64,000 bases of DNA from Deltaproteobacteria bacterium (GTDB lineage Bacteria > Myxococcota_A > Polyangia > Polyangiales > JADJMO01): contig JANYDK010000084.1 in NCBI GenBank assembly GCA_025363655.1, positions 62,001 through 126,000 of the forward strand, written 5' to 3'. The translations under genes were made by a program, and so were the position numbers. Positions 1 to 64,000 of this stretch are shown here, piece by piece. A model generated the notes under the pieces. That model had not been told where the DNA came from, made no database searches, and worked only from the letters and a program-made list of their open reading frames with translations. Position 1 is the first letter of the stretch; each line of letters begins with the position of its first letter.

Positions 1-18
1 GCGGTAGTCCGTGCATCC

Positions 19-1098
19 ATGCGTGGTCCTTTCGCCGTCGTCGCCTTGACTTGCCTCGCTCTCGGCTGTCGCAAGAGCGCGCCTCCCAGCGACGGGACCC
101 CGACGCCGGCGAGCGCGACGGTGATTCCTTCGAATGCGAGTGCGACCAGCGCGACGCCGGGCTCGCTCGGGGCGCTCCTTTCGGCGAGCAGGGTTCCGCG
201 TCCACCCGGTGACCTCGCCAAGGTGAAGCTCGGCGGCACCGAGGAAGAAGCGAAGAAGGCTGCGCCCGAGGTGATGAGCGCGCTCGGCTACCACCCGGGG
301 GGTCTCCGCGACGTGACGGCGTGGGTCCACGTCGACGACTCGAGCAAGCGCGTCGTCTCCATTCGGCTGGTGATCCTCTCTTCGATCACCGACGTCCTCG
401 CGTTCGTCCGCGGTGCCTGGGGCGACGCCCAAATCGCAGCCGATCCGGTGTTGCAGCGCTCGGAATACTTTTGGTTCGATCCCGCGGGTGGCATTCGTGC
501 GCGCGTCGATCCGGGCATCGCCGACGACACCTCACTCGTCTTCGAGGCCTATCTTCCGACCGAGAAACTGCTCGGCATCTCGGGCGTGCCCGTCGTGAGC
601 CCGGCGCAGTTCGGCTTCGAGACACGCCCGCTCCTCGGGAGCAGCCTCGACGAGCTGAAGGCCACCTTCGGCAGCGCGGTCGTCGAGGAGTCGGCGGCCG
701 AAGCCGAGGCGACGCAGGAGAAGATCGGCGTCGTCGTCGGCGATCCGAAGTTGAAAGAGAAGCTCGGTCCTGCGCAGGCGAGCGTTCATCTCGAGCTCCC
801 GCCGACCGAATACGAGGCGACCTTCACCTGGGTGAACGTCGACTTCGACTCCGCGGGAAAGGTGAAGTCGTTCGATTTTCCCCTCTCCTACGAAGACTAC
901 CCAGCCTTCCAGGCCATTTCGCTGGCGCTGTTGAAGAAGAAACTGGGCGAGCCGAAGACCGAGAAAGACCTGCTCGATCGCGAGGTGCTCGTCTTCGGCG
1001 TCGCCAGCGCTCCCGGAAAGGGGCCGAAGATCACCGTCGCCGACGACGACATCGTCCACGCCTGGCGCGTGCGCGTCACGCGGGATTGGCTTCGGTGA
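19..1098 (+). CDS. Lipoprotein of unknown function
   Basis: A 359-residue protein with a short signal peptide ending in the lipobox LALGC, so Cys17 is the likely lipidated residue; Arg follows at +2. The reading frame stays open to the window edge upstream, but the ATG at 19 puts a normal-length signal peptide in front of the lipobox, so I chose it. After an Ala/Ser/Thr/Pro linker (about 20-65) the rest looks folded and alternates beta-rich and charged helical stretches in what may be two related halves. I recognise no family. It converges on the next gene with only 26 bases between the stop codons. Lipoprotein call fairly sure, function unknown. Confidence 0.8.
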   Translation: MRGPFAVVALTCLALGCRKSAPPSDGTPTPASATVIPSNASATSATPGSLGALLSASRVPRPPGDLAKVKLGGTEEEAKKAAPEVMSALGYHPGGLRDVTAWVHVDDSSKRVVSIRLVILSSITDVLAFVRGAWGDAQIAADPVLQRSEYFWFDPAGGIRARVDPGIADDTSLVFEAYLPTEKLLGISGVPVVSPAQFGFETRPLLGSSLDELKATFGSAVVEESAAEAEATQEKIGVVVGDPKLKEKLGPAQASVHLELPPTEYEATFTWVNVDFDSAGKVKSFDFPLSYEDYPAFQAISLALLKKKLGEPKTEKDLLDREVLVFGVASAPGKGPKITVADDDIVHAWRVRVTRDWLR

Positions 1099-1124
1099 AG
1101 GAAATGACCAGCGCGAGCGCGAGA

Positions 1125-1550
1125 CTACTTGCCAGTCGGTAGTGTCTTGAAGCAGTCGTTGGCGTCTTTCTCTTGCGCGCTGCACGCGCCGTAGTCGACC
1201 TGCCCTGGGCCCTTGCACTTCAAGCTCGCGCCGCCGACGCACATCATCTGCGCCTGCAGCTTGTCCTTGCAGGCGTTCTTCTGCATGTCGTTGCAGATCT
1301 GCGTACACGCCGGGATGTTCGCCGGATCGAAGACGCAGCCAGGGACGCTGTTGACCTTGTTGCAGAAGTCGTCACAGGACATCGGCGTCGCTGCATTGGC
1401 GATTGGCGGCGGCGGAGGAGGCGGCGTGCCCGGCCCCGGAGGCGGCGGATCACCACCGTTGTTCGGCGGCGGCGTCGGGTGACACGCGACCATGAGGAGA
1501 GCAGAGGCGAAAACGACGGCGGAGAATTTGGCGGAGAAGGCGCGGACCAT
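1125..1550 (-). CDS. Small cysteine-rich lipoprotein
   Basis: A 141-residue secreted lipoprotein. The signal peptide ends at the lipobox LMVAC (Cys23). A proline/glycine-rich linker (about 25-50) follows, then a compact C-terminal domain with about ten cysteines, including CDDFCNK, CVF and CTQICND motifs, probably disulfide-bonded in the periplasm or at the cell surface. Small Cys-rich lipoproteins of this style are common in myxobacteria; their roles are mostly unknown. The start 33 bases upstream of the SDR stop (same strand) leaves little room for an independent terminator, so the two may be co-transcribed, the SDR being upstream. Confidence 0.8.
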   Translation of the reverse strand: MVRAFSAKFSAVVFASALLMVACHPTPPPNNGGDPPPPGPGTPPPPPPPIANAATPMSCDDFCNKVNSVPGCVFDPANIPACTQICNDMQKNACKDKLQAQMMCVGGASLKCKGPGQVDYGACSAQEKDANDCFKTLPTGK

Positions 1551-1583
1551 CTCCCGAGCACATCATGGAAGCGGTGTGGGCGA

Positions 1584-2411
1584 CTACACCGTTTTCACGT
1601 GACGCAGGGCCTTCGCCAGCACGCCAGGTACGTAGCGTCGAAGGTAGATGCCGGCGATCTCCTTGCCACCGACGTAGACCTCGCGTGTCTTCTTCTCGAT
1701 GCCGCGGACGATCACCGCGGCGCAAGCTTCGGGGCTGATACCGTGGGCGTTGGCCTTGGTGCGTTGTTCGGCCTGTTCGGCATCTCCACCGCCAGCGCGC
1801 GCGACCGCCTTGACGGCGATGTCGGTGGCGACGAACCCGGGACAGACGATGGTGACGGCGATGTCGTCCTTGAACACCTCCGCGCGGAGCGATTCGAAGA
1901 AGCCGTGGAGCGCGTGCTTGCTCGCGGCGTAGGCCGAGCGATAGGGCGTGCCGACGTAACCGACGACGCTCGAGACGACGACGAAGTGGCCTGATTTGCG
2001 GAAGATCATCGACGGGAGGAGCGCCTTGGTGAGCGCGACGACACCGAAGTAGTTCACCTCCATCACCCGTCGGTCTTCGGCGAGCGGGGCCTCGACGACG
2101 AGCGAACGCTGACCGATGCCGGCGTTGTGCACCATCACGTCGACCTGCCCGAAGGCGGCGATCGCCTTCTTCACGAACTCGTCCGCGCGATCGGTCTCGG
2201 CGACGTCGAGGGGGAGGACGAAGACGTCGTCGGGCCGCGGGCAACGACTGCGCACCGCCTCGAGCTCGGACGCGCGGCGCGCGGAGATGATGACCTTCGC
2301 GCCGGCCTCGGCCACCTTGCGCGCGAGCGCTTCACCGATGCCCGAGCTGGCGCCGGTGATCCAGAAGACCTTGCCCCGCAGCGCGTCCCGCTTCTTCGTC
2401 GACATCGTCAC
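1584..2411 (-). CDS. Short-chain dehydrogenase/reductase (SDR)
   Basis: A 275-residue cytosolic NAD(P)(H)-dependent oxidoreductase of the classical SDR family. The Rossmann dinucleotide motif TGASSGIG is at 19-26, an HNAG-type motif lies in the middle, and the catalytic YAASK signature has Tyr161 and Lys165. Substrate cannot be told from sequence. Two starts two codons apart are possible, ATG at 2411 and ATG at 2405; the second lies in the sequence ATGTCGACGAAG, which closely resembles the 11-bp repeats just upstream. It lies downstream of the starch porin on the same strand, but the repeats and 56 bases separate them. One of three SDR genes in this window. Confidence 0.9.
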   Translation of the reverse strand: MTMSTKKRDALRGKVFWITGASSGIGEALARKVAEAGAKVIISARRASELEAVRSRCPRPDDVFVLPLDVAETDRADEFVKKAIAAFGQVDVMVHNAGIGQRSLVVEAPLAEDRRVMEVNYFGVVALTKALLPSMIFRKSGHFVVVSSVVGYVGTPYRSAYAASKHALHGFFESLRAEVFKDDIAVTIVCPGFVATDIAVKAVARAGGGDAEQAEQRTKANAHGISPEACAAVIVRGIEKKTREVYVGGKEIAGIYLRRYVPGVLAKALRHVKTV

Positions 2412-2430
2412 AGCTTAGCGCAGCGCTCGA

Positions 2431-2474
2431 CTCGTCGACATCTCGCCGACATCTCGTCGACATCTCGTCAACGA
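2431..2474. repeat. Four 11-bp tandem repeats across the porin 3' end
   Basis: Four head-to-tail copies of CTCGTCGACAT (the second has one change, the fourth diverges at its end). The last copy overlaps the stop codon of the porin gene (2468-2470). Read on the minus strand the unit is ATGTCGACGAG, almost identical to the start region of the downstream SDR gene (ATGTCGACGAAG). The 11-bp period is close to one helical turn and each copy holds the palindrome GTCGAC. Confidence 0.85.
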
Positions 2475-3865
2475 TACGAAGAGTTGAACCACCACTCGAC
2501 GCCGACACCGAAGAAGTGCTCGTCGCTGCGGCGGGCGAAGCGATCGTCGGGCGCGTAGAGCGCGCGGGCGCCGTCGTTGCGCGCGGTGTAGGCGTAGATG
2601 AGTCGGAACTGCGGGCGGGTGAAGCTGCCCTTGCCCGCAGGGGTGAGAAACGGCATGAGGCCGAGTCGCCAGAGATGTCCGCGGATGGGCGTGCCCGCGT
2701 CGTCGACTCCAGCGGCGGCGAGTGCCTGGTAACTGACCTCGCCGGCGACGCCGACGTGATCGCCCATCCACACCTGCGGTCGCACCACCAACGTGCCTTC
2801 GTTGTAGGTGTTTCGCGAATAGGCATTGCCGCTGGCGTCGCGGAATCCACGGAGATAACCGCCGACGATCACCCCGAATGGGCCATTCTCGTAATTGGCA
2901 CTCAGCGCGACGAGGGCTTCGTGCGCGCCATTGGTGGTGTGGTCGGCGGCGAGCGCCGAGGGGAGTGTCTTGTCGCCATAGGCCGCGATGCCGGTGGCGT
3001 AGCGGAGAAAGAGATTGACGAAGGTGTCGCGCTTGCCGGTGAAATAGCCGAGTTGCGCGCCGACGACGGTGCCGCGCTCGGCCGGAAGCAGCTCTTTGTC
3101 GCCGCTGTCGGTGGTGCGGTTGCCCTTGGCGATGGAGTGCTGCTCACCATACGCGACGAACTTGAGACCGCCGCTCTCGCCCATCTTCTCGATGTGCGTC
3201 GCCTTGCCGCTGACGATGAGGCGCGGCCGATCGAGGGTGATGACGTCGGTCGCACCGAAGCCGGTGGGAGACGATGACGGGCGCTGTTGGAAGGAGAACG
3301 GATCGAGCGCGCGACCGAGGCCGGCGTGGAAGGCAAGGGTCGTCTTCTCGTCGTCGTCGAGCGCCAGCTTCACGCCACCGCCGACCGTGTTGATGTTGTC
3401 GAGGGGCCAGAAATCGAGGAGATAGACGTCGTCGCCGCGGTACATGCGCGAGCCGACCCAAGCGGAGAATCCCTTGTAGAAGATTCCGCCGGTCTCCGCG
3501 TAGAGGTTGCGAATCGCCAGCTTGGCGTCGAATTGCCCCGTCTCGTGGAAGAGCGGTCCGGCGATGGCGATGGTGGTGACGATCTTGGTCCAGATCTTCC
3601 CGTCGCCATAGTCGGCTGCATAGCGGTCTTTGCGCTCGAGCTGCAGCTCGGCATAGGTCGACTCGTCGATGCGGGTGCCGTGCGAGACGATGTTCGCCTG
3701 GCGCCCGCTCCCGCCGCGGAGGTCGCTCGCGGAGATGACGCGACCGTAGGAGCCGAAGGAGAACTCGCCTGCGTCGGCGCGCGCCGTTTCGGCAGTCGAG
3801 ACCAGGGCGAGCGTGAGAGACGCGGAGAGCGCGAAGATCGCAGGACGGAGCGCGGAAGATTTCAT
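2468..3865 (-). CDS. Maltoporin-like (LamB family) outer-membrane sugar porin
   Basis: A 465-residue protein with a cleavable signal peptide (predicted cut after ETARA, residue 30) and then alternating beta-strand sequence to the end. The start of the barrel (GEFSFGSYGRV), the SAWVGSRMYRGDDVYLLDFW segment around 140-160 and the aromatic C-terminus match the LamB/carbohydrate porin family, which forms trimeric channels for maltodextrins. It starts 17 bases after the stop of the GH15/GH13 amylase gene, so the two almost certainly form an operon: polymer cleavage followed by uptake of oligosaccharides across the outer membrane. No inner-membrane maltodextrin transporter is in the window. Family call confident, exact substrate inferred from the operon. 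Confidence 0.85.
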   Translation of the reverse strand: MKSSALRPAIFALSASLTLALVSTAETARADAGEFSFGSYGRVISASDLRGGSGRQANIVSHGTRIDESTYAELQLERKDRYAADYGDGKIWTKIVTTIAIAGPLFHETGQFDAKLAIRNLYAETGGIFYKGFSAWVGSRMYRGDDVYLLDFWPLDNINTVGGGVKLALDDDEKTTLAFHAGLGRALDPFSFQQRPSSSPTGFGATDVITLDRPRLIVSGKATHIEKMGESGGLKFVAYGEQHSIAKGNRTTDSGDKELLPAERGTVVGAQLGYFTGKRDTFVNLFLRYATGIAAYGDKTLPSALAADHTTNGAHEALVALSANYENGPFGVIVGGYLRGFRDASGNAYSRNTYNEGTLVVRPQVWMGDHVGVAGEVSYQALAAAGVDDAGTPIRGHLWRLGLMPFLTPAGKGSFTRPQFRLIYAYTARNDGARALYAPDDRFARRSDEHFFGVGVEWWFNSSYR

Positions 3866-3882
3866 GGGGATGGGCGAGCTGG

Positions 3883-6800
3883 TTAGAGCGTGTAGAGCGA
3901 GGCCCCGCGGGGCGTGAACGGAACGTCGATGGCGCCGGCAGTCACGGTCACGGCGGGTCCGCCGAGCAAGTCTTTCAAGATCGTACCGTCGGCGATTCCG
4001 AGGCTCGGGTCGAGGGCTACGTGCACGACGCGGGAGGTGGTGCCGCGATTGAGGGCGACGATCACCGCGTCGATGGAGGCGCCCCGAGAGAAGACGTAGC
4101 CGTCGCCATCGAGGTAAAGCGACTTGCGCGCGCCGCGACGGAGGCCGGGAAGTGTGCCGCGCGCCTTGGCGACGATCTTCACGCGATCGAGGAGCTTCTG
4201 CTCCCGCGCCGAGAGCGCGCCGGCGAACCGCATCATCCGTCGGTTGTCCGGATCGGCGGTGCCCGGTTGGCCGATCTCGTCACCATCGTAAATCAGCGGA
4301 ACACCCTTCTGGGTGAGGAGGAACGTGAACGCGAGGAAGAGGCGATCGTACGGCTCGTCGGTGCTCGGCGCGGTCGGCGGCGCGCTCCAAGCCTGCGTCG
4401 TCGTGTCGGAGGCGATTTGGCCGGCGGCGCGCGAGAGGAAGCGGGTGACGTCGTGATTGCCGAGGAACGGCGACATCACCGCCCCCGGAACGTACCCCGC
4501 CTCACCCGCCGCGACCGCGCTCTCGAGATCGCTCATCGTCCCGGCGTTGGCCGCGAAGACCGAGTCGATGGTCCAATAGAGGGGAAAGTCGAATTGCCCC
4601 CAAAGGGCTTCGTTACCCACGTAGCGATTGATGAGCGGGCGCCCATCGGTGCCGGTGAAGGTCTCGCCGACGAGCCAATAGCGCGCGTTGCCGGTCTCGA
4701 GTTGGTTACGAATCTTGATGCGCAGAGTGGTGCTGGCGATGTCCTGCATGTGCTTGACGGCGTCGACCCGGAAGCCGTCGGCGTCGGCGTTCGAAAGCCA
4801 CCAAAGGGCATCGTCGGTCATCTGATCGACCGCGCCCATGTTCGTCCAATTGATGTCCGGGAGATAGCTGGTGAACCAACAGTCGGTCGCATGCGTGTCC
4901 CAGTCGCAGGAAGGCCCGCCGCAGACGCAGCTCCCGTCGCCGTTGAACCAGCCGTCCTTCTTGTGCGCGAGATAATACTCGTGCTCCTCGTGCAATTGGT
5001 TCTGCACCAAGTCGAGGATCACGCGAATGCCGTGCTTGTGGGCCGCGGCGGTGACCGCTCGGAGATCGGCGAGCGTGCCCCAATGCTCTTCGACCTTGCG
5101 CGCGCCGGTCGGCCAATATCCGTGATAGCCGCTGTATTGATGTCCGCCGGTGCCAATCCCCGATTTGCCGGTGTTGTCGTTGGGCGGAGAGAGCCAAATC
5201 GAGCGCACGCCGAGTGCGTCGAAATACCCGTCCTCGATGGCGGCGAGGACACCCTTGTAGTCACCGCCTTGGTAGTTGGCCCGCGCGTCGACCGAGGCGA
5301 GCGGGGCGTCGTTCGTCGGATCGCCGTCGCGGAAGCGATCGGTGAAGACGAAATAGAGCGGACCGTCCTCCCAGCGAAACGGCTCGAGCTCGACCCACAT
5401 CGGCACGATCAGCGGCAGAGCCGATTTTCCCGCCGAGTCTTTGGCGTCGAACGTATACGTGTATTTGTTCTTGGAGAGGCCCGTCTGGTGGAGATGGAGA
5501 CGCCCCGACTTGGCGTCGAACGTCGTCGCGACCTTCGCTCCGGCGAGCTGCGCCACGAGGCTCGCGAGATCGGGCCCCTTCGCCGAGGCCCCGTCGGTGT
5601 ACTGCACCTCGACGTCGAGCGTCCCATCTGGTTTGGCCTCCGCGGAGACGACGGTGAGCAGCGGTGATTGGCAATCACCGACGTCGACGCGCGAATTCTC
5701 GGTCCCCGCGACGTATCGCGTGTAGCGGGTGCCTGGATCGAACCGATAGTCGGTCCCGTCGACGACGAACTTGTATCCGTAGCTCCCGGCGGCAATCGTC
5801 AATTCTGCGCGATACGTCCCGGTGCCGAGCCCATCGGTCATCGCCGTCTTCTTCGCGAACCCATCCCACTCCCCGATGAGCTCCACTTTCGCGCCGGCCC
5901 GCCCGAGCGGAAAGCGGAAAGAAGTTTGGCAATCACGGAGAGGAATCGTACCCGGCGGGGGAGGAGGCGCGTCGACGATGGGCGTATCGGAGGCGCCATC
6001 GGGAGGGCTCGAAGAGTCGAGACCATCGAGCGCAGTGTCGACGAGGACGACGTCCCCAGGCCCCGCGTCGGCGTCGGGAGTGGAGGGCTCGTCCTTGGGG
6101 TTCTCGTTGGCACAGCCGATCGACCACGAGAGGGACGACGCGAGGAGGAGGGCCGCGCCCGCCTTCGCGCTCGTGCGGTCACGCTTTCGGCGAAGCCAAA
6201 CCGCGCCCAGCCCCAAAGCGGCCAGCCACCACCGATTGGAATGGGTTTCTGTCTTCATGGTGCAACTACACCCGCTCTTGGAATCCTGGCCTGGCGGCGC
6301 TGAGGCGGTGTCGCTCGCGCTCGTGTCGGTCATCGCCGCGTCCGCGCCGGCATCGCTCGCAGCGTCGTCGATCGACGTCTCCGCCCCAGCATCCGTCGGC
6401 GTCGGGCCGGCGTCGGGATCGGGTTCGATCGTCGTCACGTCCGGTCCCTCTTTGGGAAAGCAGGGGTCGGTGGCGCCGACGAGCGAAGCATCGGCGCGAT
6501 CGAGGAGCGCGTGCATGTAGGCGCCGGCGCCGAAGCCGACCATCGGAATCGCGCCCGCGTAATCGGCGGTCTCACGGGTGAAGAGCTCGGGGACGAGATC
6601 GTAGTTCTGTACGGCTTGCGCGGTGATCCATCCGAGCAGCTTCGCGGCCTCGCGTTTTCTGCCCATGCGATGGAGCGCGGTGGCGACGCGCAAGTCGATG
6701 AAGGCCCATTCCTGCGAATCGTATCCGCCGCCGTCGTCGTTGCGGAAGTAGCCGAAGCCCGTCGGTGCGCGCAGCGGCTCGAGATCGGCGATCAGCTTCT

Positions 6801-8409
6801 GGGCGCGCTCGCCGAGCGGGTTGACGAGCCCCCAGGCGATGGCCTCGATGACCGCCGCGTCCCGCGCTCCGTTGCCGTCTTTTCCTGCAGCGGCGAGCTC
6901 TTCGAGGCTCTGCGCGAGGCCCCCCGTGGGGAGCACGAGGTTCTTCAAGATGGCGTCGCGAATCGAGAGTGCGCTCTTCGCGTCGCCGGCGTCGCAGAGG
7001 CCACGGGCAGCAGCGAGAGAGGTATACGTGTAGTGCTTCTGTTTGCCATTCCAATGCACCTCCCAAATGCTGCTGTCGGCTTTGAGGAGTCCGTTCGCCG
7101 GATCGACGAGGGCGCGGAGGGTGTCGGCGTTGGCGTCGAGATCTTTGCGACCGGCGGCGTGCGCGGCCCACGTCGCGAGGCCGAAGCCGTCGAATTCGAC
7201 GTTGGGGCCATCTGCATTGGAGTCGCTCTCTTCGGTGCCGTCACCGAAATAGCGGACGACCGATACGTGGTAATCGGTGCCGACGTAACTCTTGTAGCCA
7301 CCGACCTTGGCGCCGGCGAAGAAGTCGATCGCCGCGTCGGCCTCTGCCTTGTGCCCGGCGCGCGCGAGGGCGGCGGTGGCGTAGCTCATGTCGCGCGCCC
7401 AGGTGATCCACCAAATACCCGGTGGCATCGCGGCGACGATCTGTCCCTTCGCCGGAGCGGCCATCCGCGTCTGCGCCATGCGCAAAATCGCCTCGGATTG
7501 CCGCCAAACGGCGAGCTCGTCGGCGTTCGTGCCGGCGGGAGGCTTCACGCGCCAGGCTTCCCACGCGGCGCGTTCGTCGGTGACGAGCTTGTCGGCGCTG
7601 CGACCGGCGACGTACGTGCGAGCGGCCGTGTCGTCGCCCAGCGTCAGCACCACACCGACCCAACGCGTCTCTCCGGGAGCGAGCTTGCTCAGGCTCCACT
7701 CGAAGCCGGCCACTGCGTCGTCGACCACGCCCGAGTCGGTGACGTCGACCAGCTCACCGCCTGCTTTGACGATCGAATAGGGGTTCTTCGGCGAGGCGCC
7801 GTGGTGACGGGAAGCACCGAGCGCGAGATAGCGCGCCGTGAGCCCAGACGGGCCCGTTTCGCTGAACGTGTCGTGCGCCGCGTCGTAGGTGACGTGCTCG
7901 CCAGCGCTGCCGGGCTCGGGCGCGCCGCTGCCGAGGTGAAGATTGAAGAGCGAATAGGCCGCGGCGTCGTTCTGCGCCACGCCAGAGTCGTTGGTCACCG
8001 AGAGGGCGAGGACCACGCACGGCGCTTCGAGACCGAACGGTGAGAATGCGTAGGTGCGCGTCGTCAGCGCGCCGACGTGTTGCGTGGTTTCGACGATGCC
8101 TGCCTGATCGACGTATCGCATCGTGTCGACGGGCACCTCACCGAGCCAGCTCCCCTCGCCGCCGCTGCGCACGCCGAAGTAGGCGTCGTAGACGACGTCG
8201 CGTGAGGCGACGCCGGCGCTACGAAACGCGTAGGGAGCTTCGGTGAGCGTGACGAGCCGTCCGCTCACTCCGTCGACCACGCCGAAGCCGTAGCCGTTGC
8301 CGATGCTGGCTTGATGGAACGACGTGTGCGGGACCGCCGCGGTGGCGCTGCCTGCGCAGAGCCCCGAAACGGTGGCGATGGTGAGGAGCGAACGGACGAC
8401 GTAACGCAT
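3883..8409 (-). CDS. Fused glucoamylase (GH15) / alpha-amylase (GH13) with internal sorting signals
   Basis: A 1508-residue exported enzyme. Residues 1-24 are a signal peptide. Residues about 30-670 resemble bacterial glucoamylase (GH15): WARDMSYATAA, SSIWEVHWNGKQ and LVPELFTRET. An Asp/Thr/Ala linker leads to a MYXO-CTERM-like segment at 713-743: GCSC (Cys714, Cys716), a hydrophobic stretch and RRKR. A second hydrophobic stretch ends in a lipobox, SIGC (Cys766), followed by another acidic linker. Residues about 830-930 look like a CBM48-type starch-binding domain. The GH13 alpha-amylase domain fills about 1030-1500, with nucleophile Asp1216 (GFRVDAVKH), acid/base Glu1249 (VGETF) and Asp1320 (LGNHDVTR). 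It therefore looks like two proteins joined without a stop. The frame is open throughout; a natural fusion, or an indel joining two genes, are both possible. Confidence 0.9.
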   Translation of the reverse strand: MRYVVRSLLTIATVSGLCAGSATAAVPHTSFHQASIGNGYGFGVVDGVSGRLVTLTEAPYAFRSAGVASRDVVYDAYFGVRSGGEGSWLGEVPVDTMRYVDQAGIVETTQHVGALTTRTYAFSPFGLEAPCVVLALSVTNDSGVAQNDAAAYSLFNLHLGSGAPEPGSAGEHVTYDAAHDTFSETGPSGLTARYLALGASRHHGASPKNPYSIVKAGGELVDVTDSGVVDDAVAGFEWSLSKLAPGETRWVGVVLTLGDDTAARTYVAGRSADKLVTDERAAWEAWRVKPPAGTNADELAVWRQSEAILRMAQTRMAAPAKGQIVAAMPPGIWWITWARDMSYATAALARAGHKAEADAAIDFFAGAKVGGYKSYVGTDYHVSVVRYFGDGTEESDSNADGPNVEFDGFGLATWAAHAAGRKDLDANADTLRALVDPANGLLKADSSIWEVHWNGKQKHYTYTSLAAARGLCDAGDAKSALSIRDAILKNLVLPTGGLAQSLEELAAAGKDGNGARDAAVIEAIAWGLVNPLGERAQKLIADLEPLRAPTGFGYFRNDDGGGYDSQEWAFIDLRVATALHRMGRKREAAKLLGWITAQAVQNYDLVPELFTRETADYAGAIPMVGFGAGAYMHALLDRADASLVGATDPCFPKEGPDVTTIEPDPDAGPTPTDAGAETSIDDAASDAGADAAMTDTSASDTASAPPGQDSKSGCSCTMKTETHSNRWWLAALGLGAVWLRRKRDRTSAKAGAALLLASSLSWSIGCANENPKDEPSTPDADAGPGDVVLVDTALDGLDSSSPPDGASDTPIVDAPPPPPGTIPLRDCQTSFRFPLGRAGAKVELIGEWDGFAKKTAMTDGLGTGTYRAELTIAAGSYGYKFVVDGTDYRFDPGTRYTRYVAGTENSRVDVGDCQSPLLTVVSAEAKPDGTLDVEVQYTDGASAKGPDLASLVAQLAGAKVATTFDAKSGRLHLHQTGLSKNKYTYTFDAKDSAGKSALPLIVPMWVELEPFRWEDGPLYFVFTDRFRDGDPTNDAPLASVDARANYQGGDYKGVLAAIEDGYFDALGVRSIWLSPPNDNTGKSGIGTGGHQYSGYHGYWPTGARKVEEHWGTLADLRAVTAAAHKHGIRVILDLVQNQLHEEHEYYLAHKKDGWFNGDGSCVCGGPSCDWDTHATDCWFTSYLPDINWTNMGAVDQMTDDALWWLSNADADGFRVDAVKHMQDIASTTLRIKIRNQLETGNARYWLVGETFTGTDGRPLINRYVGNEALWGQFDFPLYWTIDSVFAANAGTMSDLESAVAAGEAGYVPGAVMSPFLGNHDVTRFLSRAAGQIASDTTTQAWSAPPTAPSTDEPYDRLFLAFTFLLTQKGVPLIYDGDEIGQPGTADPDNRRMMRFAGALSAREQKLLDRVKIVAKARGTLPGLRRGARKSLYLDGDGYVFSRGASIDAVIVALNRGTTSRVVHVALDPSLGIADGTILKDLLGGPAVTVTAGAIDVPFTPRGASLYTL

Positions 8410-8536
8410 CGCTGAGTTACGAAGAAGTAGCGGCCTGCGCCCACCTACGCAACCGACGCCCCGCCGATTCCGACCGCGCTGGCCAGCGTGCTTCTGCGCT
8501 GAGATCTGACGCGATGCGGCGTGCCGCGCCGCGAAG

Positions 8537-8773
8537 TTAGGCGCGCATCCAATCCGCGATGTGCCAGCGTCGGTCTTCGGACTCGCTCACCCGCGAGCTT
8601 CGCGATGCACCCGGCTTGCGACCACCGATCTTGCGCGCGAGCGTGCCGATCGCCGCGAAGACGATGCCAGCGAGCATCCAGAGGATGAGACCGAGCGTGA
8701 GCGCCACGAAGGCGATCACCGACCACGCGCGAACGACCACTTCGAGGACGACGGGACGGTTCTTCTTCGACAT
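8537..8773 (-). CDS. Small membrane protein
   Basis: A 78-residue protein: a short basic N-terminus (MSKKNRP), one long hydrophobic segment (about 12-42, possibly two tightly packed helices), then a basic and polar tail ending in WMRA. I chose the ATG at 8773 because GGGAGG lies six bases upstream; a longer reading to 8803 has no such site. I recognise no family. It stands alone between the amylase gene and the transglutaminase-like operon, all on the minus strand. Three ACCGGT palindromes lie about 170-210 bases upstream of its start. Confidence 0.7.
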   Translation of the reverse strand: MSKKNRPVVLEVVVRAWSVIAFVALTLGLILWMLAGIVFAAIGTLARKIGGRKPGASRSSRVSESEDRRWHIADWMRA

Positions 8774-8936
8774 CTGGGCCTCCCTATCTGCAGGTTCGCC
8801 CACTGGTATTGCCAGTTATGGGCCAACGCGATGCGGCGTAGGAGGGCGCGAAATCTTCGAGAGAAAGCTGGGTACGCGAAGGTACGACGCGTAGCGGCAT
8901 ACCCAGTTCGGCGGTTCACGGTGCGTAGCGTGCGGA

Positions 8937-8980
8937 CCACACCGGTGGTCGATTCGCACGTAAACCGGTCAGGGACCGGT
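8937..8980. promoter_or_regulatory. Cluster of three ACCGGT palindromes (possible operator)
   Basis: The palindrome ACCGGT occurs at 8941-8946, 8964-8969 and 8975-8980; the last two start 11 bases apart, one helical turn. The first sits in the larger near-dyad CCACACCGGTGG. The cluster lies in the 229-base gap between the stop of the 9003 gene and the small membrane protein gene. Spacing suggests a protein-binding site for the downstream gene, but this is inference; it may also be part of a 3' structure. Confidence 0.35.
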
Positions 8981-9002
8981 GAGCGTGTACCGATGTCTGC
9001 TC

Positions 9003-9809
9003 TTACTTGGCGAACGTGGTAGCGGTGCCGATACCGACCCGCGCGAGCTCGTCGACGACGATGGCGCGAACGGTCACCGGTCCGGCGGCGAACGGACGAA
9101 CGACTGGGCCCTTCGCGCCGTGGACGACGTAGCCGCCCTCGACGCGCAGTTGCGGCGTCTGCGACGCGCCGACGCCGGTGACTGCGATGTCGCCGCCATC
9201 CTTGCTCGAGATCGACGTCGGCAACGACACCTTCGGCGCAGGGAGCGTCGGCGCGCCCGGACGCATGGCTGCGCGAACGATGCCGGCGATGACCTTGGCG
9301 GTCGGGACCGCGCCGGCGCCGTTCGGATCGTCGACGAGACGGACGTCGAAGGCGATGTTCGCTTGGGTGCCGAGGACAATCGTCGCGCCGGCCTCGTCGC
9401 CGTAGACGAGATCGCCGAGCGCTGTGCCTTCGATTTGCGGCAAGACACGGGAAATTCCGTGCAATTGGCGATCGAGGAAGCGACGCGCGCCTTCGCCGTC
9501 GTTCGCGACCTCGAGGCGTAGGACCGCGCGCACCGCCGAGGAGCCGTCGACGTAGGTGAGCACGAGGCCGCCGTCGTCGGGCACGGTGTCTCGCAGCGTC
9601 AGGCCCGGAATGACGATCGCGCTCTTCTCGACGCCCGCGAGGACGCCTTGCGCATTCGGCGCCTGCAGTGCGTACGACACGCGCACCGGGTCGTCGCCCT
9701 TGGTCCCGGAAGTGCCGAGGGAAGGAGCCGCGATGGCCGCGCCGCCGATGAGGAGGGCGCCCACCGAGAGCAGCAGCGGGTCAGTCCACGGTCGTGATTT
9801 GATCGGCAT
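9003..9809 (-). CDS. Exported protein of unknown function, coupled to the transglutaminase-like gene
   Basis: A 268-residue protein with an N-terminal signal or anchor (basic MPIKSRPW, then a hydrophobic stretch ending near IAAPS) and a beta-rich body without cysteines or known motifs. I chose the ATG at 9809 because GGAGGAG lies about 10 bases upstream and the next residues form a signal sequence; the frame continues upstream into the neighbouring gene but that part looks like out-of-frame translation. The start overlaps the end of the transglutaminase-like gene by 29 bases, which points to translational coupling and a shared task in the cell envelope. No family recognised. Confidence 0.75.
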   Translation of the reverse strand: MPIKSRPWTDPLLLSVGALLIGGAAIAAPSLGTSGTKGDDPVRVSYALQAPNAQGVLAGVEKSAIVIPGLTLRDTVPDDGGLVLTYVDGSSAVRAVLRLEVANDGEGARRFLDRQLHGISRVLPQIEGTALGDLVYGDEAGATIVLGTQANIAFDVRLVDDPNGAGAVPTAKVIAGIVRAAMRPGAPTLPAPKVSLPTSISSKDGGDIAVTGVGASQTPQLRVEGGYVVHGAKGPVVRPFAAGPVTVRAIVVDELARVGIGTATTFAK

Positions 9810-11505
9810 ATTTGTAGCTCGCTCCTCCGGTGGAGAGACGCTTGAGGTAATCGTCGCCGGTGAGGTTCTGCACCAGCTCTTTGACGTGCGGGTCGGTGGC
9901 CGGGTCGCTGTCACCGTCGACCGCGAGGGTGGCGTCGAAGATGTTGGCGGTGGCGTTCGGCGTCGTCACCGCGTGATAGCTGAACGAGAATCGCCCGCTG
10001 TCGAAGGGCGATCCGAAGGTGGTCGAGCCGATGCCCATGATCGGGTTGAGACCGAAGCCCCAGCCGATGATCGCGTAGTGCAGCTTGGCGCCGATCATGT
10101 TGGCGTACGTCGAGAGGATGCTCGCGCAGTCGCTGCAGTTGACGATGTTGCCGTATCTGCGTGTGAGGAACGACGAGAGGTGGAAGATCTCGGCGCTGTA
10201 GCCGTCGGAGGTGGTGGCTCCGCAGTAGTGCGAGGCGCCACTCTTGCGGTCGTACGTGAGCTTGAGGTCTTCGTAGACGTGCTTGACGAGGATCGAGCGC
10301 GCGCCGTTCTCGTCAGTGGCGCCGCCGGCGATCGCGGTGGTGGCGTCGTCGACGACGGCCACCCAGGGGATGTTCGGCGCCGCGGTGCCTTGCGTGTTGC
10401 CGAGCACGCCGTAGATGCGAACGGCGGCGGTCTGGTTGGTGCCGCCGACGGTGAACCAATCACCGCCGGTGACCTTCGCCTCGAAGTGCCATTTCAGCGT
10501 CAAATCGGCCTTTTGGATGGCCGGCACCGGTGACGCGGCGAGCGACAGCGTGGCGACGCCGCTCTTGATGACGCCGGCGTCTCCCGTGAGAGCAGCGGTG
10601 TCGTCGAGGGCGACGCGGAGCTGTGGCGCGCCTTCGAGCTCGAGGCCCGTTGGCACGTTGCCGGCGCCACCCGCCGCCGTCTTGCCCATCGTGAAGACGA
10701 GGTCGGGCTTGCTCCCGATCGTGAGCGCGATCGGGCTCGTCGTGCCGGTCTCGATGACCGCGCCGCTGCCGTCGACCATCGGCGAGTCGAGGGTCGTCCA
10801 GAGATCGGCGAAGTTGCGCGCGACGCCAGCGGGCGTGTCGAGCTCGGGCTCGCCGCTGGGGATCGCCATCGCGCTCGCGGGCGCGGCGTCGGGGATCGAA
10901 TAGTACGCTTTGAAGGCGTGATTCACCGCGTGGTACATGAGCGGCACGCGCGCGCCCGTGCCCTTCTCGACGTTGAGCGCCTTGGCGCCGATGCGCAGCA
11001 CCCAGACGGTCGACTCTTGCTTGGCCGGGGTCGCGTTGGTCGCTTCGGTCGGGCAGCCGAGCTTGGCGCGCACGGTGTACTTGCCGGGAACGAGCGCGGT
11101 CACCGACGAGGGGACGAAGTCGAACGAGGCGCTTCCGAGCGATTTTTTGCCGCTGAAGAGCGACGTCATCTGGGTCCCGTCCTTGTCGAAGACGCCCACG
11201 TCGAGCGGGTGATCGCCCTTGGCGCTGCCGTCGTCGGCGAGCGTGAGGGCGATCGACATCGCGCCCTTGTCGCGCAGTTGAGCGACGGGCTTCTTCACGA
11301 CGAGGTCGACCTTGGCCTTGCACACCGTCGCGAGCAGCGTGTCGCCGGGCGCGGAGTCGCCTCCGCCGATGCCGGTGTCGCTGCCAGGGATGCCGCCCGT
11401 GTCGGAGCCGGGCTGGACGTCGTCGTCGAAGTTGGCGGTGCTACCACAACCGATCGCAAGCGCGACGGGAGCAGCAAGAAGCAAGCGGAACCGGACTCGC
11501 GGCAC
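9781..11505 (-). CDS. Lipoprotein with a transglutaminase-like (Cys-His-Asp) domain
   Basis: A 574-residue lipoprotein: signal peptide ending in LAIGC (Cys20), an acidic Gly/Asp/Ser linker to about 55, a long beta-rich region, then a C-terminal domain that fits the transglutaminase/papain-like fold. The likely triad is Cys460 (or Cys457) in NCSDCASIL, His511 in SYHAV and Asp524 in IFDATL; order and spacing match that fold. Such domains cleave or cross-link peptides, for example in the cell wall; the substrate is unknown. The downstream gene starts inside its 3' end. The family call comes from the triad pattern only, so moderate confidence in function, high in coding. Confidence 0.75.
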   Translation of the reverse strand: MPRVRFRLLLAAPVALAIGCGSTANFDDDVQPGSDTGGIPGSDTGIGGGDSAPGDTLLATVCKAKVDLVVKKPVAQLRDKGAMSIALTLADDGSAKGDHPLDVGVFDKDGTQMTSLFSGKKSLGSASFDFVPSSVTALVPGKYTVRAKLGCPTEATNATPAKQESTVWVLRIGAKALNVEKGTGARVPLMYHAVNHAFKAYYSIPDAAPASAMAIPSGEPELDTPAGVARNFADLWTTLDSPMVDGSGAVIETGTTSPIALTIGSKPDLVFTMGKTAAGGAGNVPTGLELEGAPQLRVALDDTAALTGDAGVIKSGVATLSLAASPVPAIQKADLTLKWHFEAKVTGGDWFTVGGTNQTAAVRIYGVLGNTQGTAAPNIPWVAVVDDATTAIAGGATDENGARSILVKHVYEDLKLTYDRKSGASHYCGATTSDGYSAEIFHLSSFLTRRYGNIVNCSDCASILSTYANMIGAKLHYAIIGWGFGLNPIMGIGSTTFGSPFDSGRFSFSYHAVTTPNATANIFDATLAVDGDSDPATDPHVKELVQNLTGDDYLKRLSTGGASYKYADQITTVD

Positions 11506-11731
11506 GAGGACCTCCGTGTCGTGGAGAGCTTCTGAGCGTTCGAGACCTCGCGGCGGGAAGATCCTCGCGGCGGGAAGACGTGCGCCCGCGCGAGCGGTGT
11601 CACGGGAGAAGGTGATGCTAGCGCACTCTCTGGAGATGCAATGGCTACCGATTGTGTATTTTTCCGCACCGAACGCGATCGGTGGTGATTTCCGCGGATC
11701 CGCCGAAGGCGGGACGCGGGTATGTCACCTT

Positions 11732-12883
11732 TCAGGCCGGCAGCGGCGTATCGAGCGCGCGCCAGAGGTACCAAGCGCCGATCGAACGGAACGGACGCCA
11801 GGCTTCGGCGCGGCGAAGGAGCGCAGCGGGCGAAGGGAGTGAACGCAGTCGGAAGAGCTTCTGCGCGCCTTTGCGCACGCCGAGATCGGCGACCGGCATC
11901 ACGTCGGGTCGACCGAGCTCGAAGATGAGGAGCATCTCCACCGTCCATCGTCCGATGCCGCGCACCTCGCAGAGCGCCTCGACGACGCGCTCGTCGGGCA
12001 TGCGTGCGACGCGCTCGAGGGGCAGGCTCTTCTCGAGGACGCGCCTCGCCAAATCGTGGAGCGCCGCCGCCTTCGCGTGCGAGAGACCGACGGAGCGCAA
12101 TTCGTCGGCGGAGGTCGCGTGCACCTTCGCCGGCGCGTCGGGGCCGAAGCTCGCGGGATCGGCTTCACCGATCTTGGCGGCGACGCGGCCGAAGATCGTC
12201 GCCGCAGCCTTCACCGAGAGTTGCTGTCCAGCGATGGCGCGCGCGAGCGTGCGGAAGAGCTCCCCGCGCGGCGCGATCGGCAGCGGGCAGGGGATCGCGC
12301 GAATCAGCGGCGCAAGGACGGGATCGACGCGAGACAGGTGACGACGCGCGCGCGTGTGCTCTTCGTCGTCGAGCGAGCCTCCTTCGACCGTGAGAAGCGT
12401 CGCCTTCGTCGAGGTCCCGCCCGGCGCGGAGAAACCGCCGCTGTCGTGCGCGCCGACTACGCGATGGCAGGGCGTGACGATCGGGTGCGGGTTCCTGCCC
12501 ATCGCGACGCCGATCGCGCGCGCGGAGACGGTATTCACCTTGGCGGCGAGCTCGGCGTAGGTCGACGTCGTCCCGCGCGGAATGCGACGCGTCTCCGCGT
12601 AGACGCCGCGCGCGAACGGCGAGAGCTCATCGTCGTCGAGACGAATGTCGTCGTAGTCGACGTCTTCACCGCCGAGGTGCGCGGTGACACGGGCCGCGAG
12701 CTCTTCGGCAGCGACGTCGTCGGCGATGCGCGACGCGCCTGCTCGTCGCAACGTCGCCGCGGTGTCGACGGTGGGGAGAACGACGCGCGCGAGGCCGCGA
12801 TCGGAGAAGACGAGACCGACGTCGCCGATGGCGGTGGGGACGAGACGAGAGCGGAGGCCGGGGGAGGGCGAGGGCTTGGCCAC
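11732..12883 (-). CDS. Fused O6-alkylguanine-DNA alkyltransferase / 3-methyladenine DNA glycosylase (Ogt-AlkA)
   Basis: A 383-residue cytosolic DNA repair protein with two enzyme domains. Residues 1-170 are an Ogt/MGMT alkyltransferase: IPRGTTSTYAELA, then the active site PCHRVV with acceptor Cys139. Residues about 190-383 are an AlkA-like HhH-GPD glycosylase: helix-hairpin-helix LCEVRGIGRWTVEML (304-318) and catalytic Asp333 in PVADLG. One chain could thus remove alkyl groups from O6-guanine by self-alkylation and excise N-alkylated purines. E. coli has these as separate proteins. The start is 9 bases from the stop of the upstream P450 gene on the same strand. No Ada-type regulatory N-terminus is present. 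Confidence 0.92.
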   Translation of the reverse strand: MAKPSPSPGLRSRLVPTAIGDVGLVFSDRGLARVVLPTVDTAATLRRAGASRIADDVAAEELAARVTAHLGGEDVDYDDIRLDDDELSPFARGVYAETRRIPRGTTSTYAELAAKVNTVSARAIGVAMGRNPHPIVTPCHRVVGAHDSGGFSAPGGTSTKATLLTVEGGSLDDEEHTRARRHLSRVDPVLAPLIRAIPCPLPIAPRGELFRTLARAIAGQQLSVKAAATIFGRVAAKIGEADPASFGPDAPAKVHATSADELRSVGLSHAKAAALHDLARRVLEKSLPLERVARMPDERVVEALCEVRGIGRWTVEMLLIFELGRPDVMPVADLGVRKGAQKLFRLRSLPSPAALLRRAEAWRPFRSIGAWYLWRALDTPLPA

Positions 12884-12892
12884 GCGCGCAGT

Positions 12893-14242
12893 CTATGCCG
12901 TGTTTGTCGTGGATTTCAGGCGTAAACGCAATTTCCCCTTCGGCTGCGGCGGCGTCACTGCCCAGTCGTAGTCGAGCGCCTGCTCGGGGAGCTCGAAGTC
13001 GTAGCCACGGAGGAGCGCGACGACGAACGTCTGCATCGCATACGTCGCGTAGTCGGTGCCGGGGCACTTGTGACCGCTCGCCGGACCGGGCCCGTGCGGA
13101 ACGAACGCATGCGGATGCTTCTCGTGCTCGGCGCGCCCCGGTGCGAATCGCTCGGGATCGAATTTCTCGGGATCGACGAACGACTCGGGATCGGTGTTGA
13201 TGGCGCGGAGGGCGAAGAGGACCATCCACCCCTCGGGGATGGTGTGCCCTTCGAATTCGAACGTGGTTTTGGCCTTGGCGAAGAGCGCCGGGAGAATCGG
13301 CGTCAAGCGCTTCACCTCTTGCACGACCGCGTTCACGTAGGTCAGAGACGCGAGCTTTCCGAGCGTGAGCGGACCGCTCGGAGCGAGCTTCGTCACCTCG
13401 GCCTTCGCGCGCTCGGCCACCGCCGGATTTTTCACCAGCTCGAGGATCGTGCGGACGAACTCGGCGAAGATGATGAAGCCGGCGACGATGACGTGATGCA
13501 CTTCGAGCACCAGCTCGTCGTCGCCGAAGGTGGTGCCGTCGTCGGTCTTGGCGCGAATCATCCGCGTGAGGCCGTCGTCGGGGAGCTTCTCGCGGTGCTC
13601 GGCGATCGCTCCGCGGAAGAACGTCAGCAGCCGGTCGCGCGCTTTGAGCGCCTTGCTGTAGGCGGTGCCCGGAAGCGGAATGGGAAGGCCGGCGAAGCCC
13701 GAGCGAAGATACTCGTAGTCGGCCATCACCGACGCCAGGCGCGCCGGATCGTCGATGCCGAGGACGTTGCGGCAGATGAGACCGAGGGCGAGCTTCTGAC
13801 ACTCTTCGAGGCCGACGACCTCGTCGTGCTTCGACCACTCGGCGAGCGCTTCCTCGATGGCCGCTTGCATGCTCGGCAGGTACGACTCGAGGGCTGCGCG
13901 CCCGAAGCCGGCGAGGACCAGCTGCTTTCGCGCGTGGTGCACCGTGCCGTCGAGCGTGGGCAGGCTCCTCCCGCCGAAGAGCTCTTGCACGTGCGGCGGC
14001 ATCGCGTCTTCACGCTGCAATTTGTCGCCGTCGAGGAGCGCTTCGCAGGCCGCGGTGCCGGCGATGACAGCCGTCTTGCGACCGAGGACGCTCGAACGGA
14101 AGACATTTCCACCGTGCTTTTCCAGGCGATCGGTGACGAAGCCGAAGCCGTTCTTGGCGAAGGAGAGCGTCTCGCCGACGAGCGGGAGGCCATTGGTTCC
14201 GGGCGGAAGGGGGCGCTTGGCCCCGTCGTCGGCGGTGGTCAT
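12893..14242 (-). CDS. Cytochrome P450 with atypical I-helix
   Basis: A 449-residue heme monooxygenase-like protein. The proline-rich entry (PLPPGTNGLPLVGE), an EVKRL variant of ExxR, the FDPERFAPG meander and the heme-thiolate loop (FVPHGPGPASGHKCPG, Cys393) identify it. The I-helix is unusual: VAGFIIFAEF around 253-262 lacks the acid-alcohol pair (usually AGxE/DT) that delivers protons during oxygen activation. This and the KCPGTDY loop recall plant CYP74 hydroperoxide-metabolising enzymes, which need no oxygen or reductase; that link is only a suggestion. The start may be ATG 14242 or GTG 14269; neither has a clear ribosome site. No ferredoxin or reductase lies nearby. It may be co-transcribed with the Ogt-AlkA gene. 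Confidence 0.88.
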   Translation of the reverse strand: MTTADDGAKRPLPPGTNGLPLVGETLSFAKNGFGFVTDRLEKHGGNVFRSSVLGRKTAVIAGTAACEALLDGDKLQREDAMPPHVQELFGGRSLPTLDGTVHHARKQLVLAGFGRAALESYLPSMQAAIEEALAEWSKHDEVVGLEECQKLALGLICRNVLGIDDPARLASVMADYEYLRSGFAGLPIPLPGTAYSKALKARDRLLTFFRGAIAEHREKLPDDGLTRMIRAKTDDGTTFGDDELVLEVHHVIVAGFIIFAEFVRTILELVKNPAVAERAKAEVTKLAPSGPLTLGKLASLTYVNAVVQEVKRLTPILPALFAKAKTTFEFEGHTIPEGWMVLFALRAINTDPESFVDPEKFDPERFAPGRAEHEKHPHAFVPHGPGPASGHKCPGTDYATYAMQTFVVALLRGYDFELPEQALDYDWAVTPPQPKGKLRLRLKSTTNTA

Positions 14243-14405
14243 GTCCGGATGGTACGCAGCTGTGCCCACCTCGGATCAATCATCTTTCGCGATCGGGATG
14301 GCTGAAAATGCCGGGAATTGCCCCGAGGCCAGGCTCTTCGCGCAAGTCGTCGGAACGCGATACGATCAGCTTGCGAGCCGCGTCGGCCGCAGCGTTGGGG
14401 GAAGC

Positions 14406-16514
14406 GTGTCGATCGAGCGCGGGCAGGTGATTGCTTCGAAGTATCGCCTCCTCGAGCGCCTCGGGGGCGGTGCGATCGGCGAGGTCTGGTGCGCGCGCAA
14501 CGAGACCATCGAGCGCGAGGTCGCGATCAAGATGCTCGCGCCCGATTGGGCGGTCGATGCCGCGGCGCTGCAGCACTTTTTCTCCGACGCGAAGGCGAGC
14601 GGAAAGCTGCGTCACCCGAGCATCGTCGAGCTGCTCGATCTCGGCGAGACGAACGCCGACGTCGCCTACGTGGTGATGGAGCTGCTCGAGGCCGAGAAGC
14701 TCGATTCGCTCCTCGAGCGTCGGAAGAAGCTCGCCGTCGGCACCGCGCTCCGCCTCTGCGGCGAGCTCGCGTCGGCGCTCGTCTTGGCGCATGAAAAGAA
14801 GCTCCCGCATCTGCGCATCGAGCCGGCCAACGTGCTCCTCCATCGTCAGGCGCGCACGCTCGTGCCCAAGCTCGTCGACTTCGGGGTCGCGCGCTTCGTA
14901 GAGGACGCGGCGCCGCCCTCGAGCATGAAGCTCAACCTGTCGGGACCGATCGCCTACCTCGCGCCCGAACAGCTCGATCCCTCGCAGACGCCCGACGCTG
15001 GCACCGACGTCTTCTCGCTCGGCGTGCTCCTTCATCACGCGCTGCTGGGCGCGCCGCCGTTTCGGGCGGCCTCGCGGGAGGCGCTGCGAGAGCAACACCT
15101 GACGGTGAGGCCAGCGCCGAAGCAGCGCGATCCCAAGCTCGATCCACGCGTCGGCAGCTTGCTCATCGATTGTCTGGCGCTCCAGCCCGAGCTCCGTCCG
15201 TCGATGGCCGAGGTGGCGGGTCGTCTCGAGCTGCTCGCTGCAGGGCTCCGCGATGGATTCGCCGAGCTCGCGGGCTCGCTGGTCATTGCCGAGAACCGAA
15301 CGCTGGCGCACTTCTCGTCGCTCGGCGGAGAAGAGGCGATTCCGCTCTCGGGACCGTCGATCGACGCGGCGCCGATTTCTTCGATGCCGGTGTCGTCGTC
15401 GCAATTGGAAGAGATCCCGCCGTCGAGCGACGCGGCTCCACTCTCGTCGTCGAACCTCGAAGATGCCGGTGGACCGCCGCCGCTGCAGACGCCGATGCCG
15501 CTGGTTACCCGCTCGACGCACCCGAGACCGGTGAAGACGCCGCTGCCGATGCCGTCGCCGGCGATTCTTCGCGCGCCAGCGGCGCCGAGCGCGCCGAAGC
15601 CGACGATGAGCGCGATCTCCAAGCCGCTCGCGGGCCCGCTTCCGCCGAGGCCGGGTGGTGGGTCACTCGGTTCACCGCTCGGGGCGCGTCGTCCTGCTGG
15701 CCAAAGCGATTCGCCGCCGGCACCGCGTGCGCCGATCGCGCCGCCGCGAGCGCTCGAAGATGCCGGTCCGGTGAGCCAACTGATCGCGCAACGGCTGAGC
15801 GGTCCAAGCCCGGCGCCGCAGGGAATCGAGCAGCTCGACGATTTGGAGGACGCGCTCCTGGCGCAAGTCGCCGCGTCGCGCGCGAGCATCGCCAAGGAAG
15901 CTCCGCCGCTCCCCACGCCCGATCCGCCGCGCGCGGTTGCCAAGGTCGAGCCGGCGAAGATCGAGCCCGTCAAAGTCGAACCGGCCAAGGCGCCGTTCGC
16001 CAGTGCGTCGATCTTCGATCCCGAGCCGAGCCAATCGTCGCTTCGTGCGTCGCCGTCGCCGGTGGTCGGTACGCCACGCAGTCTGCCCCCACCATCGTCT
16101 TCGAGGGCGAGTCGCTATGCGACGATTGCCCTGGTTTTGGCGGCCATTTTTGCTGCGAGTGCGTATGCGTACCGAAGCAGTCAGTCCTCTTCGGGGACGT
16201 CGCCATCGCCCGAGTCGAGCAAGACGACCTCGACCAACCCGACGACGACGACGACGACGACGACTACGACCACGACTGCGACGAGCTCGACTTCGGCGAT
16301 GCCCACCGTCTCCGCCGTTCCCTCGACGAGCGCGGAGGCGGCGGCTTCGACGACTGCATCTGCATTGCCGAGCGCGTCGGCGTCGGCGCCACTCGCGCCG
16401 CCGAGCAACCCCCCCGTCACGCCGACGGGGACAGCGCCGACGGTGACGACCGTCAAGCCGAAGCCGAAGCCGACGACCGATCCCGCATTCGGGGTCCACA
16501 GCTCGGGGATCTGA
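14406..16514 (+). CDS. Membrane-anchored Ser/Thr protein kinase homologue, predicted pseudokinase
   Basis: A 702-residue protein. Residues 12-275 are a eukaryote-like kinase domain with glycine loop (GGGAIGEVW), ATP-binding Lys42 (VAIK) and an intact DFG (158-160). The catalytic loop, however, reads HLRIEPAN at 135-142 where HRDLKPEN is expected: Arg137 replaces the catalytic Asp and Glu139 the Lys. It may bind ATP but should not phosphorylate. A long Pro/Ser/Ala linker follows, one transmembrane helix near 575-595 and a Thr/Ser-rich outer tail with a run of twelve Thr. The GTG at 14406 is chosen for its GGGGA site and position just ahead of the domain. The next gene starts one base after its stop, so an operon is likely. 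Confidence 0.9.
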   Translation: MSIERGQVIASKYRLLERLGGGAIGEVWCARNETIEREVAIKMLAPDWAVDAAALQHFFSDAKASGKLRHPSIVELLDLGETNADVAYVVMELLEAEKLDSLLERRKKLAVGTALRLCGELASALVLAHEKKLPHLRIEPANVLLHRQARTLVPKLVDFGVARFVEDAAPPSSMKLNLSGPIAYLAPEQLDPSQTPDAGTDVFSLGVLLHHALLGAPPFRAASREALREQHLTVRPAPKQRDPKLDPRVGSLLIDCLALQPELRPSMAEVAGRLELLAAGLRDGFAELAGSLVIAENRTLAHFSSLGGEEAIPLSGPSIDAAPISSMPVSSSQLEEIPPSSDAAPLSSSNLEDAGGPPPLQTPMPLVTRSTHPRPVKTPLPMPSPAILRAPAAPSAPKPTMSAISKPLAGPLPPRPGGGSLGSPLGARRPAGQSDSPPAPRAPIAPPRALEDAGPVSQLIAQRLSGPSPAPQGIEQLDDLEDALLAQVAASRASIAKEAPPLPTPDPPRAVAKVEPAKIEPVKVEPAKAPFASASIFDPEPSQSSLRASPSPVVGTPRSLPPPSSSRASRYATIALVLAAIFAASAYAYRSSQSSSGTSPSPESSKTTSTNPTTTTTTTTTTTTATSSTSAMPTVSAVPSTSAEAAASTTASALPSASASAPLAPPSNPPVTPTGTAPTVTTVKPKPKPTTDPAFGVHSSGI
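16241..16285 (+). repeat. ACG/GAC trinucleotide tract in the pseudokinase gene
   Basis: Eight perfect GAC/ACG triplets (16241-16264) followed by degenerate copies encode most of the poly-Thr run in the outer tail of the pseudokinase. A change in copy number would alter tail length without shifting frame. Confidence 0.85.
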
Positions 16515-16515
16515 C

Positions 16516-17535
16516 ATGACGTCGAAGTGGATCGCCGCGCCGCTCGCCTTGATTCTCACCACCAGCCTCACCACGAGCCTCACCACGAGCCTCACCTTCG
16601 GCGCTGTCACGCCTGCTTTGGCTGCGCTCGAGCCGAAGCTGACACCGGCGCAAATCGCGGCTGCCCGAAAGTCGTTCCAGCAAGGACTCGACGCCGAGCG
16701 CGCAGAAGATTGGTCTGGTGCGCTCGCGGCCTTCGAGGCTACGGCGGCGATCAAGCGCACGCCGCAGGTGACGTTCCACCTCGCGCTCTGCGAGGACAAG
16801 CTCGGCAAGTTGCTGGCCGCGCTCGCCGACTACGAAGCAGCTGAAGTCGACGCCAAAGAGAAGAAGGTCGCCGAGGTGCTCTCCGCCGCGCCGATGCTCG
16901 CGGCGGCGCTTCGTGAGCGCATTCCTCGGATCACGATCACGCTCTCGGGGGAGACGCCGACCGAGGTGCGGCTCGACGAGAAGGCGTTGACGATGCCGAT
17001 CGCTGGGGAAATTCGTCTCGATCCGGGCGATCACGTGATCGTCGCGCGGGCGGTCGGGGTCTCTGAGGTTCGCGTCGAGCTGCACTTGGTCGAACGCGAC
17101 GTGCGCGCGGTGCCGATCGATCTGCGCAAGCCCGCGCCTCCGCCGCCACCTCCGCCGCCACCGCCGCCACCGCGCGAGTCGACCGACAGCCGCAAGACGA
17201 TCGGCCTCGTCGTCGGCGGCGTCGGCGTTCTCTCTCTCGGCGCATCGGCGATTTTCTATGCCATGCGGGCGGGGAAGGTCAGCGACCTGAACGCCAACTG
17301 CGTCGATCTCAAGTGCCCCCCCTCGAGCAGCGACGCGCTCGATTCGGCGAAGACGTACACCACGCTGAGCCGCATCACGCTCGGCGTCGGCGTCGTCTCG
17401 CTCGGCGTCGGTGCATATCTCTACCTCAGCGCGAAGGGCGGCAAAAAAGAGCCTTCTTCGGCGACCGATCACGCGCGCCTTGCTCCGTGGTCGCCCGAAG
17501 GTTCGCTCGGCCTCGGCGTGCAGGGGGCCTTCTGA
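16516..17535 (+). CDS. Exported TPR-like protein with PEGA-like region and two C-terminal membrane segments
   Basis: A 339-residue protein, second in the pseudokinase operon. The signal peptide contains three TTSL repeats and ends near PALAA. Residues about 45-130 form TPR-like helices (ARKSFQQGLDAERAEDWSGA). A beta-rich section (about 135-200) ends in a DPGDHVIVARAVG stretch typical of PEGA-like surface domains, followed by a run of about 14 prolines. Two hydrophobic segments sit at about 230-250 and 285-305. This layout often accompanies Ser/Thr kinases in myxobacteria; function unknown, perhaps a partner of the pseudokinase. Its stop overlaps the start of the next gene (TGATG). Confidence 0.85.
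   Translation: MTSKWIAAPLALILTTSLTTSLTTSLTFGAVTPALAALEPKLTPAQIAAARKSFQQGLDAERAEDWSGALAAFEATAAIKRTPQVTFHLALCEDKLGKLLAALADYEAAEVDAKEKKVAEVLSAAPMLAAALRERIPRITITLSGETPTEVRLDEKALTMPIAGEIRLDPGDHVIVARAVGVSEVRVELHLVERDVRAVPIDLRKPAPPPPPPPPPPPPRESTDSRKTIGLVVGGVGVLSLGASAIFYAMRAGKVSDLNANCVDLKCPPSSSDALDSAKTYTTLSRITLGVGVVSLGVGAYLYLSAKGGKKEPSSATDHARLAPWSPEGSLGLGVQGAF
16558..16593 (+). repeat. Three 12-bp repeats in a signal peptide
   Basis: Three tandem copies of the pattern ACC-ACS-AGC-CTC encode TTSLTTSLTTSL inside the hydrophobic core of the signal peptide of the TPR-like protein. Confidence 0.9.
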
Positions 17536-18794
17536 TGCGCAGGCGAGTGGGAGCCCTGTTCGCGTTCGCGTTCGCGTTCGCGAACGTCGGTTGCGACGTG
17601 CCGGCATACGAAATCGACGAGAATTTCGATACTGGCGGCTCGATCGACGACGGCGCGAGCGGAGACGTTTCGCTCGACGCGCCGGCGGTCGACACGCGTC
17701 CCGACGTCGCCGATGTGAGCGACACCGGTGGTGATGACACCGCGAGCAGCGAAGTCGCCGACGCCGACGCGCTCGATACGCTCGATACGCTCGATACGCT
17801 CGATACTGCAGACGCCTTCGACGCGGTCATCGACCCTTGCGGCGGCGGTTGCACCGGAGGCAAATCGTGCTGCGCGAGCGGGTGCGTCGATTTCGCCACC
17901 GACCTCGGCAACTGCGGGAGCTGCGGGAAATCGTGCACACCGGCGCACGTCGCGGGGCCCAGCTGCGCGGCCTCGACGTGCGGCTACGGGAGCTGCGTCG
18001 CCGGCTTCGACGACTGCAACAAGATCAAGAGCGACGGCTGCGAGACAAGCCTCACGACCGTCACCGACTGCGGAAAATGCGGCACGCCGTGCTCGCTCCC
18101 GGCGACGACGACGAGCAGCTGCGCGACCGGCACGTGCAAGGTCGACACCTGCATCCTCGGTCGCGGCGACTGCAACGGCGTGGCCAGCGATGGCTGCGAG
18201 AGCGACACCACGACCTCGCTCGTCAACTGCGGGTCGTGCGCCTCGCCCTGCACCACCGCGCACGCGACGCCGATTTGCGCGGCCGGGGCGTGCAGCGTCG
18301 CCTCCTGCGATCGGGGCTTCGCCGACTGCGACGCCTCGGCAAAAACAGGCTGCGAGCGCGTGATGGCGACGGTGACCGGGAGCTGCGCGACGGCGACGGC
18401 GATGATCTCGTCGAGCACGGGGCTGTCGCAAATCTGCTCGACCAGCGGCCCGGCGACCGAGACCACGAGCACGTACAATGCGTTCGGCACGTCGTACTAC
18501 AAGGTCACCCTCAAGCGCTGCGACGTCGGCACGTGCAAGGCGGGCAACCCCGGGCGCGCGCACTTCCGCGTCGACTCACCGGCGTCGATGGCCTTCGATC
18601 TCAACGTCTACAGCGCCGTTGCCTGCAACGTGGGAGTGCTCGTGGGGAGTTCGACGAGCGGCGTCCTCGGCGGCACCGAGAGCGTCACCTGGACCGACCT
18701 GACGTGCCCCGCATCCCAGGATTTTTGGCTCGAAGTGAAGTGGCGACGCGGCGATGGGTGCGGTCAGGCGTCGATCACCGTGACGCACCCGTGA
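17535..18794 (+). CDS. Cysteine-rich repeat lipoprotein
   Basis: A 419-residue lipoprotein, third in the pseudokinase operon; the ATG at 17535 overlaps the previous stop. The signal peptide holds the repeat FAFAFAFA and ends in the lipobox NVGC (Cys21); Asp at +2 would mean inner-membrane retention by the E. coli rule, and published Myxococcus work points the same way. An Asp/Ala/Thr linker with LDTLDTLDTLDT follows. Residues about 100-275 hold tandem Cys repeats of the pattern NCGxCGxxC...GFxDCN...DGCE, a module frequent in myxobacterial surface proteins. The last 140 residues are beta-rich with a few Cys. Role unknown; possibly adhesion or signalling with the pseudokinase. Confidence 0.85.
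   Translation: MRRRVGALFAFAFAFANVGCDVPAYEIDENFDTGGSIDDGASGDVSLDAPAVDTRPDVADVSDTGGDDTASSEVADADALDTLDTLDTLDTADAFDAVIDPCGGGCTGGKSCCASGCVDFATDLGNCGSCGKSCTPAHVAGPSCAASTCGYGSCVAGFDDCNKIKSDGCETSLTTVTDCGKCGTPCSLPATTTSSCATGTCKVDTCILGRGDCNGVASDGCESDTTTSLVNCGSCASPCTTAHATPICAAGACSVASCDRGFADCDASAKTGCERVMATVTGSCATATAMISSSTGLSQICSTSGPATETTSTYNAFGTSYYKVTLKRCDVGTCKAGNPGRAHFRVDSPASMAFDLNVYSAVACNVGVLVGSSTSGVLGGTESVTWTDLTCPASQDFWLEVKWRRGDGCGQASITVTHP
17559..17582 (+). repeat. Four 6-bp repeats in a signal peptide
   Basis: TTCGCG is repeated four times and encodes FAFAFAFA in the signal peptide of the cysteine-rich lipoprotein. Confidence 0.9.
17772..17807 (+). repeat. Four 9-bp repeats in the linker
   Basis: CTCGATACG is repeated four times (the last copy ends in T) and encodes LDTLDTLDTLDT in the acidic linker of the same lipoprotein. 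Confidence 0.9.
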
Positions 18795-18797
18795 GCG

Positions 18798-19049
18798 TCA
18801 AGCGCCGCCCGCGACCGGTGGAATGATCGCGACTTCGGCGCCTGCTTCGATGGTCTCGTCCCATGAAGCGTAGGCACCATCGACCGCCACGCGAAGCGCC
18901 GGAGCCCACGGCAAGAGCGCAGGGTAGGCGACGCAGAGAGCGTCGAGGAGTGCGCGTGCGGTGATCGGCGTGGCGACCGGGAACGAGATCTCCGATGCGC
19001 CGAGGACGTCGCGTGCGCCGGCGAAGGCGAGGACGCGCAACGTGCTCAT
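18798..19049 (-). CDS. moaD: MoaD, small subunit of molybdopterin synthase (sulfur carrier)
   Basis: An 83-residue ubiquitin-like sulfur carrier (ThiS/MoaD family). With MoaE it forms molybdopterin synthase, which puts the dithiolene sulfurs into the cofactor precursor; the carrier does this as a thiocarboxylate on its C-terminal glycine. Here the C-terminus reads IPPVAGGA: the normal terminal GG is followed by one extra Ala before the stop (checked codon by codon). Without trimming, the glycine could not be adenylated. The ATG overlaps the moaE stop by four bases, so the order on the minus strand is moaC-moaE-moaD as one unit. Confidence 0.92.
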   Translation of the reverse strand: MSTLRVLAFAGARDVLGASEISFPVATPITARALLDALCVAYPALLPWAPALRVAVDGAYASWDETIEAGAEVAIIPPVAGGA

Positions 19050-19534
19050 TTTCGAGGTCCGTCATGATCGTGCTGATCATGGTGATCGCGCGCTTTGCAG
19101 CGAGCGTCGTCCCAACCGACCCAATACGGCCCGTCGGGTCCGTGCTCACGTTTCCAGATGGGTACTCGCGCCTTGACCGCGTCGATGAGTGCGCGGCAGG
19201 CGGCGAAGGCCTCTCCCCGATGTGCGGTGGATGCGGCGCAGACGACCGCGGCGTCGCCGATCGCCAGCGCACCGATGCGGTGGGTGACCGCGAGTCGAAC
19301 GTCTTCGCCGCGGGACCCGAACGAAGCCTCTACCTCGTCGATGCAGCGTTGCATCTCGGCGAGGGACATCGACGGATAGGCCTCGTATTCGAGCAAGCTG
19401 ACGACGCGACCTTGGTTGTGATCGCGCACCGTGCCGACGAAGATGGCGATGCCGCCCGCGGTGGGGCGCGCGACCTTCGCGATCACCTCCGCGACGTCGA
19501 TCGGCGTCGTGACGAGGGCGACGCGCGGGCTCAT
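19046..19534 (-). CDS. moaE: MoaE, large subunit of molybdopterin synthase
   Basis: A 162-residue catalytic subunit of molybdopterin synthase. Family hallmarks are FVGTVRDHNQGRVVSLLEYEAY, THRIGALAIGD and VPIWKREH with the active-site lysine. The ATG at 19534 overlaps the moaC stop by four bases and begins the conserved N-terminus; the frame runs further upstream but inside moaC. The C-terminal tail is unusual in ending with a His/Asp-rich stretch (DHHDQHDHDG), which might bind metal. The gene overlaps moaD at its end, as expected for proteins of one complex. Confidence 0.95.
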   Translation of the reverse strand: MSPRVALVTTPIDVAEVIAKVARPTAGGIAIFVGTVRDHNQGRVVSLLEYEAYPSMSLAEMQRCIDEVEASFGSRGEDVRLAVTHRIGALAIGDAAVVCAASTAHRGEAFAACRALIDAVKARVPIWKREHGPDGPYWVGWDDARCKARDHHDQHDHDGPRK

Positions 19535-20022
19535 GACCGCTTCCAAGTTCCGCTGCGACCGCCTGATTTCTCGAGCAATTCGACGCTCTCGATACGCGCG
19601 CCGCGGTCCATTCCCTTGATCATGTCGTAGACGGTGAGGGCGGCGATCGAGGCGCCGGTCATCGCCTCCATCTCGACGCCAGTGGGGCCGACGCACTCGG
19701 CGCTGACCTCGACGACGATGCGCGCGCCGCGGACGACGACGTCGACCGAGAGATGCGTCAGGGCGAGCGGATGGCAGAGCGGGATGAGCTCGCTGGTCTT
19801 CTTCGCGCCCATCAGCGCGGCGACGCGTGCGACGGCAGCGATGTCTCCCTTCGGCGCTTTTCCGTCACGAATCGCCTTCGTCACCCGCGGCGTCGTCTGC
19901 ACGGTGGCGCGCGCGATGGCCTTTCTCCGGGTCGCCGGCTTGTCTCCGACGTCGACCACGCGGACGTGACCGCGCCCGTCGAGATGCGTCGGGCGCATTC
20001 GCGAGGTGGGTTTCGCGGGCAT
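19531..20022 (-). CDS. moaC: MoaC, cyclic pyranopterin monophosphate synthase
   Basis: A 163-residue enzyme that with MoaA makes cyclic pyranopterin monophosphate, the first intermediate of molybdenum cofactor synthesis. The signatures LIPLCHPLALTH and GVEMEAMTGASIAALTVYDMIK are complete. I chose the ATG at 20022 (MPAKPTSRM), which gives the usual family length; the frame continues upstream toward moaA without recognisable sequence. It is the first gene of the moaC-moaE-moaD unit and is divergent from moaA with 59 bases between the starts. Confidence 0.95.
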   Translation of the reverse strand: MPAKPTSRMRPTHLDGRGHVRVVDVGDKPATRRKAIARATVQTTPRVTKAIRDGKAPKGDIAAVARVAALMGAKKTSELIPLCHPLALTHLSVDVVVRGARIVVEVSAECVGPTGVEMEAMTGASIAALTVYDMIKGMDRGARIESVELLEKSGGRSGTWKRS

Positions 20023-20062
20023 CGCGCGGACGCTACGATCGACGGGCGATCGGGGCAACGCC

Positions 20063-20074
20063 GGACTATAGTCC
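20063..20074. promoter_or_regulatory. Perfect 12-bp palindrome between moaC and moaA
   Basis: GGACTATAGTCC is a perfect palindrome in the 59-base moaC/moaA divergent gap, 7 bases before the chosen moaA start. Its core gives TATAGT, a five-of-six match to a -10 box, on both strands. No convincing -35 box is seen. It may be a shared promoter or operator. Confidence 0.35.
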
Positions 20075-20081
20075 ATGGGTC

Positions 20082-21137
20082 GTGCGTCAGCTCCCCATCG
20101 TCGGTCGCTCGGTCGCGACGCCGCCTCGTGGCCCGAGCGCGCGCGTCGCACCGAAGGCGGTGCGCATCTCGATCACCGATCGATGCGACCTCGCCTGCGT
20201 CTACTGCCGGCCACATCGCCACGACGGATACCTCCCTCACGAGCGCCGGATGGGCGTCGATGATTGGGTGACGCTCGCCGAAGGCCTGGTGCTGAAGGGC
20301 GTCACCCGCTTCCGCGTCACCGGCGGTGAGCCGCTCCTCCACCCGCACGTCGTCGAAATCGTCGCCCGCATCGCGCGCGTGCCCGGGGTCGAAGACGTCG
20401 CGCTCACCACCAACGCGACGCAGCTCGAAGAGCTCGCCGAGCCGCTCGCGCGCGCCGGGCTCCATCGCCTCAACGTCTCCATCGACTCGCTCGATGAAGC
20501 ACGTTTTGCAGCACTTTCACGCGGTGGCTCGCTCCGGTCGGTGCTCGCCGGCATCGACGCCGCCCGCGCCGCCGGCTTCACCGACATCAAGACCAACACC
20601 GTGGTGATCGCAGATCGCGACGACGACGACCTCGGCAACCTCGACGAGCTGGCGGCGATCGTCGAGTGGGCGTGGGCGCGCGAGCTGACCCCGCGCTTCC
20701 TCGAGGTCATGACCATCGGCGAAGGAGCGCGCTTCCGCGATCGCATCGTCCCCTATCCGGCGATGCTCGCGCGCGTCGAAGGCCTGGTCGAAGAGGGTGC
20801 TCCTGCGCGTCCGAACAATCGCGGTCCGGCGCGTTACCTTCGGGCGCGCGACCGGCGAGCGAGCGGCGACGGTCGCCGTGTCGGCTTCATCACCGGCTCC
20901 AGCGACACCTTCTGCGAGGGGTGCGATCGCCTGCGCGCGACCAGCGACGGCGCGCTCCGCTCATGCCTCGCCGTCCCCGCCGAGGTCGATGCCCGCGAGG
21001 CGATTCACGCTGGAAATCAGGGCGAAATCGGCGCTGCGCTCGATCGCGCGTGGGCACAGAAGCCCGACGGCACGGTCTGGAAGGGCTGCACCGAAGAGAG
21101 CGCGCAAGACGTCAACATGCGCGCGACCGGCGGCTGA
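20082..21137 (+). CDS. moaA: MoaA, GTP 3',8-cyclase (radical SAM)
   Basis: A 351-residue radical-SAM enzyme converting GTP to the 3',8-cyclo intermediate used by MoaC. The N-terminal cluster motif is Cys35-x3-Cys39-x2-Cys42 in TDRCDLACVYC; the MoaA-specific second cluster is Cys278-x2-Cys281-x13-Cys295 (FCEGCDRL ... LRSC). The C-terminus ends in the conserved GG. The GTG at 20082 is chosen because it lies just past the palindrome and gives a normal length; there is no strong ribosome site and the frame is open further upstream. It is divergent from moaCED, so all four early cofactor genes sit together. Confidence 0.95.
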   Translation: MRQLPIVGRSVATPPRGPSARVAPKAVRISITDRCDLACVYCRPHRHDGYLPHERRMGVDDWVTLAEGLVLKGVTRFRVTGGEPLLHPHVVEIVARIARVPGVEDVALTTNATQLEELAEPLARAGLHRLNVSIDSLDEARFAALSRGGSLRSVLAGIDAARAAGFTDIKTNTVVIADRDDDDLGNLDELAAIVEWAWARELTPRFLEVMTIGEGARFRDRIVPYPAMLARVEGLVEEGAPARPNNRGPARYLRARDRRASGDGRRVGFITGSSDTFCEGCDRLRATSDGALRSCLAVPAEVDAREAIHAGNQGEIGAALDRAWAQKPDGTVWKGCTEESAQDVNMRATGG

Positions 21138-21212
21138 TTCATTTCGCCAAAGATTGCTTCGCAACTCTGGCCGCTCGCTGAATCTCGCCTCCGGCTCGGT
21201 CCGCTCGCTCAT

Positions 21213-22580
21213 TCAGGCAGCGCGTGGATGGGTGGTTCGTTTCGAGGTCACGACCACTGGCAGGCCTTCCGGAGGCGCCAGCGTGATCGCCCGGCGCTTC
21301 ACCTTCACGCTCGCACCGGGCGCGAGGCGCATCTCGGTGCGCGCGAGGATCGTCGTCAGCACCATCTTCATCTCGTAGAGCGCGAAGCTCATCCCGATGC
21401 ATTTGCGGATGCCGCCACCGAAGGGAAAGAACTCGGTCGGCGATGGCCGAAAGGCGAGGAATCGATCGGGATCGAAGGTGCGCGGCTGCGGATAGAGCCC
21501 GGGACGCCGGTGCACCAGGTAGATCGACGGCGCGACCATGGTGTCGACGGGGAGCTCGAAGCCGCCGAGCGTGAGCGGTTCTTTGAGGACGCGCCCGACG
21601 AGCGGGATGATCGGCTGCAGGCGCAGCGCCTCTTTGATCGTGGCGTCGAGCAGATCGAGCTTGGCGATGCGCTCAGGCACGCCAATCGCGTCGTTTTCGA
21701 TCGCTTCGGCGCGCAGCCGCGTCATCACGTCGCGTCGCTCGAGGAGCCAACGAAAGGTCCAGGCGAGCGCGGTCGCCGTCGTCTCGTGTCCGGCGACGAG
21801 CAAGGTGATGAGCTCGTCGCGCAGCTCTTCGTCCGACATCGGCGCGCCGTTCTCGTCGCGAGCATCGAGGAGCATCGAGAGGATGTCGCTCCGCCCTTTC
21901 GTACCTTGCGAGCGCCGCCGCTCGATTTGTCCGAGGAGGAGCGCGTCGACCTGTCCGGCGAGATGTCGGTAGCGACCCCACTTCGTCAGCCGACCGAGAT
22001 CGACCTGGAAAAAAGGCATCAGCAGCACCGGATCTTCGACGATGTCGAGCGCCTCGCCGAGGAGCTGCGAGAGGGTGATGCGCTCGTGCTCGTCCTCCAT
22101 GCCGAAGACGGTGCGAAGGATGATTTGCAACGTCACGTCGCGACACGAGGGGTGGAGCGGGAAGGGGGCGCCGACCGGAAAGTCGTCGATCACCGCCTCG
22201 GTGCGCGCGATCATCTCGCGCCCGTAGGCCTGCATGCGCTCGCCGTGAAAGGGCGGCATAAGCAGCTTGCGATGACGCGCGTGCGGTTTTCCGTCGAGGA
22301 GGATGAGCGAGTGCTTGCCGAGGAAGGGGCCGAGGAAGATGTTCGCTTCCCCGGCGTGCATCGCGTCGTGATCGGACGCGAACACCTCTCGAATCGCCGT
22401 CGGATCCGCTACGATCACGATCGCGCGATGGAGGCCGGCGAAGCGGATGGTGAAGAAGTCGCCGTGGCGTGCTTGGCACTCCTCCATGAACTGCATCGGC
22501 GTGCGCATCCAGCTCAGCGTCTGGAAGATCGGCATCTGTGCCGGTCCGGGAGGAAGGGGCATGTTCCGACGATAGCGCAT
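21213..22580 (-). CDS. Cytochrome P450, canonical bacterial type
   Basis: A 455-residue heme monooxygenase with all standard motifs: proline-rich start (MPLPPGPAQMP), I-helix AGHETT with the acid-alcohol pair, EALRLQP (ExxR), FDPDRFL and the heme loop FFPFGGGIRKCIG (Cys394). The sequence style is close to CYP110-like bacterial P450s that act on fatty acids or terpenes, but substrate cannot be set. The start is uncertain: ATG 22580, ATG 22562 and GTG 22604 are all possible; 22580 leaves a gap of 26 bases to the divergent peptidase gene. No redox partner is adjacent. Confidence 0.92.
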   Translation of the reverse strand: MRYRRNMPLPPGPAQMPIFQTLSWMRTPMQFMEECQARHGDFFTIRFAGLHRAIVIVADPTAIREVFASDHDAMHAGEANIFLGPFLGKHSLILLDGKPHARHRKLLMPPFHGERMQAYGREMIARTEAVIDDFPVGAPFPLHPSCRDVTLQIILRTVFGMEDEHERITLSQLLGEALDIVEDPVLLMPFFQVDLGRLTKWGRYRHLAGQVDALLLGQIERRRSQGTKGRSDILSMLLDARDENGAPMSDEELRDELITLLVAGHETTATALAWTFRWLLERRDVMTRLRAEAIENDAIGVPERIAKLDLLDATIKEALRLQPIIPLVGRVLKEPLTLGGFELPVDTMVAPSIYLVHRRPGLYPQPRTFDPDRFLAFRPSPTEFFPFGGGIRKCIGMSFALYEMKMVLTTILARTEMRLAPGASVKVKRRAITLAPPEGLPVVVTSKRTTHPRAA

Positions 22581-22606
22581 CGTCGTCGTGCCGCGGGAGC
22601 GCACGA

Positions 22607-24280
22607 ATGAGCCGAAAAATCAGCGTATCGACCTCGTTTGCCGGTCTCGGCGTGCTCGCCTTGGTGCTCGTGGTGTTGCTCGGCGCCGTCATGTTCGGCG
22701 CGCGTCCGCCGGCCGTCGTCGCCGCCAGCGCGGGACCCGACGTCTTCTCCGCCGAGCGTGCGATGCGCGACGTCCGAGGTCTCGTGGGCGATGCGCCGAC
22801 GCACGCGATCGGAACGGCCGACCACGCACGCGCGCGCGACTACGTGATGAAGCGTCTGCAAGAGCTCGGGCTCACGCCGACGATCGAGCGATCGCGACTC
22901 TGTCACGCGTCGGGAGAGTGCGTGGTGGTCGAGAACGTCGTCGCGCGCATCGAGGGCGCGAGCCCTCCGGCGATCCTCCTCGCGGCGCACTACGACTCGG
23001 TGCCGACAGGTCCTGGCGCGGGAGACGACGCCGCCGGAACTGCGGTCGTCCTCGAGACGGTTCGCGCACTACGAAGCGGGCCGCCCATCTCGCATCCGGT
23101 GATCGTCCTCATCGACGACGGCGAGGAGGCTGGTCTTCTCGGCGCGCGCGAGTTCGTTCGTCTCAGCCCCTCGGCGAAGGAAGCGCGGGTCGTTCTCAAT
23201 TTCGAAGCACGCGGGAATTTTGGGCAAACGGCGATGTTCGAGACCAGCGCGGGCAACGCCTGGCTCATCGACGCTTACGCGAGTGTTTCGCGACCGACCG
23301 CCAGCTCGCTCATCTACACGCTCTACCAGAAGCTCCCCAACGACACCGATCTCACCGTCTTCAAGAAGGCGGGGATGCTCGGTCTCAACTTCGCGTTCGC
23401 CGATGGCGTCTGGGACTACCACACGCCGAGTGACTCGCCCGAGCGTCTCGATCCCCGCAGCGTGCAGCACATGGGCGATCAAGCGCTGGCGGTCTTGCGC
23501 GCGCTGCAAGCGGTCGATCTCGGGCGTCCGGCGACGGGCGATGCGGTCTACTTCGATCTCTTCTCGGTGGCGCTCGTTCGCTACCCGGCGTCGTTCGCGT
23601 TGCCACTCGCGCTCTTTGCTTCGCTCGTTTTGGCGTTCGCGCTCTTTCGTGGTGCGCGGCTCGGCATCTTCGATTTCCGCGGAATTCTACGCGGATTTCT
23701 CGCCGCGCTGTTGGCGCCCATCGCCGCGCTCGCAGCTGGCGCGGTCGTCTTCTGGATACTCTGCGCGCGGCACGGGGTTTCGCGATTGCCGCTCGCCGGG
23801 CCGATGCCGGCGTGGCTCGCGCTCATCAGCGTCGCCGTCGCCGCGTCGAGCGCGCTCGGTCTGTCGCTCGTCCCGCCTGCCGATCCGCGGGCGGCTTTGG
23901 CCGGAGGTTCGGTCTTCCTCGCGATGCTGGCGGTGATGGTCGCCGGTGCGCTGCCGGGTGCGAGCTACCTCTTCCTCTTTCCCCTCCTCGCGAGCGGCAT
24001 CGCCATCGTCTCGACCGCGCGCTCGCCTTCGCCGTCCTCACCGCGTGCGCGACTCGTCGCCTTCTCCGCCGTCGCGCTCGTCGCCGGCGTCGTCTTCTTC
24101 CCGCTGTTCCGCATTCTCTTGGTGATGGTCGGGGTGCAGATGCATCCGGCCACGACGGTGCCAATCGCGCTTGTTTTTCCGATGTTTTTCCCGCTGCTCG
24201 CCGATGTTCGCGGCCAGCGGCGGTGGCTCGTGCCAGGGGCGGCGCTGCTCGTCGCGTGCGTCTTCATCGCGGTCTCGTGA
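22607..24280 (+). CDS. M28-family membrane metallopeptidase
   Basis: A 557-residue integral membrane protein. One helix near the N-terminus (about 8-35) is followed by an extracytoplasmic zinc aminopeptidase domain of family M28: His128 and Asp130 in AAHYDSVPTG, GAGDDAAGTA, DDGEEAGLLGA with the catalytic and binding acids, and a further ligand region NFEARG. The second half (about 320-557) has about eight transmembrane helices. This domain order is like that of ERMP1/Fxna-type proteins. The ATG at 22607 is chosen because a clear membrane signal follows at once. Its start is 26 bases from the divergent P450 start. Confidence 0.88.
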   Translation: MSRKISVSTSFAGLGVLALVLVVLLGAVMFGARPPAVVAASAGPDVFSAERAMRDVRGLVGDAPTHAIGTADHARARDYVMKRLQELGLTPTIERSRLCHASGECVVVENVVARIEGASPPAILLAAHYDSVPTGPGAGDDAAGTAVVLETVRALRSGPPISHPVIVLIDDGEEAGLLGAREFVRLSPSAKEARVVLNFEARGNFGQTAMFETSAGNAWLIDAYASVSRPTASSLIYTLYQKLPNDTDLTVFKKAGMLGLNFAFADGVWDYHTPSDSPERLDPRSVQHMGDQALAVLRALQAVDLGRPATGDAVYFDLFSVALVRYPASFALPLALFASLVLAFALFRGARLGIFDFRGILRGFLAALLAPIAALAAGAVVFWILCARHGVSRLPLAGPMPAWLALISVAVAASSALGLSLVPPADPRAALAGGSVFLAMLAVMVAGALPGASYLFLFPLLASGIAIVSTARSPSPSSPRARLVAFSAVALVAGVVFFPLFRILLVMVGVQMHPATTVPIALVFPMFFPLLADVRGQRRWLVPGAALLVACVFIAVS

Positions 24281-24321
24281 CACGACGTCGGCGACCGACC
24301 GGTGATACCTTCGCCCCACCG

Positions 24322-25896
24322 ATGCCGAGCCCGTCCGACGAACTGTGCAAGAAGAGCGCGACCGAGCTCGCGCGCCTCCTCGAGCGCGGCGAGGTCTCCT
24401 CCGAGGAGCTGACCCGCGCGCACCTCACGCGCATCGATGCGTGCGACGATCGCCTTCGCGCCTTCACCGCCGTCTTCCGGGACGAGGCCCTCGCCTCTGC
24501 GCGACGTGCCGACGAAGAGCGCGGGCGCGGCGACGTCCGGAGCTCGCTCCACGGTCTGCCGATGTCGGTCAAGGAGTCGATCGACTTCGCGGGTCACGCC
24601 GCGACCATGGGCGTGCACGCGCGTCGCTCGCTCATCGCCAAGACCGACGGCGGCATGCTCCAAGCGGCGAGGTCGGCCGGCGCCGTCATCCTCGGCCGCA
24701 CCAACGTCTCGCAGTTCCTCTTCTTCCACGAGAGTCGCAACCCGCTCTTCGGCGAGACGAAGAACCCGTTCAGCCTCGCGCACACGCCAGGCGGTTCGTC
24801 CGGGGGTGAAGCGGCAGCGATCGCCGCCGGCATGTCGCCGCTCGGCTTCGGCACCGACATCGGCGGGAGCATCCGCGTTCCGGCACATTTTACCGGCATA
24901 TGCGGGCTCAAACCGACGCTCGATTTCTGGACCAACAAGGGCTCGAACACCGCGCTCGCCGGACAAGAGGCGGTGCGCGGGCAAATCGGTCCCATGGCCC
25001 GCACCGTCGCCGATTTGGTGATGGCGATGACCGCGCTCGATCCGCGCCAGCTCTCCCGCATCGATCCCCGCGTGCCCCCGATCACGTTCTCCGATCCGAG
25101 CTCGATCGAGGTCCCGAAGCTGCGCGTGGGAGTCTTGGTCGACGACGGTTGGGTGCGTCCCTCGGCCGCGGTCGCCCGTGCAGTCCATCGCGCCGCCGAA
25201 GCGCTTCGCACGCGGGGATGCAGCATCGTCCCCTTCACGCCACCAGGCACGGACGCCGCCATCGAGCACTATTTCGCCGCGCTCAGCGCCGACGGCGGCG
25301 AGACGATCGCCCGCGGCCTCGGCGATGGCCCGATCGATCCGGTGCTCGAAGGTCTGCGTCGTCTCACCAAGATTCCGCCGCGTGTTCGCCTGATGATCGC
25401 GCGCACGCTCGAGTTGCTCGGCGACGAGAAGCTCGCGCGCATCCTCCGCGTCACGCAACGCAAGACGGTCGCCGAGCTCTACCAGGTGACCGACTTCATT
25501 CGTCGCTATCGAGGCACCTTCCTCGGCGCGATGGACGCCGCCGAGCTCGACGTGCTCCTCGTCCCGGCCCACGCGACGACGGCCCTCCCGCACGGAATGG
25601 CCAAGGATTTCCCGGTCGCCGGCTCACCTTCGATGCTCTACAACTTGTTGCAATTCCCCGGCGGCGTCGTGCCGGTGACGCGCGTGCGCGAGGCCGAGAC
25701 AGCGCGACCGGGTGCGCGTGGCAAGCTCGAGAAGCACGCTGCCAAGGTAGACGCCGAGAGCGCGCGGCTCCCCGTCGGCGTCCAAGTCGTCGGCAGGCCC
25801 TGGGCCGATCACGTCGTCCTCGCGGCGATGGCCGCGATCGAGGCCGAGGTGCGCACCGACTCCGAGTTCCCGCGCACGCCAGTCGAGCTCGCGTAG
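24322..25896 (+). CDS. Amidase-signature hydrolase
   Basis: A 524-residue enzyme of the amidase signature family, which hydrolyses amide bonds with a Ser-cisSer-Lys triad. The triad is Lys84 (MSVKES), Ser159 (in GGSSGG) and nucleophile Ser183 (DIGGSIRVP); the spacings of 75 and 24 residues equal those of fatty acid amide hydrolase (142, 217, 241). The C-terminal LPVGVQVVGRPW motif is also typical. The ATG at 24322 gives a normal N-terminus. It follows the M28 peptidase by 41 bases on the same strand. An N-terminal signal is absent, so it is likely cytosolic. Substrate unknown; a GatA role is unlikely as no gatB/gatC is near. Confidence 0.9.
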   Translation: MPSPSDELCKKSATELARLLERGEVSSEELTRAHLTRIDACDDRLRAFTAVFRDEALASARRADEERGRGDVRSSLHGLPMSVKESIDFAGHAATMGVHARRSLIAKTDGGMLQAARSAGAVILGRTNVSQFLFFHESRNPLFGETKNPFSLAHTPGGSSGGEAAAIAAGMSPLGFGTDIGGSIRVPAHFTGICGLKPTLDFWTNKGSNTALAGQEAVRGQIGPMARTVADLVMAMTALDPRQLSRIDPRVPPITFSDPSSIEVPKLRVGVLVDDGWVRPSAAVARAVHRAAEALRTRGCSIVPFTPPGTDAAIEHYFAALSADGGETIARGLGDGPIDPVLEGLRRLTKIPPRVRLMIARTLELLGDEKLARILRVTQRKTVAELYQVTDFIRRYRGTFLGAMDAAELDVLLVPAHATTALPHGMAKDFPVAGSPSMLYNLLQFPGGVVPVTRVREAETARPGARGKLEKHAAKVDAESARLPVGVQVVGRPWADHVVLAAMAAIEAEVRTDSEFPRTPVELA

Positions 25897-25914
25897 GCGA
25901 TCGTCGAGAGTCGA

Positions 25915-27651
25915 CTACGAGTGCGGCGTGCGTTTGCGCGTGAGGCCGTATTCGCTGAGTCGGCTGACGAGCGTGCGACGCGAGACGCCGAGCAACTTGG
26001 CGGCGGCGGTTTGGTTCCACTCGCATCGCTCGAGGGCAGCGACGATGCGCGCGCGCTCTTTTCCTTCAGGCGTATCGGTGACGATCGGCATCCGGCCGGT
26101 GACCGAGCGGCGATGCGCGAGGGCGCCGTTCGTGCGCTCGGGTTTCGGCGTGAAGAGGGCCGCCGGGAGCCCTGCGCGCATGAACCGCTGCGAGTCCTCG
26201 GGCAGCACCATGTGGTGCATTTTCTCCTGTGGAAGATGCTCGGGGAGGATCACCGGACCGGCGAGGAGCACCGCGCGCTCGACCGCGTTGCGGAGCTCGC
26301 GGACGTTGCCAGGCCAGGCGTAGCCCTCGAGCAGCGTCATCGCTTCCGTCGACACGCTCGGTGGCGGCCGATGGAGCTGCTTCGACACCTGCTCGACGAA
26401 GGATTTCGTCAGCGGCGCGATTTCGTCGACGCGCTCGCGCAACGGGGGAATGACGATGGCGACGCCATTGAGCCTGTAAAATAGGTCTTGGCGGAAGACG
26501 CCGCGGCTGACGTCGCCTTCGAGATCGCGGTTGGTGGCGGCGACGAAGCGGACGTCGATGGCGCGCGCGCGGGTGTTGCCGACGCGGATCACCTCGCGAG
26601 CCTCGATGACGCGGAGGAGCTTGGCCTGCACCGAGAGCGGCATCTCGCCGACCTCGTCGAGGAAGATGGTGCCGCCATTCGCGCTCTCGAGGAGCCCGGC
26701 CTTCGCCTGCACTGCGCCAGTGAAGGCGCCGCGCTCGTGTCCGAAGAGCTCGCTCTCGAGGAGCGGCTCGGGGAGCGCTGCGCAGTTGAGCCGGACGAGC
26801 GGTCTTCGCGCGCGCGGCGAGAGATCGTGGACCATCGTCGCCATCACTTCTTTGCCGACGCCGGTCTCGCCGAGGATCAAGACGGGGATGGTGCCGGCGG
26901 CGAAGCGCTCGACGAGAGGACGAAGTCGGTAGAGCGCGCCGCGATCGGCGAGCACGCCCCCCGTGACTGCCGAGGTGGGCGGGGGCTCCGAGCGAGGACG
27001 TGCACGCGCGCCGGCACAAGCGACGAGCGACTCGGACGTGCGACCGTCCTTCGGATAGCAGGCGACGCCGACGTCGGCGCGAACTCCCGCGGCGGCGAGC
27101 GACTCACGGAGGCCACGCGCGAACGCATCGGCCGGCGTGTTCTGGATTTCGACGAGGAGCACCTCGTACTCGCCGGGCACGTAGCAACCGATGACGTGGG
27201 CGGCGCTGACGTACGCCGAGAGGCTGGCGACGAGGACGTCGGCGTTCGACTCGGGCTCGGCGCGCACACGCAAGACGGCGAACGCACGGCCCGTCTCGCC
27301 GGCGCGCATGCACTCGTCCTCGACGCGTGATTCGAAGTACGCGTGGCTCCACAGATGACGCGGACGCCCCGAGGCCGGCGCCGGTTGGATCACCATGAGC
27401 GAGTTGCCGACGCTGAGGATGTCGCCGGGCGCGATCGGCACCGGGACGTCGGGAGGAATGAGCCGCTCGCCGAGCCGCGTCCCATTGGAGCTGCCGAGAT
27501 CGACGAGCTCGAGCTTGTCACCGAGACGGAGCCGCGCGTGCTCACGCGAGAGCTTCGGATCGTCGATGGTGATGGTGCAGTGATCGGCGCGACCGATGGT
27601 CACGAGGCCGCGCTCGGGCAACGGATGATTGAAGACGCCGTGCTGACTCAT
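25915..27651 (-). CDS. FHA-domain sigma54-dependent activator with a GGDEF-like middle domain
   Basis: A 578-residue cytosolic transcription activator. Residues 1-95 are an FHA phosphothreonine-binding domain ([24 protein letters not shown]). Residues about 105-235 look like a degenerate nucleotidyl-cyclase/GGDEF domain: GEYEVLL (160-166) in place of GGDEF, then [10 protein letters not shown]. Residues about 245-480 are the sigma54-contacting AAA+ domain with Walker A (GETGVGKE, Lys267), GAFTGA (308-313) and Walker B ([11 protein letters not shown]). A Fis-type helix-turn-helix ends the protein ([21 protein letters not shown]). I chose the ATG at 27651 because the FHA domain begins just after it; the frame is open to 27807 but that part covers a palindrome array. 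It is divergent from the di-heme lipoprotein gene, its probable target. Confidence 0.92.
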
Positions 27652-27740
27652 GACGAGCAAGCAGAGCGATCTCGTTCTCCGCGCTTCGAGCGCGATACGA
27701 CTTTCAGACTCGTTGTCGTGTGGCAAAGAGACGATTTTTA

Positions 27741-27806
27741 TCGCACGTGGTGCGACGTTGCGCAATTGCGCACGTGCGCAAGGTGATGCCTGCGCAACTG
27801 CGCGCA
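27741..27806. promoter_or_regulatory. Array of palindromic TGCGCA sites, candidate activator binding region
   Basis: In 66 bases lie TCGCAC-GTG-GTGCGA (27741-27755), the perfect palindromes TGCGCAATTGCGCA (27759-27772) and TTGCGCACGTGCGCAA (27766-27781), which overlap, then TGCGCAA (27791-27797) and TGCGCGCA (27799-27806). The array lies in the 336-base gap between the divergent sigma54 activator and the di-heme lipoprotein gene, about 75-155 bases upstream of a sigma54-type promoter. That is the usual place for an upstream activating sequence. The assignment is inference. Confidence 0.6.
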
Positions 27807-27880
27807 TGAGTCCTCAACTACATCGTTGCGATTCCGGAAAAGCCCGCGCACTTGGCGATCGACGATGTCGATGTCACTTC

Positions 27881-27896
27881 GGCATGTCGGTTGCGG
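27881..27896 (+). promoter_or_regulatory. Candidate sigma54 (-24/-12) promoter
   Basis: CGGCATGTCGGTTGCG has the invariant GG (27882-27883) and GC (27894-27895) separated by exactly ten bases, plus the favoured GGCA and TTGC cores. The consensus TGGCAC has two mismatches here. It would start transcription near 27907, leaving a leader of about 80 bases before the di-heme lipoprotein gene. Confidence 0.5.
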
Positions 27897-27987
27897 ATGG
27901 GACGAGCATCGGTGCGCGGCGAGCGAGCGAGCTTGTCGCCACGCAACCTCCACCCAACCTCCCGCACAAGAAGGGCACGGTGCACCC

Positions 27988-30930
27988 ATGTGGTCCACGA
28001 GCCGTTTGCATTGGCGTTCTCAGTGGCGCTTCCTGGTTCCGGTCCTCGGCCTCTCCGCAGCTTGCGGAAGCCTCGGCGACGATTCGAAGTCGGTCGCTCC
28101 TCTCACCCAGAAGTCCACCGCCGCGCTCGCCAAGGGAGGCGTGCCCGAAGCCAATTTCACCGCGTTCGAGTCCGGGCAAGTGCGACCGCTGGCGCTCTCG
28201 CCGAACGGGAAACTGCTCTTCGCGGTCAACACGCCGGACAATCGGCTCGAGATCTTTCGCGTCCAGCATCATGGGCTCAGGGCCATTGCATCCATCCCCG
28301 TGGGGTTAGAGCCGGTCGCTGTCGCCGCGCGCTCCGATCGCGAGGTTTGGGTCGTCAACCACCTCAGCGACAGCATCAGCATCGTCAAGCTCGACGGTGA
28401 TTGCGACGACGACGACGGAGACATCTCGGCGCGCGTGGTCCGCACGCTCCTCGTCGGCGACGAACCGCGCGACCTCGTCTTCGCCGGGCCGGGCAAGCAG
28501 CGCGCGTTCATCACCACCGCGCATCGCGGCCAGAACGTCGGCTTCGATCCGCAGTTCACCACGCCAGGCATCGGACGCGCCGACGTCTGGGTGTTCGACG
28601 CGGCCGCGCTCGGGACCTCGCTCGGAGGGACGCCGCTCACCATCGTCAACCTCTTCACCGACACGCCGCGCGCGCTCGCTGTCTCGCCCGATGGCAACAC
28701 GGTCTACGCCGCGGGCTTCCAGACCGGCAACAAGACGACCGTGCTCAACGAGCGCATCGTCACCAACAACGGCTTCCTCCCCGCGCCGCACGCCGATCAC
28801 GACGGCAACGCGGCGCCGCTCGGTGCGCTCATCGTCAAGAACGACGGAACGCACTGGACCGACGAGCTCGGCCGCGTGTTCGACTCGAAGGTGAACTTCA
28901 ACCTCCCCGACAAGGACGTCTTCGCCATCGACGCCGCCGCGGCGATCCCCGCGCAGAAGGCCGATCACGGCTTCTTCGCCGGCGTCGGGACGGTGCTCTT
29001 CAACATGGCCGTCAACCCGGTCAGCGGGAAGGTCTACGTCTCCAACACCGAGGCGCGCAACGAGCATCGCTTCGAGGGACACAACACCTCGGGCGGCACC
29101 GGCTCGGTGCGAGGCCACATCGCCGAGAGCCGCATCACCGTGCTCGATGGCGCGAGCGTGACGCCTCGTCACCTCAACAAGCACATCGACTACACCGTCG
29201 ATGGCAACGCCGCCGAGGCCGAGAAGAGCCTCGCCTTCCCCACTGGCATGGCGGTGACCAAGGACGGCGGCACGCTCTACGTCGCCGCGCTCGGTTCGAG
29301 CAAGGTCGGCGTCTTCGGGACCAAGGCGCTCGAAGACGACACCTTCGTGCCTTCGACGGCGAAGCAAATCGAGCTCACGGGCGGCGGGCCGACAGGAATG
29401 GTCCTCGCCGACGGCGATCGCACGATGTTCGTGCTCACGCGCTTCGACAACTCGATCTCGGTCGTCGATCTCAAGCACCAGCGCGAGATCTCGCACGTCG
29501 CGATGTACAACCCGGAGCCGACGAGCATCACCAAGGGACGCAAGTTTCTCTACGACGCGAAGAAGACCTCGAGCCACGGCGACTCCGCGTGCGCGAGCTG
29601 TCACGTCTTCGGCGACTTCGACAGCTTGGCGTGGGATCTCGGTGATCCCGACGGCAGCAAGAAGCTCATTCCTGGTCCGTTCACCTTCCCGCTCGCCGCC
29701 CTCGGCCTCACGCCGGCCACGATTTTCCAGTCGTCGATGAAGGGGCCGATGACGACGCAGAGTCTTCGCGGCATGGCCAACCACGGCGCGATGCACTGGC
29801 GTGGCGACCGCAACGGCGGCCTCGCGGCGGACGGTAGCGTCTTGCCGAGTGCCCAACCCGACACCGGCAGCTTCGACGAACAGGCGGCCTTCCGCGCGTT
29901 CAACGTCGCCTTCCCCGGCCTCCTCGGCAACGGCGCGCAGCTCTCGGCGGAGGACATGCAGTCGTTCACCGACTTCATCCTCCAGGTCACCTATCCGCCG
30001 AACCCGGTGCGCAATCTCGACAACTCACTGACCGCGCAACAGCAGGCAGGGCGCGATTTCTACTTCAACCACGTGGTCGACGCCGCGGGCACGAGCCACG
30101 AGCTCCCGGACGACACGTTCCACAACTGCAACGGTTGCCACACGCTCGATTCTGCAGGAAATAAGGCATTTGGCGTCGCCAAGCCGGGATTTTTCGGCAG
30201 CAGCGGCTTGTACTCCTTCGAGGCCGAGCCGCAGTTCATGAAGGTGCCGCACCTGCGCAATGCCTACCAGAAGGTCGGTATGTTCGGGATGACCAACACC
30301 TTCGGCTTGCCGATCGACGCGCCGCCTCCGACGCCCGCGCTCGCCGCGTTCCTCCCGCCGCCGTTCAACGACCTCTCCTTCCAGGGAGATCAAATCCGCG
30401 GCTTCGGCTTCCTCCACGACGGCAGCATCGACACGATGTACCGCTTCTTCGGCGCCAACGTCTTCACCCAACGGCCGGCGACCGATCCGCTCCCCAACCC
30501 GTTCGGCATCCCGCGTGACGCCGGCGGGCTCGCGCTCCGTCGATCGATCGAGGCGTTCGTGCTCGCCTTCGACACCAACCTCGCGCCGATCGTCGGTCAG
30601 CAAGTGACGCTCAGCGCCGACAATGCGAGCGTTGCCGGTCCTCGCATCGATCTCTTCGAGGCACGTGCTGCCGCCGGCGAGTGCGACCTCGTCGTGAAAT
30701 CGGCCGACGGGCATGGGTATTTCTACTCGCCGACGACGGCGACCTTCACGCCCGATCGGAAGAAGGGCGTGGCGCCGAGTGACGTCGCGCTTCGTGCCCT
30801 CGCTTCCGGCAAGCATGCTCGCGAGCTGACGTTCACCTGCGTTCCGCTCGGCTCGGGTCAACGCATCGGCATCGATCGCGACCTGAACGGCACGCTCGAT
30901 GGTGACGAGAAAGACCACTGCGACGACTGA
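27988..30930 (+). CDS. Di-heme cytochrome c / beta-propeller lipoprotein
   Basis: A 980-residue exported lipoprotein with lipobox LSAAC (Cys26). Residues about 50-520 are a YVTN/lactonase-type beta-propeller (PLALSPNGKLLFAVN, PRALAVSPDGNTVYAAG, PTGMAVTKDGGTLYVAA). The second half carries two heme c sites, CASCH (Cys535-His539) and CNGCH (Cys714-His718), in a context like MauG/di-heme peroxidase proteins. An EF-hand-like DRDLNGTLDGDE lies at the C-terminus. It probably acts in periplasmic or surface redox chemistry; the electron partner is unknown. The ATG at 27988 gives the signal peptide directly. Likely controlled by the divergent FHA-sigma54 activator. A strong hairpin follows the stop. 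Confidence 0.9.
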   Translation: MWSTSRLHWRSQWRFLVPVLGLSAACGSLGDDSKSVAPLTQKSTAALAKGGVPEANFTAFESGQVRPLALSPNGKLLFAVNTPDNRLEIFRVQHHGLRAIASIPVGLEPVAVAARSDREVWVVNHLSDSISIVKLDGDCDDDDGDISARVVRTLLVGDEPRDLVFAGPGKQRAFITTAHRGQNVGFDPQFTTPGIGRADVWVFDAAALGTSLGGTPLTIVNLFTDTPRALAVSPDGNTVYAAGFQTGNKTTVLNERIVTNNGFLPAPHADHDGNAAPLGALIVKNDGTHWTDELGRVFDSKVNFNLPDKDVFAIDAAAAIPAQKADHGFFAGVGTVLFNMAVNPVSGKVYVSNTEARNEHRFEGHNTSGGTGSVRGHIAESRITVLDGASVTPRHLNKHIDYTVDGNAAEAEKSLAFPTGMAVTKDGGTLYVAALGSSKVGVFGTKALEDDTFVPSTAKQIELTGGGPTGMVLADGDRTMFVLTRFDNSISVVDLKHQREISHVAMYNPEPTSITKGRKFLYDAKKTSSHGDSACASCHVFGDFDSLAWDLGDPDGSKKLIPGPFTFPLAALGLTPATIFQSSMKGPMTTQSLRGMANHGAMHWRGDRNGGLAADGSVLPSAQPDTGSFDEQAAFRAFNVAFPGLLGNGAQLSAEDMQSFTDFILQVTYPPNPVRNLDNSLTAQQQAGRDFYFNHVVDAAGTSHELPDDTFHNCNGCHTLDSAGNKAFGVAKPGFFGSSGLYSFEAEPQFMKVPHLRNAYQKVGMFGMTNTFGLPIDAPPPTPALAAFLPPPFNDLSFQGDQIRGFGFLHDGSIDTMYRFFGANVFTQRPATDPLPNPFGIPRDAGGLALRRSIEAFVLAFDTNLAPIVGQQVTLSADNASVAGPRIDLFEARAAAGECDLVVKSADGHGYFYSPTTATFTPDRKKGVAPSDVALRALASGKHARELTFTCVPLGSGQRIGIDRDLNGTLDGDEKDHCDD

Positions 30931-30958
30931 GACGAACGGAGAGTCATGGGCTTTCGGG

Positions 30959-30990
30959 CGACGGAGATGCTTTTCGAAGCGTCTCCGTCG
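30959..30990. terminator. Strong hairpin between convergent genes
   Basis: A 14-bp stem (30959-30972 with 30977-30990, one G-T pair) closed by the stable tetraloop TTCG. It lies in the 63-base gap between the stops of the di-heme lipoprotein gene (+) and mocA (-), so it could end transcription from both sides. No clear T-run follows on the + strand. Confidence 0.75.
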
Positions 30991-30993
30991 CGT

Positions 30994-31638
30994 TCATTTC
31001 AGGTCACGAAACGCGCGAAAACGCGGCGGCGCGCCGGTCACGCGCAACACGTCGGCGATCTCGTCGAGCTCGTCGGTGACTGCAGGGTCGCCGCAATCGG
31101 GGAGCGTGACGAGGCCGTCGCCGAGTGCCTGCAGCACCGTCCGCAACGGCGGTGGCGACGAGCCAGCGCGCAAATAGGCCTTTTTCAGCACCGAGGTTCG
31201 CATCGCGACGGGATGTCCTCGGGAAAATCGGGTCGCGGAAATCGGTCGATCGCGGGGAGTGAACCGGAGCGGTGCGAGGAGGGTGTCGATCGTCGTGCTG
31301 CGGACAGGACGCGCATCGACGGGCCCGACGACGACGTGTGCGTGCGAGTCACGGCAGACTCCAGCTTGCATCGCCGCGCGGAGCGAGCCGGCAGGTCCGT
31401 CTTCATCTGGCTCTTCGCTGACGACGAACGAGACGTTGGCGAGCTCGGCGACGAGCGGAGCGAGCGCATCGACGATGTGCTTGCGCGTGACGAGCACCGC
31501 GCGCGCACAGTCGGCGGCGCGGGCGCGCAGATGCAGTACCGCGAGGGGAACGTCGTCGACGAGGAGCAGCGCCTTCGGACCGCCGACCCGCGTGCCACGC
31601 CCGGCGGCGAGGACGAGCGCGAGCGCGTCGATCGTCAA
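30994..31638 (-). CDS. mocA: MocA/MobA-like molybdopterin nucleotidyltransferase
   Basis: A 214-residue protein of the NTP-transferase family. The N-terminal motif LVLAAGRGTRVGGPKALLLV is the nucleotide-binding loop of MocA/MobA-type enzymes, which attach CMP or GMP to the molybdenum cofactor; GPVDARPV holds the acidic metal-binding region. MocA (CTP-using) is preferred because xdhC, another molybdenum-hydroxylase helper, is directly upstream. The start is a TTG at 31636-31638 that overlaps the xdhC stop (TTGA); I see no ATG or GTG close to the conserved N-terminus. This overlap means strict translational coupling. Confidence 0.85.
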   Translation of the reverse strand: MTIDALALVLAAGRGTRVGGPKALLLVDDVPLAVLHLRARAADCARAVLVTRKHIVDALAPLVAELANVSFVVSEEPDEDGPAGSLRAAMQAGVCRDSHAHVVVGPVDARPVRSTTIDTLLAPLRFTPRDRPISATRFSRGHPVAMRTSVLKKAYLRAGSSPPPLRTVLQALGDGLVTLPDCGDPAVTDELDEIADVLRVTGAPPRFRAFRDLK

Positions 31639-32510
31639 CGCTTTCCCCGCCGCAAGGCGACGAGCTCGGCGGCGATGGAGACGGCGATTTCGTCGGGCGT
31701 GCGCGCGCCGATGTCGAGGCCGATCGGCATCCGCACCCGCGCGACGTCTTCGGCGGAGAAGCCCTTGGCCTCCAGCCGTGCGCGTGTTCGGGCTGCTTTT
31801 GCCCGTGAACCGACGCCGCCGACGAACGCGAACTTCTCGCGCAGCGCCCACTCGACGACGCGTTGATCGAGCTGGTGATCGTGGGTCATCGTCAAGACCA
31901 GCCCACGGCGCGGCAGCTTCTTGCCGACGAAGGCGAAATCGCCGGCGATGCGACGCACGCGCTCGTGCCGGCCGGCGTCGCGTTCGGCGAGCTCGTCGCG
32001 TTCGTCGACCAAGGTCACCGCGAACCCGCATCGCGCAAGGAGCGGCGCCACCGCGGTGCCGATGTGTCCCGCGCCGACGAGGAAGGCAGGCATCGCCGCC
32101 GCGATCTCTTCCACGAGCACGTCCACGCCTCCGCCACAGCACATGCCGAGCTCGGGGCCGAGCTTGTAGCTCTCGATCGTCGCCGTCGCGGGCAGGTCGC
32201 TCGCCTGCTGCAGACGCGCGCGCATCGCCAAGAGCACCGAGCGCTCGATGGCGCCGCCGCCGACGGTGCCGAGGCAGTGTCCCGTCTCGTCGAGGAGCAG
32301 CTTCTGCCCCGGTGTCGACGGCGCCGAACCACGCCGCTCGAGCACCGTCGCGAGCACGACGCGAGCTCCCTGCGCTGCGGCCTCTGCCGCCGCGCGCAAG
32401 ACCTCGGTCGCGTCTCCATTGCGCGGCGACGGCAGCACCTCGTCGTGCGTGCTCGACGCGCTCGGAGCACTCGGCTCGCTCGATTTCGGCGACGGACTCT
32501 CCACGCGCAT
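31635..32510 (-). CDS. xdhC: XdhC/CoxI-family molybdenum hydroxylase maturation factor
   Basis: A 291-residue cytosolic protein. Proteins of this family bind the sulfurated molybdenum cofactor and insert it into xanthine dehydrogenase or CO dehydrogenase-like enzymes. The XdhC N-domain shows RRGSAPSTPGQKLLLDE, GTVGGGAIE and MCCGGGVDV; the C-terminal Rossmann domain shows VGAGHIGTAVAPLL and LTMTHDHQLD. A Ser/Pro-rich N-terminal extension of about 35 residues precedes the domain, so the true start could be further in. Its stop overlaps the mocA start. No hydroxylase structural gene is in the window. Confidence 0.93.
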   Translation of the reverse strand: MRVESPSPKSSEPSAPSASSTHDEVLPSPRNGDATEVLRAAAEAAAQGARVVLATVLERRGSAPSTPGQKLLLDETGHCLGTVGGGAIERSVLLAMRARLQQASDLPATATIESYKLGPELGMCCGGGVDVLVEEIAAAMPAFLVGAGHIGTAVAPLLARCGFAVTLVDERDELAERDAGRHERVRRIAGDFAFVGKKLPRRGLVLTMTHDHQLDQRVVEWALREKFAFVGGVGSRAKAARTRARLEAKGFSAEDVARVRMPIGLDIGARTPDEIAVSIAAELVALRRGKR

Positions 32511-32602
32511 CGCTTGAAACTAGGCGCAGGGTCCGCTCCCGACAAGGAGAGCACCATCGCGGGTATTCTTCGGCCAATTGGGCTAGGCTGCCCGGGGGCG
32601 CG

Positions 32603-32940
32603 ATGGACGAGTCGTCGGAACGCAAGGCGCACGTCTGCATCGATTGCAAGGCGCGCTCGCCCGAAACCGACACCAACTACACGCTCATCAGCTCGCGGTA
32701 CGGCTGGCGCCTCTCGCGCCACGTGGCGAGCGACGGGACTTTCGTCGTCGAGTGGCGTTGTCCGCGTTGTTGGGAGAGGCACAAGCGGCAGAAGACGACG
32801 GTGACGTTGCGAGATCCGAAGGCGCTCGCCGGGACGGTCACCGGGCCGCAGCCCATCGTCGCCACGCCACGTCCAGGGCCGACGAATCGGCGCTCGTCCG
32901 TTCCCCCGCCACCGGACGGCCAAAGTCGCAAGCCGAAGAC

Positions 32941-32944
<4 letters not shown>
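32603..32944 (+). CDS. Small zinc-ribbon-like protein
   Basis: A 113-residue protein with two CxxC pairs, CIDC near residue 12 and CPRC near residue 53, separated by about 40 residues; this spacing fits a zinc-binding ribbon. The C-terminal third is basic and proline-rich without structure. I recognise no family. Its stop overlaps the GTG start of the hybrid histidine kinase by four bases (GTGA), which ties the two in translation; it could be a regulator of or adaptor for the kinase, but that is conjecture. Confidence 0.8.
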
Positions 32945-34374
<1,430 letters not shown>

Positions 34375-34517
34375 GACGCGAGGGCGCGCGCGGGGAGGTG
34401 GGTCCCCGGCGTGGGGAGAAGAGCCCCCGCGTCCGCCCGAAGACGCTCCTTTCGGCCTATTCTCCAGCCTGATTCGACGCCGGCGAGTTGGCGTGAAGCT
34501 GGCTACACTCGAGGGAG

Positions 34518-35396
34518 ATGCCCAACCGCACCAAGGTCGCCGTCGTCGTCCCGCGCTCGGTCTTCGGGGCACTCGCGATGGGAGCGCTCGTCGCATGTAG
34601 CTCTTCGAGCGGCGACGACACACCTGGCGCGGATGTCGGCATCGTCCTCCACGACACCGCGTCGTCGGACGACACGGCCACCTCCGTCGATGGTGCCGAC
34701 GCGAAGGGGAGCGACACGGCGAGCGCGACCGACACGACGCCGGCGACCGACACCGCTTCGCCGAAAGACACTTCGCCTCCGACCGACACCGGGCCTTCGG
34801 GCGCGCCGACGGCCGATCAGCTCCTCGCGCTCGTCGCCACCTGCGACGTCGCATCGAAGGCCAAATACAAGACCGACGACGAGGCCGCGCTCCCGTCGAA
34901 CATCGACATCTGCAAGCTCCCCGGCGCCTTCTTCTGGAAGGCCGACATGGACATCGACTGCGACGGCAAGACGTCGACCGCATGCAACGCGTCGACCGAT
35001 CCTGCGTTCCAGAACGAGACCAGCACCACCGACTCCAAGGGCGGCTGGCTCGACGCTGCCTCGCTCCCGTACGTCGTCGTGCCCCTCCCGAGCACCCGCT
35101 TCGACTACGGCGCGAGTGGCATCCAGCTCGGCGCGGTCGTCGCCGTCATCTACGGCGGCAAGGTGAGCTACGGCGTCTTCGGCGACGAGGGCCCGTCGAA
35201 CATCATCGGCGAAGCCTCGTACGCGATGGCGAAGAGCCTCGGCATCGATCCCAACCCGGCCACCGGGGGCACCGACTCGGGCGTCACGTACATCGTCTTC
35301 ACCGGAAAAAGCGCGGTCGTCGCCCCGATCGAAGATCACTCGGTGGCGGTCACGCTCGGCCAATCGCTCGCCGCCAAGCTCGTCGCCGGAAAGTGA
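34518..35396 (+). CDS. Lipoprotein of unknown function with Asp/Thr-rich linker
   Basis: A 292-residue lipoprotein. A good ribosome site (GAGGGAG) touches the ATG. The signal peptide ends in LVAC (Cys27, then Ser). A strongly repetitive linker of Asp-Thr-Ala pairs (TDTTPATDTASPKDT) spans about 30-95. The C-terminal 195 residues look like a glycosidase-related or chitosanase-like fold: two Cys pairs, DMDIDCDGK, PYVVVPLPS, GAVVAVIYGGKVSYGVFGDEGP and IGEASYAMA. That stretch is reminiscent of fungal GH75 chitosanases (catalytic Asp in DMDIDCDG, Glu in GEAS), which I suggest only tentatively. Located 143 bases after the hybrid kinase. Confidence 0.82.
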   Translation: MPNRTKVAVVVPRSVFGALAMGALVACSSSSGDDTPGADVGIVLHDTASSDDTATSVDGADAKGSDTASATDTTPATDTASPKDTSPPTDTGPSGAPTADQLLALVATCDVASKAKYKTDDEAALPSNIDICKLPGAFFWKADMDIDCDGKTSTACNASTDPAFQNETSTTDSKGGWLDAASLPYVVVPLPSTRFDYGASGIQLGAVVAVIYGGKVSYGVFGDEGPSNIIGEASYAMAKSLGIDPNPATGGTDSGVTYIVFTGKSAVVAPIEDHSVAVTLGQSLAAKLVAGK

Positions 35397-35495
35397 GTCA
35401 GGTGGCGGCGCAGCCTCGCGCATCGAGAAAATGATCGAGAAACCTGCGCAAAAATAGCGCGCCGTTCTTGCGCCGTTCACGAAAATGTAACAAGA

Positions 35496-35533
35496 TTGCC
35501 ACGTTGGCAAACCCACTGCGGCCTTCCGAGGCC
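35496..35533. promoter_or_regulatory. Two dyads upstream of a membrane protein gene
   Basis: TTGCCA-CGT-TGGCAA (35496-35510) is a perfect inverted repeat, followed by GGCCT-TCCG-AGGCC (35520-35533). Both lie in the stretch upstream of the chosen start of the membrane protein. They could be an operator and an attenuator-like hairpin, or simply sequence inside a longer reading frame that would begin at a TTG codon. Confidence 0.3.
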
Positions 35534-35593
35534 GGCCTAAGCACGCATGAGCCGCAGGGCGGTGGCAAGCGTCCGCGGCCGCACATTCGCGCG

Positions 35594-37198
35594 GTGGACG
35601 ATGCTCCGGTCTCCGACTGGGCGTCCTTCTTCGGTGACCTCGCGCGTGGCTCGCACACGGCGCGCCCCGACGATCCGGTCGAGTGGCGCATCCACGACAA
35701 GACCCACCTCGAGTTCGCCATCGATTACGCGCTGCGCGCGAAGCAGCACACCTGGGAGGCGTACTTCTTCGTCCCCGAGAGCTTCCGCATCCACGAGGCG
35801 ACGTACTCGAAGAAGGCCATCTACGACGATCTGCAGTCGTACGTGCGCTATGCGGTGCCCGAGGTTCCCTTCCACGAGCTCTCGTCGAAGGCGCGCGGGG
35901 CGCATCTGCGGCGCCTCCACGACATCCTCGGCACCGTGCAGGAGGCGAGCGCGCGGGACGAAGATCGCGCCCTGGCGATGCGCGCGCTCCGCTTTTTCGC
36001 CTGCCTCGTGCGTGCTTCGGGGCTCGCTGCCGTGCGCGAGGTCGAGGCCTCTGCCGCGGCGCGCCCGCTCGATCCGGCCGCGCTCAAGCATCTCACCGGT
36101 TCGTTCCTCGTCTCTTGCGGCGCGGTGATCGCCGCCATTCGACCGATCCTCGACGAGGCTCGCTCGACGACCGCCAGCCTCAGCGACGACATCCGCCGGG
36201 TGGTCGATCTCGCCGACGAGGAGATCTCCCTCGCCATCGAGACGCTCTGCGCCGACATCGCGGTCAAGCTCGAGGCCGATCCGGAGGTCGACGCAGCACT
36301 CCCCGATCTCGCCGAGCGCGTCGCCAAGTACGCCGTCCTCGAAGCCCGCTACCGCGCGCGCAAGCAGTACGACTCGGTCGGCTCGGCGACCGCGACGAAG
36401 CGGGAAATCGAGCACTTCGAGTTTCGTCGCCACGTGCTCAAGCGCTTCACCTCGTCGGTCTTGTGGCTCTCGCTCGAGGTGCGCGAAGGCGTCGCCAAGT
36501 GGGTCACCTATTCGGTCTACGCGCTGGCGGCGATGTTGGCGATGCTCGCGGCCATCCTCGCCGGCGTCCGCGCCAGCAACGTCAGCGACAACTTCTTCCG
36601 CTACGCGGTCATCGTCGTCCTCGCCTACGCGGTCAAAGATCGCCTCAAGGCCTTTCTCCAAGAGGCCTTCTCCAAGTTCGTCTCCAAGCGCTACGCCGAT
36701 CGCCTCTGGACCATTCGCGATCGCGAGCGACGTCGCGACGTCGGCAGCGTCCGTGAACGGGCCGGATTCGTGCCGTTTCGTCGTCTGCCGGCGCCGGTCC
36801 TCGACTTGCGCCGCATCACGCTCGAGCATGCGCTCGAAGAGCACGCGCGTCCCGAGCGCGTGATCTGGCACCGCAAAGACGTCGCCCTCGTCGCGCCCGG
36901 CCCCGAAGGAACGCCGCTCGATTCGCCGATGTTGACGGAGATCTTCCGCCTCAACATCGGCCACTGGCTCTCGCACACCGACGACCCGCGCCGTCGCATC
37001 GTCTTCGCCGATCCGAAGGACGCCAGCGTCTATTCGGCGATGGCGCCGCGCGTCTACAACATCAACGTCATCTATCGGCTCGCCGGCCCGGGCAGCGACG
37101 GGGAGTGGCACCGCATCCGGGTCGTCGTCTCGCGCAAGGGCATCATCCGCATCGAGCCCGTCGCGAACGGCAAGCTCGAGGAACGTTCGCGAGACTGA
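35594..37198 (+). CDS. Large protein with two central membrane helices, unknown function
   Basis: About 534 residues from the GTG at 35594. The frame is open further upstream, with TTG codons at 35504 and 35468 as other starts; none has a clear ribosome site, so the N-terminus is unsettled. The first 300 residues are mainly charged helices, then two hydrophobic segments at about 305-325 and 335-350 form a hairpin, and the last 180 residues are a mixed domain rich in Arg/His (LWTIRDRERRRD, IWHRKDVALV). Topology suggests both large ends in the cytoplasm. No family recognised and no close partner on either side. Confidence 0.8.
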   Translation: MDDAPVSDWASFFGDLARGSHTARPDDPVEWRIHDKTHLEFAIDYALRAKQHTWEAYFFVPESFRIHEATYSKKAIYDDLQSYVRYAVPEVPFHELSSKARGAHLRRLHDILGTVQEASARDEDRALAMRALRFFACLVRASGLAAVREVEASAAARPLDPAALKHLTGSFLVSCGAVIAAIRPILDEARSTTASLSDDIRRVVDLADEEISLAIETLCADIAVKLEADPEVDAALPDLAERVAKYAVLEARYRARKQYDSVGSATATKREIEHFEFRRHVLKRFTSSVLWLSLEVREGVAKWVTYSVYALAAMLAMLAAILAGVRASNVSDNFFRYAVIVVLAYAVKDRLKAFLQEAFSKFVSKRYADRLWTIRDRERRRDVGSVRERAGFVPFRRLPAPVLDLRRITLEHALEEHARPERVIWHRKDVALVAPGPEGTPLDSPMLTEIFRLNIGHWLSHTDDPRRRIVFADPKDASVYSAMAPRVYNINVIYRLAGPGSDGEWHRIRVVVSRKGIIRIEPVANGKLEERSRD

Positions 37199-37332
37199 GC
37201 TGAGGACGAGAGGCTGCGAATCGACGTCTCTCGTTCGCGCGTGCTTCGCCGTTCCTTCGAGATCGCCGCAGTTTCTCGAATCGTTCGTGCATCTCGCTCG
37301 TCGAGCCCGCTCTTTGCTCTCGGCTTCGTTCG

Positions 37333-38139
37333 ATGACGAAGCATGCGCCTCGAAAATTGCTGGCGATGGTCCTCACCATCACGCTGATGATTGCGTTCGC
37401 GCAGTTTGCGGTCGTGCAGACTGCGAGCGCTCGCGTCACGGTGACGTTCCCCTTCGAGGATGCCCGCCTCTTGAAGGACGGCGAGCACGATGGAGGCAAG
37501 GCGATCGTGCCCGACGGCGTCGACCTTTCGCGCGCGCCGCTCATCGTGTTTCTGCACGGGAAAAATGGGCGCGGGCCGAAGAACTCGAGCTTGGCGTACG
37601 TCCGATCGGTCGTCGATCGATTGGTCGCGAGCGGGCGCATCGAGGCGCCGATCGTCGCGTCGCCGAGCCAGACCAAGGACGCGTCGAAGGGGAGTCATCT
37701 CTTCCCCGCGTTCTCGCTCGAGGCCTTCGTCGATGCGACGCAGGCTGCGCTCCCTGCGGGTGTGGTGATCGATCGGCGTCGCGTGATCCTCGTCGGTCAC
37801 AGCGGTGGCGGGTGCAACCTCGAAGGCGGCATCGTCACCGGCGCCGGCGGCACGCTCCATCCCCGCGCGGTCATCGCCATCGACACCTGTCTCGACGGAG
37901 ATTTCGGTCGCGCGTACCACGCGACTGCGGCGCCGTTGCTTGCCTATTGGGAGTCGTTCTGGCGACGTGACGTGCGCGCGTTCGATACCGAGCTCGTCGG
38001 CCTCGCCGCCTACGGACCGCCCATCTTGCGGCGCACGCGTCTGCTCTTCGGCCTCGGCCGCGACCTCGATACGGCGCACGTCGCCATCCTGCCGGCAGCG
38101 CTGGAATACGCGCTGCCGCAGGTGTTGGCGCGGAACTGA
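37333..38139 (+). CDS. Secreted alpha/beta-hydrolase
   Basis: A 268-residue exported hydrolase. A signal peptide ends near TASAR. The fold markers are the oxyanion strand VFLHGKNG, the nucleophile elbow GHSGGG with Ser157, and a C-terminal His249 in DTAHVAI; an Asp near AIDTC could complete the triad. It may be an esterase or lipase; substrate unknown. Its stop lies three bases from the stop of the convergent pckG gene. Confidence 0.85.
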   Translation: MTKHAPRKLLAMVLTITLMIAFAQFAVVQTASARVTVTFPFEDARLLKDGEHDGGKAIVPDGVDLSRAPLIVFLHGKNGRGPKNSSLAYVRSVVDRLVASGRIEAPIVASPSQTKDASKGSHLFPAFSLEAFVDATQAALPAGVVIDRRRVILVGHSGGGCNLEGGIVTGAGGTLHPRAVIAIDTCLDGDFGRAYHATAAPLLAYWESFWRRDVRAFDTELVGLAAYGPPILRRTRLLFGLGRDLDTAHVAILPAALEYALPQVLARN

Positions 38140-38142
38140 CCG

Positions 38143-39978
38143 TTACTCGGCGGTCGCGTATTCTTTGGTGCTGAGGTCGACCTTCGCGGCCTCGATGCGG
38201 GCCAAGAGCAGCTCGCGGTGGAGGCTGAGCGCCTTCGGCAACGTCGGGCCGATCGAGTCGAAGAACTCCTTGAAGCTGGCGAGCTCTTGCTCCCACTCTT
38301 CGAGCTTGATGCTCGCGGCCTCGTCGACTTGTTCGGGGCTGATGTCGAGCTCGCTGAGGTCGAGGTCGCCGGCGCGCGGGACCCAACCGAACAAGGTCTC
38401 CTGACCACCGACGCGAAGACGCGCGCGATCGACCACCCACTTGAGAACACGCATGTTCTCGCCGAAGCCCGGCCAAAGGAACTTGCCGTTCTTGTCCTTG
38501 CGGAACCAGTTGACCATGAAGACCTTCGGCGGCTGGGTCATGCGGCCTTGCATCGACATCCAGTGCGCGAAGTACTCGCCCATGTTGTATCCGCAGAAGG
38601 GAAGCATCGCCATCGGGTCACGACGGACGATGCCGACCTTGCCGGTGGCCGCCGCGGTGGTCTCGCTGCCCATGGTCGCGCCGAAGAAGACGCCGTTCAT
38701 CCAGTTGAAGGCCTGCATGACGAGCGGCACCGTGGTCGCGCGACGACCACCGAAGATGATGGCGCTGATGGGCACGCCCTGCGGGTCGTCGTAGAACTTC
38801 GAGAGCGCAGGGTTGTTGGTCGCCGGCGCGGTGAAGCGCGAGTTCGGGTGGGCGGCCTTCTCGGCGCTCTTCTTGTCCCAAGGGCGACCTTGCCAGTCGA
38901 TGAGCTCGGGCGGCACCGGGCCGTCCTTGCCCTCCCACCAGACGTCGCCATCGGGCGTCTTCGCCACGTTGGTGAAGATGGTGTTCTTGCTGACGGTCTT
39001 GATCGCGTTCGGGTTCGAGTGGTTGCTCGTGCCAGGCGCGACGCCGAAGTAGCCGAATTCGGGGTTGATCGCGTAGAGGCGACCGTCTTCCTGGTTCACG
39101 CGCATCCAGGCGATGTCGTCGCCGACGGTCCAGATTTTCCAACCCTTGAAGCGCTTGGGCGGGATCATCATCGCGAAGTTGGTCTTGCCGCAGGCGCTGG
39201 GGAACGCGGCTGCGACGTAGGTGACTTCGCCCTCGGGGCTCTCGACGCCGAGGATCAGCATGTGCTCCGCGAGCCAGCCTTCCTTCTTGCCGAGGTAGCT
39301 GCCGATGCGGAGCGCGAGGCACTTCTTGCCGAGCAGCACGTTGCCGCCGTACCCGGAGCCGATGCTCCAGATCGTGTTGTCCTGCGGGAAGTGACAGATG
39401 AAGCGGCGCTCGGGGTTGCAGTCGAGCGTGCTGTGCAAGCCGCGGTTGAAGTCGTTCGACTCACCGAGCATCTTCAGCGCGCCGCGGCCCATGCGCGTCA
39501 TGATGCGCATGTTGAGCGCGACGTAGACGCTGTCGGTGACCTCGATGCCGACCTTGCTCATCGGTGAGCCGAGTGGGCCCATCACGTAGGGCACCACGTA
39601 CATCGTGCGGCCCTTCATCGAGCCGTCGAAGAGCGCGGTCAGCTTCGCGTACGCATCCTTCGGAGCCATCCAGTTGTTGGTGGGACCGGCCTCTTCCTTC
39701 GTCGGCGTGCAGATGAAGGTGAGGTTCTCGACGCGCGCCACGTCGTTCGGATTCGAGCGGTGGAGAAAGCACCCGGGCAGCTTCTCGTCGTTGAGCGGCT
39801 CGAGGATGCCCTGCTTGACCGCGAGGGCTTGGAAGCGCTCGTTCTCTTCGTCGGAGCCGTCGCACCAGACGATGTTGTCGGGCTTGGTGAGCTTCGCCAT
39901 CTCCTCGACCCAGTCGAGGACGTGTTGGTTTTTGACGACCATGGGGGGAGCGGGAACCAGCGAGGTGTGTGCGGCCAT
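38143..39978 (-). CDS. pckG: Phosphoenolpyruvate carboxykinase (GTP)
   Basis: A 611-residue cytosolic enzyme that converts oxaloacetate and GTP to PEP, CO2 and GDP, the entry to gluconeogenesis. The GTP-type PEPCK signature FPSACGKTNFAM (Cys263, Lys265) is complete, as are the DDIAWMR and FGGRRATTVPLV segments and the C-terminal WFRKDKNGKFLWPGFGENMRV block. Length is normal for the GTP family. The ATG at 39978 begins the conserved N-terminus; the frame extends upstream without family similarity. A gluconeogenic enzyme suits a predator or scavenger that lives on amino acids and lipids. Confidence 0.97.
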   Translation of the reverse strand: MAAHTSLVPAPPMVVKNQHVLDWVEEMAKLTKPDNIVWCDGSDEENERFQALAVKQGILEPLNDEKLPGCFLHRSNPNDVARVENLTFICTPTKEEAGPTNNWMAPKDAYAKLTALFDGSMKGRTMYVVPYVMGPLGSPMSKVGIEVTDSVYVALNMRIMTRMGRGALKMLGESNDFNRGLHSTLDCNPERRFICHFPQDNTIWSIGSGYGGNVLLGKKCLALRIGSYLGKKEGWLAEHMLILGVESPEGEVTYVAAAFPSACGKTNFAMMIPPKRFKGWKIWTVGDDIAWMRVNQEDGRLYAINPEFGYFGVAPGTSNHSNPNAIKTVSKNTIFTNVAKTPDGDVWWEGKDGPVPPELIDWQGRPWDKKSAEKAAHPNSRFTAPATNNPALSKFYDDPQGVPISAIIFGGRRATTVPLVMQAFNWMNGVFFGATMGSETTAAATGKVGIVRRDPMAMLPFCGYNMGEYFAHWMSMQGRMTQPPKVFMVNWFRKDKNGKFLWPGFGENMRVLKWVVDRARLRVGGQETLFGWVPRAGDLDLSELDISPEQVDEAASIKLEEWEQELASFKEFFDSIGPTLPKALSLHRELLLARIEAAKVDLSTKEYATAE

Positions 39979-40061
39979 GAGGGGCGATGGGTCTAACGCA
40001 GAATCGGTGAGGGCGCACGTCAGCGGGAGGGCAAAATCGGTCGTTTTCGCTGCTTTCCCGC

Positions 40062-40697
40062 TCAATCCCCGAAGAGTAGCCGGCGTAGCGACGTGAAAAA
40101 CCCATCGTCCGCGTTCGTCCTTCCGCTCAGCCCCGCCGCCTTCAGCTCTTCCTCCGACAGCTCCTGATTCGGATCGTCGGTCGGCGGGTGCACGAACGTC
40201 TTCATCTCTCCCCAATCGAACCACACCCCGTGGGGATCGCAGACGTCGACCTGCACCGAAGAGAAGCGCACCGACTCCCGCCGAAACGGCTGCGCGCACA
40301 TCGGGCAGCCGACGCTCGCCTGCAAATCCGTGCGAATCAGCCGCTTGAGGCCCTCGGGTCGAATCGCGAAGGCGATGGCGTCGAGCTCGGCGTCGTTCTT
40401 CTTCGGCAAGCGCGCGAGGTCGTCACGACGGAGGAACGCGCCGCCGCAGTCGGTGCAGAAGGCGAGGGGGATTTCCTTCACGCTCTTCTCACGCAAGGCG
40501 ATCGCGCAACGCGGGCAGTGGAGCGCGTTGGGATTGGAGCCGGGTGCGGTGGCGACGACGATGCGCTCGACGACTTTTTCGATGACGCGCGGGCCCGGCG
40601 TCGAGGTCGCGTTGCAGAAGGCGCAGACCACGGCGCTGTACATCGCGGCCTCGGGGAGGGCGGCGCCGCATTGGGAGCACGGGAGGACGGAGGGCAT
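40062..40697 (-). CDS. Zinc-ribbon (zf-TFIIB-like) protein
   Basis: A 211-residue cytosolic protein with at least three zinc-ribbon-like units: CSQCGAAL...CAFC at the N-terminus, then CPRCAIAL...CTDCGGAFL and CPMCAQPF...CDPHGVWFDWGEM. The last two match the zf-TFIIB type found in many small bacterial proteins of unknown role, where the second pair is followed by a conserved aromatic/Asp patch. It lies 83 bases upstream of pckG on the same strand. Possibly nucleic acid or protein binding; no more can be said. Confidence 0.85.
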   Translation of the reverse strand: MPSVLPCSQCGAALPEAAMYSAVVCAFCNATSTPGPRVIEKVVERIVVATAPGSNPNALHCPRCAIALREKSVKEIPLAFCTDCGGAFLRRDDLARLPKKNDAELDAIAFAIRPEGLKRLIRTDLQASVGCPMCAQPFRRESVRFSSVQVDVCDPHGVWFDWGEMKTFVHPPTDDPNQELSEEELKAAGLSGRTNADDGFFTSLRRLLFGD

Positions 40698-40751
40698 CTC
40701 GAGAGGATAGCGAGAGAGGATGGCCGGAGAGAATCGCGGCGCGGGCAGTGG

Positions 40752-41957
40752 CTATTTCACGACGTCCCAATAGCTCGTGAAGCCCTGTCCTTCGGCCTTG
40801 GTCACGAACAGGTCGGCGCTCATCGTCAGTTGGGTCGTTCGCTGTCCTGGTTTTTGTAGCGGATGCTGCTTTCCCTGATCGAACCAGACGCGGACGAGGA
40901 GGCTGGCGTCGTCGCGGGGCATGGCTTTCACGCTGGCGATGAAGTTGCCGTAGGTGTGGGCGTCGAAGAGGTATTGCTCGACGTTCGACGTGTAGAACGC
41001 GCCGAGCAGAAGACCGCGCGTGCGCATGTCGTCGGCGATGGCGAGGAGCGCGTGCTTGCCGCCGAAGTCGCCGACGATGGGGAGGACGCGGTTCTCGAGG
41101 ACGAGCTGGCGGACGCGCGCGTAGGCCTCGTCGGAGGCGAGGAAGGTGGCGGGTTTTCCGCTCGGATCGAGGGCGCTGAAGGTCTCGGCGAGGGTCGGAT
41201 ACTTTCGACCGCTGTTCTTCATCGTGTAGGCGAGCGCGAGGCCCTTCTCGAAGAATGCCTGGTGAATGCGCGCGAGCTCTTCGTCGTCGGCGGCGGTGTG
41301 CGCGACGTGGAGGCGATCGAGGAGCTTCTTCGTTCGTGCGAGGCTGGCGTCGCGGAGGGCGGGCTCTCCCTTCGCTTCGAGGAAGGCCGCCGAAAGGCCG
41401 AGAAAACCCTTGTATTCGCGCTCGGGCGGGCCGATCGGGAGGGGCGTGCGCGCGAGCAGCGCGGAGAGGAATTCGCTGCGCGTCTTTCCTTCCTCGAAGC
41501 AGGCGCGCAAGAACATGTGCTCGAGGAGGTTGCCGCGGCGGATGTCGACGACGTACGCGACTTTCGGCGCCAGCATCGCCAGGTAACTGAAGTTCTGCTC
41601 GGGACCGACGCCGACGTAGGCGCGTCCGCCGAGGCGCGGAGCACGGAGCGCCGGGGCGACGTCGAGGAGTGACGTCTCGTTGGTGACGTAGTTGTCGCTG
41701 GGAAACTCGCCGGGGCTCTCCGAGAGTCGCGCGAGAAGCGGACCGACCTCTTCGTCGGGGAGAAGCAGCGTTCCGTTCGCGCCGTCGCGCGCATCGGGAG
41801 CCGTCGCGTCGGAGGCCTTGGTTTCGTGAGAATCAGCGATCGCCGCGTCGACGCTGGCAGTCGTCGATGGCGTGCCGTCGGAAGAGCGCGGGCACGCCGT
41901 GGCGAGCGATGCGAGGCTCGCGAGCATGACCAGTCGGACGAAGAAGACAGTGCGCAT
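40752..41957 (-). CDS. Lipoprotein resembling the LIC_10091 family
   Basis: A 401-residue lipoprotein. The signal peptide ends in LATAC (Cys22, then Pro), followed by an Asp/Ala/Thr linker. The folded part starts with SDNYVTNETSLLDV and GRAYVGVGPEQNFSYLA, then VAYVVDIRRGNLLEHMF. This pattern fits the LIC_10091-type family known from Leptospira and others, which seems built on a methyltransferase-like fold but whose role is unproven. I prefer the ATG at 41957, with AAGGTG just upstream, to a GTG two codons earlier. It is divergent from the SGNH hydrolase gene. Confidence 0.82.
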   Translation of the reverse strand: MRTVFFVRLVMLASLASLATACPRSSDGTPSTTASVDAAIADSHETKASDATAPDARDGANGTLLLPDEEVGPLLARLSESPGEFPSDNYVTNETSLLDVAPALRAPRLGGRAYVGVGPEQNFSYLAMLAPKVAYVVDIRRGNLLEHMFLRACFEEGKTRSEFLSALLARTPLPIGPPEREYKGFLGLSAAFLEAKGEPALRDASLARTKKLLDRLHVAHTAADDEELARIHQAFFEKGLALAYTMKNSGRKYPTLAETFSALDPSGKPATFLASDEAYARVRQLVLENRVLPIVGDFGGKHALLAIADDMRTRGLLLGAFYTSNVEQYLFDAHTYGNFIASVKAMPRDDASLLVRVWFDQGKQHPLQKPGQRTTQLTMSADLFVTKAEGQGFTSYWDVVK

Positions 41958-42038
41958 GATCACCTTGCAAATACGCTCGAGCGCAGCCCGTGCATTCCCG
42001 CGGTCACGTCGCGCGTCTTCTTGAGATAGTGTCGATCG

Positions 42039-43337
42039 GTGGCCCCGTCACTCGCACGCGCGGCCGTGGCCTCTTTGGCGATCGCCGGCATTTCGTGCGC
42101 CCGCGACGATCACGCCGCGCGCGTGTCACCGGTGCATCCGGAGCGCGCGTTCGTCGTCTCCGAGACCGACGAAGTCGCCGAGACCGTGAACGAGCCAGAA
42201 TTGGCGCTGCAACCGGCCCGGTTGCACCCGATGGCGCGCATCAGCGGTGGCGTTCCCGCGCACGCCTCGGAGACGTTTCCTGGCTCGTCACCCTCGCTCG
42301 CCAACGACGACGACTATCGGGGCGGCTGGCGTTCGGCGGTCGTTCCCTGGCCCGCTTCGCCGGTGTGGCTGGCCTACGATCTATCGAGCGTCCCCGAGGC
42401 GCATCGTCGTCGCGTCGTCGTCCACTGGTACCACGACCACGGCTTCGCCCATTACGACTCGACGGCGATTCCCGAGCTCGCCTATCACCTCCCGCGCGAC
42501 TACCAATTGCAGGTGAACGCGGCGCCCGGCGGAGGTTCGCCGCCTCCGGATGACGATCCGGGTTGGACGACGGTCACCACGGTGACGGGAAATGCGCTCC
42601 TCTCTCGTCAGCACGTCGTCCCGCTCGACGAGGGCGGGGTTCTCCATCCCTGGATTCGACTCCGCTGCACGGCGCCGTTCGGCACGATGTACAAACAGCA
42701 GTTGGCGATCGGCATGGACGTCTTCGATGCCGGCGAAGGCCTCGACGACGATTGGATCTTCTTCGGTGACTCGATCACCGCGATGACCATCAACCAGCTC
42801 GAAGACGATTGCAAAGCGCCGTGCCCGTTCGGCCAAGGCACCCTCGGGCAGCGCATCCACGCAGAGCGTCCGGCGTACTTCCCCCTCGTCCAAGGTGCCG
42901 GCATCGGCGGCGCCACCACGACCGACGGCGTGCGCATGATCGCCAAGTTTCTCCCGCAATTTCCCGGTCGATTCGTCGCGCTCGCCTTCGGCACCAACGA
43001 CGCGCCGCCGTGCGAGCTCGACCTCGCCGTCTGCACCGAGCGCTTCTTCACCAACATGGAGTCGATGGTGAATTCGGTGCTCGCCGCCGGAAAAATTCCC
43101 GTGGTACCGACCATCCCTTGGGCGCGCCATCACACGTATCGAGCGTGGATCCCCGCCCTCAACCAACGCGTCGCCGAGCTCTACGCGAAGCACCCCGAGA
43201 TCGTCCGCGGTCCCGACTCGTGGACCCTCTTCGAGCAGAACCCGTCGCTCCTCTCGAGGGATGCGCTGCACCCGAGCGTGCGCGGGTTCGTGGCGCTGCG
43301 ACAGGCGTGGGCGACGGTCATGCTCACGCAGTATTAG
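42039..43337 (+). CDS. SGNH/GDSL-family hydrolase lipoprotein
   Basis: A 432-residue secreted hydrolase with a lipoprotein-like signal ending GISC (Cys20). Residues 1-230 form a beta-rich N-terminal region that may bind carbohydrate. The SGNH domain follows: block I FFGDSIT with nucleophile Ser245, block III AFGTND, and block V RDALHPS with Asp408 and His411. Such enzymes remove acyl groups from polysaccharides or lipids. The start is a GTG. Its stop codon overlaps the stop of the convergent SDR gene in a shared TTAG. Confidence 0.85.
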   Translation: MAPSLARAAVASLAIAGISCARDDHAARVSPVHPERAFVVSETDEVAETVNEPELALQPARLHPMARISGGVPAHASETFPGSSPSLANDDDYRGGWRSAVVPWPASPVWLAYDLSSVPEAHRRRVVVHWYHDHGFAHYDSTAIPELAYHLPRDYQLQVNAAPGGGSPPPDDDPGWTTVTTVTGNALLSRQHVVPLDEGGVLHPWIRLRCTAPFGTMYKQQLAIGMDVFDAGEGLDDDWIFFGDSITAMTINQLEDDCKAPCPFGQGTLGQRIHAERPAYFPLVQGAGIGGATTTDGVRMIAKFLPQFPGRFVALAFGTNDAPPCELDLAVCTERFFTNMESMVNSVLAAGKIPVVPTIPWARHHTYRAWIPALNQRVAELYAKHPEIVRGPDSWTLFEQNPSLLSRDALHPSVRGFVALRQAWATVMLTQY

Positions 43338-44209
43338 TTCTCGTCGCTCCACTCCTGCCGGGCCCCGAATTTCTCCAGCTGTTTCCGCATTCGGCCCAAA
43401 ATTCGCCCCCAAATCGCCAAACCCAAATGTGGTGAAAGCCTCTCGGCGTACCACAGCGCCTTCCACCAACGCGGGAGGACGATGATGAACTCGCCCTTCG
43501 CGATCGCCTTCAGGGCCTTGTGCGCGAACTCGTCGACGTCCATCGGCCTCGCGTCGGCCCACATGCCGAGGATTTGCGCCTCGGTCAGTCCGACGAAGTT
43601 CATGCGCCCGAACTTCCCGCCGCTGAGGATCGGCGTGCGAATCGCGCCCGGGCAGAGCACCGAGACGCGGACGCCGTGGCGCGCGCCCTCGATGCGGAGT
43701 GCCTTCGAGAGCCCGACGACGGCGTGCTTGGTCGCGGTGTAGCTCCCCTCGCCGGCAGCGGCGACCAGCCCAGCCATCGACGCAGTGTTGACGATGTGCC
43801 CTGATTTCTGGGCGATCATCAGCGGATAGACGGCTTGGACGCCGTAGGCGACGCCGCGGAGGTTGACGTCGATGACGTCGTCCCAGTCGCGCGGGCGATA
43901 GTTGTCCATCTCGCCGCCGACGCCGATGCCGGCGTTGTTGAAGAGGTAGTCGATTCGGCCCGTGCGCGAGGCGGTCTCCTTCGCCAACTTCTCGAACGCG
44001 GTCAGGCTGCGGACGTCGAGCTCGGCCGCGGTGGCACGGCCACCCTTCGCACGTAGCTCGCTCGCGAGTGCTTCGGCGAGGTCGAGCTGTCTGTCGGCGA
44101 GCACGACCTCACCGCCTTGGCGGACGATCTCGCGCGCGATCGCCGCGCCGATGCCCGAGGCGCCGCCCGTGATGAGGGCGACCTTGGAAGCGAATGGGTT
44201 CCGCGTCAT
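43334..44209 (-). CDS. Short-chain dehydrogenase/reductase (SDR), second copy
   Basis: A 291-residue classical SDR: TGGASGIG at 14-21, NNAGIGVGG in the middle, and the YTATK catalytic site with Tyr157 and Lys161. The C-terminal 60 residues extend beyond the core and are basic and aromatic (PRWWKALWYAERL), perhaps a membrane-associating tail. It is divergent from an aldehyde dehydrogenase gene with 52 bases between starts, so the pair may oxidise an alcohol to an aldehyde and then to an acid; this is inference from context. Confidence 0.92.
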   Translation of the reverse strand: MTRNPFASKVALITGGASGIGAAIAREIVRQGGEVVLADRQLDLAEALASELRAKGGRATAAELDVRSLTAFEKLAKETASRTGRIDYLFNNAGIGVGGEMDNYRPRDWDDVIDVNLRGVAYGVQAVYPLMIAQKSGHIVNTASMAGLVAAAGEGSYTATKHAVVGLSKALRIEGARHGVRVSVLCPGAIRTPILSGGKFGRMNFVGLTEAQILGMWADARPMDVDEFAHKALKAIAKGEFIIVLPRWWKALWYAERLSPHLGLAIWGRILGRMRKQLEKFGARQEWSDEN

Positions 44210-44261
44210 CGCGTCAGCCTACAGAAAGCGCCTGCTCTACGTCTGCTATCCTCCTTTCCCC

Positions 44262-45716
44262 ATGTCGACGACCCTCCACCAACCCGCCGCCGATGCCACG
44301 TTCGTCGACCCGAAAGACCAGCTCCTCGCCGGTCTCCGTCGCTTGCAGAAGCGCAACCGCGATCGTGGCGCGCCGACCTACGAGGAGCGCCGTCGCTCGA
44401 TCGAGCGGCTGAAGAACACCGTGCTCGCGCGCAAAGCCGAGATCGCGCGGGCGATCGACGCCGACTTCGGACATCGCTCGACGTACGAGACGTACATCGG
44501 CGACGTCATGCCGATCGTCAACGGGGCCAACTACGTCCGCGCGCACCTCAAGCAGTGGATGGAGGGCGAGTCGCGCAAGGTGCACTGGGCGTTCCTTCCG
44601 GCGCGAGCGCGCGTGGTGAAGCAGCCGCTCGGCGTCGTCGGCATCATTTCACCCTGGAATTACCCGTTCAATCTCTCGCTCGGTCCGCTCGTCGACGTCC
44701 TCGCCGCCGGCAACCGCGCGATGATCAAGCCGTCCGAGCTGACGCCGGCGTCGTCCGATTTGCTGGCGACGATCGTCCGCGAGACGTTCGATCCCGACGA
44801 CGTCAAGGTCGTCATCGGGGACGCCGACGTCGGCAACGCGTTCGCGCATCTTCCCTTCGATCACCTCGTCTTCACCGGCTCGACCAAGGTCGGCAAGTTG
44901 GTGATGAAGGCGGCGGCCGAGAACCTGGTGCCGGTCACGCTCGAGCTCGGCGGCAAGTCGCCGGCGCTGATCGGCGAGACGCACTCGATGGACAAGGCGG
45001 CCGAGAGCATCGCCTTCGGAAAGTGCTTCAACGCCGGGCAAACGTGCATCGCCCCCGACTACGTGCTGGTGCCGGAAGCGCGTCGCGACGAGTTCGTGGC
45101 GTCGTTCACCCGAGCCGTCGCGGCGATGTACCCGACGCTGCGCGACAACGCCGACTACACCAACATCGTCAACGCCAAGCACCACGCGCGGCTGCGCAAG
45201 GCCATCGACGAAGCGCGCACGCAAGGCGCGAAGATGGTCGAAATCAACCCCGCGAGCGAGTCGTTCGAGGGCACGCGAAAGATCCCGCCCACGCTCGCGC
45301 TCGACGCCAGCGAGTGGGGGTCACTCGCGATCAACGAGGAAGAGATTTTCGGGCCGATTCTCCCCGTGCACACCTATCGCTCGTTCGACGACGCGCTCGA
45401 CTACATCAACGATCGCCCGCGCCCGCTCGCGCTCTATCTCTACGAAGACGACAAGGCGCGCCAAGACCGGGTGATCGCCGAGACCCACGCCGGCGGCGTC
45501 GGCATCGGGGAGACGGTGCTCCACTTCGCCCAGGACGACCTCCCCTTCGGCGGCATCGGCCCGAGCGGCATGGGCCACTATCACGGCCGCGAAGGCTTCG
45601 AGACCTTCACCAAGACCAAGGCGATATTCGAGCAGTCGAAGGTGAACGCGATGCCGCTGATCAAGCCGCCGTATGGCCGGGTGATCGACGCGTTGATGAA
45701 GGTGCTGCTCCGCTAA
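44262..45716 (+). CDS. Aldehyde dehydrogenase, class 3 / coniferyl-aldehyde type
   Basis: A 484-residue NAD(P)-dependent enzyme. The catalytic Cys262 lies in FNAGQTCIAPDY and the general-base Glu228 in LELGGKSP; the fold motifs SPWNYPFNLSLGPL and FTGST are present. The FNAGQTC and PFGGIGPSGMGHYHG sequences and short N-terminus place it with class 3 and coniferyl aldehyde dehydrogenases, which act on aromatic or long-chain aldehydes. The ATG at 44262 is chosen as it gives the family length. Its stop overlaps the convergent MlaC-like gene by four bases (CTAA). Confidence 0.94.
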   Translation: MSTTLHQPAADATFVDPKDQLLAGLRRLQKRNRDRGAPTYEERRRSIERLKNTVLARKAEIARAIDADFGHRSTYETYIGDVMPIVNGANYVRAHLKQWMEGESRKVHWAFLPARARVVKQPLGVVGIISPWNYPFNLSLGPLVDVLAAGNRAMIKPSELTPASSDLLATIVRETFDPDDVKVVIGDADVGNAFAHLPFDHLVFTGSTKVGKLVMKAAAENLVPVTLELGGKSPALIGETHSMDKAAESIAFGKCFNAGQTCIAPDYVLVPEARRDEFVASFTRAVAAMYPTLRDNADYTNIVNAKHHARLRKAIDEARTQGAKMVEINPASESFEGTRKIPPTLALDASEWGSLAINEEEIFGPILPVHTYRSFDDALDYINDRPRPLALYLYEDDKARQDRVIAETHAGGVGIGETVLHFAQDDLPFGGIGPSGMGHYHGREGFETFTKTKAIFEQSKVNAMPLIKPPYGRVIDALMKVLLR

Positions 45717-46372
45717 GGCTTGGCGGCCTTCGCCTTCATGGTAGCGAGGAGACCATCCCAACCCGCCGGCTTTTTCAGCTCGGCGGTGACGTTCTTGTTC
45801 TGGCTGTAGACGAAGGTCTTGGCGCCCGAGTACGCGAAGTCGACGATCATGAAGCCCGCCGTCGTCTTGCGCAACACGTAGTCCGCCTCGATGACGATGG
45901 CCCGCTTGTCCAACGGATCGGTCGCCTCGGTGTGGACGACGACGTCACTCGTCTTCGTCGCCGCCTTCTCGCCGAGATAGGCCACGTCGTACCCGCGAAT
46001 GCCACGAAGGCTCTTCCTGTATTCCTTCTGCACCAACTGCTTGAAGAGGTCGGTGAACGCCTTCCGCTCGCCGTCGGTGCGCTTGTCGTACTCGGCGCCG
46101 AGCGTGTCCTTGGCCATTTGCGTGGTGTCGATGAGCGCGTCGAGCTCGGCGTCGGCCTTCGCGTCCTGCGCAGCGACGTCGGCGGCAGTCTTGGTCGGCG
46201 CGGCGAAGATGGATTTCAGTTTGGCTTGCTTGGCCTCGAGGAAGCTCGAGGCGGTGATCGCGGCTGGAGCTGCGTGGGCGCTGCGAGCTCCACCGAAGAC
46301 GACGAGCGGTGCAACGGCGTCGAGCACAAAAAGGCTCAGCAAGGCGAGGCCGGTGCGGACGACGGAGCTCAT
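45713..46372 (-). CDS. MlaC/Ttg2D-like periplasmic lipid-binding protein
   Basis: A 219-residue exported protein with a signal peptide (predicted cut near AHAAPAA). The body matches the MlaC/toluene-tolerance Ttg2 family in pattern: DALIDTTQMAKDTLG, FTDLFKQLVQKEYRKSL, and ADYVLRKTTAGFMIVDFAYSG. In the Mla system such proteins ferry phospholipids between the outer and inner membranes. No other mla gene is in the window, so it may be an orphan or serve a distant transporter. Its start is 45 bases from the divergent puuD-like gene. Confidence 0.8.
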   Translation of the reverse strand: MSSVVRTGLALLSLFVLDAVAPLVVFGGARSAHAAPAAITASSFLEAKQAKLKSIFAAPTKTAADVAAQDAKADAELDALIDTTQMAKDTLGAEYDKRTDGERKAFTDLFKQLVQKEYRKSLRGIRGYDVAYLGEKAATKTSDVVVHTEATDPLDKRAIVIEADYVLRKTTAGFMIVDFAYSGAKTFVYSQNKNVTAELKKPAGWDGLLATMKAKAAKP

Positions 46373-46417
46373 GAGGCGGATTGTACCGCGCGACCGACTT
46401 TTCGCTATGGTGCGCGC

Positions 46418-47611
46418 GTGTCCTCCCAGTTTCGTGAAATCGCCGACCTCGTCATCCGTTGGTTCCACCTGATCGCCGGAATCATGTGGATCGGCAACTC
46501 GATGCTCTTCAACTGGCTCGATCGCAACCTCGAGAAAGAGGGCGACGACGCGGAGAAGGGCCCCGAGTTCGAGGGGCGCATCTGGATGGTGCACAGCGGC
46601 GGCTTCTACGACGTCGTGAAGAAGCAGCTCGAGCCGAAGGCGCTGCCGAAGCACCTGCATTGGTTCATGTACCAAAACCTCACGACCTGGGTGTCGGGGG
46701 TGTTTCTGCTCTGCGTCGTCTACTACTTCGGCAAGGGGTACCTGGTCGATCCGTCGGTCTCGAAGATCAGCCACCTCGCGGCGGTGCACATCGGGCTCGC
46801 GTCGATCGCCTCTGCCTGGGTCGTCTACGACGTGCTCTTCCGGCTCGTCGGCAAGCAGCGCGTCTTGGTGGCTGTTATCGGGCTCTCGCTCCTCGCCGCG
46901 TATGCCTATGGCATGACGCGCATTTTCTCCGGACGCGCGGCCTACATCCACGTCGGCGTCGCCATCGGGACGATCATGACCGGCAACGTCTGGATGGTGA
47001 TCATCCCCTCGCAGCGCGAGCTGGTGAACGCCACCAAGGAAGGCCGCGCGCAGGATCCGCGCTTCGGAAAGCGCGCCAAAGAGCGCTCGATTCACAACAA
47101 CTACCTGACCTTCCCGCTGCTCTTCATCATGATCAGCAACCACTTTCCGAGCACGTACGGCAACGCGCTCAACTGGTTGGTGCTCGGCGTGCTCATGTTC
47201 GGCGGCGCGCTCATCCGCCACTTCATGAACATCCGCTTCCACTCCAACGGGTGGTCGACGTACCTCGGGATGACGGTGATCGTGACGATGATGGCGCTCT
47301 TCATCCTGACGAAGCCGAAGGAGGCGCCCTCGAACGCCGGCGGGGCCAAGGTCTCGTTCCACGAGGTGCAGTCGATCGTCTCGCGTCGCTGCGCCGTCTG
47401 TCACAGCGAGCATCCGACCGACGACACCTGGAAGGTCGCGCCGGCCGGCGTGAAATACGACACGCCGGAGCAGATCAAGGTGATGGCGCCGCGCATGCGT
47501 GAGCGCGCGGTGGTGGTGAAGACGATGCCGCTCGCCAACAAGACCGGCATGACCGACGAAGAGCGCGCGACGCTCGGCGCCTGGGTCGACCAGGGCGCCA
47601 GCATCGAGTGA
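46418..47611 (+). CDS. puuD: Membrane urate hydroxylase (PuuD-like) with C-terminal cytochrome c
   Basis: A 397-residue inner-membrane protein. About eight transmembrane helices (starting IRWFHLIAGIMWIG) contain conserved His residues and the MIIPSQRELV and FPLLFIMISNHFPS segments typical of the PuuD/DUF989 family. A C-terminal periplasmic cytochrome c domain carries CAVCH (Cys325-His329) and axial Met candidates in VVKTMPLANKTGMT. PuuD oxidises urate with electrons going to the respiratory chain. The GTG at 46418 is chosen because the first helix starts 10 residues later. Other uricolytic genes are not present, but xdhC and moa genes in the window fit purine oxidation. Confidence 0.9.
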   Translation: MSSQFREIADLVIRWFHLIAGIMWIGNSMLFNWLDRNLEKEGDDAEKGPEFEGRIWMVHSGGFYDVVKKQLEPKALPKHLHWFMYQNLTTWVSGVFLLCVVYYFGKGYLVDPSVSKISHLAAVHIGLASIASAWVVYDVLFRLVGKQRVLVAVIGLSLLAAYAYGMTRIFSGRAAYIHVGVAIGTIMTGNVWMVIIPSQRELVNATKEGRAQDPRFGKRAKERSIHNNYLTFPLLFIMISNHFPSTYGNALNWLVLGVLMFGGALIRHFMNIRFHSNGWSTYLGMTVIVTMMALFILTKPKEAPSNAGGAKVSFHEVQSIVSRRCAVCHSEHPTDDTWKVAPAGVKYDTPEQIKVMAPRMRERAVVVKTMPLANKTGMTDEERATLGAWVDQGASIE

Positions 47612-47659
47612 GGAACGGCGTGTGATCTGTTGCCCCTGATCTGCTGATAGAAAAGGGAG

Positions 47660-49153
47660 ATGGCTCTCCCGGATGCGTCGCGGCTCCTCGCGCTCCCGCC
47701 TGCGAAGTGGCGGGCCCTCGGCGAGCGTCTCGTCGCGGTGGGGATGACCAACGAGACGCTGCTCGACGTCACGCGATCGCTCGACGCATTGACCTTCGAG
47801 GTGCGGCGCGTGCTTCGTCGAGGCGCGCTCCGTCGGCGAAAAGAGCCTGCTTGTTGGGCGTTTCGGATGCTTTCGTACGGCGATGCGGTGCGCGAAGAAG
47901 AAGCGCGCAGCGTCCTTGGTGAGCTGCTGACGCCGCTCGTCGACGTCGGATTTCTCACGCTCGAAGGCGCCCGTTGCGTCTCGCCGTTCTTCCTTCGGTT
48001 GCACGACGCCGACTACATGTTGGTCGACGATCTTGCGCACGGCGACGCCGCGGTGATGGGCTCTGGATCGACCACCGAGCACCTCTCGCGCGCGGCGGTG
48101 CCGACCGAGCGGGTGAAGCGCGCGCTCGATTTCGGCTGTGGATCGGGTCCGACGGCGCTGACCTTGGCGCGACGTGCCGAGCAGGTGGTCGGCATCGACG
48201 TCAACCCGCGAGCGATCGACTTCGCCAAGGTGAGCGCCGCGATCAACGGCATCGACAACGTCGACTTTCGCGTCGGGGACATGTTCGCGCCCATCGAGGG
48301 TGAGCGCTTCGACGTCATTTCCTCGCAGCCGCCGTTCGTGCCGCGCGCCGCTGGGTCGAAGGAGTCCACGTTCCTTCATGGCGGCGCGCGTGGCGACGAG
48401 TTTCCCTTGCGCGTGCTCGCCGAGGCACCGCGCCACCTCGAGCCGGGCGGGCGTTGCGTGCTCTACGTCGATTGGCCGGAAATCGAAGGCGATCCGCTCG
48501 AAGCGCGGCTGCGCGCGGCGCAACCTTCGACCGACTTCGATCTCCTCGTGCTCGCCGCGCCTTCCGTCGCCGTCGACGGCTTCGCAGCGACGTACGCCGC
48601 CCACGAACAACCCATTCTCGACGTGCGCTACGCCGATGCGGTGACCGAGCTCTGCACGCACCTCGCGCGCGTCGCCATCACCAGCTTTCGCCCGACGTTC
48701 ACCGTGATCCGCAAGCGCGCCTCGCAGGCGACCGACGCCGTCGCCTTCACGCGCGTCGTGCCCGTGCGATCGATGAACGACGTGGTGCCGACCAGCCGTC
48801 GCATCGACCGCTTCTTCGCCGCCCGCGACCTCTTCTCGGCCAGCGACGCCACGCTCCTCGACGCGCAACTTCGCGTCCCCAAGGGCACGCTCTTCGACGA
48901 GGTGCGCGACGAGCCCGATCCGAACTCGGACGCCGTCATGACCGTTCGCTTTGCCGCCCGCGCGATGCTCGGGCCCATGGGCTGCAACCGCGAGGCCTTC
49001 GTCCTCGTCTCGCTCATGCATCGCTCGGAGAGCGTTCGCGCCGCCGCCGAGCTCCTCGCCGAAGATTGGCACGCGCCGCTCGAAGGCGTCCTCGCCCGCA
49101 TTCTTCCCGCCACCAGGCAAGCGATCGACGCAGGAATCCTCGTGGTTTCGTGA
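47660..49153 (+). CDS. HemK/PrmC-like class I methyltransferase
   Basis: A 497-residue cytosolic protein with a clear ribosome site (AAGGGAG) at its ATG. Residues about 1-130 are a helical N-terminal domain. The SAM-binding domain follows: LDFGCGSGPTALTLA, VVGIDVNPRAIDFAK and the substrate-clamp motif SQPPFVP, a variant of the NPPY used by N-methyltransferases on glutamine, adenine or related amides. The C-terminal third (about 330-497) has no recognised family. The target could be a protein or a nucleic acid; proteins of this size are larger than PrmC itself. It lies 48 bases after the puuD-like gene. Confidence 0.85.
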   Translation: MALPDASRLLALPPAKWRALGERLVAVGMTNETLLDVTRSLDALTFEVRRVLRRGALRRRKEPACWAFRMLSYGDAVREEEARSVLGELLTPLVDVGFLTLEGARCVSPFFLRLHDADYMLVDDLAHGDAAVMGSGSTTEHLSRAAVPTERVKRALDFGCGSGPTALTLARRAEQVVGIDVNPRAIDFAKVSAAINGIDNVDFRVGDMFAPIEGERFDVISSQPPFVPRAAGSKESTFLHGGARGDEFPLRVLAEAPRHLEPGGRCVLYVDWPEIEGDPLEARLRAAQPSTDFDLLVLAAPSVAVDGFAATYAAHEQPILDVRYADAVTELCTHLARVAITSFRPTFTVIRKRASQATDAVAFTRVVPVRSMNDVVPTSRRIDRFFAARDLFSASDATLLDAQLRVPKGTLFDEVRDEPDPNSDAVMTVRFAARAMLGPMGCNREAFVLVSLMHRSESVRAAAELLAEDWHAPLEGVLARILPATRQAIDAGILVVS

Positions 49154-49332
49154 CGACGAGCCCAGCCATGCTCCGCTCCCGGTCCCGGCACTAGGGTCAC
49201 GGGAGATGTGCGGGGCGAGCCGATGCCCCAGGGTGTGGAGTAGACCCCCCACCGCAAAGTTCCGTTCCGTCAGCGTCGAGCGCGCCTCCGCGGGCTACAC
49301 GGCGCGGTATCGACCTTGCTCTGCCTCTCCCC

Positions 49333-50706
49333 ATGCGAAGTGCTGCGCTCGTCAGTCTCGTGCTCGTGACGGGGTGTGCATTCGAGGCTCCCGAAGCGGA
49401 CAACGACGGTGGGATCGTGATGGACGACGCCGATCCCGGCAGCAATCCTGGCATGACTGACCTCGATGCGCGTGATCCAGCCCGAAGCGATTCCGGCGTT
49501 GGCGGCGACCTGGGAGGCGATGCTCTGCCGGCCGAGGTCGGCTCGAGTGACGCGTCGGCGGACGCAGCGGGCAAAGACGCTTCGGGCAAAGATGCGGCAG
49601 CCACCGGTGCGTTCGTGCACCCGGGGATTCTCGTGCAGCGTGGGCAGCTCGAGCTCGTCAAAGCGAAGATCGCTGCAGGCAGCTCGCCGTGGAAGCTGGC
49701 CTTCGATCAAGCCAGTGCCAGTCGCTTCGGGGCGCTCACGTACAAGGCGACGCCGCGCGCGACGGTCGAGTGTGGATCGTATTCGGTGCCGGACTATGGC
49801 TGCTCGGACGAGAAGGACGACGCGACCGCCGCGTACACGCATGCGCTCCTCTGGTACTTCACCGGCGACGAGGCGCACGCGAAGAAATCGGCTGAGATTC
49901 TCGATGCGTGGTCGGCGGTGTTGAAGGAGCACACCAACAGCAATGCGCCTCTGCAGTCGGCGTGGTGTGCGTCCGTGTTCCCGCGCGCGGCGGAGATTCT
50001 GCGCTCGACGTGGACCGGTTGGCCGGCGGTGAGCCAAGCGCGGTATGCCAAGTTGCTGCGCGACGTCTACTTGCCAGAAGTGGTGCACGGCGATCCCGGT
50101 GCCAATGGGAACTGGGAGCTGAGCATGGTCGAGGCGACGATGGCGATTGGCATCTTCCTCGACGACAAGGCGATTTTCGACGGTGCGGTGACGATGTGGC
50201 GCAAGCGGGTGCCGGCGTACATCTACCTCAGCAGCGACGGAGCGACGCCGGTGCCACCGCCGGGGACGACGAAGGCGGGCTCGGCGCTGACGACCTATTG
50301 GTATTCGCCGGGCAAGTTCGTCGATGGGGTCGTGCAAGAGACGTGTCGCGACTTCGGGCACCTCGAGCTCGGCCTCTCGGCGATGTTCAACGCGGCGGAG
50401 ACGGCGCGCATCCAGGGCATCGATTTGTACGCGGAACAAAAGCAGCGACTCGCGGCCGGGCTCGAGTTCAACACCCAATTCCTCGATGGCGTGCCGATTC
50501 CGACTTGGCTCTGTGGCACCGGCAAGCTCACCGATCTCGCGCCGGGTGAGACGTGGGAGGTGGTCTTCAACGCGCTCGACGGTCGCCTCGGCGTTTCGTT
50601 GCCGCACACGAAGAACGTGGTGAACAAGAACCGACCGACCGGCAGCAACCACCAGATGGTGTGGGAGACGCTCACCCACGCCGGCGTCGGATCGACCGGC
50701 CTGTGA
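49333..50706 (+). CDS. Alginate-lyase-like lipoprotein
   Basis: A 457-residue lipoprotein: lipobox LVTGC (Cys15), an Asp/Gly/Ala linker to about 90, then an alpha/alpha-toroid domain of the alginate lyase superfamily. Recognisable segments are FVHPGILVQRGQLELVKAKI, NWELSMVEATMAIGIF with the catalytic Asn, and ETCRDFGHLELGLSAM with the catalytic His. Such enzymes cleave uronic-acid polysaccharides by beta-elimination. Substrate (alginate, own capsule, or prey polymer) is not known. The stop is six bases from the convergent membrane-protein gene. Confidence 0.85.
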   Translation: MRSAALVSLVLVTGCAFEAPEADNDGGIVMDDADPGSNPGMTDLDARDPARSDSGVGGDLGGDALPAEVGSSDASADAAGKDASGKDAAATGAFVHPGILVQRGQLELVKAKIAAGSSPWKLAFDQASASRFGALTYKATPRATVECGSYSVPDYGCSDEKDDATAAYTHALLWYFTGDEAHAKKSAEILDAWSAVLKEHTNSNAPLQSAWCASVFPRAAEILRSTWTGWPAVSQARYAKLLRDVYLPEVVHGDPGANGNWELSMVEATMAIGIFLDDKAIFDGAVTMWRKRVPAYIYLSSDGATPVPPPGTTKAGSALTTYWYSPGKFVDGVVQETCRDFGHLELGLSAMFNAAETARIQGIDLYAEQKQRLAAGLEFNTQFLDGVPIPTWLCGTGKLTDLAPGETWEVVFNALDGRLGVSLPHTKNVVNKNRPTGSNHQMVWETLTHAGVGSTGL

Positions 50707-50712
50707 CCACCA

Positions 50713-51441
50713 TCAAATTTTCACCTTGAGAAAGAGCTTCGCCAGGTCGGCGAGGCCCTTCACCTTCTCGATGTCGAAGGTGGTCTTCAGCTTCGGGCAG
50801 GTCACCGCCGCCTTCGGTGAACGCGACTCGATGCGTACGCTGCAGGCCCCGGTGCTCTTCTTGTCGATGAGCGTCTCGAAGACGGCGTCGTCCCACTCGA
50901 GAATGGTGGCGCCGGCGTGCGACCAATGGACGCGCACCCGATCGATGTGGATGTCGGCGACGAGGCTGACCCGCACGCGGACGTCGCCGTGATCGACCTC
51001 CAACTTGGTCAGCCGAACCTTGCTCGGCGTGCCGTCCGGAGTGAGCCCGTCGTCCATGCGGCGAAGTTGGAAGACGGCATCACCGACGGGGATCTCGTTC
51101 TGCACCACGGGTGCGTCGACGAAGACCGACACGTCCTGCTGTCTTCCGCGGAGCATCGTCAGCCAATCGAATTTGGCGTCGATGCGCGTGATGTCGGTGC
51201 TGACGAGACCGCCGCTCGCCTGCACGTGCACACCGACGGCGCTCGCACCATCGTGCTCGAGGACGATGTCGTCGACGGTGCAAGTGGCCTTGAGCGCCGC
51301 GGCGCAGCGCGATTCGACCTCGCTGCGAATCTTCGCGCGCACCACTCGCCACGCGACGAGCGCAGCGACGCCGAGCACCACGAGGATGACGAGCAAGGTG
51401 ACGAGCAGCTTGCGGAGGCGACGCATCGAGCGGCGCAGCAT
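50713..51441 (-). CDS. Membrane-anchored periplasmic protein, unknown function
   Basis: A 242-residue protein with a basic N-terminus (MLRRSMRRLRK) and one transmembrane helix (about 12-34), then a beta-rich periplasmic domain of repeated short strands reminiscent of AsmA/DUF748-type lipid-handling proteins (DDIVLEHDGASAVGVHVQASG, ITRIDAKFDWLTML). That likeness is weak. Cysteines (SRCAAALKATC, ACSV, VTCPK) may form disulfides. The ATG at 51441 is chosen because the membrane anchor begins there; the frame continues upstream across the divergent GspC-like gene and is not credible. Confidence 0.78.
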   Translation of the reverse strand: MLRRSMRRLRKLLVTLLVILVVLGVAALVAWRVVRAKIRSEVESRCAAALKATCTVDDIVLEHDGASAVGVHVQASGGLVSTDITRIDAKFDWLTMLRGRQQDVSVFVDAPVVQNEIPVGDAVFQLRRMDDGLTPDGTPSKVRLTKLEVDHGDVRVRVSLVADIHIDRVRVHWSHAGATILEWDDAVFETLIDKKSTGACSVRIESRSPKAAVTCPKLKTTFDIEKVKGLADLAKLFLKVKI

Positions 51442-51484
51442 AGCCTCGCCCGGCCGAGGCGCCCGCGTTAGCCTCGATCGGAAT

Positions 51485-52207
51485 ATGCCGATGAACCGCG
51501 ACGTTTTGCTCATCGGCGTGATCTGCACGATCACGGCGTTCGGTCTCGGCGTCGGCGTCGGTTGGATGATGCGGGGGAGCGGGGAAAAGCAGGAGATCGC
51601 TGCCGGCGAGCCGCGAAAACCGCCGCCGAAATCGACGTCGTCCTCGAGCATGAGCGCGGCGCCGACGACGCTGCCGCCGACGCCGCCGACGCCGCCGACG
51701 GTGGCGAAGAAAACGAAGCCGCTCGACCACGAGCCGGACTGCGAACCGATGGTCGACCCCGAGGTCTTCGACTGGCCGACGACGACACCGACCAAGGGCC
51801 TCGTCGCCGTCGACGACACGCATCACTTACTGACGCACGAGTTCATCGTTCACATCATCGAGAGTGTGCCCGAGCTGATGAAGTCGGCGCGCATCGTCCC
51901 CGCGTACGCCGATGGGAAGCCCGCTGGCGTTCGCATCCTGAGCGTCAAGCCGCCCTCGGTGCTCTACGACCTCGGTCTGCGCAACGGCGACCGGCTGGAG
52001 TCGCTCAACGGGTGCCGGCTCTCCGACCCTGCGGCAGCGCTCGAGATGTATGGGCGGCTCAAGACGTCGAGCGATTTCCTTCTGAAAATCGTGCGGGCGG
52101 GCGTCCCGATGACGCTCCACTACCACGTCGTGGGCGCACCGCCGGTTCTCGCTCCCCCGCCGCTCGCCGTGCCGGTGAAGCCGAGCGGCACCGAGCCTAC
52201 GTTCTGA
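51485..52207 (+). CDS. GspC-like inner-membrane protein with PDZ domain
   Basis: A 240-residue protein: one N-terminal transmembrane helix (about 7-28), a proline/threonine linker (about 45-80), a central segment and a C-terminal PDZ domain. The PDZ part, GVRILSVKPPSVLYDLGLRNGDRLESLNGCRLSDPAAALEMY, is very like the end of the type II secretion protein GspC, which links the inner-membrane platform to the outer-membrane secretin. No other type II secretion gene is nearby, so this could be an orphan copy with a changed role. Start ATG 51485; a second ATG follows two codons later. Confidence 0.82.
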   Translation: MPMNRDVLLIGVICTITAFGLGVGVGWMMRGSGEKQEIAAGEPRKPPPKSTSSSSMSAAPTTLPPTPPTPPTVAKKTKPLDHEPDCEPMVDPEVFDWPTTTPTKGLVAVDDTHHLLTHEFIVHIIESVPELMKSARIVPAYADGKPAGVRILSVKPPSVLYDLGLRNGDRLESLNGCRLSDPAAALEMYGRLKTSSDFLLKIVRAGVPMTLHYHVVGAPPVLAPPPLAVPVKPSGTEPTF

Positions 52208-52210
52208 TCG

Positions 52211-53224
52211 CTACTCCGTCGGGTTGCAGATCGTGCCCTGGCCGTAGGACATCTCGTCGTTGCACTCTTCCTTCGCGCTGCAGTCGGCGTTGGAGCTGCA
52301 CTTCTTGAAGCAGTGCCCGGCGACGCCGCCGTTGACCCAACCGGCGAGGCACTTCGGGGCGGCGCCCGGCTCGTAGCGTGAGCACTCGACCAACTTCTCG
52401 CAGTCCCCGGAGTACGTGCGATCGCAGTCGACGTCGGGTGCGCCGAGGAGGTCGTTGCACGTCGGGTGGGTCGTCAGCTTCTTGAAGCACTCGCAGAGTC
52501 GACCGGCGAGCGCCTCGTCGATGGGCACGCCAGGGAGCGTCTTCGCGGTGTCGAAGGCGCCGACGGGTGAAGGTCGTTTGGCTCCTGCCGGCCACTTCAC
52601 CGTCAGCACCACGCTCTTGTCCTCCCACGCGTAGATCGCCTCGAAGGCCTTCATTCCAGGCTCGAAAGGCACGATCAGGCTGGTCACGCCCTTGTTGACG
52701 TAGGTGAGCGTGTCGGTCGTCTTGCCCTTGGTGATGCTCACGGCCGTCGGGGCGCCGCCGCTGTCGTTCTTGCCGCGACACGAGACGCGGAGCCACTCGC
52801 GCACCATGCGGGTCTCGCAGTGGACCTTGTCCTTGCCATCGACGTCGACGTCCCCGGCGGCGTTCCACTCGGCCACCGTCGGCGTCGCCGTGCGTGGCCC
52901 TGGCTGGCCATCGCCGAAGTCGTCGTTGTTCTTCGGATCCTTCTTCGCCTCTTCGGTCGCCTTCTCGTCGACCTCGGGCTCGTCCGCCTTTTCCGTCTTT
53001 TCGTCGGCCTTTTCGGCCTTTTCGTCGGCCTTGTCGTCGTCGTCTTTGGTCTTCCCGGCGGGCTTGTCGTCGTCGTTCTTCTTCTTCTTTTCCGATTCTT
53101 TCTTCTCGGACTTGTCGTCCTTCGAAGCGCTCTCCTCTTTGGCCTTGGGCGGATCGTCCTTCTTGCAGCCGGCGAAGGAGACGAGACCGAGGAGCGGGAG
53201 GGCGAAGAGCGGGGCGATACGCAT
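52211..53224 (-). CDS. Lipoprotein with Lys/Asp-rich linker and cysteine-rich C-terminus
   Basis: A 337-residue lipoprotein: signal ending SFAGC (Cys20) with Lys at +2, a feature linked in Myxococcus to release into the extracellular matrix. Residues about 22-105 are a highly charged stretch of Lys, Asp and Glu (KKKKNDDDK, KADEKAEKADEK). A beta-rich domain follows, then about ten Cys in the last 110 residues (LCECFKKL, CNDLL, DCDRTYSGDC, CFKKCSSNADC). No family recognised. ATG 53224 is chosen because the signal peptide begins there. Its stop is three bases from the convergent GspC-like stop. Confidence 0.83.
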   Translation of the reverse strand: MRIAPLFALPLLGLVSFAGCKKDDPPKAKEESASKDDKSEKKESEKKKKNDDDKPAGKTKDDDDKADEKAEKADEKTEKADEPEVDEKATEEAKKDPKNNDDFGDGQPGPRTATPTVAEWNAAGDVDVDGKDKVHCETRMVREWLRVSCRGKNDSGGAPTAVSITKGKTTDTLTYVNKGVTSLIVPFEPGMKAFEAIYAWEDKSVVLTVKWPAGAKRPSPVGAFDTAKTLPGVPIDEALAGRLCECFKKLTTHPTCNDLLGAPDVDCDRTYSGDCEKLVECSRYEPGAAPKCLAGWVNGGVAGHCFKKCSSNADCSAKEECNDEMSYGQGTICNPTE

Positions 53225-53255
53225 GGCGTGCGAGAATAGCCGAGCGCGCCAGTTC

Positions 53256-54491
53256 ATGGGCTCGCGAGTGACCTTTCGACGCCTCGCGGCATCCGTCATC
53301 TGGATGCACTACGTCACCCTCGGGTCGGTCGTCGCGCTCGTCGTCACCATCGGTGCGGCGGCGTTCTTGCGCAATCGCCTCTTCGCGACGTTTGCCGGCG
53401 TCATCCTCACGGTGCACACGCTCATCGCCGTCGCCACTGCGCCCGCGTTCGCCGCCGTCTTGCCGGCGTGGGTGTATCTGCATGCGGCGGTGTACGTGCA
53501 CTTCCTCTTGCTCGCGCGTCCGCGCATGCGACCGCTCGCCTATCGCGTGCTGGTGAGCATTCCGGCGAGCTTCTTCGCCGCGGGGACGATGCTCTCGCTG
53601 CCGTGGGCCGTCGTCGCCGCGTTCGGCGCGCACCTGCCGCTGCCGTGGTTGCCCTACGCCCTCGCGCTCGTCGGCATCGCGCAATCGCTCCGCACCGGTG
53701 AAGAAGAGCTCGACGTCGTGCTCACCGGCGAGCCCGTCGAAGGCCTCCGTCGTCACGCCGCGCGCGTCGGCGAGAAACAAGAGCGCCCGCTCCGCATCGT
53801 TCAAATCAGCGATCCGCACCTCGGTCCGTTCATGTCGGTCGAGCGCCTGCGTCGCATCTGTCAGCGCGCCGTCGAGCGAAACCCCGACCTCGTCCTGCTC
53901 ACCGGCGACTTCCTCACCATGGAGTCGCAATCCGATCCGCGTCTCCTCGAAGAGGCGCTCTCGCCGCTTCGCGCGCTCCCGGGGCGAGTCTTCGCGTGCA
54001 ATGGCAATCACGATCACGAAGCACCGGCGACGGTCGCGCACGGGCTCGCTTCCGCCGGCGTCATCCATCTCGTCGACGACGCCGCCGAGGTCGACACCGA
54101 AGCAGGGCCCGTGCAGCTCGTCGGGCTCGACTTCCTCTGGCGCGACCGCGCCTCGAAGATGGCCGCCGTCCTCGCCAATCACCCGAGAAAAAAAGGTGTA
54201 TTGCGCGTCGTCCTGCTCCACGATCCGGGCGCGTTTCGCGAGATCCCGGAGGGTGACGCCGATCTCGTGCTCTCCGGCCACACGCACGGCGGACAGGTGG
54301 GCTTGGTCAGCCTCGGCTTGCCGTTGACGTTCATCAGCGCGTTCAGCTCACGCTTTCCCGATCATGGGTTTTGGGCGCGGGGTACCGACAGGCTCTACGT
54401 GCATAGGGGGACTGGGCACTACGGGTTTCCGCTGCGGGTGGGGGTGCCTGGGGAAGAGAGCGTGATGCGGGTGCATTGGGCGTCTCCGTGA
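53256..54491 (+). CDS. Membrane metallophosphoesterase
   Basis: A 411-residue protein. Four hydrophobic segments in the first 150 residues anchor it; the rest is a calcineurin-like metallophosphoesterase with all metal motifs: QISDPHLG, LTGDFLT, CNGNHDHE, VLLHDPG and SGHTHGGQ. This layout is like YkuE/YaeI-type enzymes, which can hydrolyse lipid-linked phosphodiesters or UDP-diacylglucosamine-like substrates; the true substrate is unknown. The ATG at 53256 sits 31 bases from the divergent lipoprotein start. Confidence 0.9.
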   Translation: MGSRVTFRRLAASVIWMHYVTLGSVVALVVTIGAAAFLRNRLFATFAGVILTVHTLIAVATAPAFAAVLPAWVYLHAAVYVHFLLLARPRMRPLAYRVLVSIPASFFAAGTMLSLPWAVVAAFGAHLPLPWLPYALALVGIAQSLRTGEEELDVVLTGEPVEGLRRHAARVGEKQERPLRIVQISDPHLGPFMSVERLRRICQRAVERNPDLVLLTGDFLTMESQSDPRLLEEALSPLRALPGRVFACNGNHDHEAPATVAHGLASAGVIHLVDDAAEVDTEAGPVQLVGLDFLWRDRASKMAAVLANHPRKKGVLRVVLLHDPGAFREIPEGDADLVLSGHTHGGQVGLVSLGLPLTFISAFSSRFPDHGFWARGTDRLYVHRGTGHYGFPLRVGVPGEESVMRVHWASP

Positions 54492-54534
54492 CGGTTGAGC
54501 CAATCGCGGGCGAGCCACGGAGGCCTACGGCGGC

Positions 54535-55623
54535 CTACGGAGCGAGGAGCTCGAGAATGCCGTGGAGGTCGTCGATCGACGAGGTCGCACTGGCCTTGTT
54601 GGCAGCGTAGAGGCTCGAAGGTTCCCAGTCGGCGCTGAAGCACCACTTCTCGCTCCCGGTGATGCACTCCGAAGTGACGATGGGCTCCTGGAAGGTGAAG
54701 CCGATGGCCGTGACGTGGAGGAGCCACGCGATGCGCACCTGGCCGGTCGCAGCGACGATTCCGTCGCTGTCGGTCGTGCCCGCGGGATAGCCCGCTTCGG
54801 CGGCTGCGCCGCGCAAGAGCTCGGCGATGGAGGTGCCGGGAAAGAGCTTCACCGCCGCGCCTTCGACGCTCGCGAGGGTGCAACACGGGACTTGAATTCC
54901 CGAAGCGCCGACCTGCCACGCCGCGCCGCTGGCGCACGTCGCGAGCGGAGCGATCTTGTGATCGGTGCCGCCATCGCCGCAGAGGTTGAATCCAACGGGG
55001 TTGGGACTCGAGGTGTCGAGTACGCCCTCCTTGAGGGCCCACCATGCGACGCGCGCGGTGGTGGTCAGTCTATCGGGGCGCGCGCCAGCGAGTTTGGGAA
55101 CCGCGCAGAACGCGAAGTAGTGCACCCATTCCGTCTCCTGCAGGGTCATCGCGTGGCCGTTCACTACGTTGGTGAGCGCGCCATCGCGCGGACGACATTG
55201 GTGATCGAAGCCATTCGGCAGCGGCACGCAGCCGTGGGCGCAGGCGACGGTCTCGAGTGCGCCGCCGATCGTGCGCGTCAGCGTCGTCCCATCGCTGCCG
55301 CAGTTCCACGCTTCCTTGCCGGGCAGGCGAAAACACGGGCTCGCTACCGTCGGTCCGGCGGCATCGACGACATCGCTCGGCGCATCGCCCGCGTCGGCCC
55401 CCTTCGCGTCGGCCCCCTTCGCGTCGATCGGTCCGGCGTCGATCGGTCTGGCGTCCGCGCCGTCGTCGCGTGCCGACGCCGTGTCGGTGCCGAGCCCGTC
55501 GTCGGAGTTTGCCGCGTCCCCACGCACCTCGGAAGTGTCGCCATCGGTCCCTCCCGCCGCGCAGCCTACGAGGAGCAGCGACGCGATTGCGAGGGACGTC
55601 TCGAAAACTGTCTGGGCAGTCAT
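54535..55623 (-). CDS. Lipoprotein of unknown function with Asp/Ala-rich linker
   Basis: A 362-residue lipoprotein: lipobox LLLVGC (Cys21), a linker of Asp/Ala/Gly repeats (IDAGPIDAKGADAKGADAG) to about 85, then a folded domain with several Cys (CFRLPGKEAWNCG, CAHGC, CRPRDG, NLCGDGG). The later part, including HYFAFCAVPKLAGARPDRLTT and MTLQETEWVH, is reminiscent of a lysozyme-like or transglycosylase fold but not enough to name. It follows the GH26 gene by six bases on the same strand, so the two are probably one transcript and may act on the same polymer. Confidence 0.8.
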   Translation of the reverse strand: MTAQTVFETSLAIASLLLVGCAAGGTDGDTSEVRGDAANSDDGLGTDTASARDDGADARPIDAGPIDAKGADAKGADAGDAPSDVVDAAGPTVASPCFRLPGKEAWNCGSDGTTLTRTIGGALETVACAHGCVPLPNGFDHQCRPRDGALTNVVNGHAMTLQETEWVHYFAFCAVPKLAGARPDRLTTTARVAWWALKEGVLDTSSPNPVGFNLCGDGGTDHKIAPLATCASGAAWQVGASGIQVPCCTLASVEGAAVKLFPGTSIAELLRGAAAEAGYPAGTTDSDGIVAATGQVRIAWLLHVTAIGFTFQEPIVTSECITGSEKWCFSADWEPSSLYAANKASATSSIDDLHGILELLAP

Positions 55624-55629
55624 GGAACC

Positions 55630-57081
55630 CTATTTCCAACCCGGCATGTCGGCGAGCTTCACGACGCGAGGATCGGCGTAGGTGTCTTTGATTTGCGCGT
55701 CGGTGTTGGTCGCGTGTCCGCTGCCGTCGTCGTGGATGCCGTAGGCCCAAATCATGAAAAACGACATCTGGGGCTGCTTTTGCTGCACCGAGGTTGGAGG
55801 GAGAAAGAACGTCTCGCCGATGGCCATCGGCTTGCCGTGCGTGAGTGGCAGTAGGGCGTCGTAGTAACCGGTGCCCGAATATGCGGAATCGGCGCTCGCT
55901 CCACCGTAGTAGTCGATGGCCGAGACATCCCAATACGTGTCACCGGGATCGTAATCCGAATAGTCGGTGCTGAGGTTCTGCACATCCCAGACGAAGCCGA
56001 TGTGGGTGAAGCCTTTGGTGACGACGAGGTAATCGTGGGTGAGCTGGAAGAGTCGCGACGTGCCTTTGGGGATGACGTTGCCTCCCCACCAGAAGACCGA
56101 TTGGTTCATTTCGTGGTGCGGGCGGAAGAGCACCTCGACCTTCTTCGCCTCGAGCTCGGTGAAGAACGGCACGAGCTCGTCGAGGCGCGCTTTCCATGCC
56201 TTGTTCAGCGTCCCTCCATCGGCGAGGAGATCCTTCCACTGATCGACGCTGAGCTTGCTCTTCACGCCGCCATCCCAAGCGCACGAGCTCCCCTGGGTAG
56301 GAGGACAGGCGTGAAACATGAGGTTGATGATCGCGCCTTTCTTCCATTGCGCTTCCGCCTCGTGGGTCACGTCCCAGCGCGCCGCCGTGTCGCCAGAGAA
56401 GCCGAATTCTCCGCTCCAGAGCGCCGGGTCTTGTCCGGTGATCGAGCGGACGATATCCGTGTAGTAGTGCGGCGAGCTCCCTTTTTCGTCGTTGTGTTGT
56501 CCCGCGACGATCTTGCACCCTGACACCTTCCTCAAGAAATTGACGCTCTGGAACTTCGACGGCATGTCGACGTCGACGCGGTACGACGAGGCGGCGTCGT
56601 TGAAGAAGCAGCCGCCAAGGCGCGGTTCGTCGGCGATCAGCGCGAGAGCGCGTCCGGCCGCGCCGGCATCGGCGTAGAGCTCCACCCTGTAGCCTGGACT
56701 GACCCTCACCGACGAGATGACGTCGTTCCAATCGGGGGTCGTATTCGCGCTTCCCTCGCCGACGCAGAAGCTCTTGCCCGCGTAGTCGGCGTCGGAGAAG
56801 AAGCAGACCGCGTCGGTCGGTTTGGTCGACGTGTCGGCTACGTCCTTCGTCGTCTCCGCGGCGTCGTCCGCATGGCCGTCACCGTCACCGTCGCCTCCGC
56901 CTCCGTCGTTCGATGGGCCGGAGTCCGTGACGTGCGTGGAGGAATCGTCGACGACGCGAGCGTCTTCCACAGGCTGGGTGCTGTCGCCGGGCTCACCTCC
57001 ACCGCCCGCGCAGCCGGCGAACAGAACGCAGCCGCAGACTCCTGCAAGCGCAATCATCCCACTCGCTGCACGAGTCCCCAT
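55630..57081 (-). CDS. Lipoprotein with beta/gamma-crystallin-like domain and GH26 mannanase-like domain
   Basis: A 483-residue lipoprotein. A strong GGAGG site lies before ATG 57081; the lipobox is LFAGC (Cys24). After a Gly/Asp linker, residues about 90-170 look like a beta/gamma-crystallin unit (AVCFFSDADYAGKSFCVGEG, then SVRVSPGYRVELYADAG). The C-terminal 300 residues are a glycoside hydrolase family 26 TIM barrel with acid/base Glu324 in RPHHEMN and nucleophile Glu423 in AIGETFF. GH26 enzymes usually cut beta-mannans. The crystallin part may bind calcium or the substrate. The downstream lipoprotein starts six bases after its stop. Confidence 0.88.
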   Translation of the reverse strand: MGTRAASGMIALAGVCGCVLFAGCAGGGGEPGDSTQPVEDARVVDDSSTHVTDSGPSNDGGGGDGDGDGHADDAAETTKDVADTSTKPTDAVCFFSDADYAGKSFCVGEGSANTTPDWNDVISSVRVSPGYRVELYADAGAAGRALALIADEPRLGGCFFNDAASSYRVDVDMPSKFQSVNFLRKVSGCKIVAGQHNDEKGSSPHYYTDIVRSITGQDPALWSGEFGFSGDTAARWDVTHEAEAQWKKGAIINLMFHACPPTQGSSCAWDGGVKSKLSVDQWKDLLADGGTLNKAWKARLDELVPFFTELEAKKVEVLFRPHHEMNQSVFWWGGNVIPKGTSRLFQLTHDYLVVTKGFTHIGFVWDVQNLSTDYSDYDPGDTYWDVSAIDYYGGASADSAYSGTGYYDALLPLTHGKPMAIGETFFLPPTSVQQKQPQMSFFMIWAYGIHDDGSGHATNTDAQIKDTYADPRVVKLADMPGWK

Positions 57082-57420
57082 GGTTCCTCCCCGCGGAACT
57101 GCATCCGCGTTCGTCCCCGACAGCAACGTTCGCGCCAATTGCGCAGCGACCGGTGGTGCCGAAATCGTGCAGTGCCACGGCGGCAAGGGAGGGGGCTGGA
57201 GTCACTATGGTGGGGAATTCGGTGCCCCGATCAGCGTCGAGATGGCGCCGTCGGCGGAGGCGTCAGCACGCTCGTCGACGCCCATCGCTCCCGCGACCCT
57301 CCCGGAGATGTTTGCGCGAGGCTACATGGCTGTGAGGGGCCGTCACGTTCTGAGCGAAACCCACGTCCGGTGTGCGCGAGTGGCGACGCCGGCCGCCGAT
57401 TGTGCGTACGCTCCCCCGCG
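57082..57420. other. Intergenic region between divergent genes
   Basis: A 339-base gap between the GH26 lipoprotein (-) and the POT-type transporter (+) starts. It must hold both promoters, but I see no convincing -35/-10 pair, sigma54 site or long dyad. Short open frames here look non-coding. Confidence 0.5.
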
Positions 57421-59001
57421 ATGAGCGCCAAAAGCGAGGACGAAGAGGGCGGGCAGGCGACCGAGAGCGGCAAGGAAGCCGCGGCCGAGACGCCGACGGT
57501 AAAGCCGGCCGCGGAGGCCTCTGGCCTCGATCACGTGAAGCAGCTCGGGCTCGTCGCCTCGATCGCCTCGCTCGGCTACGTCTTCTGGATCGTCGGCGGC
57601 ATGGAGATGGTCGAGCGCCTCGCCTATTACGGCGTGAAGGCGGTCGCCACGCTCTACGCCAAGGACCCGATCAGCAAGGGCGGCCTCGGCGTGACGATGT
57701 CGCAGTTCGGTACGCTGCTCATGACCTGGGCCCTCGTGCAGACGCTGCTCCCCGTGTTCACCGGCGGTCTCAGCGATCGCTACGGCTACAAGCAGACCAT
57801 CTTCGCCTCGACGATCATCAAAATCTGCGGCTACTTGGTGATGGGAATCTTCCCCACGTTCGCCGGCTTCTTCGGCGGCGCGCTGCTCCTCGCGGCCGGC
57901 ACCGCGGTCTTCAAGCCGGGCATCCAGGGCACGCTCGTCAACTCGACGAAGCGCGAGAACAGCTCGATGGCCTGGGGCATCTTCTACCAGACGGTGAACA
58001 TCGGTGGATACATCGGGCCGCTCGTCGCCGGCTCGATGCGCAAGCTCGCCTGGAAGAACGTCTTCTTCGCCTGCGCGGTGATCATCTGCGCCAACTTTCT
58101 CTTGCTGCTCACCTACAAAGAGCCTGGAAAAGAAGCTCGTTTGGCGCGTGCGAAGCCGAAGGAGAGCCTCGCCACCGAGTCGCTTCGTGAGCTTCGCAAG
58201 ACGCACGTCTGGGTCTACCTCGCGATCTTCAGCGGCTTCTGGTTCATGTTCAACGCGCTCTTCGACGTGCTCCCGGCGCACCTCGACGACTGGGTCGACA
58301 CCAGCGACGTCGTCCGCTCGCTCTTCGGCACCGGCGGCGCGCACAACGCGTTCGTGAAGTTCTTCATCGTCATGAACAAAGAGGGCACGCGCATCGAGCC
58401 CGAGGGGATGCTCAACATCAACGCCGGTCTCATCATGACCACGTGCTTCCTCTTCGCCTACGCCTCAGGGAAGATGCGCGCCATCACCTCGATGGTCATC
58501 GGCACGCTCCTGGCGACGGTGGCGATGTTCCTCTCCGGCCTCTCGGTCCTCGGCTGGGCGAGCTTCGGCGCGATCCTCGTCTTCTCCGTCGGCGAGATGC
58601 TCTCGAGCCCGAAATTCAGCGAATTCATCGGCAATTTCGCGCCCGCGGACAAGAAGGCGATGTACCTCGGCTTCTCGCAAATCCCGCTCGCCATCGGCTG
58701 GACGCTCGAAGGCAAGCTGGGGCCGATGCTCTACGATCACTTCGCCTCGAAAGATCGTTTCGCGCGCGAGCTCCTCGTCGAGAAGGGCATGTCGCAGTCG
58801 GCGGTCGACGCCATCAAGCAAGGCGAAGCGTTCGATCAGCTGGTGAAGGTCACCCAGGACACGCCCGAGCACCTGACGAAGATTCTCCACGACTCGCACA
58901 ACGTCGGCGTCGTCTGGCTCGTGATGGGCGGCGTCGGCATCGTCAGCGCGATCGGCATCTACATCTACGGCCGCTGGGTGCGGACGTTGACGACGAAGTG
59001 A
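57421..59001 (+). CDS. POT/PTR-family (MFS) peptide transporter
   Basis: A 526-residue inner-membrane transporter with about 12-14 helices. After a charged N-terminal tail of about 50 residues come ERLAYYGVKAVATLYA (the ERxxYYG-like motif of proton-coupled oligopeptide transporters), GGLSDRYGYKQTIFAST between helices 2 and 3, and FKPGIQGTLVNS, which resembles the second POT signature. It would import di- or tripeptides with protons, in keeping with a predatory or proteolytic life. A cytoplasmic loop near 350 and a charged insertion near 470-505 are longer than usual. The ATG at 57421 is the only good start. Confidence 0.85.
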   Translation: MSAKSEDEEGGQATESGKEAAAETPTVKPAAEASGLDHVKQLGLVASIASLGYVFWIVGGMEMVERLAYYGVKAVATLYAKDPISKGGLGVTMSQFGTLLMTWALVQTLLPVFTGGLSDRYGYKQTIFASTIIKICGYLVMGIFPTFAGFFGGALLLAAGTAVFKPGIQGTLVNSTKRENSSMAWGIFYQTVNIGGYIGPLVAGSMRKLAWKNVFFACAVIICANFLLLLTYKEPGKEARLARAKPKESLATESLRELRKTHVWVYLAIFSGFWFMFNALFDVLPAHLDDWVDTSDVVRSLFGTGGAHNAFVKFFIVMNKEGTRIEPEGMLNINAGLIMTTCFLFAYASGKMRAITSMVIGTLLATVAMFLSGLSVLGWASFGAILVFSVGEMLSSPKFSEFIGNFAPADKKAMYLGFSQIPLAIGWTLEGKLGPMLYDHFASKDRFARELLVEKGMSQSAVDAIKQGEAFDQLVKVTQDTPEHLTKILHDSHNVGVVWLVMGGVGIVSAIGIYIYGRWVRTLTTK

Positions 59002-59031
59002 CGAAGTGACCGAACGAGGCATCGACCTTCC

Positions 59032-59832
59032 ATGGAAACCGCGATGGAAAATCTGAAAGAACGAGTCGTCGTCATCACCGGGGCGAGCGCAGGCATCGGC
59101 GCGGCGCTCGCACGGCACCTCGGAAAAGCAGGCGCATTTCCCGTCCTGGTGGCGCGTCGCGAAGCCGAATTGAAGGCAGTCGCCGCCGAGTCGGGGCACG
59201 CGCTGGCGATCGTCGCGGACGTCACCAAGCGTGAAGATCACGAACGCGTCGTCCGCGAAACGATCGCCGCACGTGGACACGTCGACGCCTTCGTCAACAA
59301 CGCCGGGCGCGGCATCACCCGCAACGTCAGCGAGCTCACCGACGCCGACTTCGACGACATGATGCTCGTCAACGTCAAGTCGGCGCTCTACGGAATGCAG
59401 GCCGTTCTCCCGCATTTCAAGGCGCGCGGACGCGGTCACGTGATCAACGTCTCGTCGATGCTCGGTCGTCTCCCGATGGCCTCGTTCCGTTCGGCCTACG
59501 CCGCGAGCAAGCACGCGCTCAACTCGCTCACCGCCAATCTTCGAATGGAAGTGCAGGCGACCCACCCGGCGATCCACGTCAGCTCGGTGCACCCGGGCGT
59601 CGTCGCCACCGAGTTCGGGCTCAACGCGCTCCACGGAGGCATGGACTCGCGACAGTTCCCAGGCGCGCAGACCGCGGAAGAGGTCGCCGCGATCATCGCC
59701 GAGGTGATCGAGAAGCCGCGCGCCGACGTCTACACCAGGGCCGAAGGTAGGCAGGTGGTCGCCGCGTATTACGCCGCCGAAGACATGGGCGCCGCCGAGC
59801 AGCAGCCGCCATTTTTCCGGCCCCGCACGTAG
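59032..59832 (+). CDS. Short-chain dehydrogenase/reductase (SDR), third copy
   Basis: A 266-residue classical SDR: TGASAGIG at 16-23, NNAGRGI in the middle and YAASK with Tyr156 and Lys160. Two ATG codons (59032, 59044) are possible. The sequence is closer in style to the SDR at 1584 than to the one at 43334. It follows the POT-type transporter by 30 bases on the same strand, which may be chance. Substrate unknown. Confidence 0.92.
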   Translation: METAMENLKERVVVITGASAGIGAALARHLGKAGAFPVLVARREAELKAVAAESGHALAIVADVTKREDHERVVRETIAARGHVDAFVNNAGRGITRNVSELTDADFDDMMLVNVKSALYGMQAVLPHFKARGRGHVINVSSMLGRLPMASFRSAYAASKHALNSLTANLRMEVQATHPAIHVSSVHPGVVATEFGLNALHGGMDSRQFPGAQTAEEVAAIIAEVIEKPRADVYTRAEGRQVVAAYYAAEDMGAAEQQPPFFRPRT

Positions 59833-59890
59833 CCCACGTCGAATTTCGGGGAGGCCCAAAGACGAGGCCCCGCTCGCTCGTCAGACCGGG

Positions 59891-61409
<1,519 letters not shown>

Positions 61410-61411
<2 letters not shown>

Positions 61412-61440
61412 GTGAGCGAGTGAGTGAGCGAGTGAGCGAG
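61410..61440. repeat. Degenerate 4-bp repeat after the kinase gene
   Basis: About eight GAGY units (GAGT/GAGC mixed) run from the kinase stop codon to 61440. They give stop codons in the kinase frame and look like a simple-sequence tract. Confidence 0.8.
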
Positions 61441-61455
61441 CCGAGAGGTCTCGGC
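61440..61455. terminator. Perfect short hairpin after the kinase gene
   Basis: GCCGAGA-GG-TCTCGGC is a perfect 16-base palindrome (six-pair stem with AGGT loop). It lies about 30 bases past the kinase stop. No T-run follows, so it may be a weak terminator or a protein-binding dyad. Confidence 0.4.
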
Positions 61456-61616
61456 CTAGACTGAGCAGATGCTGTGACGAGGTCTCGTCTTCTCGGGTCT
61501 GGCGTGCGCGCTCATGGCCTTCGACGGCAACACCGTCGACGTCGACATGGGCAACGCGGCCGGCCTCTACCGCTGCAAAGAAGCCCATCCGCGCGCGGTG
61601 CTCTATGCTGTTCTCG

Positions 61617-62531
61617 ATGTCTCGGCCCCGTTCCAGTGCACTCCTCGCGCTAGGCCTCGTCCTCGTGGGCGCGGCCTGTGCGACGAACGCGACGCCGCAG
61701 TCGACGATCTCGTCGGCCAAGAAGACGATCCCTGCGAGCAGCGCAGAGGTCGAGAAGACGAGCGCAGATGCGATCGCTGCCACGAGCTCCGCCGCGACGA
61801 CCTCGACCGCCTCGACGACTGCGACGACTGCGACGACTTCGACGACTTCGACGACGAGTGACGTCGTCATCTCGGAGGGCGAGCCGGTCTACGTCGCCGA
61901 TCCGGCCGACGACGCGTCGGTCATCGCCGCCGATGCCTATGGTGAGCTGACCGACGGCGAGTGCTACGCGCTCCTCACCAAGCGCGGCATCCCCTTCGCA
62001 AAGGTGCCGAGCGCGCGTGGCGTCGAGACGCCGATTCGTTTCACCGGCCTCCTCCACGGCGTCGATATCCACGGGGGCGAGCCGCCTGCGGAACGAGAGA
62101 CGTCACCCACCGAAATCGTCGACTGCCGCCTCGCCCTCGCGCTCGACGATTTCGCAGAAATTCTCTCCGATCATCACATCGTCGAGGCCGCCCACTGGAG
62201 CATTTATCGCGCCCCGCCGGCGGGCGCGGAAGGGCCGATGACCGATCACCCGGCGGGCCTGGCGATGGATCTCGGCTCTCTCATCGAAGCTGACGGCAGT
62301 CGCACCGGCGTCCTCGAAGATTGGCGTGGTGAGGTCGGCGCCAAGACGTGCGGCAACGGCGCCTATCCGGTGCCGGCGACGAAGCGTGCGTGGCGACTGC
62401 GGGCGATTCTCTGCGCGACGGGTGCCGCACACATCTTTCATCTCGTGCTCACGCCCAACTTCAATGCTGCGCACCATGACCATTTTCATCTCGAGATCAA
62501 ACGTCACTCGAAGTATTCGCTGGTGAAGTGA
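61617..62531 (+). CDS. Extensin-like / M15-type zinc hydrolase lipoprotein
   Basis: A 304-residue lipoprotein with lipobox GAAC (Cys21); the ATG at 61617 is preferred to one four codons earlier because the signal peptide follows at once. A Ser/Thr/Ala linker (about 30-80) comes next. The C-terminal domain matches the extensin-like C family, related to M15 D,D-carboxypeptidases: WSIYRAPP, DHPAGLAMDLG with His211 and Asp218, and HHDHFHLEIK with His289 and His291 as zinc ligands (H-x6-D ... HxH). It probably trims or remodels peptidoglycan peptides in the periplasm. A long opposite reading exists over the repeats but is a shadow. Confidence 0.88.
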   Translation: MSRPRSSALLALGLVLVGAACATNATPQSTISSAKKTIPASSAEVEKTSADAIAATSSAATTSTASTTATTATTSTTSTTSDVVISEGEPVYVADPADDASVIAADAYGELTDGECYALLTKRGIPFAKVPSARGVETPIRFTGLLHGVDIHGGEPPAERETSPTEIVDCRLALALDDFAEILSDHHIVEAAHWSIYRAPPAGAEGPMTDHPAGLAMDLGSLIEADGSRTGVLEDWRGEVGAKTCGNGAYPVPATKRAWRLRAILCATGAAHIFHLVLTPNFNAAHHDHFHLEIKRHSKYSLVK

Positions 62532-62940
62532 GGGGCTGGCGCCGCGATGGCGAGCGGGACGGTGCCTGGTTGGGCGACCGGCGCGATGTACCCCGCGGGG
62601 AGATGCCGACGGCCTCGCACTCCTGAGACCTTGATTTCGCACAAGCTGCTGGCAGTGCACCTGCCTGGGTGCGCGCAATCGTCACCAAATATTTCGGTGA
62701 GCTGCAGACCGTCATGACGATTTCTCCCCGTTGAGCGCCGGTCGGTTGATTTTGAAGATCGTGGCTTGATTGGCGGCCTGCAAGGCCCGCGAGTTCCGCC
62801 CGATTGTCTTCTTCTTCACCCTCCAGGGTGACGTTGGCCCTCGCGAGCCCAATTTTCGAAACGATTGACGGGTGAATGCATTCGTTGGAGTGCGCTCCGA
62901 ATGTTCGCAACTCGCGCGGCCTCCGCGTCGAGCTGTGGTC
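62532..62940. other. 409-base gap with lower GC and no gene seen
   Basis: Between the extensin-like gene and the last gene. Composition is visibly less GC-rich than the surroundings. It holds two small dyads: TCACC/GGTGA around an AT-rich loop (62682-62700) and ATCGTCA/TGACGAT with a wide spacing (62678-62684 and 62715-62721). Open frames on both strands show no third-base GC bias or recognisable motif. Probably a promoter-containing spacer or remains of a lost gene. Confidence 0.5.
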
Positions 62941-64000
62941 ATGGCGTCGCGTCCAGGCTCAGGAGGTCTCTTGTCCCACTTCGTGTCCGCGAAGCGCGCA
63001 CTCCATCGCGCGACGCCTTGGCTCGTCTCGGCCGGGCTGCTCGCCGTAGCGTGCGCGCCGCGCGATGCAACGGATGGCGAGCGCTCTGGGCTCGACCTCG
63101 GCGACGCCGGCGACGCGAGCGATGCTGACGGCGCCGACGTCGGTGGTGACGCCCTCGAAGCGGGTAGCGGAGACGCGGATGCCGCCGTCGAATCCGGCGC
63201 AGTCGACGCGACCGACGCTGCGCCTGGCGATGGCGACGCGGAATCGGGTGCCGACGGCGACGCGGATGCAGCGCCACCCGTCTCCACCCGCTGTGGTGAC
63301 GGCGTGCGCGGGGCCGACGAAGAATGCGACGAAGGCGCCGCAAGCCTCGATCCAGACGCGGGCGATGCGGGCGATGCCGTTGAAGCAGGCATCGCACCGC
63401 GTCGGCTTTGTTCGTCCACTTGTCGGGTGATGGATGCGCTCGCGCTTGCGCCACTCGTGGATGCCGGGCCGTCGCCCGCGAGCCGCACGCTCGGTCTCGG
63501 ACGTCATCCGCTAGCAGGATTCGGCGGCGCCTTCGCGGTGGCCTTCGTCGAGCCGGACGCTACGCCGACCCGCGTGTCACTCACCACCTTCGACGCACAC
63601 GGAGTCGCGTCGGATCACGTCGCGCCCTTCGGCGCCGGCTCGAGCACGGTGCTCGCTGCCAATCCCGTGCTCGGAGCCTTCGACGACGGCACGTACGCCG
63701 CGGCCTGGACCGACTTCGACGGCGACGGCGACGAGCTGGGAATCGCCCTGCGCGTCGTCGATCCGGCGGCGCCCTCGTCGACGATGCCGCTGCACGCCAA
63801 CGTGACGACCGCCTTCAGTCAGTACGATCCTGATCTGCTCGTGGTCGGCGCGCAGGTGGTCGTCGCCTGGGTCGACGACTCGAACGCGATCACCGGGCCC
63901 GACGTCAAGGTGCGCACGTTCGATCGTCATCTCGTTCCCATGCGTGGCGAGTCGGCGATCGCGAGCACCACTGCATCGGAAGCCGATGTTGCTCTCGCGC
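62941..64000 (+). CDS. Cysteine-motif lipoprotein, 3' end outside the window
   Basis: At least 353 residues; the frame is open to the last base. The signal peptide ends in LLAVAC (Cys38, then Ala), followed by a long Asp/Ala/Gly linker. Residues about 117-164 resemble the DUF4215-type Cys motif (CGDGVRGADEECDEGA ... LCSSTC), normally a compact unit, but here about 20 residues of the DAGDAGDAVEAG type are inserted in its middle. From about 185 on, short beta strands (GFGGAFAVAFVEP, DDGTYAAAWTDFDGDGDE, GAQVVVAWVDDSNA) suggest a beta-propeller of FG-GAP or similar type. The ATG at 62941 directly precedes the signal. Role unknown; surface-exposed by type. Confidence 0.82.
   Translation, partial: MASRPGSGGLLSHFVSAKRALHRATPWLVSAGLLAVACAPRDATDGERSGLDLGDAGDASDADGADVGGDALEAGSGDADAAVESGAVDATDAAPGDGDAESGADGDADAAPPVSTRCGDGVRGADEECDEGAASLDPDAGDAGDAVEAGIAPRRLCSSTCRVMDALALAPLVDAGPSPASRTLGLGRHPLAGFGGAFAVAFVEPDATPTRVSLTTFDAHGVASDHVAPFGAGSSTVLAANPVLGAFDDGTYAAAWTDFDGDGDELGIALRVVDPAAPSSTMPLHANVTTAFSQYDPDLLVVGAQVVVAWVDDSNAITGPDVKVRTFDRHLVPMRGESAIASTTASEADVALA

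Follow-up and report, generated by a model that had tools for sequence, protein, structure and literature searches.

A single ATG-to-stop frame of 1508 residues on the minus strand (3883-8409, ATG at 8409) of the 64,000-nucleotide stretch of DNA analysed here, hereafter the window, encodes a GH15-like, glucoamylase-type enzyme and a GH13 alpha-amylase that are joined through a MYXO-CTERM-like sorting signal running directly into a lipoprotein signal peptide. Joints of this kind are found repeatedly, in unrelated genes throughout the phylum, and it is probable that some of the surface proteins carrying them start as a single chain that is then cut into two. For the window we judge it fairly likely that overlapping genes have fused to encode a bacterial polyprotein, whose joint would form a hairpin with both enzymes facing outside and would be cut by myxosortase and Lgt/LspA into two anchored enzymes. 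We also lean, if only slightly, towards a broader reading in which the in-frame MYXO-CTERM/lipobox joint would be a general maturation device of Myxococcota, with unrelated surface polyproteins cleaved by myxosortase and LspA to give a pair of lipid-anchored proteins in a fixed 1:1 ratio, and with at least one of the fused genes old and conserved across classes.

The fused gene and its two internal signals

The fused frame, whose plus-strand reading contains stops, follows the domain order given by the sequence-only reading (signal peptide, GH15-like domain, MYXO-CTERM-like motif, lipobox, CBM48-like domain, GH13), here confirmed by Pfam matches and inspection; all features below lie on the minus strand. 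The N-terminal Sec signal peptide (residues 1-25, MRYVVRSLLTIATVSGLCAGSATAA; 8335..8409) is of SPase I type by inspection, with a hydrophobic window at residues 4-18, and is followed by the GH15-like catalytic domain (about residues 26-650; 6460..8334). Glyco_hydro_15 (PF00723) scores 21.6 bits over the whole chain and 24.3 bits over the N-terminal part alone, against a cut-off of 22, and is matched by all nine GH15-like relatives, in whose alignment the candidate acids E450 (SIWEVHW) and E567 (SQEW) are invariant. A profile of the nine relatives matches dextran dextrinase 9ju0 (E 9.5e-13), and phmmer returned no PDB chain for the GH15 part of the window alone. Acidic linkers stand on either side of the joint, one of low complexity before the sorting tag (residues 651-711; 6277..6459) and one past the lipobox (residues 767-825; 5935..6111). 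The second half comprises a CBM48/AMPK1_CBM-like domain (PF16561, 31.4 bits; residues 837-911; 5677..5901) and the GH13 catalytic domain (PF00128, 129.8 bits; residues 1020-1385; 4255..5352), which carries the motifs GFRVDAVKH, GETF and FLGNHD and resembles alpha-amylases such as 4e2o (E 5.4e-51).

On the same strand, 17 nt beyond the end of the fused frame, comes a LamB-type maltoporin gene (2468..3865; PF02264, 108 bits), which identifies this as a starch-use locus; the two genes likely form one operon. A second GH13 match, in an 822-aa open frame near the LamB gene and just beyond the window (G000:C49:60153-61763, G000 being the genome of the window), suggests a larger starch-use cluster around it. 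Elsewhere in the window, methylguanine-methyltransferase DNA-binding and HhH-GPD glycosylase domains share one minus-strand frame (11732-12883), apparently a fused DNA repair enzyme.

At the joint itself, residues 712-743 (6181..6276) display the tripartite MYXO-CTERM architecture of SGCSC (Cys714/716), hydrophobic run and RRKR. This signal scores 14.0, 15.1 and 16.1 bits against TIGR03901, below the curated cut-off of 20, and 765 residues follow where a C-terminus would be expected. The type II signal peptide that comes next (residues 744-766 of 1508; 6112..6180), recognised from sequence and hydropathy at RRKRDRTSAKAGAALLLASSLSWSIGC, features a basic n-region, a hydrophobic run, a small residue and the lipobox cysteine (SIG-Cys766). 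Ser is not the commonest residue at position -3 of a lipobox. The run at residues 752-766 is one of the chain's four most hydrophobic 15-residue windows, and the signal's counterpart in separate-gene relatives is N-terminal. Between the two helices, the short basic loop RRKRDRTSAKA (residues 740-750; 6160..6192) combines the Arg tail of the first signal with the n-region of the second and would lie on the cytoplasmic side. The residue numbers first assigned to these motifs (SGCSC 712-716, RRKR 740-743, SIGC 763-766) proved exact, and the GTG at 6180-6182 does sit in a different frame, as had been said.

Separate and fused genes across the phylum

Searches of the order, with loci extracted, placed GH13 downstream of GH15 in about 20 genomes. 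In about 17 relatives the enzymes are encoded by two adjacent genes, a MYXO-CTERM GH15 and a lipoprotein GH13, mostly with a 4-nt overlap (ATGA or GTGA). TIGR03901 reaches at least 20 bits at nine of the ten separate-gene GH15 ends tested and 19.5 bits at the tenth; in the closest relative, G004, the genes overlap by 4 nt, with ends ALRRRGGAR-stop and MKRFGVLGGALVLVALAGEIGC. An in-frame GH15/GH13 joint is found in three lineages, namely the window's genome, G017 (which matches the fused product across residues 2-1505 at 45% identity) and G010; its MYXO-CTERM part scores 19.8 bits in G017, just below the cut-off, and 20.3 bits in G010, just above it. That relatives show both signals where gene 1 ends and gene 2 begins, and that two other lineages have them in frame, indicates that the two-signal joint exceeds chance. 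In a concatenated GH15 and GH13 tree the three fused lineages fall in different well-supported clades with separate-gene neighbours, and the starred branches force three state changes; as the separate state is the common one, we read these as three separate fusions, although the tree itself is blind to gain versus loss. The proposal that two genes have fused is thereby supported by the same fusion on separate branches in two other lineages, and the expectation under which it would fail, that relatives all have two genes, holds for most of them but not for G017 and G010. A fourth candidate amylase fusion, in G055 (L072/L092, G055:C76), was rejected as an N run spans the joint in frame, a mimic that calls for caution in automated fusion surveys.

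The same joint is present elsewhere in the window's genome, where TIGR03901 gives about 60 matches. Five of the 58 that were traced to the next stop are internal (the window, C58, C127, C25 and C71), and in all five a lipobox ending a hydrophobic run follows within about 10-25 residues. Two of the 30 best matches in four further genomes are likewise internal, both followed by a lipobox; all these counts were made without the lipobox in the query. Given a chance lipobox frequency of about 0.15 per 60 residues under a loose pattern, seven of seven would be expected at about 2e-6, a rough figure since not all seven fit that pattern. Examples of the joint are RRRR-AALVVAAAATLGGC in C25 and RRRR-AIASAAVATLGC in C71, and where the joint is short, one Arg cluster appears both to end the first signal and to supply the n-region of the second. 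A sixth, weak internal match (C7) is without Cys and was left uncounted. When MYXO-CTERM genes with a lipoprotein-like gene behind them were counted automatically, the 48 genes gave two overlapping pairs and six within 200 nt, so that five fused joints are not rare beside separate pairs. The C127, C25 and C71 frames (L159, L161 and L169; 2112, 2158 and 2266 aa) each apparently hold two similar lipoprotein-plus-MYXO-CTERM units in tandem, with the MYXO-CTERM/lipobox between them and a second MYXO-CTERM at the end; C127 and C25 are paralogue-like, and Kelch repeats occur in C71.

Beyond this genome, a profile built from seven joints (A1), with the lipobox included in the query, retrieved more than 20 further full-length joints, their sequences read, in 57 genomes of the order. 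With a 30-joint profile (A2) the set grew to cover further classes of the phylum, one example being a 1436-aa frame in G190, a genome of one contig. Joints also occur in the same class outside the window's order (L305, G254:C72; L269, G295:C70; L267, G221:C104). A conserved case is the C58 gene (L211, G000:C58:71000-79500), a 1464-aa frame whose product has no Pfam match and whose internal MYXO-CTERM is the genome's top TIGR03901 match, at 35.0-35.7 bits. A query restricted to the 495 residues past this joint, the joint itself being left out, matches 40 of the 57 genomes, and the gene is fused at 29 of the 30 loci examined. The lipobox Cys follows G or A in 29 of 29 of these joints and the MYXO Cys is found in 28 of 29, within reach of the pattern used, with an inter-helix loop of a few to about 60 residues. 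Both cysteines are retained in orthologues that are 36-63% identical to the query, which argues that both signals are used. At the only split locus, in G017, gene 1 ends in a normal MYXO-CTERM (GGCGCSVPRGDTNTGWLFAVPSLAGIAAFGWRRRSSRRDARTKAVK, then a stop) and gene 2 begins at an ATG with a normal lipoprotein start. As the amylase genes of G017 are fused but its C58-type genes are separate (L307, G017:C25:17000-22500), the fused or split state varies gene by gene. In G026 (L306, G026:C275) a C58-type second half occupies a frame of 630 aa, at whose start a helix is followed by an Arg cluster and a lipobox; this gene is either split or broken.

Proposed processing of the chain and alternative readings

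The enzymes that would process such a joint are encoded in the window's genome: myxosortase MrtC (NF040594, 246 bits; cut-off 195), LspA (90.9 bits; cut-off 74) and Lgt homologues (E 5e-30, below the curated cut-off). We propose that ancestral GH15 (MYXO-CTERM) and GH13 (lipoprotein) genes with overlapping stop and start were joined by a small indel into a 1508-aa preproprotein, the likely scar of that overlap being CGAAAGCGTGA (6179..6189), as identified by enumerating edits. The GH15 enzyme would be exported by Sec through the N-terminal signal until the MYXO-CTERM helix stops transfer and leaves the Arg loop in the cytoplasm; the lipoprotein signal would then use the Arg cluster as its n-region, and its helix would start transfer of GH13 and return to the periplasmic side at Cys766. 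Their topologies being complementary, the two signals would form a membrane hairpin with both enzymes outside. MrtC would cut behind Cys714/716 once this is lipidated, in line with the proposal for ordinary MYXO-CTERM proteins (PMC11980579), and Lgt and LspA would lipidate and cut at Cys766, so that the hairpin would be discarded and two separately lipid-anchored starch enzymes would remain outside in 1:1 amounts beside the maltoporin. Topology, lipidation, both cleavages and final location are predictions from sequence. Of the possible fates of the chain, processing at both motifs has the best support, given that both cysteines persist in many internal joints, including 28-29 of 29 of the C58 type.

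The first cleavage is the one most open to an alternative, as the window's MYXO-CTERM scores just 14-16 bits, whereas nine of ten separate-gene relatives reach the cut-off of 20, and the site may be weakening. Lgt and LspA might then act at Cys766 alone, releasing GH13 as a normal lipoprotein and leaving GH15 with the hairpin as a two-helix anchor and a decayed MYXO-CTERM. We regard this as rather unlikely, since the window retains SGCSC and RRKR, the equivalent joints of G010 and G017 score close to the cut-off on either side of it, and the C58 joint is the best MYXO-CTERM match of its genome. LspA is known to us to act only on N-terminal signal peptides and would here have to cut at an internal one. 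Neither motif need be cut at all if the hairpin tethers both enzymes stably at the outer face of the inner membrane, an arrangement that agrees with positive-inside topology and keeps both enzymes extracytoplasmic; a hairpin requires neither Cys, yet both are kept in nearly all internal joints seen, and enzymes held at the inner membrane would presumably miss extracellular starch, which makes an uncut fusion improbable.

A sequencing or assembly indel, with the organism possessing two overlapping genes and the window one base short, was addressed by enumerating every insertion or deletion of 1-2 nt and every substitution in the stretch from one signal to the other. One T inserted near 6184/6185 converts CGAAAGCGTGA to CGAAATGCGTGA and yields RRNA-stop and an ATG-started lipoprotein signal, MRDRTSAKAGAALLLASSLSWSIGC, with an 8-nt overlap, and the closest relative, G004, has two genes. 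No single substitution splits the fused gene, as stop and start would share one frame. The hidden indel suspected earlier would thus be sufficient in the window, where an error is possible, but it is a poor explanation for the G017 and G010 fusions, from which credible gene pairs are recovered only by 2-nt insertions (in G017 an inserted AT, for instance, brings back ATGA). No long homopolymer is present at the site in the window, and four more such joints lie in long unbroken frames of the same genome (2112-2266 aa for three of them, 1464 aa for C58), which makes an error less likely for the window as well. The window fusion is known from one assembly of 150 contigs, the search matches including no second genome of its genus, which weakens the case for it. 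On balance we consider an indel unlikely. Separate production of GH13 by internal initiation within the fused frame is very improbable, as the in-frame ATG (about residue 718) and TTG codons upstream of the lipobox precede or fall within the first helix and would give a product with a double hydrophobic start, and in G010 the only ATG, GTG or TTG between MYXO Cys and lipobox is an ATG that precedes the Cys by four codons, which leaves too little room for a signal peptide.

If the joint is processed at both motifs, as we favour, a single basic loop can belong both to a C-terminal sorting tag and to an N-terminal lipoprotein signal, an operon can be turned into one gene at little cost, and myxosortase and LspA acquire a new type of substrate. 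To our knowledge, bacterial envelope proteins have rarely been described as polyproteins, and in annotation joint-bearing genes resemble single odd multidomain proteins.

Comparison with known systems

We know of no internal LPXTG or ArtA-type signal that is followed by a second signal starting another anchored protein. Internal signals of these two kinds are cited in PMC11980579 (LPXTG, Navarre and Schneewind 1994; an ArtA substrate, Abdul Halim 2017); as reported there at second hand, they are tripartite and work away from the C-terminus, and they depend on different enzymes. The NCBIfam 'lipo-invert' C-terminal anchoring domain (NF058595), compared by score alone, matches weakly over hairpin and lipobox, at 15-19 bits against a cut-off of 37. 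With bacterial lipoproteins processed by Lgt and LspA the joint shares the basic n-region, the hydrophobic run and the small residue before Cys, but in the window the signal is internal, after a whole enzyme and another membrane helix. In the open-licence literature we found no description of a MYXO-CTERM directly before a lipobox or of its recurrence, and nothing similar under internal lipobox, polyprotein or inverted lipoprotein.

The closest known system is that of MYXO-CTERM and myxosortase (TIGR03901; MrtX/MrtC), with which the window has in common the Cys motif, the hydrophobic run, the Arg cluster and an MrtC in the genome, and of which the separate-gene GH15 relatives are ordinary members; the window's signal differs in being internal and below the cut-off. 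MrtX cleaves MYXO-CTERM, also in E. coli (PMC11980579), and the joint offers a cheap test, with one chain, two cysteines and two known enzymes. An internal MYXO-CTERM has itself been published: MXAN_5598 of Myxococcus xanthus carries one, ascribed to a fusion of two genes and with processing proposed, and its second half is an outer-membrane beta-barrel with an OmpA domain (PMC11980579). What we did not find described in the open-licence literature is the MYXO-CTERM/lipobox joint, and likewise its recurrence. Like MXAN_5598, the window has an in-frame, mid-chain MYXO-CTERM followed by a second exported protein, with gene fusion and processing proposed for both; MXAN_5598, for which no lipobox is mentioned, stands as a single case, whereas the kind of joint found in the window is recurrent and, in the C58 gene, conserved.
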